Source: an uncultured bacterium (lineage in GTDB: Bacteria; Cyanobacteriota; Vampirovibrionia; Gastranaerophilales; Gastranaerophilaceae). From it: a DNA stretch of 44,602 nucleotides. Shown here in pieces: positions 1-44,602 of the stretch. Numbering within the stretch: the stretch's first letter is position 1; every line of letters starts with the position of its first letter. Both the position numbers and the translations under genes were made by a program. Under the pieces are notes generated by a model. It did not search any database and was not told the origin of the DNA. It saw only the letters and a list, made by a program, of their open reading frames with translations. The stretch lies in NCBI GenBank assembly GCA_902766975.1, contig CACXFH010000004.1, forward strand, positions 1 to 44,602, given 5' to 3'.

Positions 1-28
1 GAATGTATGGTGATGTTTGAATAGAGTT

Positions 29-916
29 TTACTTTTTGTTTTCTTTTTCCGCTGCTATTAAATCAAATACATAATCATAATACGCACTTTTGGCTTTGAA
101 GTTTTTTAATTTTGCTTCCAGTTTTTCCGGAGTTATAAAACCTTTATATAAAGCTATTTCTTCAAGACAGGAAATTTGTTGACCTTTGTTTGCCTGAATT
201 GCGCGAACAAAATTTGCAGCTTCAAGCATGGAATCCTGAGTCCCTGTATCAAGCCATGTAAAGCCTCTGCCTAAAATTTCAACATTAAGCTGTCTTTTGT
301 GCAGATAAATTTTATTTAAATCCGTAATTTCAAGCTCCCCTCTTTTTGAAGGTTTGAGTTTTTTTGCATATTCGCATACGTTTTTATCATAAAAGTATAA
401 TCCTACCACAGCATAATTTGATTTTGGTTTTTTGGGCTTTTCTTCAAGAGATAAAGCTTTCATATTTTTGTCAAATTTGACAATACCAAATCTTTCGGGG
501 TCTTTTACTCTGTAGCCGAATACTGTAGCACCTTTTTTATTTTCCATTACTTGTTTTAAAAATGTAGAAAAACCAAATCCGTGAAATATATTGTCGCCTA
601 ATATGAGCGCAACGTCCTCTCCTGCAATGAAATCTTCTGCTATTAAAAATGCATCCGCAATTCCACGCTGTACATACTGTATTTTATATTGAATTTTTAT
701 TCCAAATTGAGAACCGTTTCCAAGCAGTTTTTTAAAATTATTATAATCTGATTCATTTGTAATAATAAGTATATCTTTTATTCCTGCAAGCATAAGTGTC
801 GACAACGGATAGTAAATCATTGGTTTATCATAAACCGGTAAAAGAATTTTTGATATTGGTTGAGATGCCGGATATAATCTTGTTCCTGCGCCTGCAGCTA
901 AAATAATACCTTTCAT
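29..916 (-). CDS. rfbA: Glucose-1-phosphate thymidylyltransferase (RfbA/RmlA)
   Basis: This cytosolic enzyme joins glucose-1-phosphate and dTTP to give dTDP-glucose, the first step of dTDP-rhamnose synthesis for surface polysaccharide. The 295-residue product is full length for the family. It opens with the nucleotidyltransferase signature GIILAAGAGTRLYP (residues 3-16; the residue after P is Ala where Ile-Thr is usual) and the substrate-binding KILLPVYDKPMIYYPLS. The metal-binding LGDNIFHG and the EEKPKKPKSNYAVVGLYFYD segment are present. The ATG follows AAAGGAG at good spacing. It is the last gene readable at the left edge, so its dTDP-sugar partners may lie outside the window. The heptose kinase and the IctB/O-antigen-ligase gene 1.5-4 kb away fit the same surface-glycan role. 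Confidence 0.95.
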   Translation of the reverse strand: MKGIILAAGAGTRLYPASQPISKILLPVYDKPMIYYPLSTLMLAGIKDILIITNESDYNNFKKLLGNGSQFGIKIQYKIQYVQRGIADAFLIAEDFIAGEDVALILGDNIFHGFGFSTFLKQVMENKKGATVFGYRVKDPERFGIVKFDKNMKALSLEEKPKKPKSNYAVVGLYFYDKNVCEYAKKLKPSKRGELEITDLNKIYLHKRQLNVEILGRGFTWLDTGTQDSMLEAANFVRAIQANKGQQISCLEEIALYKGFITPEKLEAKLKNFKAKSAYYDYVFDLIAAEKENKK

Positions 917-952
917 GAAAAACTCCTTTAAAAAAATATCTTCTCAGGTAGT

Positions 953-958
953 ATTATA
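953..958 (-). promoter_or_regulatory. Probable -10 element of rfbA
   Basis: On the minus strand this reads TATAAT, 37 bases upstream of the rfbA start codon. No convincing -35 hexamer is seen at the usual spacing, so this is a -10 call only. Confidence 0.4.
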
Positions 959-1022
959 CATTAAACAAAGATAATTATACATGTGCTGATGTTACAATTT
1001 GCTAAACATTATATACTCAAAC

Positions 1023-1050
1023 TTGCATTATTCGTCAAAAAGTGTAAAAT
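1023..1050 (+). promoter_or_regulatory. Probable promoter of the zinc-ribbon gene
   Basis: TTGCAT (1023-1028) and TAAAAT (1045-1050) are separated by 16 bases. The predicted transcript would have a leader of about 45 bases before the ATG at 1104. Confidence 0.4.
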
Positions 1051-1103
1051 AAAAGTTGAATGGAAGATCAAGTGATCTTTATACACAAATCAGGAGAAAA
1101 ACA

Positions 1104-1406
1104 ATGTTCGAAGATGAAAAGTTAGTATGCGAAGACTGTGGTCAGGAATTTGTATTTAGTGCGGGAGAGCAAGAATTTTATGCTGAAAAAGGGTTGGTCA
1201 ATAAACCGAAAAGATGCCCTGAATGCCGTAAAGCTCGCAGAAAACAGCACAGAAAATCAAGAAAAATGTATGATGCTGTATGTTCAAAATGCGGAGTTCA
1301 AACTCAAGTTCCGTTTAAGCCGGTTCCCGGACGTGAAGTTTATTGCAAGGACTGTTTTAAAGAAATAAGCGAAAATACAGCACCTGCAGCCGAAACTGAA
1401 GAATAA
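1104..1406 (+). CDS. Small zinc-ribbon protein with two CxxC-CxxC modules
   Basis: This is a 100-residue basic protein with two predicted zinc-binding modules. The N-terminal one is CEDCGQEF...PKRCPECRKARR, like the probable zinc-ribbon family often annotated zf-trcl. The C-terminal one is CSKCG...VYCKDC. The Arg/Lys-rich linker between them (KARRKQHRKSRK) suggests nucleic-acid or ribosome contact, which is inference. An in-frame start exists 48 bases upstream, but the ATG at 1104 is preferred because AGGAG lies 8 bases before it and the protein then begins directly at the first module. It is monocistronic, with its own promoter and a strong terminator. The exact function is unknown. Confidence 0.82.
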   Translation: MFEDEKLVCEDCGQEFVFSAGEQEFYAEKGLVNKPKRCPECRKARRKQHRKSRKMYDAVCSKCGVQTQVPFKPVPGREVYCKDCFKEISENTAPAAETEE

Positions 1407-1410
1407 ATTA

Positions 1411-1440
1411 AAAAAAGCCCTCAGTGTTGAGGGCTTTTAA
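1411..1440. terminator. Bidirectional intrinsic terminator
   Basis: The stem AGCCCTCA (1416-1423) pairs with TGAGGGCT (1428-1435) around a 4-base loop. An A-run flanks it on the left and a T-run on the right, so it can end transcription of the zinc-ribbon gene and of the convergent gene at 1443. Confidence 0.9.
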
Positions 1441-1442
1441 TT

Positions 1443-1748
1443 TTAAATCATTATACAGTTGTTTAAATATTCAATTGTATTAATTTTTTCGTTGTATAAA
1501 TATTTTATAAAATTTAAGTGTGCGCAATCCTTTGCACTAAGTATAAGATTTATTTCAAAACCCTCAGTGCAAAACGGTTCGTAATCATACACAACATAAT
1601 TATTATACTTACTTTTCCATTCTTTTCGTTCAATTTTACAATTATTCTCATCTATAATATCTTCAAACCATGGCAACAGGTTTTTATTTACATTTTTCAT
1701 TTCCAGACGATTATAGATACATTCATTTGTACTGTTCCCGATAAACAT
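1443..1748 (-). CDS. Hypothetical 101-residue protein
   Basis: I do not recognise this protein. It has 101 residues, no signal peptide and no clear membrane segment. It is rich in Asn, Ile and Tyr and carries five scattered Cys residues without a CxxC pair. The start is supported by GGAG about 7 bases before the ATG, and the gene ends just before the shared terminator, which argues that it is real. Its base composition matches its neighbours. Confidence 0.6.
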   Translation of the reverse strand: MFIGNSTNECIYNRLEMKNVNKNLLPWFEDIIDENNCKIERKEWKSKYNNYVVYDYEPFCTEGFEINLILSAKDCAHLNFIKYLYNEKINTIEYLNNCIMI

Positions 1749-1956
1749 AGTTTTTCTCCATTACACAAAATACCTATATGTAAATTATAAATAATCACAT
1801 AAATAAAATAATTGCCGTAAGGATTATTTTTGATTATACAAATTGTTTATATAAAAAGTATATACTTAATATATCTTAATATTATTATTTTTTTAGGCAA
1901 TTTCTTAATTAAAAATTTTTTTATATAAATAATAGTACACAAATAAGGATATTATT

Positions 1957-2334
1957 TTGAGTCACGCAGATTTTATGAGAACGACAACCGGCATAATATG
2001 CGGTTTGCAATCTTTAAATACATATTTAGACCAAAAAAGCAGCGGTGTAAATACTCCTGCTGCGACAGCAAATTTATTCGGAAATATATTTAACGGGCTT
2101 GCAAGAAATGAGGTTGCGTATGAAATGGCGCGTTGGGGTAATCCTACCGGAAATATTATAAATATGTATACGGGATACGGTAATCCGACATCAAATGCAG
2201 CAGGAACTCTTGGTTTAATGACAGCTTGTACTCCGTGGATGTTTTTCAACAATCCGTTATGTTACAGCGGTATGGGATGGGGGACAATGCCGTATGGCTA
2301 CGGCGGTTGGGGCATGGGTGGCTTTTGGTGCTAA
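1957..2334 (+). CDS. Hypothetical protein with Gly/aromatic-rich C-terminal tail
   Basis: The 125-residue product is unrecognised. The ORF begins at TTG (1957) with AAGGA seven bases upstream; the first internal ATG is at residue 7 and has no better site. The body has Asn/Gly/Thr-rich stretches (NPTGNIINMYTGYGNPTSN), and the last 25 residues are a Gly/Trp/Tyr/Met tail ending GGWGMGGFWC. The tail resembles low-complexity surface or adhesive tails more than an enzyme, which is inference. It has no signal peptide. It is convergent with the IctB-like gene, with one base between the stops. The 208 bases upstream are very AT-rich and hold no other gene. Confidence 0.6.
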   Translation: MSHADFMRTTTGIICGLQSLNTYLDQKSSGVNTPAATANLFGNIFNGLARNEVAYEMARWGNPTGNIINMYTGYGNPTSNAAGTLGLMTACTPWMFFNNPLCYSGMGWGTMPYGYGGWGMGGFWC

Positions 2335-2335
2335 T

Positions 2336-3658
2336 TCAGTCCGGTTGTTCTGAGTTTATTACGGAACCTATTACGGCAACAAATGTCCAAAATAGAAATT
2401 GCAGTTGTGGTCTAAAATATACGGTGTCCACAAGACCGTGAAACAATGCTGAGCAAATTGCTGTTATACAGGAAGCTGTTATAATTATACCGGCTGTATT
2501 TTTTGATTTAAAAATATATTTGAATCCGTCAAACAGAAGTTTAGCCAAAAATGCAAGAAATGCGATAAGAGCAAATATCCCGCTTTCTACAGCAGTTTCA
2601 AGATAGATATTATATGCACTCAGAGCATCAAAACCGGTTTTCATATATAATCCGTATATTTCTCTGAAATTTTTGTTCCCTACTCCGATTCCCAAAAGCC
2701 AGTTGTCTTTGAACATATCTAATGACGATTGATATACATTAAATCTGAAAGAATTTGACGAATCACTCCTCATTGCAAAAATAGATAGAAATCTTAATCT
2801 CAGGGAATTAACAAATGTTAATGCGGTTACAAATAATAATGTGGCAAAGCTAATTATCAAAATATAGATTTTTTTATATTCTTTCCAAAAAAATTTAGCG
2901 CTAATTAAAAAAGCCAGCGCAAATACAAGCATCATTGAAAGATATGCGCCCCTGCAGCCTGTTTGAAAAATTGAGTAGCACACGGCAAATGATGCTACTG
3001 CTCCTGTTAGTGCTACTTTAATCATTTTTTTACTTGCAAAGTAAAAAGCGCTGCCAATGACGATAGGTAGTCCGCATACAAGATAACCTCCGTATAAATT
3101 CGGATTTAAAGGCTTTAATGTGCCGTATACTCTTGAAAGTACATCTTCCGGATTAAGATTTGAAGTATCTTGCCATGTGGAAATTTGTTCAAGATGCAGT
3201 GTGCTTTGAAAAATACCTATTAAAGCTTCAAAAGTTATGCAGCACGCAATTGTTCCGAGTATTATCGGAATATGTTTTTGGTTGTCCTTCAAATGTTGAC
3301 TAACTGAAAAATAAAATCCGAGATAAACAAATGTTTTAAAGAAACCTTTTAGACTCAGAGCAAATAATGTTGAACCAAAAAGACTTACGATAACAACTAA
3401 AAAATATAGCAATAAAAATATTTCAAATGTCTTGAAATCAATTTTTTTATTCGGACATATCAGTATTTTTATAAAAGTGAAAAATATAACCGTTAAGCCG
3501 ATAAACCCGATAAAATCGGAGCTTGAGAACATTGAAGAAATAAATGTAAATAAAATCAACGGCAAAATAAATTTGTCGATATTCTGTAAAAATAAACTGT
3601 TTTTGTGTAAAAAACTCAATTTTTCTTGAGAATATTCTAAAATATTATTGAACATCAT
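2336..3658 (-). CDS. IctB-like / O-antigen ligase family membrane protein
   Basis: This is a 440-residue polytopic membrane protein with about 10-12 hydrophobic segments. It belongs to the Wzy/WaaL O-antigen ligase superfamily. The region RSDSSNSFRFNVYQSS, then LLGIGVGNKNFREIYGLY, then FDALSAYNIYLETAVESG closely resembles the cyanobacterial IctB proteins (TIGR00947, once called bicarbonate transporters). With a heptose kinase and rfbA nearby, a role in joining or polymerising glycan chains at the inner membrane is more likely than inorganic-carbon transport. Its start overlaps the end of the DUF4330-like gene by 14 bases, so the two are probably translationally coupled. It is the last gene of the operon that starts with the heptose kinase. 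Confidence 0.85.
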   Translation of the reverse strand: MMFNNILEYSQEKLSFLHKNSLFLQNIDKFILPLILFTFISSMFSSSDFIGFIGLTVIFFTFIKILICPNKKIDFKTFEIFLLLYFLVVIVSLFGSTLFALSLKGFFKTFVYLGFYFSVSQHLKDNQKHIPIILGTIACCITFEALIGIFQSTLHLEQISTWQDTSNLNPEDVLSRVYGTLKPLNPNLYGGYLVCGLPIVIGSAFYFASKKMIKVALTGAVASFAVCYSIFQTGCRGAYLSMMLVFALAFLISAKFFWKEYKKIYILIISFATLLFVTALTFVNSLRLRFLSIFAMRSDSSNSFRFNVYQSSLDMFKDNWLLGIGVGNKNFREIYGLYMKTGFDALSAYNIYLETAVESGIFALIAFLAFLAKLLFDGFKYIFKSKNTAGIIITASCITAICSALFHGLVDTVYFRPQLQFLFWTFVAVIGSVINSEQPD

Positions 3659-4211
3659 CGGTTGTATTCATATCTCTGTTTACTTTTTCATCATCAACGG
3701 CATCTATAATTTTCAAATCCGATACCGAGCCGCTGAATTTGTAATCTGCCCCTTCCAATGTAATAGGCAATCCCATTTTAATTTTATTCCCGCCGACAAC
3801 TGCACCGTCTTTGGTAATTTTTGCGGTATCAGTCAGTGTTACAACAACATCATACAAATCAGGTTGTGCATCATCTGTTACAGTAACAACCTTACTTCCT
3901 GTTAATGTGGGAATAACGATTTTTCTTCTGTCAGCATTTACATCAATTACATCCAAGTCAGAGTATGGGACATTTCTAATGCTTATAAAAGTCTTATCTC
4001 CTTTTTTAATCGGAACTTCTTCGCCTGAAAATGTCACTCCTCGCATAAATACCTTAAATACAATTTTAGACGTAGCTTCTATTTGCTTTTCTGCTGTTTG
4101 CCGGAACCCTTTATACGTATAAAATCCGACACATAAGGCTATTATACAAAATGTGATAATGATATAATCAACAGGTTTGATTTTTTTTAAAATTTCTATA
4201 AATTTGTTCAT
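3645..4211 (-). CDS. DUF4330-like single-pass membrane protein
   Basis: The 188-residue protein has a short cytoplasmic N-terminus, one membrane segment (about residues 15-29, YIIITFCIIALCVGFYTY) and a large soluble domain rich in beta-type sequence. The late segment VVGGNKIKMGLPITLEGADYKFSGSVSDLKI matches what I recall of the DUF4330 family found in cyanobacteria and Firmicutes. The function is unknown. It lies 20 bases after the heptose kinase gene and overlaps the IctB-like gene by 14 bases. A role with the envelope glycan machinery, for example as a partner of the ligase, is inferred only from this context. Confidence 0.72.
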   Translation of the reverse strand: MNKFIEILKKIKPVDYIIITFCIIALCVGFYTYKGFRQTAEKQIEATSKIVFKVFMRGVTFSGEEVPIKKGDKTFISIRNVPYSDLDVIDVNADRRKIVIPTLTGSKVVTVTDDAQPDLYDVVVTLTDTAKITKDGAVVGGNKIKMGLPITLEGADYKFSGSVSDLKIIDAVDDEKVNRDMNTTDDVQ

Positions 4212-4231
4212 ATTATTCTCCTTATAAACAA

Positions 4232-5236
4232 TTATAATTTTTCTACCGCAGCCAGCAATTCATCAGCGGTAGTTGTTGCGCATCCAAACTGCCTTACAAC
4301 AATACTTGCCGCAACATTGCCGATAATCGCGGAATAAACAGGATTAATTCCTGATGCCAGAGCAAGAGAATAAACGGCAGTAACTGTATCCCCTGCACCT
4401 GTGACATCAAACACTTCCGATTTATTAAATACAGGTATTTTTTGATATTTCCCGTTTGGTTCTGTTACAAACATTCCTTCTGCCCCGCAGGTTATTAAAA
4501 CTGATTTTGCGTTGGTTTCGGATAATAATTTATCCCCCGCTTTTTTTAAGTCTTCTTCATTATGAATTTCAAAACCTACGGATTTTTCCGTATCCGGAAG
4601 ATTTGGAGTCATTGATGTAACGTTTTTGTAATCGCTCAAATCCCTTTGCGCATCAACAACGCAAACCTTACCGAGTTTATTTGCTAAATCAATTGTAAAT
4701 TCAATAATTTTAGCTGTAAGAGTTCCTATATGATAATTTGACAGGATAACCGCATCATATTCAGGGAGTAACTGCTCTATTTTAGCAATAATTTTGTTTT
4801 CTGTTTCTTCAGAAATAAATCCTTTTGACTGGCGGTCAATTCTTACAATTTGCTGAGTGATTGATGTTGTAATTGAGCCTGAAATTCTGGTTTTTACGAT
4901 AGTTTTTCTGTTTTTATCAATTACAATACCGTCACAATTTATGTTTGCTTCTTTAAATGTATCAAATAAAAAACTGCAATGATAGTCATCTCCGACAACA
5001 CCTATTACCCCGACTTTACCGTTGTTTAATGTTGAAACGTTATGAGCGGCATTTGATGCTCCGCCTAAAATATGTTTTGTTTTTGTATGTTGTAATATTA
5101 ATACAGGAGCTTCTCTTGAAATTCTTTCAGCATCCCCGTATATCATTTCATCTAAAGCCAAATCCCCTATAACAAGAACTTTTGCATTTGCTAATTTTTT
5201 AATTGAAGTAATCAATTTTTCTTTATCAAAAATCAT
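4232..5236 (-). CDS. hldA: D-glycero-beta-D-manno-heptose-7-phosphate kinase (HldA/RfaE1)
   Basis: This PfkB/ribokinase-type kinase phosphorylates heptose-7-phosphate at C1 on the way to ADP-heptose for lipopolysaccharide inner core or related surface glycans. The 334 residues cover only the kinase half of the bifunctional HldE; no nucleotidyltransferase domain follows. Visible motifs are VLVIGDLALDEMIYGDAERISREAP (residues about 20-44), LGGASNAAHN and the PfkB signature VFDVTGAGDTVTA with the catalytic Asp. It heads a three-gene operon (hldA, DUF4330-like, ictB-like). An extended -10 lies about 30 bases upstream. The separate adenylyltransferase (RfaE2) is not in this window. Confidence 0.92.
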   Translation of the reverse strand: MIFDKEKLITSIKKLANAKVLVIGDLALDEMIYGDAERISREAPVLILQHTKTKHILGGASNAAHNVSTLNNGKVGVIGVVGDDYHCSFLFDTFKEANINCDGIVIDKNRKTIVKTRISGSITTSITQQIVRIDRQSKGFISEETENKIIAKIEQLLPEYDAVILSNYHIGTLTAKIIEFTIDLANKLGKVCVVDAQRDLSDYKNVTSMTPNLPDTEKSVGFEIHNEEDLKKAGDKLLSETNAKSVLITCGAEGMFVTEPNGKYQKIPVFNKSEVFDVTGAGDTVTAVYSLALASGINPVYSAIIGNVAASIVVRQFGCATTTADELLAAVEKL

Positions 5237-5267
5237 AATTTCAACTCTCTTATTGTTATCTTGAAAA

Positions 5268-5276
5268 ATTATAGCA
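5268..5276 (-). promoter_or_regulatory. Extended -10 promoter of the hldA operon
   Basis: The minus strand reads TGCTATAAT, a TG-extended consensus -10, about 30 bases before the hldA start. No good -35 is present, as is common for extended -10 promoters. Confidence 0.55.
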
Positions 5277-5479
5277 CAAACACAAATCAGTTTTGCGAAT
5301 ATTTTGCTTTATAATTTTCTCATGTAAGATATCACGTATGAAATATTATCTGCTAAAATTTGCTATTTTATTTGGGTTAATCCTAAAAAAATTCTCAGTA
5401 AAATTGCATCATGCATTCAGTAAAGATTTTATTTGTATTTATTAAAGTTTTTTACAATTTATGCCGATTTATAAAGCAG

Positions 5480-5488
5480 TGGTACAAT
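5480..5488 (+). promoter_or_regulatory. Extended -10 promoter of the HNH-like gene
   Basis: TGGTACAAT ends 13 bases before the ATG at 5502. The predicted transcript start is within about 7 bases of the start codon, leaving almost no leader. No Shine-Dalgarno sequence is seen. Confidence 0.45.
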
Positions 5489-5501
5489 GTAGAGTATATT
5501 T

Positions 5502-6851
5502 ATGAGAATTTCGGCGATATCTCTTAATGGTGTAAACGGACATAATCAATCCTTAGCTTTAAAGAAAAAGAGCAAAGGAAATAATAACTTACGGTCTGAT
5601 TTACCAAAACGAACAGATGATTTATACTTTATGCCGTCTTATCAAATAGCATTTACCTCAATCCAAAATTCTTCAAAGTTACGTACTTTATTTAAATATA
5701 ATTTACCCTGCATTTACAGCGGTGTGCCTATGATAGATCCAAAGCAGGTTTCAAGGCTTATTAAAAGCGGAGTATTTGAAAAAGATGCAAAAGATGTTGC
5801 AGAAATTTTGTCACGCTATAAAGAGTCTTATTCAGGAATGGAAGAAAGGGTTGTCGGAATAATTTCAGCGCGTTCTAAAATCCATCCTAATAAAAACTTA
5901 AAACAGCTTTTAGGTGAAATCGAACCGATTTATCGTCGTGATTTACGTAAAAAACAAAGCGGGGTCTTTCGTAATATTCAAGAATTTTTCAATCAACTTC
6001 CAAAAGAATATCAGGATAAATTTTCTTTGCTTATGGCAGAAACCGACAAAAGACTGAATGAACGTCCTGTGTTAATTCCGTTTTCATCTTACGAATTTAA
6101 GTATAAACTTGCTAAGATAAAAGATAATATTACCGGAGATAACGATATAAAGTCTAAAAAAGTCATGAATAAACTCATGAAGGAATCAAAGCGCCTCTCA
6201 AATGTTACGAATATCACCACTCAAAATAATCAAATCAAAGTTATTGGGATGCTTGATTGGATATTACGCAAGTCCGTATTAAAAAACAATTCTGAACTCA
6301 ATGAATTAATCGGTATATCTAAAGCACGACTGACCAATAAAGAAATTATTGCTCCGTTTTCAAGAAAGTCATATATATATGATTTAGGCAGAATAATTGA
6401 TGATATCCCAGATAAGCAGATGCATGATAAAATTATGAATGAGGCGTTTAAACTCCCGACATCTAATGAAGATTTTTCTGCATATATGGTAAAAATTTCA
6501 GGTGAAAGTTCAGAAAAGATTGCATCAAGAATATTATGGCCTTATCTTGCATCAGTTGAACATATCTTCCCAAAATCTCAAGGCGGTGCTGATGTCATGG
6601 CAAATTTTGCGGGAGCAACTACAAGAGAAAATTCCATAAGAAAAAGTATAGAATTTACCGAGCAATTAAAGCTGCGCCCAAATACCCCATATTATTGCCA
6701 AAAATATGTTGATAAATTGATTGAACTCTATCACAATGGTGTTTTCGAAAAAAACAGAATAAATCCAAAATATATTGAAGAATTTAAAGAGACTATATAT
6801 AAAGTTTCAAAAGGGCAGGTCGATTTAGATATATCAAAATTTTATGAATAA
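5502..6851 (+). CDS. HNH-endonuclease-like protein with N-terminal tag and internal duplication
   Basis: The 449-residue protein has a degenerate HNH/His-Me finger near its C-terminus: S-V-E353-H354-I-F-P357-K-S-Q-G361-G362, then N368 and R-E-N377. This follows the HNH pattern of E/D-H, P...GG, N and N. An early LPC70-IYSG resembles the first half of an HNH zinc knuckle, but the usual second Cys is Ser. Between them are two related stretches of about 45 residues: from RPVLIPFSSYEFKY (about 188) and from KEIIAPFSRKSYIY (about 280). The N-terminus MRISAISLNG plus IAFTS at 49-53 matches the tag shared with four other proteins here. A nuclease role is plausible; the target and location are unknown. 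Confidence 0.7.
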   Translation: MRISAISLNGVNGHNQSLALKKKSKGNNNLRSDLPKRTDDLYFMPSYQIAFTSIQNSSKLRTLFKYNLPCIYSGVPMIDPKQVSRLIKSGVFEKDAKDVAEILSRYKESYSGMEERVVGIISARSKIHPNKNLKQLLGEIEPIYRRDLRKKQSGVFRNIQEFFNQLPKEYQDKFSLLMAETDKRLNERPVLIPFSSYEFKYKLAKIKDNITGDNDIKSKKVMNKLMKESKRLSNVTNITTQNNQIKVIGMLDWILRKSVLKNNSELNELIGISKARLTNKEIIAPFSRKSYIYDLGRIIDDIPDKQMHDKIMNEAFKLPTSNEDFSAYMVKISGESSEKIASRILWPYLASVEHIFPKSQGGADVMANFAGATTRENSIRKSIEFTEQLKLRPNTPYYCQKYVDKLIELYHNGVFEKNRINPKYIEEFKETIYKVSKGQVDLDISKFYE

Positions 6852-6863
6852 AATCAATTGAAT

Positions 6864-8150
6864 TTAGTTGACAATAATGCCGTATATGGTACCGTTTTCA
6901 TAATTTGTCAACTTTACATTTTGAAGTGAATTATATAATTCTTCATTATCCGATACAATTTGTACCGTTAAGTAATTCCGTGTTATTCCTTTTAAATTGC
7001 CGGAGTGTTTATCTCGGTGTTTTTCAATCAATACTTCGTGTATCCTGCCGATATTTTTTTGCACAAAGTTGCTGTATTTTTCTTTAGAAATGGCTTTTAT
7101 GATGTTTGTTCTTTTTTCTTTAATCTCGTCACTAACTTTGCCTTCCATACTTTCACCTGTTGTCCCTTTACGGATTGAATACGGAAAAGTATGAATTTGA
7201 GTAAGTCCTGATGCTTCAAGATTTTTACGTGTTATTTCGAAATCTTCATCCGTTTCACCTGCAAATCCGGCTATAATGTCGCTGCCAATGAATGGTAAAT
7301 CAAACATTTTATTTATTTGCTCAATTTGAGAGAGATAAAAATCCGTCTTGTAAAATCTGTTCATAGAACGCAATGTTTTATCATTTGCGCTTTGAAGCGA
7401 CAAATGATAATGCGGACAAAATTTATCAGATTTTTGCAAAAATTCAAGCAATTCATCATTAATTTCAGTCGGGTTTAATGAGCCTAATCTGTATCTTGGG
7501 ATATTTGTTTTTACTTCTATATCCTTTAATAAATCTATAAGGCTCAAGCCGAATTCTTTCCCCCATTGCCCTATGTGTATTCCTGTCAGTACTACTTCTT
7601 TGTAGCCGGCTTTTTCAAAATTGTTAATCTGATTAATTATGAATTCAGATGATGCGCTGCGACTTTTGCCTCTTGCTTTCCATATTATGCAATATGCGCA
7701 TCTGTTATCGCATCCGTCCTGAATTTTTAAGCTTGCTCTTGTTTTGGTCGTATCGGATAACTCTACTTCATTAAATTTGTCCTTGAACATTACATCAGAA
7801 ACGCAATATTTTTCATCAGAGTCAAGATACTTATATAAGTTTAACTTGTCGTCATTACCTATAACAAAGTCTATAAATTCATTTTTGAGAAGTTCCTCTT
7901 TTTCAATTTGGGCTATGCATCCTGTTAATACGGTTTTTATGTCTGAATTTTTATGTTTGGCACTACGTATATGATAAAATGCTTCATTGTCGCTTTTATG
8001 TGTAACGGAGCATGAATTCAGAATATAATAATCTGCATCTTTTATGTTCTTAACTTCTTCAAAATTATTTTTTATAAGATTTTCTTTAATGATGGCAGAC
8101 TCAAATTGATTTGATTTGCAGCCCATTGTGTGTATAAAAAACTTTTTCAT
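6864..8150 (-). CDS. mtaB: tRNA t6A37 methylthiotransferase MtaB
   Basis: This radical-SAM enzyme adds a methylthio group to threonylcarbamoyladenosine at position 37 of ANN-decoding tRNAs. All three parts of the family are visible in the 428 residues. The N-terminal domain has cluster ligands C11 (TMGCKSNQ), C47 (LNSCSVTHKSD) and C78 (LTGCIAQ). The radical-SAM CxxxCxxC is at C147, C151 and C154 (GCDNRCAYCII). A C-terminal TRAM-like segment follows from about 360. The short NSCSVTHKSD form favours MtaB over MiaB or RimO. It is convergent with the HNH-like gene and divergent from the gene at 8279. The start has only a weak ribosome site. Confidence 0.93.
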   Translation of the reverse strand: MKKFFIHTMGCKSNQFESAIIKENLIKNNFEEVKNIKDADYYILNSCSVTHKSDNEAFYHIRSAKHKNSDIKTVLTGCIAQIEKEELLKNEFIDFVIGNDDKLNLYKYLDSDEKYCVSDVMFKDKFNEVELSDTTKTRASLKIQDGCDNRCAYCIIWKARGKSRSASSEFIINQINNFEKAGYKEVVLTGIHIGQWGKEFGLSLIDLLKDIEVKTNIPRYRLGSLNPTEINDELLEFLQKSDKFCPHYHLSLQSANDKTLRSMNRFYKTDFYLSQIEQINKMFDLPFIGSDIIAGFAGETDEDFEITRKNLEASGLTQIHTFPYSIRKGTTGESMEGKVSDEIKEKRTNIIKAISKEKYSNFVQKNIGRIHEVLIEKHRDKHSGNLKGITRNYLTVQIVSDNEELYNSLQNVKLTNYENGTIYGIIVN

Positions 8151-8224
8151 AGTCTGATGTTATGAAAAACAGACAGAATTGTAAATATTTATAAATAATT
8201 TTATGTAAAATAGCAAAAAAAATA

Positions 8225-8253
8225 TTCACATGCTTTTTGAATTATAGTATAAT
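8225..8253 (+). promoter_or_regulatory. Sigma-70-type promoter
   Basis: TTCACA (8225-8230), a 17-base spacer and TATAAT (8248-8253) give a near-consensus promoter. The predicted start of transcription is about 20 bases before the ATG at 8279. Confidence 0.75.
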
Positions 8254-8278
8254 TGTGTTGCGAAAGGTGTAGGTGAAT

Positions 8279-9190
8279 ATGCAGGTTAATTCTGTTTCAT
8301 TAAGTGCAAATGCCGCTAATATGGCATTTAAGGCTAACCCTGAGGAGCAAGTTTTTGCGAATCTCAAAGATAGAGATATCAGAAAAATAGCATGGTCAAA
8401 AGCATCAAGCGACGTAAATGACAGAAAGCACCGAGCAATAGATAATATGTTATTTTATACTTTGCCTTTAGCAGGCGGTTTATCAGCTGCTGTAAGAGAT
8501 TTTTCTCCCGAAACGGTTGCAAATCTTGGTAAACATAATATTCGTTCAATGCGTCTTGCACGTTTCGGTTTGGTAAGTGCAAGCTGGGCAGCAGGTTTGG
8601 CGGCTTTGGGTGTTTTGTGGAATACAAAAGATTATTTAGCTCAAAAAATTGATATCATAAAAAATAATCCCGTTATTTCTTCAATTGCTACTTTCGCAGC
8701 AGGTTTCGGTGTATTATCCGCGGTTGATAAATTAGGGTTTAAAGGTTTGATGAAGGTTATCAATTCAGTAGATGATAAAAAAGTCATGCCTTATATTAAA
8801 AAAGTACGTAATGCATTGAATGACAGTAAGGTTTTAAATAAGGCTTCAGAATATATTTCAAAATTTCCGTCTCCCATAAGAGATATCGGAAAAGGAGCAG
8901 CGGAACTCGCACCGTTATTAATCATCGGTACTCAGATTGCACATATGTTTGGACATCAAAGAGCAAAAGCCAATGTTGCATCAAAAAATTATGATGAATT
9001 AAGGCACGCGCAGCAAATGATTCGTGAAGATATTGCAGATGAAAAAATTGCAGCAAAGCATAAAACTATTGCTGATTTACATTCTCAGTACGAAAAAATG
9101 CTTGAAACAAAGCCCATAATTGATGCGCAAACAAATGAGCCTGTTACTTTTGAACAATTTGTAAAACTTGCAACAACTGTTGTGAAATAG
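8279..9190 (+). CDS. Hypothetical membrane-associated protein with N-terminal tag
   Basis: I do not recognise the 303-residue protein. It starts MQVNSVSLSA and has MAFKAN at 15-20, matching the tag seen in four other proteins of this window. Four hydrophobic segments are visible: around MLFYTLPLAGGLSAAV (about 58-73), FGLVSASWAAGLAALGVLW (about 97-115), ISSIATFAAGFGVLSAV (about 133-149) and AAELAPLLIIGTQIAHMFG (about 206-224). A charged, probably helical tail follows. A GTG lies six bases upstream in frame, but the ATG at 8279 is preferred because AAAGGTG lies nine bases before it. It has its own promoter and a strong terminator. Confidence 0.72.
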   Translation: MQVNSVSLSANAANMAFKANPEEQVFANLKDRDIRKIAWSKASSDVNDRKHRAIDNMLFYTLPLAGGLSAAVRDFSPETVANLGKHNIRSMRLARFGLVSASWAAGLAALGVLWNTKDYLAQKIDIIKNNPVISSIATFAAGFGVLSAVDKLGFKGLMKVINSVDDKKVMPYIKKVRNALNDSKVLNKASEYISKFPSPIRDIGKGAAELAPLLIIGTQIAHMFGHQRAKANVASKNYDELRHAQQMIREDIADEKIAAKHKTIADLHSQYEKMLETKPIIDAQTNEPVTFEQFVKLATTVVK

Positions 9191-9212
9191 TTAAATTAAT
9201 ATTTATTACAAG

Positions 9213-9243
9213 AAGTGAGTACTTTTTATTGTACTCACTTTTT
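9213..9243 (+). terminator. Intrinsic terminator
   Basis: AAGTGAGTAC (9213-9222) pairs perfectly with GTACTCACTT (9231-9240) around an 8-base loop and runs into T residues. It ends the transcript from 8260 and stops just five bases before the -10 of the next gene. Confidence 0.9.
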
Positions 9244-9247
9244 GTAT

Positions 9248-9253
9248 TATAAT
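9248..9253 (+). promoter_or_regulatory. -10 element giving a probably leaderless transcript
   Basis: TATAAT ends six bases before the ATG at 9260. Transcription would start at or next to the start codon. The -35 position falls inside the preceding terminator hairpin. Confidence 0.4.
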
Positions 9254-9259
9254 ATCAAT

Positions 9260-10204
9260 ATGAGAGTGGTTGTTTTAGGGAAAGGCTTAATGCTTGCCAA
9301 TATTATACTTGGCATAGTTGATGCAGGTCATGAAATAGTCGGAGTTTTTCGATACGATTATACTTCGAAATCTAAATTCCGAATTGCATTAGAAGATTTT
9401 TTTACTCCTGCGCCTGAGGTTACTCTTATAAATAAGCTCAAATTAAATAAGATAAGATTAAAATCAGCTAATTCAGATGCTTTTCGTCGGCTAATGGTTT
9501 CATTAAATGTTGATATAATAATTGTCGGAACTTGGAAGGAACGTTTAGAGTCTCAAACATATAATATTCCCAAAATTGCCACAGTAAATGTTCATCCATC
9601 TCTATTGCCAAAGTATAGAGGTCCTAATCCGTATATGCAAACGATACTCCACGGAGAAAAATTTTCAGGAGTGACAATACATCTTGTTAATGATGAATAC
9701 GATGCAGGTTCTGTTTTAAAGCAGGATAGGGTGAGAATTTATGATACCGATACTTCAAATGAACTTAGAATGCGAACAGTTGTCAAGGCAAGAGAACTTG
9801 TGAGTGAATTTCTAAATGATTTAAATGAAAAAATATTAACTCCAGTTAAGCAAGATGATAAATATGCTACATATTTCCCTTCTATTACCGGTGAAGAAAT
9901 GATGCTTGATTTTGAATTACAAAGTTCTGATGAAATTTCAAGAACAATAAGGGCGCTCCATCCGTTTTTACCGACATATATTACATATAAAAATGTTTAT
10001 TTTATTGTTGACCCTTATAATTTCAAAATATCGGATAATGCAGTCAAATACTCTCCTAATTCAATAATAAGCAAAGATCCTCAGAAACTATCAATAACTG
10101 TTGTATGCAGCGATAATAAAGCAATTTGCTTTAGAAATCTTAAACTGTATAAGCATCGTAGGGTAAAACAGTATATAAATAAGTACGTAGAAATTACAAA
10201 ATAA
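9260..10204 (+). CDS. Formyltransferase family protein (Fmt-like)
   Basis: The 314-residue protein has the folate-dependent formyltransferase fold. It starts MRVVVLGKGLMLANIIL, like a Rossmann strand. The catalytic region NVHPSLLPKYRGPNPY...GVTIHLVNDEYDAGSVL contains the conserved Asn, His and Asp. The C-terminal part (from about residue 205) is Fmt-like but diverged. It could be methionyl-tRNA formyltransferase, which fits the length, or a paralogue acting on a nucleotide sugar or amino acid; the early region lacks Fmt's usual fMet-tRNA loop sequence as I know it. A GTG start 45 bases upstream is rejected because it lies in the terminator. No Shine-Dalgarno is present. The gene may be leaderless. 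Confidence 0.8.
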   Translation: MRVVVLGKGLMLANIILGIVDAGHEIVGVFRYDYTSKSKFRIALEDFFTPAPEVTLINKLKLNKIRLKSANSDAFRRLMVSLNVDIIIVGTWKERLESQTYNIPKIATVNVHPSLLPKYRGPNPYMQTILHGEKFSGVTIHLVNDEYDAGSVLKQDRVRIYDTDTSNELRMRTVVKARELVSEFLNDLNEKILTPVKQDDKYATYFPSITGEEMMLDFELQSSDEISRTIRALHPFLPTYITYKNVYFIVDPYNFKISDNAVKYSPNSIISKDPQKLSITVVCSDNKAICFRNLKLYKHRRVKQYINKYVEITK

Positions 10205-10206
10205 TA

Positions 10207-10440
10207 TTAGCTTTTAAAATAATCACAAATCAATTTTTCGCCTCTGCGAGGCATCAAATGTCTGATTCTGTTAGCTATAGTATTATTCTTTAAATCATCA
10301 AGCTGTTTTTTTAGTATGGCTTTTTCTATTAAAACCTTATTATATAAATCGGCGCAGATATCACTCTTATCAATATGTTGTTTTAACTTTGCCAGTTGTA
10401 ATTCTTTTTCATTTATAGATGCAATAAGATGTTTCTTCAC
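10207..10440 (-). CDS. Small hypothetical coiled-coil protein
   Basis: The 77-residue basic protein is predicted to be mostly one coiled coil (INEKELQLAKLKQHI, then VLIEKAILKKQLDDLKNN). It ends in a basic segment, IRHLMPRRGEKLICDYFKS. It starts at GTG, with AAAGGT about 11 bases upstream. It is not recognised, and no other start is available. It is convergent with the formyltransferase gene, with two bases between the stops. Confidence 0.5.
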   Translation of the reverse strand: MKKHLIASINEKELQLAKLKQHIDKSDICADLYNKVLIEKAILKKQLDDLKNNTIANRIRHLMPRRGEKLICDYFKS

Positions 10441-10494
10441 TTTTATATAGACCTTTCTGTTTACACATGAAGAATATACTCTTTGGACAAATTT

Positions 10495-10518
10495 AAAATC
10501 AACTTTTTAGGTGATTTT
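10495..10518 (-). terminator. Possible weak terminator of the 2-oxoacid oxidoreductase operon
   Basis: AAAATCA (10495-10501) and TGATTTT (10512-10518) form a 7-bp stem just past the gamma-subunit stop, ending in T residues on the minus strand. The stem is AT-rich and short. Confidence 0.35.
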
Positions 10519-10521
10519 GAA

Positions 10522-11070
10522 TTAAACTTTCAATAAATCATACTCATAACCGAGTTTTAAAGCTTCAATATTTTTGGGTATAAGATTTGCTCTGCGAGCC
10601 GGAATTACGTTGTGTAATGCCTTTTCCAAAGTTTCTAATGAAATCAATTTGCTCACTTTTGATAAAGCCCCGAGAGCTAAAATATTTGACATTTTAATAT
10701 TGCCTAATTTATCCTGAGCAAGTTTTGTAATCGGAACGAAGATATAATTAATATCCTCTCTTGTTTTTTTGATTACCGCAAGTGAAGAATTAACAATGAT
10801 AGAACCGCCTTTTTTAACCCAAGATACATATTTGTCAAATGATGCCTGATTTAGCACTATTATAAAATCTGCACTTGTTTTTTGTACTGCCCCAACTTCT
10901 TCTTCTGACATGACAACAGTACAATTGACTGTTCCGCCTCTCATCTCTGCACCGTAAGACGGATACCATGTAACGTTTTTATCGTCAATCATAAAACCGT
11001 TTGCCAAAACTTCTCCGGCAAGTAAAACCCCTTGTCCGCCAAATCCTGCAATTATAAAGTCTTTTTCCAT
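10522..11070 (-). CDS. 2-oxoacid:ferredoxin oxidoreductase, gamma subunit
   Basis: The 182-residue protein is the gamma subunit of an anaerobic 2-oxoacid:ferredoxin oxidoreductase. It has the family signature AGFGGQGVLLAGEVLA near the N-terminus, then WYPSYGAEMRGGTVNC, and the late ALGALSK motif. It acts in the cytosol with the alpha, beta and ferredoxin subunits encoded just upstream in the same operon. It is the last gene of the operon, 22 bases after the beta subunit. The sequence does not tell whether the complex prefers 2-oxoglutarate or branched-chain 2-oxoacids. Confidence 0.93.
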   Translation of the reverse strand: MEKDFIIAGFGGQGVLLAGEVLANGFMIDDKNVTWYPSYGAEMRGGTVNCTVVMSEEEVGAVQKTSADFIIVLNQASFDKYVSWVKKGGSIIVNSSLAVIKKTREDINYIFVPITKLAQDKLGNIKMSNILALGALSKVSKLISLETLEKALHNVIPARRANLIPKNIEALKLGYEYDLLKV

Positions 11071-11092
11071 AATATCTTTCCTATAACTTAAA

Positions 11093-11845
11093 TTATTTTT
11101 CTGCTGTAATATCTTTGTAAATCCCCGGTTTAAATACCGGCATCATTTCATTTTTAACTCTTTCATGAGCTTTTTGCGGGGTCATTTTCCAGTTTGTCGG
11201 ACAAGTTGAAAGAATTTCTACAAATCCAAATCCCAAACCTTTAATTTGAACTTCAAAAGCTTTTTTTATTGCTTCTTTAGCCTTGCGAATATTCGGTACC
11301 GTATCCAGTGATACTCTTGCGCTGAATGCAGTTCCGTCACATAATGCAATATGTTCCGCAATTTTAATAGGATACCCATAGTATTCAAGATTTCGTCCTG
11401 TCGGAGACGTTGTTGTAACCTGCCCTAAAATTGTCGTCGGTCCAAGCTGCCCGCCTGTCATTCCGTATGTGGTATTGTTTATACAAATAGCTGAAAGATT
11501 TTCCCCTCTTAATGCAGCGTGCATGCTTTCTGCCAAGCCTATTGATGCAAAATCCCCGTCGCCTTGGTAAGTAAATACAAATTTATCAGGGCATGCTCTC
11601 TTTATTCCTGTTGCCTCAGCCAATGCTCTGCCGTGAGGAGCTTCCAGCGAATCTACATTTAAAAAATCGTATATTGTAACAGAGCAGCCTATAGAGCAGG
11701 CAGCTATTGCCTTTTCTGTTAAGCCCAGTTCCTCAAGACATTCAGCCACAAGTCTTATAGCGACTCCGTGGTCACACCCCGGACAAAATGTGTACTTTGC
11801 ATCTTTTCTAAATGATTCGGGAATTTTAAAAACTTGCGTTGCCAT
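11093..11845 (-). CDS. 2-oxoacid:ferredoxin oxidoreductase, beta (TPP-binding) subunit
   Basis: This 250-residue subunit carries thiamine pyrophosphate and a cluster ligand region. Visible are FCPGCDHGVAIRL near the N-terminus, ACSIGCSV, and the TPP motif GDGDFASIGLAE...INNTTYGMTGGQ. With the alpha subunit it decarboxylates a 2-oxoacid oxidatively, makes an acyl-CoA and reduces ferredoxin. Its ATG overlaps the alpha-subunit stop by one base (TAATG), so translation is coupled. Length and motifs match VorA/KorB-type subunits. Confidence 0.93.
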   Translation of the reverse strand: MATQVFKIPESFRKDAKYTFCPGCDHGVAIRLVAECLEELGLTEKAIAACSIGCSVTIYDFLNVDSLEAPHGRALAEATGIKRACPDKFVFTYQGDGDFASIGLAESMHAALRGENLSAICINNTTYGMTGGQLGPTTILGQVTTTSPTGRNLEYYGYPIKIAEHIALCDGTAFSARVSLDTVPNIRKAKEAIKKAFEVQIKGLGFGFVEILSTCPTNWKMTPQKAHERVKNEMMPVFKPGIYKDITAEK

Positions 11846-12909
11846 TATATCAACTCCTCTATCTGACTTACTATTTCCTCAGGGGACGGCGGAGCTCCTA
11901 CAGGTTTTTTAATTAGTCTTACAGGAACTTTCCCGTTTACAGCCAATTTAACATCCTGTATCATTTGTCCCATATTAACTTCAACACTTATAATCATTTT
12001 AACCTTTGCCGACAACTCTTGTAAACGTTTTGTAGGGAACGGAAATAAGGTAATCGGTCTTAATATTCCTACTTTTAGTCCTCTTTGTCTGCATATTTTT
12101 GCGGCTGTTTTAGCGTTTCTTGCCGTTGAACCAAAACTTACCAATACTATATCAGCATCTTCTGTTCCGATTTCTTCCCATTCCGTTTCATTTTCTTCAA
12201 TTTGTTTGTATTTTGCAAAGAGTTTTTCCAAATAAACACATTGATTATCAGCAAGCGGTGCATAAGAACGTATTATTCTGGCATCACGTCCTTTTGCCCC
12301 TGTTAGTTTCCAATCGGAATTATCAATTTCCGGATATGGATATTCCTTGAATTGTACCGGCTCCATCATTTGTCCTAACAATCCGTCAGCTAACAGTACG
12401 GTAGGGTTACGATACTTTTGAGCCAAATAAAATGCTTTGTATGTCAAATCGGCACATTCCTGAACAGTTGAAGGTGCCAAAACTATAAGTTTATAATCCC
12501 CGTTTCCGCCCCCTCTTGTAGCTTGAAAGTAATCCCCTTGTGAAGGATAAATGTTTCCTAATCCCGGACCGCCGCGCATTACGCTTATCAATACGACGGG
12601 CAATTGGTCTGATGCGGCATAAGATAGCCCTTCCTGCATAAGTGCCACCGCGCATGATGAAGATGAGGTCATTGCTTTTACCCCCGTAGAGCATGCCCCG
12701 ATTGTCATATTTATCGCTGCAAGTTCACTTTCCGCTGATACATAAGCTCTGCCAAGCTCTTGCATTTTCCCGCTCATAAATTCTCCAATTTCACTCTGCG
12801 GTGTTATCGGGTACCCAAAATAACATTGGCACCCTGCAAGAACTGCTGCATTAGCTATTGCATAATTCCCTTTCATCAAAACTTTTTTATCAGTTATTGT
12901 TGCCGTCAT
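11845..12909 (-). CDS. vorB: 2-oxoacid:ferredoxin oxidoreductase, alpha subunit (VorB/KorA type)
   Basis: The 354-residue alpha subunit begins after a short leader with MKGNYAIANAAVLAGCQCYFGYPITPQSEI, typical of this family. TSSSSCAVALMQEG and MRGGPGLGNIYPSQGDYFQATRGGGNGDY follow, and then the C-terminal domain that precedes the thioredoxin-like end. The wording around MRGGPGLG...GQMMEPV is closest, in my memory, to proteins annotated VorB (3-methyl-2-oxobutanoate:ferredoxin oxidoreductase). 2-oxoglutarate specificity (KorA) cannot be excluded. It is the second gene of the four-gene operon, with AAAGG about 10 bases before the ATG, and it overlaps the beta gene by one base. Confidence 0.92.
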   Translation of the reverse strand: MTATITDKKVLMKGNYAIANAAVLAGCQCYFGYPITPQSEIGEFMSGKMQELGRAYVSAESELAAINMTIGACSTGVKAMTSSSSCAVALMQEGLSYAASDQLPVVLISVMRGGPGLGNIYPSQGDYFQATRGGGNGDYKLIVLAPSTVQECADLTYKAFYLAQKYRNPTVLLADGLLGQMMEPVQFKEYPYPEIDNSDWKLTGAKGRDARIIRSYAPLADNQCVYLEKLFAKYKQIEENETEWEEIGTEDADIVLVSFGSTARNAKTAAKICRQRGLKVGILRPITLFPFPTKRLQELSAKVKMIISVEVNMGQMIQDVKLAVNGKVPVRLIKKPVGAPPSPEEIVSQIEELI

Positions 12910-12940
12910 TTGTTAATAACCTTTCAATTCGTAAGTAATT

Positions 12941-13153
12941 TTATCCTCGATAAACTTCAGTAATCGCCAAATCAGGACATCTTGTTGCACACATCGCGCA
13001 TCCTAAACATTGATGTTGCGGATCTTGAAATTCTACCACTCTGTTACCCAAATTATTAGTATCGTCACTAACCTTTATAAGATTCTTAGGACATTCATCA
13101 ATACATAAATAACAAGCTTTACACTTTGATTTATCAATTACAATGCTGCTCAT
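12941..13153 (-). CDS. Ferredoxin-type delta subunit, two [4Fe-4S] clusters
   Basis: The 70-residue protein has two complete cluster motifs: CKACYLCIDECP (with an extra residue spacing of CxxCxxCxxxCP) and CLGCAMCATRCP. It passes electrons from the 2-oxoacid oxidoreductase core to free ferredoxin. It is the first gene of the operon, 31 bases before the alpha subunit. The ribosome site AGAGGG lies six bases from the ATG. A fused or separate delta ferredoxin of this size is typical of VOR/KOR complexes. Confidence 0.92.
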   Translation of the reverse strand: MSSIVIDKSKCKACYLCIDECPKNLIKVSDDTNNLGNRVVEFQDPQHQCLGCAMCATRCPDLAITEVYRG

Positions 13154-13332
13154 GATATCCCTCTCAAAACTATATACATTATCAATATTAACACTAACTT
13201 TTTTTTTATACCTCTTTATTTTTTTTTATGCTTAACATTTGTAATAAATCTCCGTAAAATATTTTACTAATGCTTTTAAAACTGATAAAATTAGCATGTA
13301 GGGATAGTATTTATTATGTTAAGGGATAAAAA

Positions 13333-16300
13333 ATGGCTCAGGATATAGACAAAGTAATAGATTTACTCAATGACATTAAAAAAACTAACAATTCAAATGC
13401 CGACAGCTTTGACAGGTTGCTTTCGGCTATAAATTCAAAACTTGATATGTCTGCTCAGGGCAGTGTTATTGAACTTTTGAAGGCTTGTACGAGTGAACTT
13501 TCCAATTTATTTGATGATAAATACTCTAATACTTTAGTCAGAATTGAAGATATTGAAAAGGCGTTAAAAGCTATATATGATTCCCTTGAAATTGGTGTAA
13601 AAGGTGCTGACTTAAAAGAATTATTTGAAGTCCTGAGCAAAAATATAAATAATTTTTACTCTGAAGCCAGACAACAAAAGGCAATTATTGCCGGTATCGA
13701 AACAAAAATTTCGGATTTATCGAGCAACAAAACGGATAAAGATGATATCTTGCGTACAATTTCGCTTTTGAGAAATGATTTTGGAACAATTAATTCATCT
13801 TATAAAACATCTTTTGATGATATAAATTCATCGTTAAAATCAATTATATCCACAATAAAAAGTATCGATCCTTTAAAAAACGGAGAAACTGTTATTGCTC
13901 AAATAGACATAATGTTTAAATCTATTCATGAGATAGCATCTTTGTTGCAGGATATCCGCACGAATGAGGAAAATTTGGAAAATCTGGTTGCTAAAGTTGT
14001 AACTAATGAAGATTTAAAAGTGACACACGGAGTAATTGAGTCTATAGTCGAAAAAACGAAAGACATTGAAGGTAAATTAGAATTAAATGCTCAAAGGCAA
14101 GATATAAGTGAGTTGCAAAAATCTATTGATTTTCTGTACAATAATTCATCTTCAAAAGATGATGCGAAAAATCTTTCGCTTCAGGCTGAAAATATTCTCT
14201 CTCAAGCTGAAGAAATAAAACAGTCACTGGGTGAGGTCGCGCAGCATATTGAAAATATTCCGGATGCGACAGATTTAAGTAACGGTTTAATGAAGTTGTA
14301 TGACCAAATTGACAGATTAAATGAAAGTATTACCGGCGAGAATACTAATGAAGATATTTCTGCTGAAATAAAAAATCTTAATGATGAAATTGATACGATA
14401 AAAAACATTATTGCTGATTTAAGTGAAGTTCTTTCTGCAAAAATTTCAAAAACTCTCGATAATTCTTCATTTACGGATGATTTTATTGCCGGAGTTAAAA
14501 ATCTTATAAATGACTTGCCTTGTAAGGATGATATTGAAAAAATTATTGAAAACAGCAAGATTTTGAATGAGATTAATAAAAATACAACGAGTATTTCCGA
14601 GCAATTAAACATATTGCCGGTCATAAAAGAAAATGTCGAGGACATAATAAATAAATTGCCCAATATTGATATAAAAGATGAACTTTCAACAATTTATAAT
14701 AAGACAAATTCAATTGAGAATTGGCTTATTGAGTCTCATTCAAAAGAGAATTCGGATACAGGTTCTACTGACACTGTTTCAGGAGCTGCATTTGACAGAT
14801 TGCATAAAAAACTGGACACTCTGCGTGATGATGTTGATGAATTAAAAGATAATGATGAAAAAGTGTTGCGCAACAATAGCGACATTGAAAATAATATTGC
14901 TTTAATTTCCGATTTTGTAAAAAATAATTCTACTCTTGATGAAGAATACATCAAATCTGAATTTAGTACTATTAAATCTATGATAGAAAGCTGTGCTCAG
15001 GATTTTGATAATTTTGATTCCGAAAATAAGGATTTAGTATCAATAAAAGAGTATTTAGCTCAAATTAAAGAGCTTATTAATCTTAATGTAAACGAAAAAC
15101 TATACGGCAAACTTCTAAACATCGAAGATACAATAGTGAATAATCATACATTTAATGAATCTGCGTTTTCTCAGGTAATAGAAAAAATTAACAATTTAAA
15201 ATCTGATAGAAATCAGGAGGCAGATGAACAAATTGCTCAAGCAATATCGGAATTATCAGCTTTGCAAGGACAAATTCAAGGTTTGCAGGAAAGTTTTTCC
15301 TCAAAAAATTCGGAAATATCCGAAAATCCTGTTGAAAAGTATTGTGCCGTTGTTGAAGAATTTTTATCTGATAAATTGTCGGATATCAATAATAACATAA
15401 CAAATATTACAAATTGTACCGGCAGCAAATTGGATAACGGTTTTGCTTATCAATCCGATTTATTGGAGCAAAAAACAGCAAAATTACAAGAATTAATTGA
15501 GCAGCTTATTGCCGATAAAAATCCTGCAGCTTCGGACGTAAATGAAAAATTATTAAATGCAAACGATGTCTTAGACGATTTTCGCAGAGAATTGCAATTT
15601 GTATCTACGGATATCAATGAAGGTATCAATAAGTGCAATACCCAAATCCTGGACGAAATAACTCCAATTAAAGATATTCTGAGTCAAATTAGTGAAAGCA
15701 TAAGTTCAAATTCTTTAAAAAATGATGTTGAAAATTTAAACGAAAGTCTTGTTAATGCACCTGAATTGTCCGAAATTCGAAATGATATTGAGGATTTATA
15801 CGGAAGATTAACAGAAAAGTTTATTGAAAATGAAAACAATTTGAAAGACTTTGTACTTACTGATACAGATTCAATAATTATAAAACTGGATAATTTAAAA
15901 GATTATGTTGAAGAATCATTAAATTCGTTTATTCCGCCCGATGTCGGTAATATGAAAGAACTAAATGATTTTGTTAATAATATAAATGATTTCAAAGACT
16001 CTCTTGCTCAGTTGCTAACTTTGACTGCGGATGAAATAAAACGCGAAATAGCTGAACAAAGCAAAGAAATAAAGTCCATGATTGCTGTTGCAAATAATCA
16101 TGATGATATTATTTCTGCAATTGACGAATTGAAAAAATGTTTTAAAAACAAAAAGCAAAAAGATGTCGGTGATGGTGAGGCAATTCAACAGATTTACAAT
16201 GTTGATGATGATTCGATTTTACAATTAAAGGATGAATTTGATAAATATTCTCAACAAATTGAAAAATTATCAAATGATAATTCTCAAATTTGTTCTGTGT

Positions 16301-18060
16301 TAGATTCAATAAAACAAAAATTAGAGGTGCTTTCTTTGCCAAATCAGTCAAAGGATGTTCTATCTGCCGGCAGTGAAATTACCGATGATTTTGAAATCAC
16401 TGATGAAGATATATTTGGTCAGGACAAATTTGATTTTGTTCAGGCATTTGATTTATTGCAGCATGATATCAGTGCATTAAGAAATTCTATAGATGAGGTT
16501 AAAAATAAAGATAATGCATCATCAAAAATTCCTTCCGTTAATAACAGCGGGATGCTAATTAATGTTAATTCCAAATTGGATGAATTATTGAAATCGGTTA
16601 GTGGTGATTGGCTGAGTGATGTCCAAAAATATATAGAAAATTCAAACCTGTCTATGAAAAATAAGCTTGATTCTATTGAATCAAAGCTGGATGTGTTTGT
16701 ATCTGATACAACTAACAGTGATTTATTAAATGAGGTATCAGATACCTTAAATGATGTTACAGATACATTGAATGGTGTTTCGGATTCAATAAACGGTGTA
16801 TCTGATTCTATTGCAGAAATTGCACCTCATATTGATGAAATTTTAACAGAATCGGATAAGAAATTATCTTCAATGTTGGAAGAATTGAATCAAAAGATAG
16901 GCTTAATCAAGGCTGACAGCAATAGTTCAGACGAATTAGAAGATATAAAATCTCTTATTGGAGAACAAAAAACTTATATTGAAAACCTTGAACCCAGTGA
17001 AAAACTTGATGCTTTCAAAAAATGTCTTGATGAAATTTCTTTTGAAGTGAACGCTTTGGCAACTGATTCTAATGCTGATAATGAAAAATTGGATAAAACC
17101 ATAAAAGAGATGAAAGAATCTCTGATGAGTGCGGTTGTTACTATTTTTGATCAGGTTTCTTTTGTTGAAGAAAGCGAAGATATTAAAGATTTTGTCGAAG
17201 AAAGAACTGATGAAATTAATCAAAATATCGCCTTAATTACTCAGCAACTAAAGCAAATAACATCATCAGATGATTCGCAAAATTATACATATTCAATGCA
17301 GGACATAGAATCAGATTTGGCTAATTTAAGACTTGCGCTTAAAGAGCTGCATGATAGTAAAGAACCTGAAAAAAGTATGCAAATTGACTTTTCGGAAATA
17401 ACCGATAAATTACATTCAATAAATTCTTCTGTTGATTTGTTGACTCAAGATGAAATTAAAGATTTAAAATCCGAAATATCTGCATTAAAAGAGCAAACCC
17501 AATTTCTGATTGCGTCATCTGATAAATCTTATGACGCAATAAATACCGGCATTGAAGGTTTTGGTGAAAAATTTAATGAAAATCTGACAGTCAAGGTTGA
17601 CAAATTATCAAAGATGCTTGAAAATTCAGCAGAATCCGACAGAGTAATTAAGCAAGCCCTTATATATATGGGAGAATGGATTGATTCTGCAAGTAAAAGT
17701 ATAAATAAAATTTCTTCCAATTCAGAAGAAATCAGCAGTATTAATAATGTTTTAAGCGGAATTCAAGACTTAAAAAAATCTATAAGTGCAAATTCCAATG
17801 ATGAAATAGAACAAAAGCTTGAAGATTACAATAAGAGTATAGAAGCATTGGAAACTAAAATATCAAAATTTGAAAATTTAGAAGCGCAGATTGCTTCTCA
17901 ACAGGAACGTATTGACCGTTTAGAAAAAAACATTGATAAAATATTAACTATAGTAGAAAATATTGAAGACCCATCCGTATCACGAAAAATTGACAAGATG
18001 GAAAAACATTTGTCAAAATTGGGTACTCATATAGAAAAATTGGCATCTTATGTTGACTAA
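13333..18060 (+). CDS. Giant acidic coiled-coil protein (1575 residues)
   Basis: I do not recognise this protein. It is almost entirely heptad-like helix, rich in Ser, Asn, Asp, Glu, Ile, Leu and Lys, with many variations of the pattern 'I..K...L...I..I'. There is no signal peptide and no membrane segment. A run of four near-identical heptads is described separately. The C-terminus is the most regular coiled coil (QQERIDRLEKNIDKILTIVENIEDP...KIDKMEKHLSKLGTHIEKLASYVD). The ATG has AAGGGA seven bases before it. Its stop overlaps the start of the GlcD-type oxidase by 11 bases. A cytoskeletal, scaffold or chromosome-related role is possible from shape alone. Several minus-strand ORFs inside it are shadows. 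Confidence 0.85.
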   Translation: MAQDIDKVIDLLNDIKKTNNSNADSFDRLLSAINSKLDMSAQGSVIELLKACTSELSNLFDDKYSNTLVRIEDIEKALKAIYDSLEIGVKGADLKELFEVLSKNINNFYSEARQQKAIIAGIETKISDLSSNKTDKDDILRTISLLRNDFGTINSSYKTSFDDINSSLKSIISTIKSIDPLKNGETVIAQIDIMFKSIHEIASLLQDIRTNEENLENLVAKVVTNEDLKVTHGVIESIVEKTKDIEGKLELNAQRQDISELQKSIDFLYNNSSSKDDAKNLSLQAENILSQAEEIKQSLGEVAQHIENIPDATDLSNGLMKLYDQIDRLNESITGENTNEDISAEIKNLNDEIDTIKNIIADLSEVLSAKISKTLDNSSFTDDFIAGVKNLINDLPCKDDIEKIIENSKILNEINKNTTSISEQLNILPVIKENVEDIINKLPNIDIKDELSTIYNKTNSIENWLIESHSKENSDTGSTDTVSGAAFDRLHKKLDTLRDDVDELKDNDEKVLRNNSDIENNIALISDFVKNNSTLDEEYIKSEFSTIKSMIESCAQDFDNFDSENKDLVSIKEYLAQIKELINLNVNEKLYGKLLNIEDTIVNNHTFNESAFSQVIEKINNLKSDRNQEADEQIAQAISELSALQGQIQGLQESFSSKNSEISENPVEKYCAVVEEFLSDKLSDINNNITNITNCTGSKLDNGFAYQSDLLEQKTAKLQELIEQLIADKNPAASDVNEKLLNANDVLDDFRRELQFVSTDINEGINKCNTQILDEITPIKDILSQISESISSNSLKNDVENLNESLVNAPELSEIRNDIEDLYGRLTEKFIENENNLKDFVLTDTDSIIIKLDNLKDYVEESLNSFIPPDVGNMKELNDFVNNINDFKDSLAQLLTLTADEIKREIAEQSKEIKSMIAVANNHDDIISAIDELKKCFKNKKQKDVGDGEAIQQIYNVDDDSILQLKDEFDKYSQQIEKLSNDNSQICSVLDSIKQKLEVLSLPNQSKDVLSAGSEITDDFEITDEDIFGQDKFDFVQAFDLLQHDISALRNSIDEVKNKDNASSKIPSVNNSGMLINVNSKLDELLKSVSGDWLSDVQKYIENSNLSMKNKLDSIESKLDVFVSDTTNSDLLNEVSDTLNDVTDTLNGVSDSINGVSDSIAEIAPHIDEILTESDKKLSSMLEELNQKIGLIKADSNSSDELEDIKSLIGEQKTYIENLEPSEKLDAFKKCLDEISFEVNALATDSNADNEKLDKTIKEMKESLMSAVVTIFDQVSFVEESEDIKDFVEERTDEINQNIALITQQLKQITSSDDSQNYTYSMQDIESDLANLRLALKELHDSKEPEKSMQIDFSEITDKLHSINSSVDLLTQDEIKDLKSEISALKEQTQFLIASSDKSYDAINTGIEGFGEKFNENLTVKVDKLSKMLENSAESDRVIKQALIYMGEWIDSASKSINKISSNSEEISSINNVLSGIQDLKKSISANSNDEIEQKLEDYNKSIEALETKISKFENLEAQIASQQERIDRLEKNIDKILTIVENIEDPSVSRKIDKMEKHLSKLGTHIEKLASYVD
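16735..16818 (+). repeat. Four tandem 21-base heptad repeats
   Basis: Four in-frame 21-base units encode VSDTLND, VTDTLNG, VSDSING and VSDSIAE within the giant coiled-coil gene. Third-codon positions have diverged, so the duplication is not very recent. Confidence 0.8.
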
Positions 18061-19432
18061 ATTAAAAAGTGAATTAAATAAAAAATTACCCCGTGGCAGC
18101 GTTCTTGACGATATTGCCGAAAGATATGCTTATTCATTTGATGCGTCTGAAATTCAGGCTAAATGTTCAAATATAGCAGATGTTGTTGTCTTTGTTCAAA
18201 CGATTGATGATGTTTTAGAAGTTGTCAAAATCGCAAATAAGTATAAAACACCTATTATTTGCAGAGGAGCAGGAACAAATACCGTAGGCAGTTGTATCCC
18301 TGTAAATGGCGGAATTATATTGAATTTTTCAAAAATGAATAAAATTCTTGAACTGAATACTCAAAATATGACAATAAAAGTCCAGCCAGGGGTTACGGTG
18401 GGTGAAATACAAAAGATTGCAGAGCAAAATAATTTATTTTATCCTCCTGACCCTTCAAATCTTAAAGTTTCTACAATAGGGGGAAGTATTGCGCAAAATT
18501 CTGCGGGAGCCAGATGCTTTAAGTACGGTTCAACTAAAAACTATATTATTGATATGTTGGTTGTGACAGCGTCAGGTGAAATTATAAGGACAGGCTCAAA
18601 TACCGTAAAAAATGCCGTAGGTTATGATTTAAATTCGTTATTTGTCGGATCTGAAGGTACCTTGGGTATTGTTGTTGAAGCAACATTGAAGCTTATCCCA
18701 AAACCACAGGAAACCCAAGTTTTAATGGCATATTTCAACGATATTAACGACACAATTGAGAGTGTGAATCAAATAATCGGTCAAAAAATATTCCCGTCAA
18801 CTATTGATTTTATGGACAGAAATGCACTATCAACAGTTGAACAATTTTATCATACGGGTTTGATGACTGATAAAGACTCTGCACTGCTTATTGAGATTGA
18901 TGGGGATTATGAAAGTGTATTAAAATCAAAATATAATATTTGCCAAATACTAAATTTGAATAATGCCGTAAATATACAATACTCAAAAAACGAACAAGAA
19001 GCTGATGAAATTTGGAAGGCAAGACGATCTTCAATGGCAGCGTGTGCGAAATTAAAACCAAACGTTACAACAGATGACATCATTGTACCCCGTGAAAATC
19101 TTGCAAAATTAATTAAAGGGGTACAGAAAATTTGTGAAGAATATAATCTGACATCTTGTCTTGTCGGACATGTCGGTGATGGAAGTATTCATCCGCAAAT
19201 TCCTGTTGATTTTTCAAATAAAAATGAGTATGAAGCATATAAAGTTGCAAAAGTTAAAATGTATGAACTTGCAATTTCTTTGGGAGGAACAATATCAGGA
19301 GAGCACGGTGTCGGCTTGGAAAAGAAACCTTATATTTCAAAAGTTGTAGAAAGCGGGGCTCTTAATTATATGCGCCAAATAAAGAAAGTTTTTGACCCCA
19401 ATAATATATTGAACCCTTATAAAATATTTTAA
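18050..19432 (+). CDS. GlcD-type FAD-linked oxidase (D-lactate or glycolate dehydrogenase)
   Basis: The 460-residue flavoprotein oxidises a 2-hydroxy acid to a 2-oxo acid. The FAD-binding (PCMH) domain shows PIICRGAGTNTVGSCIPVNGG, the STIGGSIAQNSAGARCFKYG stretch and VGYDLNSLFVGSEGTLGIV. The C-terminal oxidase domain ends with VGHVGDGSIHP and GGTISGEHGVGLEKK. These fit GlcD and D-lactate dehydrogenases; the substrate cannot be told from sequence. No GlcE or GlcF partner is adjacent. The ATG lies 11 bases inside the end of the coiled-coil gene, without a clear ribosome site, which suggests translational coupling. Its stop overlaps the convergent pcrA stop by four bases. Confidence 0.9.
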   Translation: MLTKLKSELNKKLPRGSVLDDIAERYAYSFDASEIQAKCSNIADVVVFVQTIDDVLEVVKIANKYKTPIICRGAGTNTVGSCIPVNGGIILNFSKMNKILELNTQNMTIKVQPGVTVGEIQKIAEQNNLFYPPDPSNLKVSTIGGSIAQNSAGARCFKYGSTKNYIIDMLVVTASGEIIRTGSNTVKNAVGYDLNSLFVGSEGTLGIVVEATLKLIPKPQETQVLMAYFNDINDTIESVNQIIGQKIFPSTIDFMDRNALSTVEQFYHTGLMTDKDSALLIEIDGDYESVLKSKYNICQILNLNNAVNIQYSKNEQEADEIWKARRSSMAACAKLKPNVTTDDIIVPRENLAKLIKGVQKICEEYNLTSCLVGHVGDGSIHPQIPVDFSNKNEYEAYKVAKVKMYELAISLGGTISGEHGVGLEKKPYISKVVESGALNYMRQIKKVFDPNNILNPYKIF

Positions 19433-21924
19433 AATTTCTTTAATTTAGCATAAGATGCATCCATTGCTTTTTTGCCGGATTTTCCGAAATCAACGGTGTA
19501 CATAACACTTTCTCCAAGATTCATCACATTTGTAATATGACCGATTCCCATTTGTTCGTGAAATACCCGCTGACCGATATCAAAAACTTCCGTTATAGTT
19601 TGGGCATTTATACGGTCTTGTTCTCTTTTCTTTGCATCTTCTGCTTCTTGTGCTAATCTTGCTCTGCGCTCATCTGCCATTCGCTTTATTTTATTATCCG
19701 CAAAAAATGCTTTTAATTTTTCTTCTTCTCGCTGTTTATTGATAGCGGACTTAATGATAATGGATTTTTGAGGGGTGCGGTTTGATTGTGATTTGTGACT
19801 TGCCAATCCTCGTTTTTGTGGTGCTACAAAGTTTGCTCCGAACCCCGTAGTCGGTCTTACATAGCCGTCAGGATTTGTAGAAATCGAAGAAGTTGAATAT
19901 GAAGATTTTGCTCTTGAAACGGCGTTTCTAAATGTCGAAGAACTTTCATAACTTGAATCAGATTCAAATGATTCAATAAGGTTTTTGGGTATTTCTTCAA
20001 TAAATCTTGAAGGATTATAATATCGGTACTCTCCCCAAGTTTGTCTGCGTTTTGAAGATACAAGATACAATTTTTCTTTAGCTCTTGTAATGCCGACATA
20101 CATTAACCTGCGTTCTTCTTCAATTTCGGATGGAGTTTGTAATGTTCTTTGTGATGGGAATATTCCCTCGTCCATTCCTGCGATAAAAACTGTGGGGAAT
20201 TCAAGTCCTTTAGCGGAATGTAAAGTCATTAACGTTACATAATTTGCTTCTTCATCCATTGAATCAAGGTCTGAAACCAGTGCAACCTGTTGCAAAAATT
20301 CTGATAATTTATCTGTTTCATCTTCCGGTTGAAATTCTTCCGCTACATTCACAAGTTCCTGTAAGTTGCCTTTGTGGTCATTATATTCATCCGAATCTTT
20401 GTAAGACTCCTGCAAATACGACAAATAATCTGTTTTTTCTATAAGTAAAGACATAAATTCTTTAAGTGAGTATGAATTTATTGCCTGTGAGAATCTATAT
20501 ATAAGAGTTGCAAAATCTTTTAGTTTTGCACAGGTCTTTGCGTTTAATTTTTCACACTCATCGCTGATTTTTATTGCTTCATAAAGACTGATGTCACGTT
20601 CGTTTGCAAAATCGGATAAATATTTCATTGTAGTTTCGCCGATACCTCGTTTCGGAACATTAATTATTCTGCGCAGACATTGTGAGTCTTCCGTGTTATT
20701 AATAAGCTTGAGATATGCAAGAATGTCTTTTACTTCCGCGCGGTCGTAAAATTTTATTCCGCCATATATTTTATATGGAATTCCTGCCCCCATACAGGCT
20801 TCTTCGAGTGCTCTTGACTGATTATTTGTACGATATAGAATAGCAAATTGGTTGTAATTCCCGTAAGCATTTTTCTTTATGTTTCTTGCTATATAATTTG
20901 CCTCATCATTTTCATCTGCAGCAATATAGTAGCTTAATTTTTCTCCTTCTCCAAGGTTGGAGTATAATACTTTGTCGACTCTTTGCTCATTGTTTTCAAT
21001 AACAGCATTTGCTGCATTTAAAATATTTGCTGTTGAACGGTAATTTTGTTCCAACTTTATTACTTTTACATTTTTGTAATCATTTTGGAAATTCATTATA
21101 ATCTTGAAATCAGCACCCCGCCAAGAGTAAATTGACTGGTCAACATCCCCTACTACACACAGAGAGCGCTCCGGCGGGACTTCAGACTGCATATTTGTGT
21201 AGAGCATATTAACTAATTTATACTGCGCAAGGTTTGTATCCTGATACTCATCAACAAGAATATGGCGGAATTTTTCATAATATTTTTCGCGAACTTCTTC
21301 ATTTTGCTCTAACAATCGAACCGTAAGCATTAGCATATCATCAAAATCTATTGCATTATTTGCTGTCAGAGTTTTATCATATTCTTCATAAATTGCGGCT
21401 ATTTTTTGCCCCTTATAATCTCTTGCGCTGCGATAAAGTATATCTGCGTCCTGCATCTTGTTTTTTGCATTGGAAATAATAGATTTTACAAGCTTAGTAG
21501 CATATATTTTTTCATCCAAATTCAGCTTTTTTATTATCCTTGTGATAATTTGATTTGTGTCGGAATCATCATATATAGTGAAATTTTTATCAAGCTTTTT
21601 GCCTGTTGATGTATTGTATTTGTCAATATTTTCTCTTAATATACGCCCGCAAATTCCGTGAAAAGTACCAACCCACATAGATTTAACTTTGTCTTCTCCT
21701 ATAATATTGCCGATACGCTCTTTCATTTCTTTTGCCGCTTTATTTGTAAATGTTACGGCAAGAATATTCCACGGTTTTATTCCGTTTTCTATCATATATG
21801 CTATGCGTGTTGTTAAAACCTTTGTTTTGCCTGAGCCTGCTCCCGCCAAAATAAGCATTGCACCTTGCGTGGTTTGTACGGCTTGAGCTTGCGCTATATT
21901 CAAATTTCCAAGTAGATTTCCCAT
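19429..21924 (-). CDS. pcrA: ATP-dependent DNA helicase PcrA (UvrD/Rep family)
   Basis: This 831-residue superfamily-1 3'-5' helicase acts in nucleotide excision repair and in clearing replication conflicts. Motifs in order: Walker A ILAGAGSGKT, Ia AVTFTNKAAKEM, II VDEYQDTN, III VVGDVDQSIYSWRGAD, IV LEQNYRS, V TLHSAKGLEF and VI YVGITRAKE. The last about 55 residues (FDIGQRVFHEQMGIGHITNV...) form the Tudor-like tail typical of PcrA. The ATG at 21924 is chosen over an in-frame TTG 18 bases upstream because the protein then begins MGNLLGNLNIAQAQAV, as in PcrA homologues. It is divergent from the DprA-like gene, across a perfect palindrome. Confidence 0.95.
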   Translation of the reverse strand: MGNLLGNLNIAQAQAVQTTQGAMLILAGAGSGKTKVLTTRIAYMIENGIKPWNILAVTFTNKAAKEMKERIGNIIGEDKVKSMWVGTFHGICGRILRENIDKYNTSTGKKLDKNFTIYDDSDTNQIITRIIKKLNLDEKIYATKLVKSIISNAKNKMQDADILYRSARDYKGQKIAAIYEEYDKTLTANNAIDFDDMLMLTVRLLEQNEEVREKYYEKFRHILVDEYQDTNLAQYKLVNMLYTNMQSEVPPERSLCVVGDVDQSIYSWRGADFKIIMNFQNDYKNVKVIKLEQNYRSTANILNAANAVIENNEQRVDKVLYSNLGEGEKLSYYIAADENDEANYIARNIKKNAYGNYNQFAILYRTNNQSRALEEACMGAGIPYKIYGGIKFYDRAEVKDILAYLKLINNTEDSQCLRRIINVPKRGIGETTMKYLSDFANERDISLYEAIKISDECEKLNAKTCAKLKDFATLIYRFSQAINSYSLKEFMSLLIEKTDYLSYLQESYKDSDEYNDHKGNLQELVNVAEEFQPEDETDKLSEFLQQVALVSDLDSMDEEANYVTLMTLHSAKGLEFPTVFIAGMDEGIFPSQRTLQTPSEIEEERRLMYVGITRAKEKLYLVSSKRRQTWGEYRYYNPSRFIEEIPKNLIESFESDSSYESSSTFRNAVSRAKSSYSTSSISTNPDGYVRPTTGFGANFVAPQKRGLASHKSQSNRTPQKSIIIKSAINKQREEEKLKAFFADNKIKRMADERRARLAQEAEDAKKREQDRINAQTITEVFDIGQRVFHEQMGIGHITNVMNLGESVMYTVDFGKSGKKAMDASYAKLKKF

Positions 21925-21944
21925 GACCTCTTCCCAAATCAAAA

Positions 21945-21972
21945 AAAATATGCTATACTTATAGCATATTTT
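21945..21972. promoter_or_regulatory. Perfect 28-base palindrome between divergent genes
   Basis: Two 13-base arms (AAAATATGCTATA and its exact complement) flank a 2-base centre. The plus strand contains TGCTATACT, an extended -10, and the minus strand has TGCTATAAG at the mirror position. It probably combines the two divergent promoters of pcrA and the DprA-like gene, and may be a binding site for a dimeric regulator. Confidence 0.6.
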
Positions 21973-22010
21973 AAAAATGATTATTAATCAATGTAAAGGT
22001 GATGTAAAAA

Positions 22011-22610
22011 ATGACAGAAAGTGAGATGGAAATTTTAATGAGTTCCGATGAGAAAAAAGAAAATCAGGAAAGTTCTATTGTTGTACCGATTGATGATGAA
22101 ATGGATACAGTGAAGGCAGATTCCCCAAATACGGTTGATGAATTGGCTATGGAACTTGCAACTATAAAGCAATCAGCAAAAAAAATCGCAATCATCGGGA
22201 GTCGTAATCTCCCTATTACTCACCAACAAATGATAGAAACACTTGCGACTGCTCTTGTTATGCAAGGTAATACTATTATTACTTCAGGCGGGTCTTCCGG
22301 TACTAATGCCGCTGCTATCAGAGGCGCAATGAAGGCTAATCCCGATAAATTGAGTGTAATTTTGCCGCAAACTATCGGTCAGCAACCAAGCGATGTACAG
22401 GATCAGCTTATTGGTGTTCCTAATATTATTGAACACGCTGACAGAGCTATGATGACACTTGCAGATGCTTCAAGAGTTTGTAACAGAGAAATTATTGATG
22501 AATGTAATCAATTAATATGTTTCTTGTCGCACACAAGTAAGACTTTATATAATGCCGTAAAATATGCTGAAGAAGGTCATAAAGTTATTACGGTATTTTA
22601 TTTAGATTAA
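22011..22610 (+). CDS. SLOG/DprA-like protein (cyanobacterial 'DNA recombination-mediator protein A' type)
   Basis: The 199-residue protein has an acidic, disordered N-terminus (about 55 residues) and one Rossmann/SLOG domain. The domain shows KIAIIGSRNLPITHQQMIETLATAL, then IITSGGSSGTNAAAIRGAM and CNREIIDECNQLICFL. This pattern matches small DprA-related proteins that I know from cyanobacteria, shorter than true DprA. DprA loads RecA on incoming single strands; whether this small form does so is unknown. The start has AAAGGTGA nine bases upstream. The gene is divergent from pcrA and 24 bases ahead of the HEAT-like gene, likely one transcript. Confidence 0.82.
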   Translation: MTESEMEILMSSDEKKENQESSIVVPIDDEMDTVKADSPNTVDELAMELATIKQSAKKIAIIGSRNLPITHQQMIETLATALVMQGNTIITSGGSSGTNAAAIRGAMKANPDKLSVILPQTIGQQPSDVQDQLIGVPNIIEHADRAMMTLADASRVCNREIIDECNQLICFLSHTSKTLYNAVKYAEEGHKVITVFYLD

Positions 22611-22634
22611 TTTTTTAGTAAGTTACAGGTTTTT

Positions 22635-23795
22635 ATGTCAGATAAATTGAAACAATTAACGGGTAAAAATCCAAAAGATTTTGAGCCCGTTGCTTATAGT
22701 CTTATAAATACACCTGATGTCGACTTGTTCAAAGGACTTGTTGAACGTGATGATTATTTGTTTGATTTTGTCAAAAATAATGTAGCAAATCGACTCAAAA
22801 AAAATTGTAATAAGGATAATTATTTAAATTTGTTGCAATTGCTAAAGTTTTATTCACCGTCATATGAAGATTTTATTGTTTCTACGTTAGTAAAGTTTGC
22901 AAACGAAGATTTGACAGACACTATGCTTGAAATCTTTAACTCAGGTTCTGATGATGAAAAAACTTATTGTGCAAAGTATTTCGAATACATAAATGACCCG
23001 TTGGCACTTGATTTGGTAAAAAGATATGCAATAAGTGAAAATCAGGTCTTAAGCACAAATTGTATATATGCTCTGCGAGCATTTGGTGATAAAGAATTAT
23101 TTAATCAGGCATTAGAAAAATTAAAATCCAATGATGAATATGAACAGTTATCCGGTGCAAAGTTTCTTGTGTCTTATGGTGATAAATCGTGTACTCAGGA
23201 AATAGTAAATGCCGTAAAGTGTTCACCACTTGCTGAGAATATAGCATCCGAGCTGCCCTATTTATTACCGCTTCATGAATTAAATCATATTGATAAACTG
23301 TTTATATTAAACAATATAATTAATGGATTGGGAGAAGTCAGTTCATTATCGCAGGTTTTTGATTTTGAGCTTTATAATGTATTTGACGAAATTATAAATG
23401 CAAATTTAACTCCGCAGACGGCAGTTGTTTTACTTAATGCGATAGATAAATTCGATACTCTTACAGAAAATGATGAATATTTGTTTGATGAATCAAAAGA
23501 AACAAAACAGGAAATCTTTGATATTAAAGTACTGTTATCTTCTTTAAATCTCTCTGAATTGAAAGCTATGGCATCCGAAGAATTGCGTCAAGACAGTCCT
23601 TTTGTTTTTACGGCTCTTGAGCATGCCTCTAACATTAAAAAAGTTCGCAATCTTTTGGCTTGTGACAATCAAACACTGATTTTAAAAACTGTTGAAGTCT
23701 TGAAAAAATTGGGAGCATTAACTTCACAGGACAAAAACTTGGCGCTTGAAAATATTACAGATGAAAATATTACTAATATAATCTTAGCTATTTAG
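22635..23795 (+). CDS. HEAT-repeat-like helical protein
   Basis: The 386-residue protein is all-helical, with repeated helix pairs such as DPLALDLVKRYAISENQVLSTNCIYALRAFGDKELFNQALEKL. That organisation is typical of HEAT/ARM-type scaffolds. No catalytic motif, signal peptide or membrane segment is visible. It follows the DprA-like gene by 24 bases and is probably co-transcribed. Its stop overlaps the convergent gene by 12 bases. The function is unknown; a protein-protein scaffold is inferred from the fold only. Confidence 0.75.
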   Translation: MSDKLKQLTGKNPKDFEPVAYSLINTPDVDLFKGLVERDDYLFDFVKNNVANRLKKNCNKDNYLNLLQLLKFYSPSYEDFIVSTLVKFANEDLTDTMLEIFNSGSDDEKTYCAKYFEYINDPLALDLVKRYAISENQVLSTNCIYALRAFGDKELFNQALEKLKSNDEYEQLSGAKFLVSYGDKSCTQEIVNAVKCSPLAENIASELPYLLPLHELNHIDKLFILNNIINGLGEVSSLSQVFDFELYNVFDEIINANLTPQTAVVLLNAIDKFDTLTENDEYLFDESKETKQEIFDIKVLLSSLNLSELKAMASEELRQDSPFVFTALEHASNIKKVRNLLACDNQTLILKTVEVLKKLGALTSQDKNLALENITDENITNIILAI

Positions 23796-24509
23796 AAATT
23801 TTTCCCCTATTTTTTTATTTTCTTTTTCTATTTGTTTGTTGTGTTTTTCAAGATTTTTGTGCTCTTGTGCTTCTGCAAGGTATTTTTCGACATTTGTTCT
23901 TGCGGTTTGTTCTTCCCCTACTTCTTTGGCAAATTTATCAATCTTTTTTGCCCAATTCCTCATTTTCAATTTACCTATAAAGCTTGTTGTTTCTGAGGCG
24001 GATCTCATTAAAGCGAAATTTGCACGAACGACAAATGCTTTATCTATATCTTTCGGGTTAATTTCTTGTAAAAATTTGCTAATTTTATCGAGTGCCTTTA
24101 AATTGTGAAAATCTGCAAGGCAGATTGACGGAAGACTATATTTGAACGGAATACCTATAAAAGTGAACTCTGTTGCAATTATAGGTTTATTAGTAGTTTC
24201 ACAAGGAATTATATTTATTTCTGTATATTTAGATATCGGATTTTTTAATTTAAGTTTATTATGACCAATTTCCAGTGAAGTATCTTTATGAAGTTTACTT
24301 AAATAGTTTTTAAAATTTGAAATTACATTTTTACCCAAAGATGATATTTCCTCAAGTTCTTTAATATCAACTTCCTTATGCTTATTTGAGGCTATTTCAA
24401 CTTCAGATGAAATTTGTTTTTTTACAATTGTATTAATATATTTTGCCACTCTTTTATTCATATACCCGTTGAATGACGGCTGATTAGCCGAGATTGATTT
24501 TACTTCCAT
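23784..24509 (-). CDS. Hypothetical protein with N-terminal tag
   Basis: The 241-residue protein is not recognised. It begins MEVKSISANQPSFNGYMNKR, the shortest form of the tag shared by five proteins here (Phe at 13, Gly at 15). The rest is basic. A central region with beta character (NIIPCETTNKPIIATEFTFIGIPFKY) is followed by a helical, Lys/Glu-rich tail ending in a probable coiled coil. AAGGAG lies about 6 bases before the ATG, and a good promoter lies upstream. The last 12 bases overlap the convergent HEAT-like gene. Confidence 0.7.
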   Translation of the reverse strand: MEVKSISANQPSFNGYMNKRVAKYINTIVKKQISSEVEIASNKHKEVDIKELEEISSLGKNVISNFKNYLSKLHKDTSLEIGHNKLKLKNPISKYTEINIIPCETTNKPIIATEFTFIGIPFKYSLPSICLADFHNLKALDKISKFLQEINPKDIDKAFVVRANFALMRSASETTSFIGKLKMRNWAKKIDKFAKEVGEEQTARTNVEKYLAEAQEHKNLEKHNKQIEKENKKIGEKFLNS

Positions 24510-24531
24510 TATGTACTCCTTATTTTAACTG

Positions 24532-24560
24532 AGTATATTACGAGGATATACAAAATGCAA
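24532..24560 (-). promoter_or_regulatory. Promoter of the tagged 241-residue gene
   Basis: On the minus strand TTGCAT (24555-24560), a 17-base spacer and TATACT (24532-24537) form a good sigma-70-type promoter, about 22 bases from the start codon. Confidence 0.6.
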
Positions 24561-24570
24561 GTAATAACGG

Positions 24571-24629
24571 GAACCCCTTTAATCAAATTTAGAATGACAT
24601 ATTTTCTTATTTTTAAATTAAAGGGGTTC
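24571..24629. repeat. 13-base inverted repeat with 33-base loop
   Basis: GAACCCCTTTAAT (24571-24583) and its exact complement (24617-24629) flank an AT-rich 33-base spacer. It lies between the end of the Ycf45/R3H gene and the promoter of the 241-residue gene. No T-run follows on either strand, so it is not a standard terminator. Confidence 0.65.
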
Positions 24630-24654
24630 AAACTTGGGGTAAATTTTATAAAAC

Positions 24655-26283
24655 TTATTTGTCTTTTTCTTCAAAATCAGTTCCGCCAACAACTCTTAAT
24701 CTCAGATGTCGATTTTCGCCTTCTCCTACAGAAGTTGAATCAAGATTGTGCTGCTCGGCAAGTTCATGTTGAAGTTTTCTTATTTGTTGATTTTGCGGTT
24801 TTAATTCAATATCTTTCACCACTCCCGTAAGAATTTTTTCAATTGCAGCTTTTGCCTCATCAAGCGCGCTTTCTGTTACATCATAGAAAGATTGTTTTTC
24901 ATTCATTTCTGCAATATCAAGTGCTTGCTTTATTATTTTTTGAATTTGTGCCATTGAGTTTGTCTTAACATAAAATATTTGCAATCTGTCTTTTTCTGCG
25001 GTTGAAAGAACTTTTGCGCCTCCTTTGACAAAGTTTTTATGTGCAATTACAATATCAGCATCGTCTATATTTCTTGTAATTTCAGCGTTCAAATCCAATC
25101 GTTCAATGACTTTTTCAGCTATGCTTCTTGATACGGCATAAAGATATATTTTTTTGTAGTTTTTAACTTCTTCAACGTACTTTTGTCTTGAGAATGAAAA
25201 TTTCAAACTTTCAGGATGCTCAATTGTTTTATCAAGAATGTTAATTTTATCTAATACATTTGGAGTTTTTGATAACGATATCGGGGCAGGAGCGGTAAAT
25301 TCATAAGTTTTATCGACTTTTCTAATCTCCGGCTTAATCGGCCATCCTCTTAAAATATAATCTACCGCTTCTGCTGTATCTTTATATACGGCTAATGTGT
25401 TTCTGTCTAAAATTTCTATCACGATATCAAATGTCGGCTGTTTTTCACGTTCAAGAACAGTTTTTTGAGAAGAACGCCGCTTAGCTTCATCATCTCCCAA
25501 TGTAACTGACTGAATGCCCCCAACCAAATCAGATAGCGTTGGGTTTTTGATAAGATTTTCCAATGTGTTACCATGAGCAGTTGCAATAAGCATTACTCCT
25601 CGTTCTGCAATTGTTCGGGCTGCTTGTGCTTCTTCTTCAGTTCCGATTTCATCAACTATAATAACTTCAGGGGTGTGATTTTCTACCGCTTCAATCATTA
25701 TGTCTTTTTGAAATTCAGGCTGCCGTACCTGCATTCTTCTCGCATGGCCTACAGCAGGATGCGGAACATCCCCATCACCTGCTATTTCATTTGAAGTATC
25801 AACTATGACAACTCGTTTTGCGAGTTCATCCGCAACAAGTCTCGAAATCTCGCGCAGCTTTGTGGTTTTGCCTACTCCCGGACGCCCCAAAAATAATATA
25901 CTCTTATTTTGCAGGCATATATCTTTTATGCAGGAAATTGTGCCTGTGACGACTCGACCTATTCGGCAGGTCAGACCGACAACTTTACCTTGCCTGTTGC
26001 GTATGGCGCTTATTCTGTGCAATGTTCCCGCAATGCCTGAACGATTATCCGAGGTAAATTCTTGTACCCGTGATGTTATATATTTTATATCATCTTCATT
26101 TACAACATCAGTATCCAAATAAATTATTGTGCCGTCAGAATTTCTAACTTCGGGAACACGACCTAAATCTACTACGATTTCAATCGCATCATCCAACATT
26201 TGGGCAGAAACACACTTGTTAATTTTCTCCGGTAAAATCGCTAATAACTTCTCAATATCATTTTGTAATTGCAGGTTGCTCAT
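24655..26283 (-). CDS. Ycf45-type AAA ATPase with C-terminal R3H domain
   Basis: The 542-residue protein has a SpoIIIAA/Ycf45-type ATPase core. Walker A is FLGRPGVGKTT and Walker B VIIVDEIGTEEEAQAA, followed by GVMLIATAHGNTLENLI. The C-terminus has an R3H single-strand nucleic-acid-binding domain (IRKLQHELAEQHNLDSTSVGEGENRHLRL, with the R-x3-H motif). This domain order is characteristic of cyanobacteria and red-algal plastids. The function is unsettled; ATP-dependent RNA or DNA binding is likely. The ORF extends 96 bases further upstream, but the ATG at 26283 is chosen because AAAGGTGG lies six bases before it and an extended -10 lies inside the extension. Confidence 0.88.
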   Translation of the reverse strand: MSNLQLQNDIEKLLAILPEKINKCVSAQMLDDAIEIVVDLGRVPEVRNSDGTIIYLDTDVVNEDDIKYITSRVQEFTSDNRSGIAGTLHRISAIRNRQGKVVGLTCRIGRVVTGTISCIKDICLQNKSILFLGRPGVGKTTKLREISRLVADELAKRVVIVDTSNEIAGDGDVPHPAVGHARRMQVRQPEFQKDIMIEAVENHTPEVIIVDEIGTEEEAQAARTIAERGVMLIATAHGNTLENLIKNPTLSDLVGGIQSVTLGDDEAKRRSSQKTVLEREKQPTFDIVIEILDRNTLAVYKDTAEAVDYILRGWPIKPEIRKVDKTYEFTAPAPISLSKTPNVLDKINILDKTIEHPESLKFSFSRQKYVEEVKNYKKIYLYAVSRSIAEKVIERLDLNAEITRNIDDADIVIAHKNFVKGGAKVLSTAEKDRLQIFYVKTNSMAQIQKIIKQALDIAEMNEKQSFYDVTESALDEAKAAIEKILTGVVKDIELKPQNQQIRKLQHELAEQHNLDSTSVGEGENRHLRLRVVGGTDFEEKDK

Positions 26284-26305
26284 ATTTGCCACCTTTCTAT
26301 AAAAG

Positions 26306-26314
26306 ATTATACCA
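26306..26314 (-). promoter_or_regulatory. Extended -10 promoter of the Ycf45/R3H gene
   Basis: The minus strand reads TGGTATAAT, with the -10 hexamer ending 22 bases before the start codon at 26283. Confidence 0.55.
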
Positions 26315-26609
26315 ATTTTTTGAAAGGGGTATGTTTTTTTAATTTTATCGATATATCTTCCATATATATTATAACACATGTTACGACTTTTTTTTATAAT
26401 TTCTTAAATTTTCAAATTTTATTTTTAACAAAACTTTACATTAGTAATTGGGTTGTAAACGTGTTATATCAACACTCTTCATTTTAAAAAATAAAAAAAT
26501 TATATTTTATTGCTAATTATTATAAATAAATATATAGAGCTAGGTTTAAGATTAATAAATTGAAATATTTTTTGTAAGATATTAAGTTCTGTAAAGTTAG
26601 AGGGTTTTC

Positions 26610-26642
26610 ATGTATTTAGTTTTTTATTATTATTCAAATTAG
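26610..26642 (+). CDS. Putative 10-residue leader peptide
   Basis: ATG at 26610 is preceded by AGAGGG at suitable spacing and encodes MYLVFYYYSN, followed by TAG. The stop ends one base before the ATG of the PLD-like gene, which has no ribosome site of its own. The arrangement suggests that ribosomes finishing the leader restart on the main gene. Four of ten codons are for Tyr. Confidence 0.4.
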   Translation: MYLVFYYYSN

Positions 26643-26643
26643 C

Positions 26644-28446
26644 ATGAGAAATAATCTTTTTACAATATTACTTTTAGTTTTACTATTAGCCGCATTTATT
26701 CTGTGTATATCAGGGTATAAAAATAAATTTGAAGTTTTAGATGTCCTGTCATCAGATATTATTTTGGTTGATTTAAACCATAACGGTGTCGCAGATAACG
26801 ACGAAACAATATGTGTAAGCGGGGTTGAAGGTTTTGAATTTGAACCTGATATGAGTATTTTGTCGAAATATCAAAAATTGTTTAAATTAAATAAAAATGA
26901 TGCTGTCGGATTGTGGTATCTCGGGCGAGAATTTGGCAGAAAAAATCTCCTTAATAAAAAGATTTCACTTAAACAGGTAAAAATCAAAAATCATAAGTGT
27001 AAAGAAGCTAAGATTTTAATTGATGGTGCTGATTACGGAGATTTGTTATTTAATTCGGGATTTGGTTTGCGCAATTTCATAGCCGAAAATAGTGGAAAAT
27101 TCGGACAAAATCTTGATAATGCGAGAAAATTAAATCTTGTAGTCTTAAATCATCATTCAAATAAGTACCATACGTTGGATTGCGAATACGGTAATATGGC
27201 ACACGACAAGATTATTATCCCGTTTAAACAGCTTCCAAAAGGTATGAGCCCATGCCATTTTTGTCATAGTATAAAGGATAAAAAACATAAATCAAATGCT
27301 AATCTGATTTCAAATGTTACAGCTGTGTCGCCGGCGTTAAAGGTACATTCCGGGAATATTGCCATATACAGATTTGATTATACTAAGCATTTAAAGCCCA
27401 ATTCTGATTGTAATACAGATGTTTGTCGCCTTGTTGTCGATAATATTAACAGGGCAAATGATTCAGTTGATATTGCAATATACGGTTATGATGATATCCC
27501 CGCAATCTCTACCGCATTAAAAAACGCAAAGCAGCGTGGTGTTCGTATCAGATACGTTTATGACGAATCTTCTGATAATAAAACTTTTTATAAAAATAAC
27601 GATATAATAAAAAATCTTTCTGACGTATTTATGGGTGATAAACATTCAAAAGAAGCCAATAAAATTATGCATAATAAGTTTATTATTTTCGATGATAAGT
27701 CCGTAATAACAGGATCTATGAATTTTTCTCCGAGTGGTTTGAGCGGATATGATATTAATGACGTTGTTGTTTTAAATTCTGAGCCAATTGCACAATTATA
27801 CAAAGAAGAATTTGAACAAATGCTTAGCGGTAAATTCCATAATGCAAAATTTAAACACAATATTCATAATAAATTCATTATGGGTAATTCCGAGATTGAG
27901 GTTTATTTTTCTCCGCAGGATAAGGCTGCAAACAGAATAATTGAGCTAATTCACAATTCAAGGCACTATATTTATGTTCCGACCTTTTTGATTACTCACA
28001 AAGGGGTAAGTGATGCGCTTATTCAAGCCCAAAAGCGTGGAATTGACGTAAAAATAATAATAGATGCAAATAGTGTAAATACAAGAAATACAAAACATAA
28101 AATTTTGCGTGATAGCGGAATTGCTCTAAAAGCAGAGAATTACGCAGGAAAACTTCATTCAAAATCAATGATTATTGACGATGAATATATTATTGTTGGT
28201 TCTATGAATTTTTCTAATAGCGGTGAAAATAAAAATGATGAAAATATGCTTGTCATAAAAAATAATTTATTTGCAAAGAATTATAAAGTGTTTTTCTTGT
28301 ACTTGTGGCGAATAATTCCGGATAAATATCTGAAATCTGCTCCCAGAGCCGAAAGTTTTAATTCAATCGGCTCCTGTAGCGATGGTGTTGATAATAATTT
28401 TGACGGTAAGATTGATATTTCTGATGACGGTTGCAAAAAGAAATAA
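26644..28446 (+). CDS. Exported multi-domain phospholipase D-like protein
   Basis: The 600-residue protein has an N-terminal membrane segment (residues 5-23; signal peptide or anchor). An EF-hand-like loop D43-x-N45-x-N47-G...E54 follows. A short SNase-like stretch (KILIDGADYGDLLFNSGFGL, about 123-142) precedes an Ada-like metal site (KYHTLDC180 ... PC204-HFC207). Two PLD HKD motifs follow, H343-N-K-F-I-I-F-D and H505-S-K-S-M-I-I-D, each with GSMNFS. The end CSDGVDNNFDGKIDISDDGC resembles Asp-rich Ca2+-binding repeats. PLD proteins cut phosphodiesters in nucleic acid or lipid. The SNase/Ada/PLD set favours an extracytoplasmic nuclease, which is inference. The only usable ATG lacks a ribosome site. 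Confidence 0.85.
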   Translation: MRNNLFTILLLVLLLAAFILCISGYKNKFEVLDVLSSDIILVDLNHNGVADNDETICVSGVEGFEFEPDMSILSKYQKLFKLNKNDAVGLWYLGREFGRKNLLNKKISLKQVKIKNHKCKEAKILIDGADYGDLLFNSGFGLRNFIAENSGKFGQNLDNARKLNLVVLNHHSNKYHTLDCEYGNMAHDKIIIPFKQLPKGMSPCHFCHSIKDKKHKSNANLISNVTAVSPALKVHSGNIAIYRFDYTKHLKPNSDCNTDVCRLVVDNINRANDSVDIAIYGYDDIPAISTALKNAKQRGVRIRYVYDESSDNKTFYKNNDIIKNLSDVFMGDKHSKEANKIMHNKFIIFDDKSVITGSMNFSPSGLSGYDINDVVVLNSEPIAQLYKEEFEQMLSGKFHNAKFKHNIHNKFIMGNSEIEVYFSPQDKAANRIIELIHNSRHYIYVPTFLITHKGVSDALIQAQKRGIDVKIIIDANSVNTRNTKHKILRDSGIALKAENYAGKLHSKSMIIDDEYIIVGSMNFSNSGENKNDENMLVIKNNLFAKNYKVFFLYLWRIIPDKYLKSAPRAESFNSIGSCSDGVDNNFDGKIDISDDGCKKK

Positions 28447-28473
28447 AACAGGCTCTTGTCTTTTGGAAATATC

Positions 28474-28482
28474 TGTTATATT
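28474..28482 (+). promoter_or_regulatory. Extended -10 promoter of the RpoZ-like gene
   Basis: TGTTATATT lies 35 bases upstream of the ATG at 28518. There is no convincing -35. Confidence 0.4.
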
Positions 28483-28517
28483 ATAAATTTATATCAAATA
28501 AAAAGTGAGGTTTACCA

Positions 28518-28757
28518 ATGAATCAAATAATTAAAGTGGCTTGGGAATTGAATGAAAATTCCGATAACAGATATAAACTTGTATATGAGATTGCAGAGCT
28601 TGCAAAAAAATTGGTTGATGAAAGTCAGGCAAGAAAAGCAAGAGAAAGTTTTGGTTATGAAGATGCTCATGAAGGAGCATACACAAGAGAAAATCCTGTT
28701 GAACACGCATTGATGGTAAAAGCATCAGAAGCAGATGACAACAGATTAGTAGGTTAA
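28518..28757 (+). CDS. rpoZ: RNA polymerase omega subunit-like protein
   Basis: The 79-residue protein resembles omega, the small RNA polymerase subunit that helps fold beta'. DNRYKLVYEIAELAKKLVDE (about 16-35) matches the omega signature N-R-[YF]-x-L-V-x-x-[AI]-A-x-x-A. ENPVEHALMVKASEA near the end matches the following helix that contains the conserved 'V..AL.E'. The central part is more charged than usual. GTGAGGT lies six bases before the ATG, and a strong terminator follows. If it is not omega, it is a small conserved helical protein. Confidence 0.6.
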   Translation: MNQIIKVAWELNENSDNRYKLVYEIAELAKKLVDESQARKARESFGYEDAHEGAYTRENPVEHALMVKASEADDNRLVG

Positions 28758-28759
28758 TA

Positions 28760-28798
28760 AAAAATACACGGGAATTGATAAAGCGCCCGTGTATTTTT
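28760..28798 (+). terminator. Strong intrinsic terminator
   Basis: AAAAATACACGGG (28760-28772) pairs perfectly with CCCGTGTATTTTT (28786-28798), giving a 13-bp stem around a 13-base loop and ending in T residues. It ends the rpoZ-like transcript; the next gene starts 23 bases later. Confidence 0.9.
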
Positions 28799-28820
28799 AT
28801 ATAATTTTGGGGAGTTTTAT

Positions 28821-29627
28821 ATGAAATATACGCTTGATTATATCAAAACTTATACTGAAGATTTTGAGCCTGAAATAGGGATTGTGCTTGGCTCCGGATT
28901 GGGCGAGCTTGCTGATAAATATCAAGAATTTGCTATTCCTTATAAACAAATCCCACGATTTCCGCGTTTGCAGGGCGTTGAAGGTCATAAAGGTCAGCTT
29001 GTTTTTGCGAACATTGTAGGTCGCAAAGTCGTAATGATGCAGGGCAGAATGCATTATTATGAAGGATATTCAATGGAACAAGTTACTTATCCGATTAGAG
29101 TTATGAAAGAACTCGGCGTAAATACGCTGATTTTAACCAATGCTGCAGGAATTGTAAATAAAAGTTTTCGCCCCGGAGATTTGATGGTAATAACTGACCA
29201 TATAAATTTTATGGGAAATAATCCGCTTATAGGTAAAAATAATGAGCGCTACGGGGCAAGATTTCCGGATATGTCAGAGGTTTATGACAAAGGTCTGGTA
29301 AAAATAGCTGATGCTGCAGGCAGATTGTTAAATATGAATTTAAGACATGGAGTTTATATGGCAACAACCGGTCCGAGCTATGAGACTCCTGCGGAAGTAA
29401 TCATGGCGCGCTCAATCGGGGCTGATGCTGTCGGAATGTCAACTGTACCTGAAGCCATAATTGCCAATCATTGCGGAATGAAAATAATAGGACTCAGCTG
29501 TCTTACGAATTATGCAGCAGGGGTCTCAGAAAAAAAATTAAACCATGAAGAAGTTTTAAAAACCGCAAATGAAGTGAAAGATAAATTTATCGCGCTGATT
29601 ATGATGATTTTGCAAAATGTAAAATAA
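28821..29627 (+). CDS. punA: Purine-nucleoside phosphorylase (trimeric, PunA type)
   Basis: The 268-residue cytosolic enzyme splits purine (deoxy)nucleosides with phosphate in salvage. It shows the phosphate-binding GIVLGSGLGELAD near the N-terminus, the RMHYYEGYSMEQVTYPIRVM segment, LTNAAGIVN, and YMATTGPSYETPAEVIM...GADAVGMSTVPEAIIA. These are hallmarks of the PNP/MTAP trimeric family. The Asn of LSCLTNYAAG, which reads the purine base, is present and favours PNP over MTAP. GGGGAG lies about 7 bases before the ATG. It is convergent with the uracil-DNA glycosylase gene. Confidence 0.95.
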   Translation: MKYTLDYIKTYTEDFEPEIGIVLGSGLGELADKYQEFAIPYKQIPRFPRLQGVEGHKGQLVFANIVGRKVVMMQGRMHYYEGYSMEQVTYPIRVMKELGVNTLILTNAAGIVNKSFRPGDLMVITDHINFMGNNPLIGKNNERYGARFPDMSEVYDKGLVKIADAAGRLLNMNLRHGVYMATTGPSYETPAEVIMARSIGADAVGMSTVPEAIIANHCGMKIIGLSCLTNYAAGVSEKKLNHEEVLKTANEVKDKFIALIMMILQNVK

Positions 29628-29628
29628 A

Positions 29629-30213
29629 TCAGTTCAACAAATCATATACTTTTCGGACTTCTTTTATATCCTGCCACATAAGCCACTTAGGAGAACCCTT
29701 TTCTCTGCTGTCATTTCTTAAAAGATAAGATGGGTGAAAAATAGGCATCATTTTAGAAAAATTCGGACCTTCAAACCATTTGCCCCGAAGTTTTGTAATC
29801 CCAAGTTTTGTATCTATAAACGAATAAGCCGCAACTTTACCGCATAACAAAATTATGCGCGGCTTTAAAATATCAATTTGTGCATTCAAATATTCCCTGC
29901 AAGCCTCTTTTTCTTCCGGCAGAGGATCTCTGTTATCAGGCGGACGACATTTTATGGTATTACAAATGTAAATATTTTCATTTCTTGAAAAACCTACGCA
30001 ACCCAAAATTTTATCAAGCAATTGACCGGCTTTACCGACAAAAGGTTCTCCCTGCATATCTTCATAATACCCAGGAGCTTCACCAATCAACATTATTTTA
30101 GAATTTGGTACTCCTGCACTAAAAACAGTGTTTGTCTTTGTTTTGCATAAAGAACATTTATCGCAATTTTCGCATTTCGTCTTTATTACTTGCAGAGAGT
30201 CTTCAAAATCCAT
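29629..30213 (-). CDS. Family-4 uracil-DNA glycosylase (Fe-S type)
   Basis: The 194-residue enzyme removes uracil from DNA. The N-terminal cysteines (KCENCDKCSLCKTK, residues 13-26) and a later Cys supply the [4Fe-4S] cluster. The active-site motif is IGEAPGYYEDMQGEPFVGKAGQLLD, with TIKCRPPDNRDP, and the late HPSYLL is the second catalytic motif. These are the family-4 (UDGa-like) motifs. Its start lies six bases after the stop of the M16 peptidase upstream in the same direction, and the ribosome site GGAGG overlaps that stop. The two genes are therefore co-transcribed. Confidence 0.93.
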   Translation of the reverse strand: MDFEDSLQVIKTKCENCDKCSLCKTKTNTVFSAGVPNSKIMLIGEAPGYYEDMQGEPFVGKAGQLLDKILGCVGFSRNENIYICNTIKCRPPDNRDPLPEEKEACREYLNAQIDILKPRIILLCGKVAAYSFIDTKLGITKLRGKWFEGPNFSKMMPIFHPSYLLRNDSREKGSPKWLMWQDIKEVRKVYDLLN

Positions 30214-30219
30214 TTGTAT

Positions 30220-31548
30220 TTAGCCCTCCGGCATTAATACAGAAATTACCGCATTATCTATCGAAAGATATTTTTTTATAGTATTTTCTAAATCGGAAAT
30301 TGTAATGTCTTCAAGGTCATTCAAATATTCCTCAATCAGTTTTAAGCTTCCGCATACAGTTTCATAATATCCTATATTTTCACCGATTTCGGATACTGTT
30401 TCAGCCTCATTAGCAAATCTTGATTTAATACGTTTTTTTGATTTCAGTAATTCTTCTTCGCTAATTTTATTATCAAGCAAAGCAAAAAGTTCGTTTTTTA
30501 AAAGTTCAAGAGCTCTTTCTTTTTCTTCAGGTTTAAAATTCGCTTGAATAAAGAAATTATTGCCATCTTTAAATTGATAATGTTCTGTTCCGACCATGTT
30601 GAAAATTTGTTCGGGCAATTTTTCAATCAGATTTTGCTGTAATCTTGAGCTTGCTCCATCTCCAAAAATTATACTTATCAAATCAAGGCAAATTGAGTCT
30701 TTTAATTCGCAAGCTTTAGGACCGAGCCAGCCAAACATTGTGTATCCTGTTTGGACATTTGATTTTGTTTCAATGTATTTAGTCTCCTGAACAGGCTTAT
30801 CAGGTTCGCTTGATTTATATTCGATTTCTTTTCTGTTTGGGAATGTAAATTTAGATTTTATTTTTTCAAGAACTTCTTCGTGATTGAAATCTCCGACCAC
30901 AATGGTTGTGACATTTTGCGGGGTATAGAAAGAACGATAATAATTGTCTATATCTTCTCTTGTAACCTGAGAAATAATTTCAGGCGTACCAATGACATCT
31001 CTTTTATACGGATGATTTGTGTACATGTTTTTGTTGCATTGATTATAAACCTTTGTCCAAGGCTGATCTTTGCGCATTCTTATTTCTTCAATTACTACGT
31101 GACGTTCTCTTTTATCCGTTACCGTAGAATCATTTATGTCAAACGGTGCTCCCAGTTCCTCAGGCGGGAAAATAGGGTCCATCATCATATCAGCGTGCAA
31201 ATCAAGTGCCATATCAAAATATTTATTATTCTCACCTTTTGGCAAAGTTACATAGTAAAATGTGTAATCTTTCCAAGTAGCAGCATTTACAATTGCCCCT
31301 TTTGATTCCAAAATTTTGTCAAATTCTCCGACTTTATGTGTGTGCGTTCCCTTAAACATAAGATGTTCAAGAAAGTGAGAAATGCCGTTGTTATTATCAT
31401 CTTCATTTATTGAACCGGTTTTTACCCACGATGACACACTAACCATATTGCCTTCTTTATGCGCAAAAACTATTTTATGCCCGTTATCATTTGTATATAT
31501 TTCTACATCCTTATTTAAATAAGGGTATTTTATTAATGTTTTTTCCAT
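30220..31548 (-). CDS. M16 family zinc peptidase, untagged
   Basis: The 442-residue peptidase of the insulinase/processing-peptidase family (M16B size) has the inverted zinc motif H58-F-L-E61-H62 and a downstream Glu in VIEEI (about 154-155). An insertion of about 16 residues (LGAPFDINDSTVTDKR) lies between the FPPEE and ERHVVIEEI blocks, where family members are usually shorter. The second half carries the inactive M16 domain. It starts directly at the peptidase domain with no signal peptide and no N-terminal tag, unlike its divergent neighbour. The ribosome site is AGAGG. An extended -10 lies 21 bases upstream. Confidence 0.92.
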   Translation of the reverse strand: MEKTLIKYPYLNKDVEIYTNDNGHKIVFAHKEGNMVSVSSWVKTGSINEDDNNNGISHFLEHLMFKGTHTHKVGEFDKILESKGAIVNAATWKDYTFYYVTLPKGENNKYFDMALDLHADMMMDPIFPPEELGAPFDINDSTVTDKRERHVVIEEIRMRKDQPWTKVYNQCNKNMYTNHPYKRDVIGTPEIISQVTREDIDNYYRSFYTPQNVTTIVVGDFNHEEVLEKIKSKFTFPNRKEIEYKSSEPDKPVQETKYIETKSNVQTGYTMFGWLGPKACELKDSICLDLISIIFGDGASSRLQQNLIEKLPEQIFNMVGTEHYQFKDGNNFFIQANFKPEEKERALELLKNELFALLDNKISEEELLKSKKRIKSRFANEAETVSEIGENIGYYETVCGSLKLIEEYLNDLEDITISDLENTIKKYLSIDNAVISVLMPEG

Positions 31549-31568
31549 TGTGTCCTCTCTATAAATTT

Positions 31569-31577
31569 ATTATACCA
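31569..31577 (-). promoter_or_regulatory. Extended -10 promoter of the M16 peptidase-UDG operon
   Basis: The minus strand reads TGGTATAAT, ending 20 bases before the start codon at 31548. Confidence 0.55.
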
Positions 31578-31678
31578 CAACTTTATTCTTGACCAAAATG
31601 TGAAGGTTTTTTACATAATTTTACAAAATATAGCAATATTTTTTTCTGAAATGTTTTTATATTAACATAGGTAGTTTT

Positions 31679-34489
31679 ATGAAAATTATTCCGAATTATA
31701 TAACATCTGCTAATTTGTATTCGACTAAAAAGCTTCCGTCATTCGCGCAAAATCCGGCAAATGACAATCAAGTCGAAGAACTTTCAAATGTTGTGCCAAG
31801 TTATAATGTCTCTAAACCGATTTCTTACGCTAAAATTGAGGACATTAAGTTACCAAATAGCCTGACTGCTCATTATTATAAGCTCGCAAACGGTCAAAAA
31901 GTTGTAATTGTACCTAAAAAAGGTCCTACCGTAATTAAAAGTTATGTAAATACGGGTTCATTAAACGAACCTGATAAGGTCAGAGGTATAAGCCATTATA
32001 TTGAACATAATCTGTTTAACGGCTCTGAAGCTTTAGGTGACAAAGATTATATTGATGAAGTTCATAAAATGGGTGCATACACAAATGCGTCGACCTCATT
32101 TTCTGTTACTGATTACGAAATAGATTCGAACTTAATTGATGACAATGATTTGGAAAAACAAATAAGTCTTCATGCCGGAATGCTCCAAACGCCTAAATTT
32201 CTTCAAGATAAATTGAACAAAGAGAAAAAAATCGTAAATTCAGAAATAAACATGTATATGTCAAATGATTCAGCAAATGCTGAAACATTGACATTAAAAA
32301 ATTTGTTTAATATAAAGTCGACTTCTCCTAATTTGGTTACCGGAACAACTGACAACATTGATGCACTCACAAGACAGGATGTGGTTGATTATTTCAACAA
32401 CAACTATTATCCTGCAAATATGGTTACGGTAATTACAGGAGATGTTGATGAGGGACAAGCTATGGAGCTTGTATCCAAGTATTTTAATTCGACCAAATCT
32501 CCCTCGAACAACAGAACATTTGAAAAAATGGTTCCTATTAATCATTCCGTAAGACAAGATATTATTTCAAATAAAAATACCGGAGCAGCAGAGATTTATC
32601 TCGGCTTTGCCGGATACGAAAACAATAACGAAAAAGATCAAATATATTTAAGAGCTGTAAACCAACTTTTATTTGGTCTTGCTCATGCAAGAATTAAAGA
32701 AACAGAACAGAAATATTCAACAAGTATCAATCCGTCTGTTGAAAGGCTGGGAACACGTCCGAATGACAAATCAGGAATTATTATAAAAGCAAATGTTCCT
32801 GAAGAATATGTTGAATCTGCCTTAAAGGATATTTATAATGTCATTGAAGGTGTCGTTGTTAATCCGCCTACTTATGAAGAATTTGCGGCCATAAAATCTA
32901 ATATTAAAAAAGTTAATTCGATTAGCATGCAATCTTCTAATGCATTAAATTTCCATCTGGGTATGGACTTTTTAAACGGTACGCATTATAAAACTGCAAA
33001 TTACTCATCTATTATTGATAATATGACTTATGCTGATTTTATTAACACCGCCAGAAAATATTATGACTTGAATAAGGCTGCAATAACCGTTTTACATCCA
33101 AAAAATACATCAAAAGAGACAATTGAAACTAATTATAAAAAGGTCAAGTCAAATTTAAGTTTCACAGGTGCAATCAGTAAAACTCCAATTGATATGCAAA
33201 GTATAAGCCAATACAAAATGCCAAACAATTTTGATATTGTTTTTATTGACGAAGATGCCGATGTTGTAAATTATTCACTTGAATTTTTTAATAAAGATAA
33301 ATCTCCTAAAAAAGCCGCAATAGCCGATTTATTAAATGACATGTTCAAATACTGCGGTACTAAAAAGCATAACTGGCAGGAACTGGCAAAAGTATCTGAC
33401 ATTAATGCAATAAACAGCGGATTGAGTGCTTCAACTTCTAATCTGTGTATATCAGGGAGTTTTCCTGTTGATAAATCAAATATTGCATTGGATATGTATC
33501 GAGAAAATATTCTTTTACCTGATTTAACTCCTGAATTATTTAATAATGCCGTAAAACACTTAAAAGATGCTTATTCAACAGCAGAACCAAGTGCGTTTGA
33601 TAAGTATGACAAGGCTATTTATGAGGGTACACAGAAGGCATATTCTGTTAAGGATAAATTTCAAAGTCTTAATGACATTACATATAATGACGTTATAGGT
33701 CTTTATAATGAGCTGCTGACAAAATCTCAGGGACAAATTGTTGTTACAGGTCCATTTTCAAAGTATCCGCAATTGAAGCAACAAATATTTGATAATACTA
33801 TGGGATTTTATCCTGTTCTTCCAAAGGATACGACTCCGGCAAAATGCTACAAACCCAATGACAAAGTTCAAGTTCATACTGTTGAGACAAATTGTAATCA
33901 GGCTGAAATAATAGAAGGTTACAAGTTTAAGCAGAACGGCAATATTAAAGATGATACTTGTATAATGCTAATGAATTCAATTTTAGGCATGGGGCAAGGC
34001 TCAAGATTACATAATGATTTGCGTGAGCAAAGACATCTTGCATATCTTGTTGAATCCTTCTATCAAACTCATGGTGATAGCGGTGTTTTGAATTTATATA
34101 TCAAAACTACTACAAATAATAATGAAACAGGCGAATATACTCCGGATAACATTAAAAAGTCTATTGACGGTTTTAATGAAAATATATACAAAATTATGAC
34201 TCAACCTGTAACTGATGATGAATTGCAAAAAGCCAAAAAAGCTATGAAATCAGGCTTATTGAGTTCGCTTGAAATGAATTCTGCAAAAAATGCTATGATT
34301 GGGGATTTTGTGACAACACCTTACGGTGTCAGTTTTATAAATGAACAATTCAAAATGATTGATAATATAACTCCTCAGGATATAATGAACACCGCAAAAA
34401 ATATCTTTTCAAATAAACCCATATATTCCATTGCGGCAACAAAAGATGCTCTTGATGCTAATAAAGATTATCTTGATAAGCTAAGATAA
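31679..34489 (+). CDS. Large M16 family zinc peptidase with N-terminal tag
   Basis: The 936-residue protein is a two-halved M16 peptidase. The active half has H106-Y-I-E109-H110 and E189 in IVNSEI, at the normal spacing. The second half starts around residue 500 and ends with RLHNDLREQRHLAYLVESFY, the usual M16C substrate-binding block. Before the catalytic domain lies a 60-residue extension starting MKIIPNYITS with LPSFAQNP at 19-26. It is the same kind of N-terminal signature as in four other proteins here and is not a signal peptide. AGGT precedes the ATG. The substrate is unknown. It is divergent from an untagged M16 gene. Confidence 0.9.
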   Translation: MKIIPNYITSANLYSTKKLPSFAQNPANDNQVEELSNVVPSYNVSKPISYAKIEDIKLPNSLTAHYYKLANGQKVVIVPKKGPTVIKSYVNTGSLNEPDKVRGISHYIEHNLFNGSEALGDKDYIDEVHKMGAYTNASTSFSVTDYEIDSNLIDDNDLEKQISLHAGMLQTPKFLQDKLNKEKKIVNSEINMYMSNDSANAETLTLKNLFNIKSTSPNLVTGTTDNIDALTRQDVVDYFNNNYYPANMVTVITGDVDEGQAMELVSKYFNSTKSPSNNRTFEKMVPINHSVRQDIISNKNTGAAEIYLGFAGYENNNEKDQIYLRAVNQLLFGLAHARIKETEQKYSTSINPSVERLGTRPNDKSGIIIKANVPEEYVESALKDIYNVIEGVVVNPPTYEEFAAIKSNIKKVNSISMQSSNALNFHLGMDFLNGTHYKTANYSSIIDNMTYADFINTARKYYDLNKAAITVLHPKNTSKETIETNYKKVKSNLSFTGAISKTPIDMQSISQYKMPNNFDIVFIDEDADVVNYSLEFFNKDKSPKKAAIADLLNDMFKYCGTKKHNWQELAKVSDINAINSGLSASTSNLCISGSFPVDKSNIALDMYRENILLPDLTPELFNNAVKHLKDAYSTAEPSAFDKYDKAIYEGTQKAYSVKDKFQSLNDITYNDVIGLYNELLTKSQGQIVVTGPFSKYPQLKQQIFDNTMGFYPVLPKDTTPAKCYKPNDKVQVHTVETNCNQAEIIEGYKFKQNGNIKDDTCIMLMNSILGMGQGSRLHNDLREQRHLAYLVESFYQTHGDSGVLNLYIKTTTNNNETGEYTPDNIKKSIDGFNENIYKIMTQPVTDDELQKAKKAMKSGLLSSLEMNSAKNAMIGDFVTTPYGVSFINEQFKMIDNITPQDIMNTAKNIFSNKPIYSIAATKDALDANKDYLDKLR

Positions 34490-34490
34490 T

Positions 34491-35150
34491 TTATTTAATC
34501 CCGTTGTCAACTATAACTTTTGCGAGTATACCGTTAATAAATGATGCGGAGTCGTCTGTTGAGTATTTTTTAGCCAGTTCAATTGCTTCATCCACAACAA
34601 CCTTCATCGGGGCTTCATTGATGTATAATAGCTCTGAAATTGCTATTCGCAAGATATCTTTATCCATTTTTACAAGTCTGTCAAAATCCCAACCGATTGC
34701 ATACTTTTTAATAATGCCGTCAACATTTTCTTTATTATCTCTGTATGTTTGTGCTATTTTTATCGCAAAATCCTTTACCTCAGGTTGAGATTCCAAGGCT
34801 GTAAATTCGGCTATTTCAAGCCCAAGAATTGCTTTTTCCGCTACATCTATCATTGAATTTATTTTTGAGAGCATATCAGATGTTAAAATCATCGGAACAG
34901 CTATGTTTGAAGCTCCCATCGGACGGTTTAAGTTTGTTTCGTGTTCTGCTTCGTAATCCTCAACACGATTTTTCATATCAATCAGAGTACCCAATGATGT
35001 TTTCAATTCGTCATTTGCATTACTTATAAGTAACCTGATGGATTTTATGATTATGTCGTCCATATTTTCTTTTGTATAATTTGCAATTTTATCGTTGAAT
35101 TGCGAAAACAAAATAAATGATAATTCTCTTGCTGCCCTGCGCGCTTGCAT
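34491..35150 (-). CDS. nusB: Transcription antitermination factor NusB, long form
   Basis: The 219-residue protein is NusB, which binds boxA RNA with S10 (NusE) in rRNA antitermination. The start MQARRAARELSFILFSQF and the C-terminal half (FDRLVKMDKDILRIAISELLYINEAPMKVVVDEAIELAKKYSTDDSASFINGILAKVI) are clear NusB. The middle holds an extra stretch of about 60-70 residues compared with the 140-residue E. coli protein. Cyanobacterial NusB has a similar extension. It is convergent with the tagged M16 gene and divergent from a radical-SAM gene, with a hairpin-forming dyad upstream. Confidence 0.92.
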   Translation of the reverse strand: MQARRAARELSFILFSQFNDKIANYTKENMDDIIIKSIRLLISNANDELKTSLGTLIDMKNRVEDYEAEHETNLNRPMGASNIAVPMILTSDMLSKINSMIDVAEKAILGLEIAEFTALESQPEVKDFAIKIAQTYRDNKENVDGIIKKYAIGWDFDRLVKMDKDILRIAISELLYINEAPMKVVVDEAIELAKKYSTDDSASFINGILAKVIVDNGIK

Positions 35151-35179
35151 AATTAAACCTCTTTCCGTTATATTTTGTT

Positions 35180-35207
35180 ATTGCAAGCTCTGTCAGAGCG
35201 TTGCAAT
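35180..35207. promoter_or_regulatory. Dyad-symmetric hairpin element upstream of nusB
   Basis: TTGCAA-GCTCTG-T-CAGAGC-G-TTGCAA is a 12-bp inverted repeat (13 with the flanking A/T pair) with a one-base centre and one bulged G. It lies 30 bases upstream of the nusB ATG and about 60 bases before the divergent promoter. The tight centre suits a protein-bound DNA dyad or a leader hairpin. Confidence 0.6.
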
Positions 35208-35268
35208 TCAATTGTTAGTTTATAATTATTTTAATATTACCATAAACAAAATAAACTTTATAATTTTA

Positions 35269-35277
35269 TGTTATAAT
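35269..35277 (+). promoter_or_regulatory. Extended -10 promoter of the radical-SAM gene
   Basis: TGTTATAAT lies 25 bases before the chosen TTG start at 35302. No clear -35 is seen. Confidence 0.5.
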
Positions 35278-35301
35278 GCTACTAAATGTCGGAGTAATGA
35301 T

Positions 35302-36840
35302 TTGAATAACTCACCTGAAAAATTTTTATATGAGCGACATATAAACAATAATTATGACTTCAATATGTGGTTTGCCTTCCCCGGTCCTGAAAGTTTTGCA
35401 CTTTCATCTTTAGGCTATCTTTGGTTATTTCGTGCTATAGATATGATGTCTGATGTGAATGTCGAACGTATATATTCTGACACAAAAACAACTAAAATCA
35501 TGCGAGATAAAATTGATTTAATTGGTTTTTCTTTTACATTTGATATGGATTTTCTACATATTTTTTCGATTCTCAAGAAAAATAAATTTCCCTTGAAAAC
35601 CATTGATAGAACGGATAATGACCCGTTGATTTTTGCAGGTGGTCCTGTGGTTACATCTAATCCCGAGCCATATAAAAATATATTCGATTTCATGGTAATA
35701 GGTGACGGTGAAGATGTAAATTTAGAGGTTGTAAGGTTATGTGTTGAAAATAAAGACTTAACAAAACAGGAAAAGCTAAAACTTTTAGCTAAAATCAAAG
35801 GTATATATGTTCCGAATTTAACACCTACCGTTCAAAAAATTACAAAAAAACTGACTGAATGTATATATACACCTATAATCAGTGAAAATGCATTTTTTAA
35901 GAATACTTTTATTCTTGAGGTTGAGAGAGGTTGTTCAAACAGATGCGGTTTTTGTCTTGCTTCATATATGAATATGCCTATCAGGTTTGTAGATTATAAT
36001 AAGATTATTGAAACAATTGATTTCGGATTGCAGTATACAAATAAAATTGCGCTTTTAGGAGCTCAAATTACTGCTCATCCTGATTTTGACAAAATTTGTA
36101 AATATGTTGATAATAAGATAAAATCAGGTGAAAAAATAGAAATGGGAATATCGTCACTGCGTGTCGATTCGTTTAAACCCGAAATTGTTCAGACTCTTGT
36201 CGATGCAGGACAAAGAAATCTTACCCTTGCAATTGAGGCTGGTAGTGAAAGATTAAGACGGGTAATAAATAAACACCTAACAGAAGACCAAATATTTAAG
36301 GCAATAGATGTTGCAATCAGTTGCGGCTTACGAGGAATAAAGTTTTACGGAATGATTGGGTTGCCTACAGAAACTCAAGAAGATATTGAAGAAATCGTAA
36401 ATCTTTCAAAACGTATCAAAAATAAATATAAAGGTTTTGAAATATCATTCGGCTTTTCAACATTTGTCCCAAAAGCGAATACCCCGTTCCAGTGGTTCGG
36501 CAGAGAAGCGGAAAAGGAACTTGAAAAAAAATCTAATTATTTACGAAAAGAACTTCATAAATTGGGAATTCAAACCGTAATATCAAGTGCAAAATGGGAT
36601 TATTGGCAGGCTTTATTGTCAAGAGGAGATGAAAAAATAACGGATCTGCTTATTGAGGTTTACAAACTCGGCGGAAACTTAGGCGCATTCAAAAAAGCCG
36701 CTAAGAATTTGAAAATTGACACTGATAGCTATGTTTTACAAAATTATCCTTATGATAAAGTATTGGCTTGGGATTTTATAGAAACAATGCCCGGAAAAGA
36801 GTTTTTGATAAAAGAATGCGAACGGTTAATTAATCAATAA
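35302..36840 (+). CDS. B12-binding-type radical-SAM protein
   Basis: The 512-residue protein has an N-terminal Rossmann-like region that resembles B12-binding radical-SAM proteins (IGFSFTFDMDFLHIFSILKK...FAGGPVVTSNPEPY...IGDGE). The radical-SAM core follows, with ERGCSNRCGFCLASYMNMP (CxxxCxxC) and LAIEAGSERLRRVINKHL. The subfamily is the one often labelled 'TIGR03960-like/DUF512-type' elsewhere, but I cannot fix it. The substrate is unknown. The open frame extends 207 bases upstream into the nusB gene, but GGAG eight bases before the TTG at 35302 and the promoter at 35269 support this later start. Confidence 0.82.
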   Translation: MNNSPEKFLYERHINNNYDFNMWFAFPGPESFALSSLGYLWLFRAIDMMSDVNVERIYSDTKTTKIMRDKIDLIGFSFTFDMDFLHIFSILKKNKFPLKTIDRTDNDPLIFAGGPVVTSNPEPYKNIFDFMVIGDGEDVNLEVVRLCVENKDLTKQEKLKLLAKIKGIYVPNLTPTVQKITKKLTECIYTPIISENAFFKNTFILEVERGCSNRCGFCLASYMNMPIRFVDYNKIIETIDFGLQYTNKIALLGAQITAHPDFDKICKYVDNKIKSGEKIEMGISSLRVDSFKPEIVQTLVDAGQRNLTLAIEAGSERLRRVINKHLTEDQIFKAIDVAISCGLRGIKFYGMIGLPTETQEDIEEIVNLSKRIKNKYKGFEISFGFSTFVPKANTPFQWFGREAEKELEKKSNYLRKELHKLGIQTVISSAKWDYWQALLSRGDEKITDLLIEVYKLGGNLGAFKKAAKNLKIDTDSYVLQNYPYDKVLAWDFIETMPGKEFLIKECERLINQ

Positions 36841-36927
36841 TTAAGTAGCAAAAAATTTTATCTTTGTGTTTTATAATTATGTGTCGTTTTAGTATATCGT
36901 AAAGATATATGAAATTCGTATATACTT

Positions 36928-36956
36928 ATTTACAAATGCTGAAACGACTGCTATAA
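36928..36956 (+). promoter_or_regulatory. Near-consensus promoter
   Basis: TTTACA (36928-36933), a 17-base spacer ending in TGC and TATAAT (36951-36956) form both a standard and a TG-extended promoter. The ATG at 36984 follows 28 bases later. Confidence 0.78.
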
Positions 36957-36983
36957 TAGGCTTGAAAATGTGGGGTTAATATC

Positions 36984-37718
36984 ATGAAAGTAGATGCAAT
37001 AAGAAATTTAAACATAGGGAAAAATTATAATTTTGGGGCAAGAGAAAAATCACATGAAGGTGTCAGAACTGAAGGTCGATCACCTTCATCAATGCTGACA
37101 AAAGTTCCTGTAATAGTAATGTTGGCAATGAATCCGGCGACATTAAATTCTGCAATTCCAATGTTACCGGAAACAGATAATCCGAATCAGATTGTAATGC
37201 TTGCGCCTGAAACAAATGCAGCTGAAAAATCAAGTTATGTTATCAGTCCTGAAATGCAGCAGTCCAACACTCCGCCATTTGGTTGGGCAAGTTTGAATTT
37301 CTATGATATCAAAAAGGTAGTACATGGGAAAATGCCTTTGGCTGAGTTCGACATGCTCTTTGCTACAACAAAAAATGCCGGTTATGATTATAAACATGAT
37401 GTAACTCATGTTTTTCTCATTCAAAAGGGCGGAAAAGTTGCAAAAAGCATGTATACAGAGCCTCCTAAAATAGAACAGCTAATTTATCATAACACAGGTG
37501 ATGGGAAAGAATTTTATACAATAAGAGTATATGAGAAATTGTTGGATAATGATGGTAACAAAACCAAAGGAATGAGAAGTGAAATGCGAATTGATAATAA
37601 AAGTGCACAGCAGTTACAAAAACTTTTGGAAGATAATAGTTCTTGGAATAATGCAACTTTAATCCCTTTTACTGAAACAAATAATAGAAGCACAATGAAA
37701 ACTATTTTCTATGAATAA
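36984..37718 (+). CDS. Hypothetical protein with N-terminal tag
   Basis: The 244-residue protein is not recognised. It starts MKVDAIRNLNIGKNYNFGAR, another member of the five-protein N-terminal signature (Phe 17, Gly 18, Ala 19). A moderately hydrophobic stretch follows (VPVIVMLAMNPATLN, about 41-55), and then a soluble domain. The second half (VTHVFLIQKGGKVAKSMY... and YTIRVYEKLLDNDGNKTKG) looks beta-rich. No catalytic motif is clear. The promoter is strong, and GGGG lies before the ATG. The 1101-residue gene follows 90 bases later. Confidence 0.68.
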   Translation: MKVDAIRNLNIGKNYNFGAREKSHEGVRTEGRSPSSMLTKVPVIVMLAMNPATLNSAIPMLPETDNPNQIVMLAPETNAAEKSSYVISPEMQQSNTPPFGWASLNFYDIKKVVHGKMPLAEFDMLFATTKNAGYDYKHDVTHVFLIQKGGKVAKSMYTEPPKIEQLIYHNTGDGKEFYTIRVYEKLLDNDGNKTKGMRSEMRIDNKSAQQLQKLLEDNSSWNNATLIPFTETNNRSTMKTIFYE

Positions 37719-37763
37719 ATGTAACAATTTTGTGAGTAAGTGAAAAAAAATAATAATTGAAGT

Positions 37764-37796
37764 TTTTCAATAATTATACGTATGAATTATTTGAAA
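37764..37796. promoter_or_regulatory. Long imperfect dyad upstream of the 1101-residue gene
   Basis: TTTCAATAATT, the self-complementary ATACGTAT, one G, and AATTATT-T-GAAA form an inverted repeat about 33 bases long with two unpaired bases. It ends 11 bases before the ATG at 37808, so it could be an operator or a hairpin near the ribosome site. Confidence 0.55.
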
Positions 37797-37807
37797 GCAA
37801 GTGTAAA

Positions 37808-40800
37808 ATGAGCGGTCCAGAAGAAATACAAAGAAAGCATACAACTCCGCCGGTGCAGCCAACAGTTTCTGTTCCGGTTACGCCTGTGCCTGCGCAGACT
37901 CAAGCTCCTAATTCTGTATTCACTTCCGGAAGTTCGTCATCTGCATCAGGCTCTGTTTCAGTTAAACGTACAACCGAAGCTTCAGAGGTTTCTCAGCAAT
38001 CTCAAGGTGCTGATACAACGAAAGCAAAGCAAGTTTTAGATGAGTATATCGAAAATAATTATGACCAATTAGCTGAATTGTCCCGAAAAGAGCAATTAGA
38101 TGCAATAATAGGAATACTTAGCAGAAAAGGTGATTTAACTCAGGAAGAACAACTGATTTTATCTCTTGCGCAAGCTGAATTAAATTCTTATGAGGAGCCT
38201 TCCGTTGGTGTTGGCGCTGACGGTTCTGATGCTTCTGAAAATACCGAAAATGCAACTGTCAAAAAAGTTAAAACTGAGTCAGAAATTAGAGCTGAAAAGA
38301 AGCAAAAAGAATATCAAGATATATACTCTAAGGAAGGTACTGCTTACGAGAAAACATCAAGAATTATTGACAAATATCTAATGGAAAATGATTCTAACTA
38401 CGCAAAATTGCAATCTGAAAAAGCAAAGCAGCAATATCGTGATAATTTGATAAAAAGTTTCCGTGAGCAAATGGATCTGGATTCTAACATTACACCTGCT
38501 CAACGCTCAGTTATGCAGGACAATATAGCCAAATTAATAATAAATGCTGCTTCTCAAGGTAAAATGATTGTAGCATCAAGCAAAAATAACAGTCCGAAAT
38601 GCAATCTCAGTAGAACAGAAATAGAACAAGATTTGGCAAATACTCCTGATTCAAAATTTAAAAAGATTATTGACAGTATTGAAATAGATCCTAACAAATC
38701 GCCTAAAGAACAATTGCATACTATTATCGATAAATATTTAACAGAAACTGATAATGAATATAAAAAATTAAAGACTGAAAAAGACAAATCAGAATACATA
38801 CAAAAAAAATTAGGTGAATATACTCAAAAAATGTTTTCAATTGATATCAATAAGCTTGACAAAAGCGAAAAGGAGTCTCTTGAATTACTTGCTTTGGCTG
38901 CATTTAAAGAAGTTAAAGAGTCGGGAACCTCAATTGAATCATTAATGAATTCTGACAAACAACAAGCTTTCATTGCTCAAATTTTAACAGAGAATAAAAA
39001 TTTACTTAATAATATAAAAGATTCAAATACAAAACTTATCTTTGAAAGAACTCTCAAAAAAGCTGAAATATATAATACTATAAGGATAAATGATCCTGAT
39101 AAAATAATTCATGAAAAAGATATTTTGAATAAGTTGAAAGAAATGAAAAAAAATGGGCAAATTGATGGAAATAAAGCCCTGGAACAGTTGTATGAATATT
39201 ATAGTAATGCCGAAAAAATGGATGCGAATTTGCCAAAAGGACAAAAAATGCTTGATCAGACCGCAAACACAACCAGCTTAGTTGGGATGGCAAGTGTTTT
39301 AGGAATGACACCTGAAAAATTCATTTCAAAACAAGTATTGGATGATAATGGGAAATTATTATCTAAGGATGACTTGGTAAAAAAATTAAGCAATCCTGCG
39401 CTAAAAAATATGCTTGGAGATTGTAAAGATGATGTTGGCATAAGACTTATACATGATTACTTGATAAAGAGTGGATGCAGCAAAGAAGACGTTAGTGAAA
39501 TATTAACAAAAGCAAATTTATACAATGCGCACACTGCATTTAATGCAATGGCAAGAAAAGATTGTGACACAGCCGCAAAGATTACAAATGGAATAGCTAA
39601 CTACGGTATAAAAGAAGAAAAGGATGCTGTAACTCGTGTAGCAGGGGCGTCAACAGCAATACTTGATGACAAGTCAGGAAAGGAATTTACTGATTCTCTG
39701 AATGATAATGCTTACGCAATGGTAGCAGATGCGTTTAACACAGGTATTCATATCAACTGGTCTCAGCAGCAACAGGATGCATATAGAAACAGTATAGTTA
39801 CTGATGCAAATGTCACTGCAGAACGCAAAACTGCATTTACAAAATCTTACATCTCAACCGGAACAGCAGAGCAGCAATTGCATGATTCCAAATATCTTTC
39901 AACTGTAAAAGATGCAGCTGTAACCGAAGGTTTGGCTGCTGCTGAAAAATTTGTAGATGCATCAGTAAAAAGTCAATATCGCAGCTATGTTGATAATGCC
40001 ATAAAAAATAACGGTTACTCTCAAGCTGAAATTAATAACATAAATGCAGCCAGAGAAACCGGAAAAACTTCTTATGAAAGAAACATAGAAGTTCAGTCAA
40101 CAAATTCTGCACAGCCGCTAAAATCTCAAACTAAAGTTTCTACGCAACAATCGACTGTAACTAATATTTCAACCGCACAAATAAGCTATAGCAAATCGAC
40201 TGTAAAACTTTCTGCAGCCAATTCCGATTTGCCCAAACAATTTGCGCAAACTTTATTACAGTTACAGTATCAGGCATCTGTAGCCCAAAAAGAAAAAGCA
40301 ATGCAGGATTTGCAAAACATTATTGATAAAATTCAAAATGATCAAGAAGTTCGTGCACAAAAGCAAGCTAAAATTAAGGCTAAAGAAGCAAGCACAGACG
40401 AAGAAATCGCTGAGGCTATAAAGACAGCTGATGAAAAATCTGCGCAAACACAAAAGACTGATGAAGAAAAAATTGCAAACGAATCAAAAGAATCAATCGG
40501 AGAACTTAACGAAGTTGTTGAAACTCCCAAAATTGAAGAAGTTGCAAAGAAATTTAATATATCTGTAGATGATGTTAAAGAGCTGCAAGAGGCACATCGC
40601 CAAGGTGATTTGAATACGATTTATACAAAACTTGGTTCAATCAGCGTTGATGCTCAAAAGAAATTTGTGCAGTTTATTTCACGTAAAGACACGGCAACAA
40701 TCATCGGCTTTATTAGAAATCGATCGACTGATAAGTCACTAATAAAGGAATTATGCAGGTTAAATCCGAATTTAATCAAATCATTGGATCCTGATTTATT

Positions 40801-41113
40801 GCTTGACTGTGGGATTGCAAAAGCAGATATTATTAAATACGCCGGAGCTTCTCAGTTAGCAGCAATGCTGGCAAGTCAGGCAAGACTCGGGCATACTGAT
40901 GTTTTAAACCAATTCTATGAGGCATTGGGATATAATAAGGATGTTTCGTATAACAATAAAAATGCTTTTCTACCCGGTGGTGATGGATTTTACAGTTCCT
41001 ATAACAGACAGGATAATTCGGCTGCTATAGCATCAAATACCATCCCTAATCGTCAGGCGTCGCATGATGGTGCTGGTTCAACTAAACCTCCTCGCTTTTA
41101 CTATGATGTTTAA
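37808..41113 (+). CDS. Large helical repeat protein (1101 residues), unknown function
   Basis: I do not recognise this protein. A Pro/Thr/Ser-rich, disordered N-terminus (TTPPVQPTVSVPVTPVPAQTQAP and Ser/Gly runs) is followed by three related helical repeats (see separate entry). A long helical middle, a Gln/Lys/Glu-rich coiled coil (about 815-890) and a C-terminal helical domain ending PPRFYYDV come next. There is no signal peptide or membrane segment. The open frame extends to a TTG at 37757, but that would run through the dyad at 37764-37796 and has no ribosome site. The ATG at 37808 is preferred, though its ribosome site is also weak. A strong terminator follows. Confidence 0.78.
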   Translation: MSGPEEIQRKHTTPPVQPTVSVPVTPVPAQTQAPNSVFTSGSSSSASGSVSVKRTTEASEVSQQSQGADTTKAKQVLDEYIENNYDQLAELSRKEQLDAIIGILSRKGDLTQEEQLILSLAQAELNSYEEPSVGVGADGSDASENTENATVKKVKTESEIRAEKKQKEYQDIYSKEGTAYEKTSRIIDKYLMENDSNYAKLQSEKAKQQYRDNLIKSFREQMDLDSNITPAQRSVMQDNIAKLIINAASQGKMIVASSKNNSPKCNLSRTEIEQDLANTPDSKFKKIIDSIEIDPNKSPKEQLHTIIDKYLTETDNEYKKLKTEKDKSEYIQKKLGEYTQKMFSIDINKLDKSEKESLELLALAAFKEVKESGTSIESLMNSDKQQAFIAQILTENKNLLNNIKDSNTKLIFERTLKKAEIYNTIRINDPDKIIHEKDILNKLKEMKKNGQIDGNKALEQLYEYYSNAEKMDANLPKGQKMLDQTANTTSLVGMASVLGMTPEKFISKQVLDDNGKLLSKDDLVKKLSNPALKNMLGDCKDDVGIRLIHDYLIKSGCSKEDVSEILTKANLYNAHTAFNAMARKDCDTAAKITNGIANYGIKEEKDAVTRVAGASTAILDDKSGKEFTDSLNDNAYAMVADAFNTGIHINWSQQQQDAYRNSIVTDANVTAERKTAFTKSYISTGTAEQQLHDSKYLSTVKDAAVTEGLAAAEKFVDASVKSQYRSYVDNAIKNNGYSQAEINNINAARETGKTSYERNIEVQSTNSAQPLKSQTKVSTQQSTVTNISTAQISYSKSTVKLSAANSDLPKQFAQTLLQLQYQASVAQKEKAMQDLQNIIDKIQNDQEVRAQKQAKIKAKEASTDEEIAEAIKTADEKSAQTQKTDEEKIANESKESIGELNEVVETPKIEEVAKKFNISVDDVKELQEAHRQGDLNTIYTKLGSISVDAQKKFVQFISRKDTATIIGFIRNRSTDKSLIKELCRLNPNLIKSLDPDLLLDCGIAKADIIKYAGASQLAAMLASQARLGHTDVLNQFYEALGYNKDVSYNNKNAFLPGGDGFYSSYNRQDNSAAIASNTIPNRQASHDGAGSTKPPRFYYDV
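38033..38910 (+). repeat. Three diverged protein repeats within the 1101-residue gene
   Basis: Units begin VLDEYIENNYDQLAELSRKE (from 38033), IIDKYLMENDSNYAKLQSEK (from about 38362) and IIDKYLTETDNEYKKLKTEK (from about 38722). Each continues for about 55 residues and ends in a Thr/Asp/Gln-Glu-rich turn followed by a helix. The second and third units are closest. Confidence 0.75.
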
Positions 41114-41114
41114 T

Positions 41115-41166
41115 AAAAAAAATCCTTGATTTAATTTGAACAAGTCAAAAATATCAAGGATTTTTT
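41115..41166. terminator. Bidirectional intrinsic terminator
   Basis: ATCCTTGAT (41122-41130) pairs with ATCAAGGAT (41153-41161), extended by A/T runs on both sides, around a 22-base loop. It can end both the 1101-residue gene and the convergent nifJ. Confidence 0.85.
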
Positions 41167-41188
41167 ATATTAATATAATTTAATTATA

Positions 41189-44100
41189 TTATTTTAACAA
41201 TGCACCGACTGCCTTATAGACATCCATTCTTGTTGCTGCATCTTTTTGAGCTTTAGCGTAAAGTTCTTCAGCAGCTTCAGGATTTGTTTTAAGTAATGAC
41301 TTATAACGTCCTTCGGATCTGATGAATTCCTGATAATCAGCTTTTGGCTCTTTTGCATCCCATGTGAACGGAATTTCAGCTTCCGGATTGTATCTGAACA
41401 ATGGGAAGTAGCCTGCTTCAACAGCACGTTTTTGTTCTGTCTGAGTTTTGGACATATCAATACCGTGTGCAATACATGGAGCATAAGCAAAGATAATTGA
41501 TGGTCCGTTGTAGTTTTCAGCTTCTTGGAATGCTTTAAGAGTTTGAGCTCTGTCAGCCCCCAAAGCAACTGATGCTACATAAACATATCCGTAAGACATG
41601 CTCATCAGTGCCATGTTTTTCTTATATGTACGTTTACCGCCTGTTGCAAATTTCGCAACCGCACCGGTCGGAGTTGATTTAGATGCTTGACCGCCTGTAT
41701 TTGAATATACTTCTGTATCAAGAACAAGGATATTTACGTTTTTACCTTGTGCCAATACGTGGTCAATACCGCCGTAACCGATATCGTTAGCCCATCCGTC
41801 ACCACCGATAATCCAAACGGATTTATCTGTGAAGTAGTCTTGTAGTTCCTGAATTTTTGCACAGGTAGGACAGATATCATCCTGATGTTTTGCAAGAACT
41901 TCTTTAACCTTATTTTGAGCTTCAACAGCTTCTGGAGTTTTTGAGTTATCCCAATGAGCCATAGCCCCTTCTAAAGCTTCTTTAACATCAGCTTTGGCAT
42001 TTGGATTAGAAAGAACTTTTTCAACATTTTCTTTTAAAAGTTCTCTGTTTGCATCAACTGCCAATCTCATACCAAAACCAAATTCGGCATTGTCTTCAAA
42101 TAATGAGTTAGCCCAAGCAGGACCTCTGCCTTCTTTTGTTTTTGTATATGGAATTGTCGGGAAAGTACCCGAATAAATTGATGAACAACCTGTTGCGTTC
42201 GCAACAATTGCATTTTCACCGAACAATTGAGAAACCAATTTGACATAAGGAGTTTCTCCGCAGCCTGCACATGCGCCTGAGAATTCAAACAACGGTTTTC
42301 TGAGCATTGCACCTTTAATTGTCTTAGTAGTATTTTTGCCCATTACGTTATCAGGTAATGCGTCAAAGAATTTTTCATTTTCATCTTCTCCTGCAGCTTC
42401 TTCCGCTTCAATTGAAGACCAAACAAGAGCTTCTTTACCTGCAACTTTTGACATCGGGCATTGATCAACACAAACACCACAGCCAGTACAATCTTTGCAA
42501 TAAACTTGAACTTTGAATTTTTCACCATGATCGTTTGGCTTTGCATCTACTGTTGTAAATGTTGAAGGCGCATCTTTCAATGATTCCGGTTCTGCTAATT
42601 TGGTTCTTATAGCAGCATGAGGACATGCTGAAGCGCAAATTCCGCATTGAATACAAGTTTCTGAATTCCATTTCGGAACACGAGGAGCAATGCCGCGTTT
42701 TTCAAGTTTTGCTGTGCCTGTAGGTATTACACCATCAACACTCATTGCGCTGACAGGAATGTCATCTCCTTTTTGACGCATAGACGGTTCGATGATATTT
42801 TTTGCAAATTCGTCAGCATCTTTTGAAATCATTTCAACGTGATCTGCATGTGCTACACCGTCTAATGATGCAGGTATAACTACTTCTTCAGTTGCATTTA
42901 TAGCAGCATCAATTAAAGCCAAATTCATGTTGACAACATCATCGCCTTTTTTCTTAAAGGTTTTAACTGTCATTTCTTTCATGCCTTCATAAGCTTGTTC
43001 AAACGGAATAATTCCTGATACCTTGAAGTATGCAACCATCATAACAGTGTTTGCACCTTTGCCTCTTAGCCCCGGCTGTTCTTTTATAAGTTTTTCAGCA
43101 TCTACATTATAGAATTTGATTTTCTTATTAATTATAGTTTCTTGCATATCTCTTGTTAAATGGGAGAAAGCTTCTTCCTTTGACCATGGAGAGTTAAGTA
43201 AGAAGGTTCCGCCTTCTTTAATACCTTTGAGTAAATCATATCTGCCGATATATGCGTGAGCAGAACATGAAACAAAATCAGGCGCAGTGATTAAATATGT
43301 TGATTTAATCGGGCTGTCACCGAATCTTAAATGGGAAACGGTTACACCGAATGATTTTTTAGAGTCATAAGCAAAATATGCCTGAGCATCTTTGTTTGTA
43401 TATTGACCGATAATTTTAATAGAGTTTTTATTAGCACCAACAGTACCATCTGAACCCAGCCCCCAGAACATGCAGTTTGTTGTCCCTGCCGGTTCTGTTA
43501 CTATGTGTTCGTCAATCGGTAATGATTTGTGAGTTACATCATCATTAATACCTACCGTAAAACCGTGGAAACCTTCTTTTTCAGAATGTTTGTAAATTGC
43601 AAGAACCATTGACGGAGTGAATTCTTTTGAAGCCAATCCGTAACGCCCGCCGATTACTCTGATGTTTTTCCCTTCCAAAGCTGCAACAACATCCAAGAAT
43701 AGAGGTTCTCCGATTGAACCCGGTTCTTTAGTTCTGTCCATTGCGACAACTCTTTTAACAGTCGCAGGTAATGCTGCTTTAAATCTTTCAACATCAAACG
43801 GTCTGTATAATCTTACTTTTACTAAACCGTATTTAGTTCCGCGAGTTGAATTTAAGTATTCAATTGTTTCTTCGATTGTTTCACAACCGGAACCCATAGC
43901 TACGATTACATCAGTTGCATCAGGAGCACCTACATAATCAAACGGATGATACTGACGGCCTGTAATTTTTGCAACTTTATCCATGTATTCTTGAACGATT
44001 TCAGGAACAGCATCATAGTATTTGTTGGAAGTTTCACGTCCCTGGAAGTAAACATCACCGTTTTGTGCGCCCACTTTTGAAATTGGTGCTTCAGGTCTTA

Positions 44101-44602
44101 GCGCACGTGCGCGGAATTCTTCAATATATTTAGGTTCAACCAATGATGCTATATCTTCATAAGAAATTTCTTCAATTTTGTGTACTTCGTGTGAAGTTCT
44201 GAACCCGTCAAAGAATTGTAAGAAAGGAACTTTAGCTTTATAAGTCGATAAGTGTGCAACTAAGGCCAAGTCCATTTCTTCCTGAACAGAGTTAGCTGAT
44301 AACATAGCATAACCGGTGTTTCTGCATGCCATAACGTCTGTATGGTCACCAAAAATTGCTAATGATTGAGCTGCTAAAGCTCTTGCTGCAACATGAATGA
44401 CATGAGGAAGCATTTCACCTGCAACCTTGTGCATAACAGGAATCATCAACAACAAACCTTGAGAAGCTGTGTATGTTGAAGTTAAAGCACCTGCTGCCAA
44501 TGAGCCGTGGACTGCACCTGCTGCGCCTGCTTCTGACTGCATTTCGGCAACTTTTACTTCTTTGCCCCAAATGTTTTTCTTGTGTTGTGATGCCCATTCA
44601 TC
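41189..44602 (-). CDS. nifJ: Pyruvate:ferredoxin (flavodoxin) oxidoreductase, 5'-truncated by the window
   Basis: This homodimeric enzyme converts pyruvate, CoA and oxidised ferredoxin to acetyl-CoA, CO2 and reduced ferredoxin, the central step of anaerobic pyruvate use. The 1137 residues visible run to the window edge; the frame stays open past the internal Met at 44542 (codons reading DEWASQHKKNIWGKEVKVAE), so about 45 N-terminal residues are missing. The domains present are pyrimidine-binding, gamma domain, and an inserted two-cluster ferredoxin (CIQCGICASACP and CKDCTGCGVCVDQCP). The TPP domain follows, with CAGCGETPYVKL, GGDGWANDIGYGG and EVYSNTGGQASKSTPTGAVAKF. The C-terminus is intact. 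Confidence 0.96.
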   Translation of the reverse strand, partial: DEWASQHKKNIWGKEVKVAEMQSEAGAAGAVHGSLAAGALTSTYTASQGLLLMIPVMHKVAGEMLPHVIHVAARALAAQSLAIFGDHTDVMACRNTGYAMLSANSVQEEMDLALVAHLSTYKAKVPFLQFFDGFRTSHEVHKIEEISYEDIASLVEPKYIEEFRARALRPEAPISKVGAQNGDVYFQGRETSNKYYDAVPEIVQEYMDKVAKITGRQYHPFDYVGAPDATDVIVAMGSGCETIEETIEYLNSTRGTKYGLVKVRLYRPFDVERFKAALPATVKRVVAMDRTKEPGSIGEPLFLDVVAALEGKNIRVIGGRYGLASKEFTPSMVLAIYKHSEKEGFHGFTVGINDDVTHKSLPIDEHIVTEPAGTTNCMFWGLGSDGTVGANKNSIKIIGQYTNKDAQAYFAYDSKKSFGVTVSHLRFGDSPIKSTYLITAPDFVSCSAHAYIGRYDLLKGIKEGGTFLLNSPWSKEEAFSHLTRDMQETIINKKIKFYNVDAEKLIKEQPGLRGKGANTVMMVAYFKVSGIIPFEQAYEGMKEMTVKTFKKKGDDVVNMNLALIDAAINATEEVVIPASLDGVAHADHVEMISKDADEFAKNIIEPSMRQKGDDIPVSAMSVDGVIPTGTAKLEKRGIAPRVPKWNSETCIQCGICASACPHAAIRTKLAEPESLKDAPSTFTTVDAKPNDHGEKFKVQVYCKDCTGCGVCVDQCPMSKVAGKEALVWSSIEAEEAAGEDENEKFFDALPDNVMGKNTTKTIKGAMLRKPLFEFSGACAGCGETPYVKLVSQLFGENAIVANATGCSSIYSGTFPTIPYTKTKEGRGPAWANSLFEDNAEFGFGMRLAVDANRELLKENVEKVLSNPNAKADVKEALEGAMAHWDNSKTPEAVEAQNKVKEVLAKHQDDICPTCAKIQELQDYFTDKSVWIIGGDGWANDIGYGGIDHVLAQGKNVNILVLDTEVYSNTGGQASKSTPTGAVAKFATGGKRTYKKNMALMSMSYGYVYVASVALGADRAQTLKAFQEAENYNGPSIIFAYAPCIAHGIDMSKTQTEQKRAVEAGYFPLFRYNPEAEIPFTWDAKEPKADYQEFIRSEGRYKSLLKTNPEAAEELYAKAQKDAATRMDVYKAVGALLK

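Follow-up and report, generated by a model that had tools for sequence, protein, structure and literature searches.

The protein encoded at positions 26,644 to 28,446 of the window, the whole 44,602-nucleotide stretch of DNA that was analyzed, represents a separate family of the Gastranaerophilales lineage (Cyanobacteriota), with orthologs across it. Its single chain joins a staphylococcal nuclease (SNase)-fold domain whose catalytic residues have been replaced, a putative zinc knuckle, and two phospholipase D (PLD) domains whose catalytic residues are strictly kept. We put at roughly 0.65 the probability that it is an inner-membrane-anchored, periplasm-facing nuclease of the Nuc/NucT type, in which the tandem PLD pair is the active part and the SNase domain has been retired. 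Profile, structure, and ortholog comparisons bear out the multidomain reading of an initial annotation made from the sequence, which described an exported protein with SNase-like and Ada-like zinc parts, two HKD motifs, and an acidic cysteine-containing tail. The features are collected in Table 1.

Table 1. Features of the window protein and of its Arg/Arg paralog
Feature	Position	Strand	Basis
Whole ORF, 600 aa, ATG start: signal anchor, SNase-like, zinc knuckle, PLD, PLD, acidic Cys tail	26644..28446	+	
Residues 5-23, hydrophobic signal anchor, presumably uncleaved	26656..26712	+	Hydropathy, AF2 helix
Residues 24-160, predicted SNase-fold domain, catalytic residues lost	26713..27123	+	PF00565 matches in family, AF2, fold match
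Residues 43-54, Ca2+-like loop in predicted beta-hairpin	26770..26805	+	AF2 model, ortholog pattern
Cys57, at SNase catalytic Arg35 position	26812..26814	+	Alignment, invariant
Cys119, at SNase catalytic Arg87 position	26998..27000	+	Alignment, invariant
Residues 165-210, putative Ada-like zinc knuckle (H176, C180, C204, C207)	27136..27273	+	Conservation, hhalign
Residues 236-405, first PLD domain (C256/C261 invariant near its start)	27349..27858	+	Pfam, fold
HKD motif 1, H343-N-K345-x4-D350, then GSMN	27670..27693	+	Sequence, orthologs
Residues 406-565, second PLD domain	27859..28338	+	Pfam, fold
HKD motif 2, H505-S-K507-x4-D512, then GSMN	28156..28179	+	Sequence, orthologs
Residues 574-598, acidic motif between C578 and C597, single copy	28363..28437	+	NF033662-like match, conservation
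Arg/Arg paralog, complete SNase motifs, 89-97% identity between four genera	L162:4271-6268, L233, L234, L235, L236:10270-12267		

Distribution of the family

The reading frame is not a chance one, since the protein is conserved over its full length, at about 42 to 69% identity, in 80 orthologs (the best 80 loci listed). Matches were found in 32 of the 35 other genomes of the genus, almost always at one locus each. When the N-terminal 219 residues were searched at class level, 184 genomes out of 290 gave a match, representing 34 of the 86 genera; some of the weaker matches are paralogs. The window genome is an incomplete assembly (1.69 Mb in 136 contigs), and its named relatives are Candidatus Gastranaerophilales and Melainabacteria assemblies, many of rumen and gut origin.

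The exact combination of domains, unfamiliar when the sequence was initially annotated, is thus not unique to the window genome, the family being present throughout the lineage. Among the genomes searched, namely, those of this class and eight from the same phylum picked for strong matches, the full combination was seen in this class alone; in the eight, the match was confined to the PLD part. The same was true of four matches in phage records and of every plasmid match listed, with 24 to 27% of the query covered in the latter. A literature search, whose reach took in few subscription journals, found no paper on the full SNase, zinc, and tandem PLD combination. The family is widespread and, as far as could be found, apparently undescribed; given the range of genomes searched, the novelty of the architecture is provisional.

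The tandem PLD domains

Pfam recognized two PLDc_2 domains (7.5e-47; 158.9 bits against a cut-off of 27), each with an HxKx4D motif and a following GSxN, which places the protein in the PLD (HKD) superfamily. Both HKD motifs are complete, as initially annotated (H343/K345/D350 and H505/K507/D512), and their residues are near-invariant in 81 orthologs: His343 is Leu in one, and all others are invariant. The exceptional ortholog (L032:6001-7800 / L005, one species) reads MLNKF for MHNKF and has lost the first HKD histidine, with the rest of both motifs intact.

The GSMN sequences lie at residues 357 to 360 and 519 to 522, and GS after both HKDs is invariant in the orthologs. A GS motif follows the HKD in Nuc, NucT, and Zuc, whereas in the PLDs of Streptomyces and humans the first such motif is GG (PMC8004604); in having GS after both HKDs, the window protein shows the pattern of a PLD-type nuclease. 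Of the solved proteins, Nuc is the nearest by sequence (9e-15); MitoPLD/Zucchini and NucT come next. The best NCBIfam models for the PLD part were those of NucT and DrmC, all below cut-off. The NucT equivalogs (NF010490-NF010493) reached at best 88.5 bits against a cut-off of 297, about twice the score of the cardiolipin synthase models (88 versus 41 bits, both below cut-off). On these scores the protein can be placed in the PLD superfamily but in no named equivalog family. Assignment to DISARM DrmC (NF038319, 82.5 bits against 133) or to DpdK (NF041068, 57 against 100) was rejected, as was identity as a cardiolipin synthase (TIGR04265, 41.3 against 290) or other lipid synthase, for which the matches are weak and below cut-off; lipid synthesis survives only within a rival reading considered below.

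The model of the whole protein has a pLDDT of 90.1 and a pTM of 0.63, the latter making the relative placement of the domains uncertain. In fold it comes nearest to a Serratia PLD (Z 34.6), with PLD3 and PLD4 at Z 32 to 34; phosphatidylserine synthases (Z 27) and other phospholipases D rank below PLD3 and PLD4. Because the closest fold is that of the Serratia PLD, the fold leaves the choice between lipid and nucleic acid unsettled, whereas the sequence relationships and the GS-GS pattern favor a nucleic acid substrate. We propose that the two HKD triads meet between the two lobes to form the catalytic center, where one HKD histidine would form a phospho-histidine intermediate and the other would act as acid/base, and that the PLD pair would hydrolyze DNA or RNA phosphodiesters, as do Nuc, NucT, and PLD3/PLD4.

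An SNase-fold domain with a replaced active site

Pfam gave no match for the N-terminal part of the window protein. The SNase profile PF00565, at E up to 1, matched this part of 17 of 77 family members (best 2.2e-5), the window protein not among them. An AlphaFold2 model of residues 24 to 236, built from 77 sequences, has a mean pLDDT of 90.4, and Foldseek and VIA-align matched it to staphylococcal nuclease and Tudor-SN; the best match gave a Z score of 11.6 (3.5 Å over 115 residues, 15% identity). In this model, residues 24 to 160 have the staphylococcal nuclease fold. The SNase-like stretch had initially been suggested to start at residue 100; the relationship holds, and the extent needs correction, with the domain beginning near residue 24.

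In staphylococcal nuclease, Arg35 and Arg87 are catalytic, and Glu43 and the Asp ligands are also active-site residues. The two arginine positions are occupied by Cys57 and Cys119, which are invariant in all 81 aligned orthologs. Glu is found at the Glu43 position in only 5 of these 81, the window protein included, and the Asp40 and Asp21 positions hold mostly other residues. The full set of residues that defines an active SNase is absent: cysteine replaces both arginines in 81/81, and the metal and base residues are not conserved. Catalysis by the SNase domain has almost certainly been lost.

A wider alignment of 131 rows contained 94 with Cys/Cys, 23 with Arg/Arg, and a remainder with gaps or other residues; a lone cysteine of the pair occurred in none, and a third set of relatives has neither Cys/Cys nor Arg/Arg. 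Trees were built from the PLD half and from the N-terminal module, and in both a single branch sets the Cys/Cys group apart (support 100/100 and 99/97, respectively). The Cys57/Cys119 pair arose once, so that the lack of mixed states reflects one event and later conservation. The two cysteines may form a disulfide, which the conservation pattern fits without proving. If this account is correct, the family offers a clear example from nature of a catalytic domain put out of use through replacement of both its key arginines, the neighboring active site being strictly kept.

Residues Asp43 to Glu54 had initially been described as an EF-hand-like loop. The strict EF-hand pattern occurs in 0.05% of shuffles of the window protein, and the canonical 12-residue ligand pattern is present in 70 of the 81 orthologs. 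In the AlphaFold2 model of the whole protein, however, the loop sits between beta-strands 39-43 and 55-58 rather than between two helices; the ligand pattern thus stands, in a beta-hairpin loop of SNase type rather than an EF-hand. The same Ca2+-like loop was found in ordinary single-domain SNases of the class, and it was therefore probably inherited with the SNase domain.

Putative zinc knuckle and acidic tail

The putative zinc ligand set, H176-x3-C180-x23-C204-x2-C207, is invariant at all four positions in the 81 orthologs. When the region of residues 165 to 210 was compared by hhalign with Ada_Zn proteins collected in a family search, the probability was 87 and the score 29.1; 20 fully shuffled controls reached at most 14.4, and 20 further controls, in which the ligand columns were left unshuffled, did not exceed 20.4. 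His also occupies the first ligand position in two of the Ada-like proteins. The four residues are likely zinc ligands. The initial description of an Ada-like C180/C204/C207 site was right in the resemblance and incomplete in the ligands, having missed His176. The Ada_Zn_binding family itself (PF02805), which is defined by four cysteines and a score above cut-off, gave no Pfam match in the window protein or any listed member. Together with the former SNase domain, the knuckle would probably serve as a nucleic-acid-binding, spacing, or structural module near the membrane.

Near the C terminus, the acidic double-disulfide repeat model NF033662 matched one unit at 19.9 bits, short of its cut-off of 41, and at E up to 0.01 it matched 36 of 55 orthologs. 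What had been taken for an Asp/Cys repeat is an acidic cysteine motif in a single copy, outside that family by score.

Probable membrane anchoring

The protein has a short basic start and then a strongly hydrophobic stretch, which begins at residue 5 (mean Kyte-Doolittle [KD] value, 3.07) and is modeled as a helix over residues 2 to 25, in agreement with the membrane segment first annotated. Topology was judged by simple hydropathy and a check for a cleavage pattern, not by a signal-peptide predictor. An x-x-Ala pattern near the end of the hydrophobic stretch was present in 24 of 80 orthologs, as against 13 of 14 paralogs of the Arg/Arg type; the window protein has one weak match, LAA. Most orthologs read as signal anchored and the Arg/Arg paralogs as released, with cleavable-type signal peptides. 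The uncleaved-looking signal of most orthologs points to an inner-membrane anchor, with the protein probably facing the periplasm. A lipoprotein was considered and rejected, as Cys21 lies in no recognizable lipobox and is not one of the conserved cysteines.

The anchor-like signal and the mostly single-copy, lineage-wide inheritance argue against the surface nuclease for nutrient DNA or competition that was first suggested; a gene inherited in this way is more readily explained by a housekeeping function than by competition. The most likely use of the protein would be to degrade nucleic acid that enters the periplasm, either in salvage or in the course of DNA uptake. Co-occurrence with competence genes was also tried, and it does not discriminate, because ComEC is found in 285 of the 290 genomes of the class. 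If the proposal is right, it identifies a resident nuclease of a large and mostly uncultured group of gut bacteria and opens to test the protein's role in the Gastranaerophilales, whether in DNA salvage, in uptake, or in keeping out foreign DNA.

Gene neighborhood

The ortholog is immediately preceded by a YdjC/ChbG-like gene in the same orientation at 66 of the 79 loci (among L031-L110); in the 58 loci measured, its stop and the ortholog start mostly overlap by 1, 4, or 14 bases. A family 2 glycosyltransferase gene lies beyond it in 55 ortholog loci. This coupling is the main evidence for an envelope lipid enzyme, in which the PLD pair would take phospholipids or lipid-linked glycans as its periplasmic-face substrates and cooperate with the YdjC-like deacetylase and the glycosyltransferase. 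The phospholipase D at the head of the fold matches, the phosphatidylserine synthases further down, and the weak cardiolipin synthase scores are consistent with such a role. We regard it as unlikely, as the sequence is nearer to nucleases and carries their GS-GS pattern, an SNase-derived domain and zinc knuckle are fused to the PLD pair, relatives retain an intact SNase site, and the window lineage has lost the YdjC pairing while retaining both genes apart. In the window genome, the YdjC gene is on another contig (L171:1489-2334) with the same kind of glycosyltransferase gene; in the window and its nearest relatives, the family gene instead adjoins a SpoIIIAA/R3H ATPase gene.

That divergent upstream gene (24655-26379, minus strand) has SpoIIIAA-like ATPase, PTPase-model, and R3H matches, and its product presumably resembles the cyanobacterial Ycf45. 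A small ORF of 79 aa (28518-28757, plus strand) lies just 3' of the gene and is conserved next to the ortholog in the nearest relatives too (L031-L033); Pfam found nothing in it at E values of 0.001 or below.

The periplasmic nuclease is further supported in that HKD residues are kept while SNase residues are not, that the fused domain comes from a nuclease family, and that relatives keep intact SNase motifs beside the same PLD pair. Against it we count the Serratia PLD as closest fold, the NucT-type matches below cut-off, and the tight coupling to a YdjC-like deacetylase without an evident nucleic-acid role.

Paralogs with an intact SNase site

In sister genera and a further genome of the genus, Arg/Arg paralogs start with VIDGDTVYVDFNDNGIAEQDEKVRINGIDTFE (or nearly so) and go on with NRHLMSLYYD; these two stretches are classical SNase motifs, and a PLD pair stands beside them. 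The paralogs match the NCBIfam model EcnA at 1.5e-12, below its cut-off; our literature search found no account of EcnA. One paralog of genome G061 is matched by copies in three further genera at 96, 97, and 89% identity. DNA identity around it extends over about 2.5 to 2.9 kb and includes a convergent SspD-like PAPS-reductase gene, and AIPR/AbiU, KAP NTPase, and kinase genes lie near the G061 copy, AbiU/AIPR- and KAP-like genes being noted at L236. The near-identical block suggests recent transfer on a defense-type island. Paralogs within one genome (G061, G108, G222; L161, L162, L164, L166) are 81 to 88% identical over the first ~225 residues and ~40% in the PLD half, as if the SNase-zinc module had been converted or exchanged.

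Two further rivals draw on these paralogs. A barrier nuclease, an anchored PLD protein cutting incoming phage or plasmid DNA in the periplasm for defense rather than for salvage or uptake, would agree with the presence of the defense nucleases DrmC and DpdK among the nearest profiles, below the NCBIfam cut-offs, and with the one paralog family found in a region with AbiU/AIPR-, KAP-, and SspD-like genes. We think it distinctly improbable: the defense-like context is limited to paralogs, the window gene is lineage-wide and mostly single copy, with metabolic neighbors and no defense genes recognized beside it, and the DrmC-like scores reflect only the common PLD domain. Highly improbable is a released toxin or surface nuclease, serving competition or the use of nutrient DNA. 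Near-identical paralog copies across genera, with cleavable-type signal peptides and a diverged PLD half behind a near-constant N-terminal module, would suit it, whereas the window protein and most orthologs appear signal anchored and lineage inherited, and a nonsystematic look at the window gene's neighborhood recognized no immunity gene.

A more novel, if rather doubtful, reading is a two-nuclease design, in which SNase and tandem PLD centers, with the zinc knuckle between them, would both act on the same extracytoplasmic nucleic acid. Mobile paralogs would keep both centers and vary the PLD half behind a near-constant SNase module, and in the resident copy the SNase center would have become a disulfide-locked binding or redox-sensing module. 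The Arg/Arg relatives, with their intact SNase site, permit a side-by-side test of the SNase half in such fusions.

Comparison with known systems

The region of residues 165 to 210 resembles the N-terminal zinc domain of Ada (PF02805) in spacing and profile; it differs in having His for the first Cys, and no methyl-transfer role is implied. The fold of residues 24 to 160 is common to the staphylococcal nuclease family (PF00565, including NCBIfam EcnA), from which the window protein and its orthologs differ in that both catalytic arginines are cysteines and the other catalytic positions are lost. SNase domains of Tudor-SN and the extended Tudor type likewise have the fold with catalytic residues lost, and Tudor-SN chains were among our fold matches, although Tudor-SN is eukaryotic, has a Tudor insertion, and lacks PLD domains. 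There the SNase fold without its catalytic residues has been retained for another use (PMC7641849).

Like the window protein, the animal lysosomal 5' exonucleases PLD3 and PLD4, which act on single-stranded DNA, have two HKDs in one chain, and they are made as type II membrane proteins whose catalytic part lies outside the cytosol (PMC10783504). They differ in being eukaryotic and acid adapted, share about 15% identity, and have no SNase or zinc part. The nearest solved relatives, NucT (Helicobacter pylori HP0323) and Nuc (PDB 6ehi, 1byr), are PLD-superfamily nucleases with HKD and GS; they have one HKD per chain and dimerize, and they lack the SNase domain, the zinc knuckle, and the acidic tail. 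Purine salvage and transformation are the processes in which NucT, a periplasmic nuclease associated with the membrane, has been implicated (PMC5714352).
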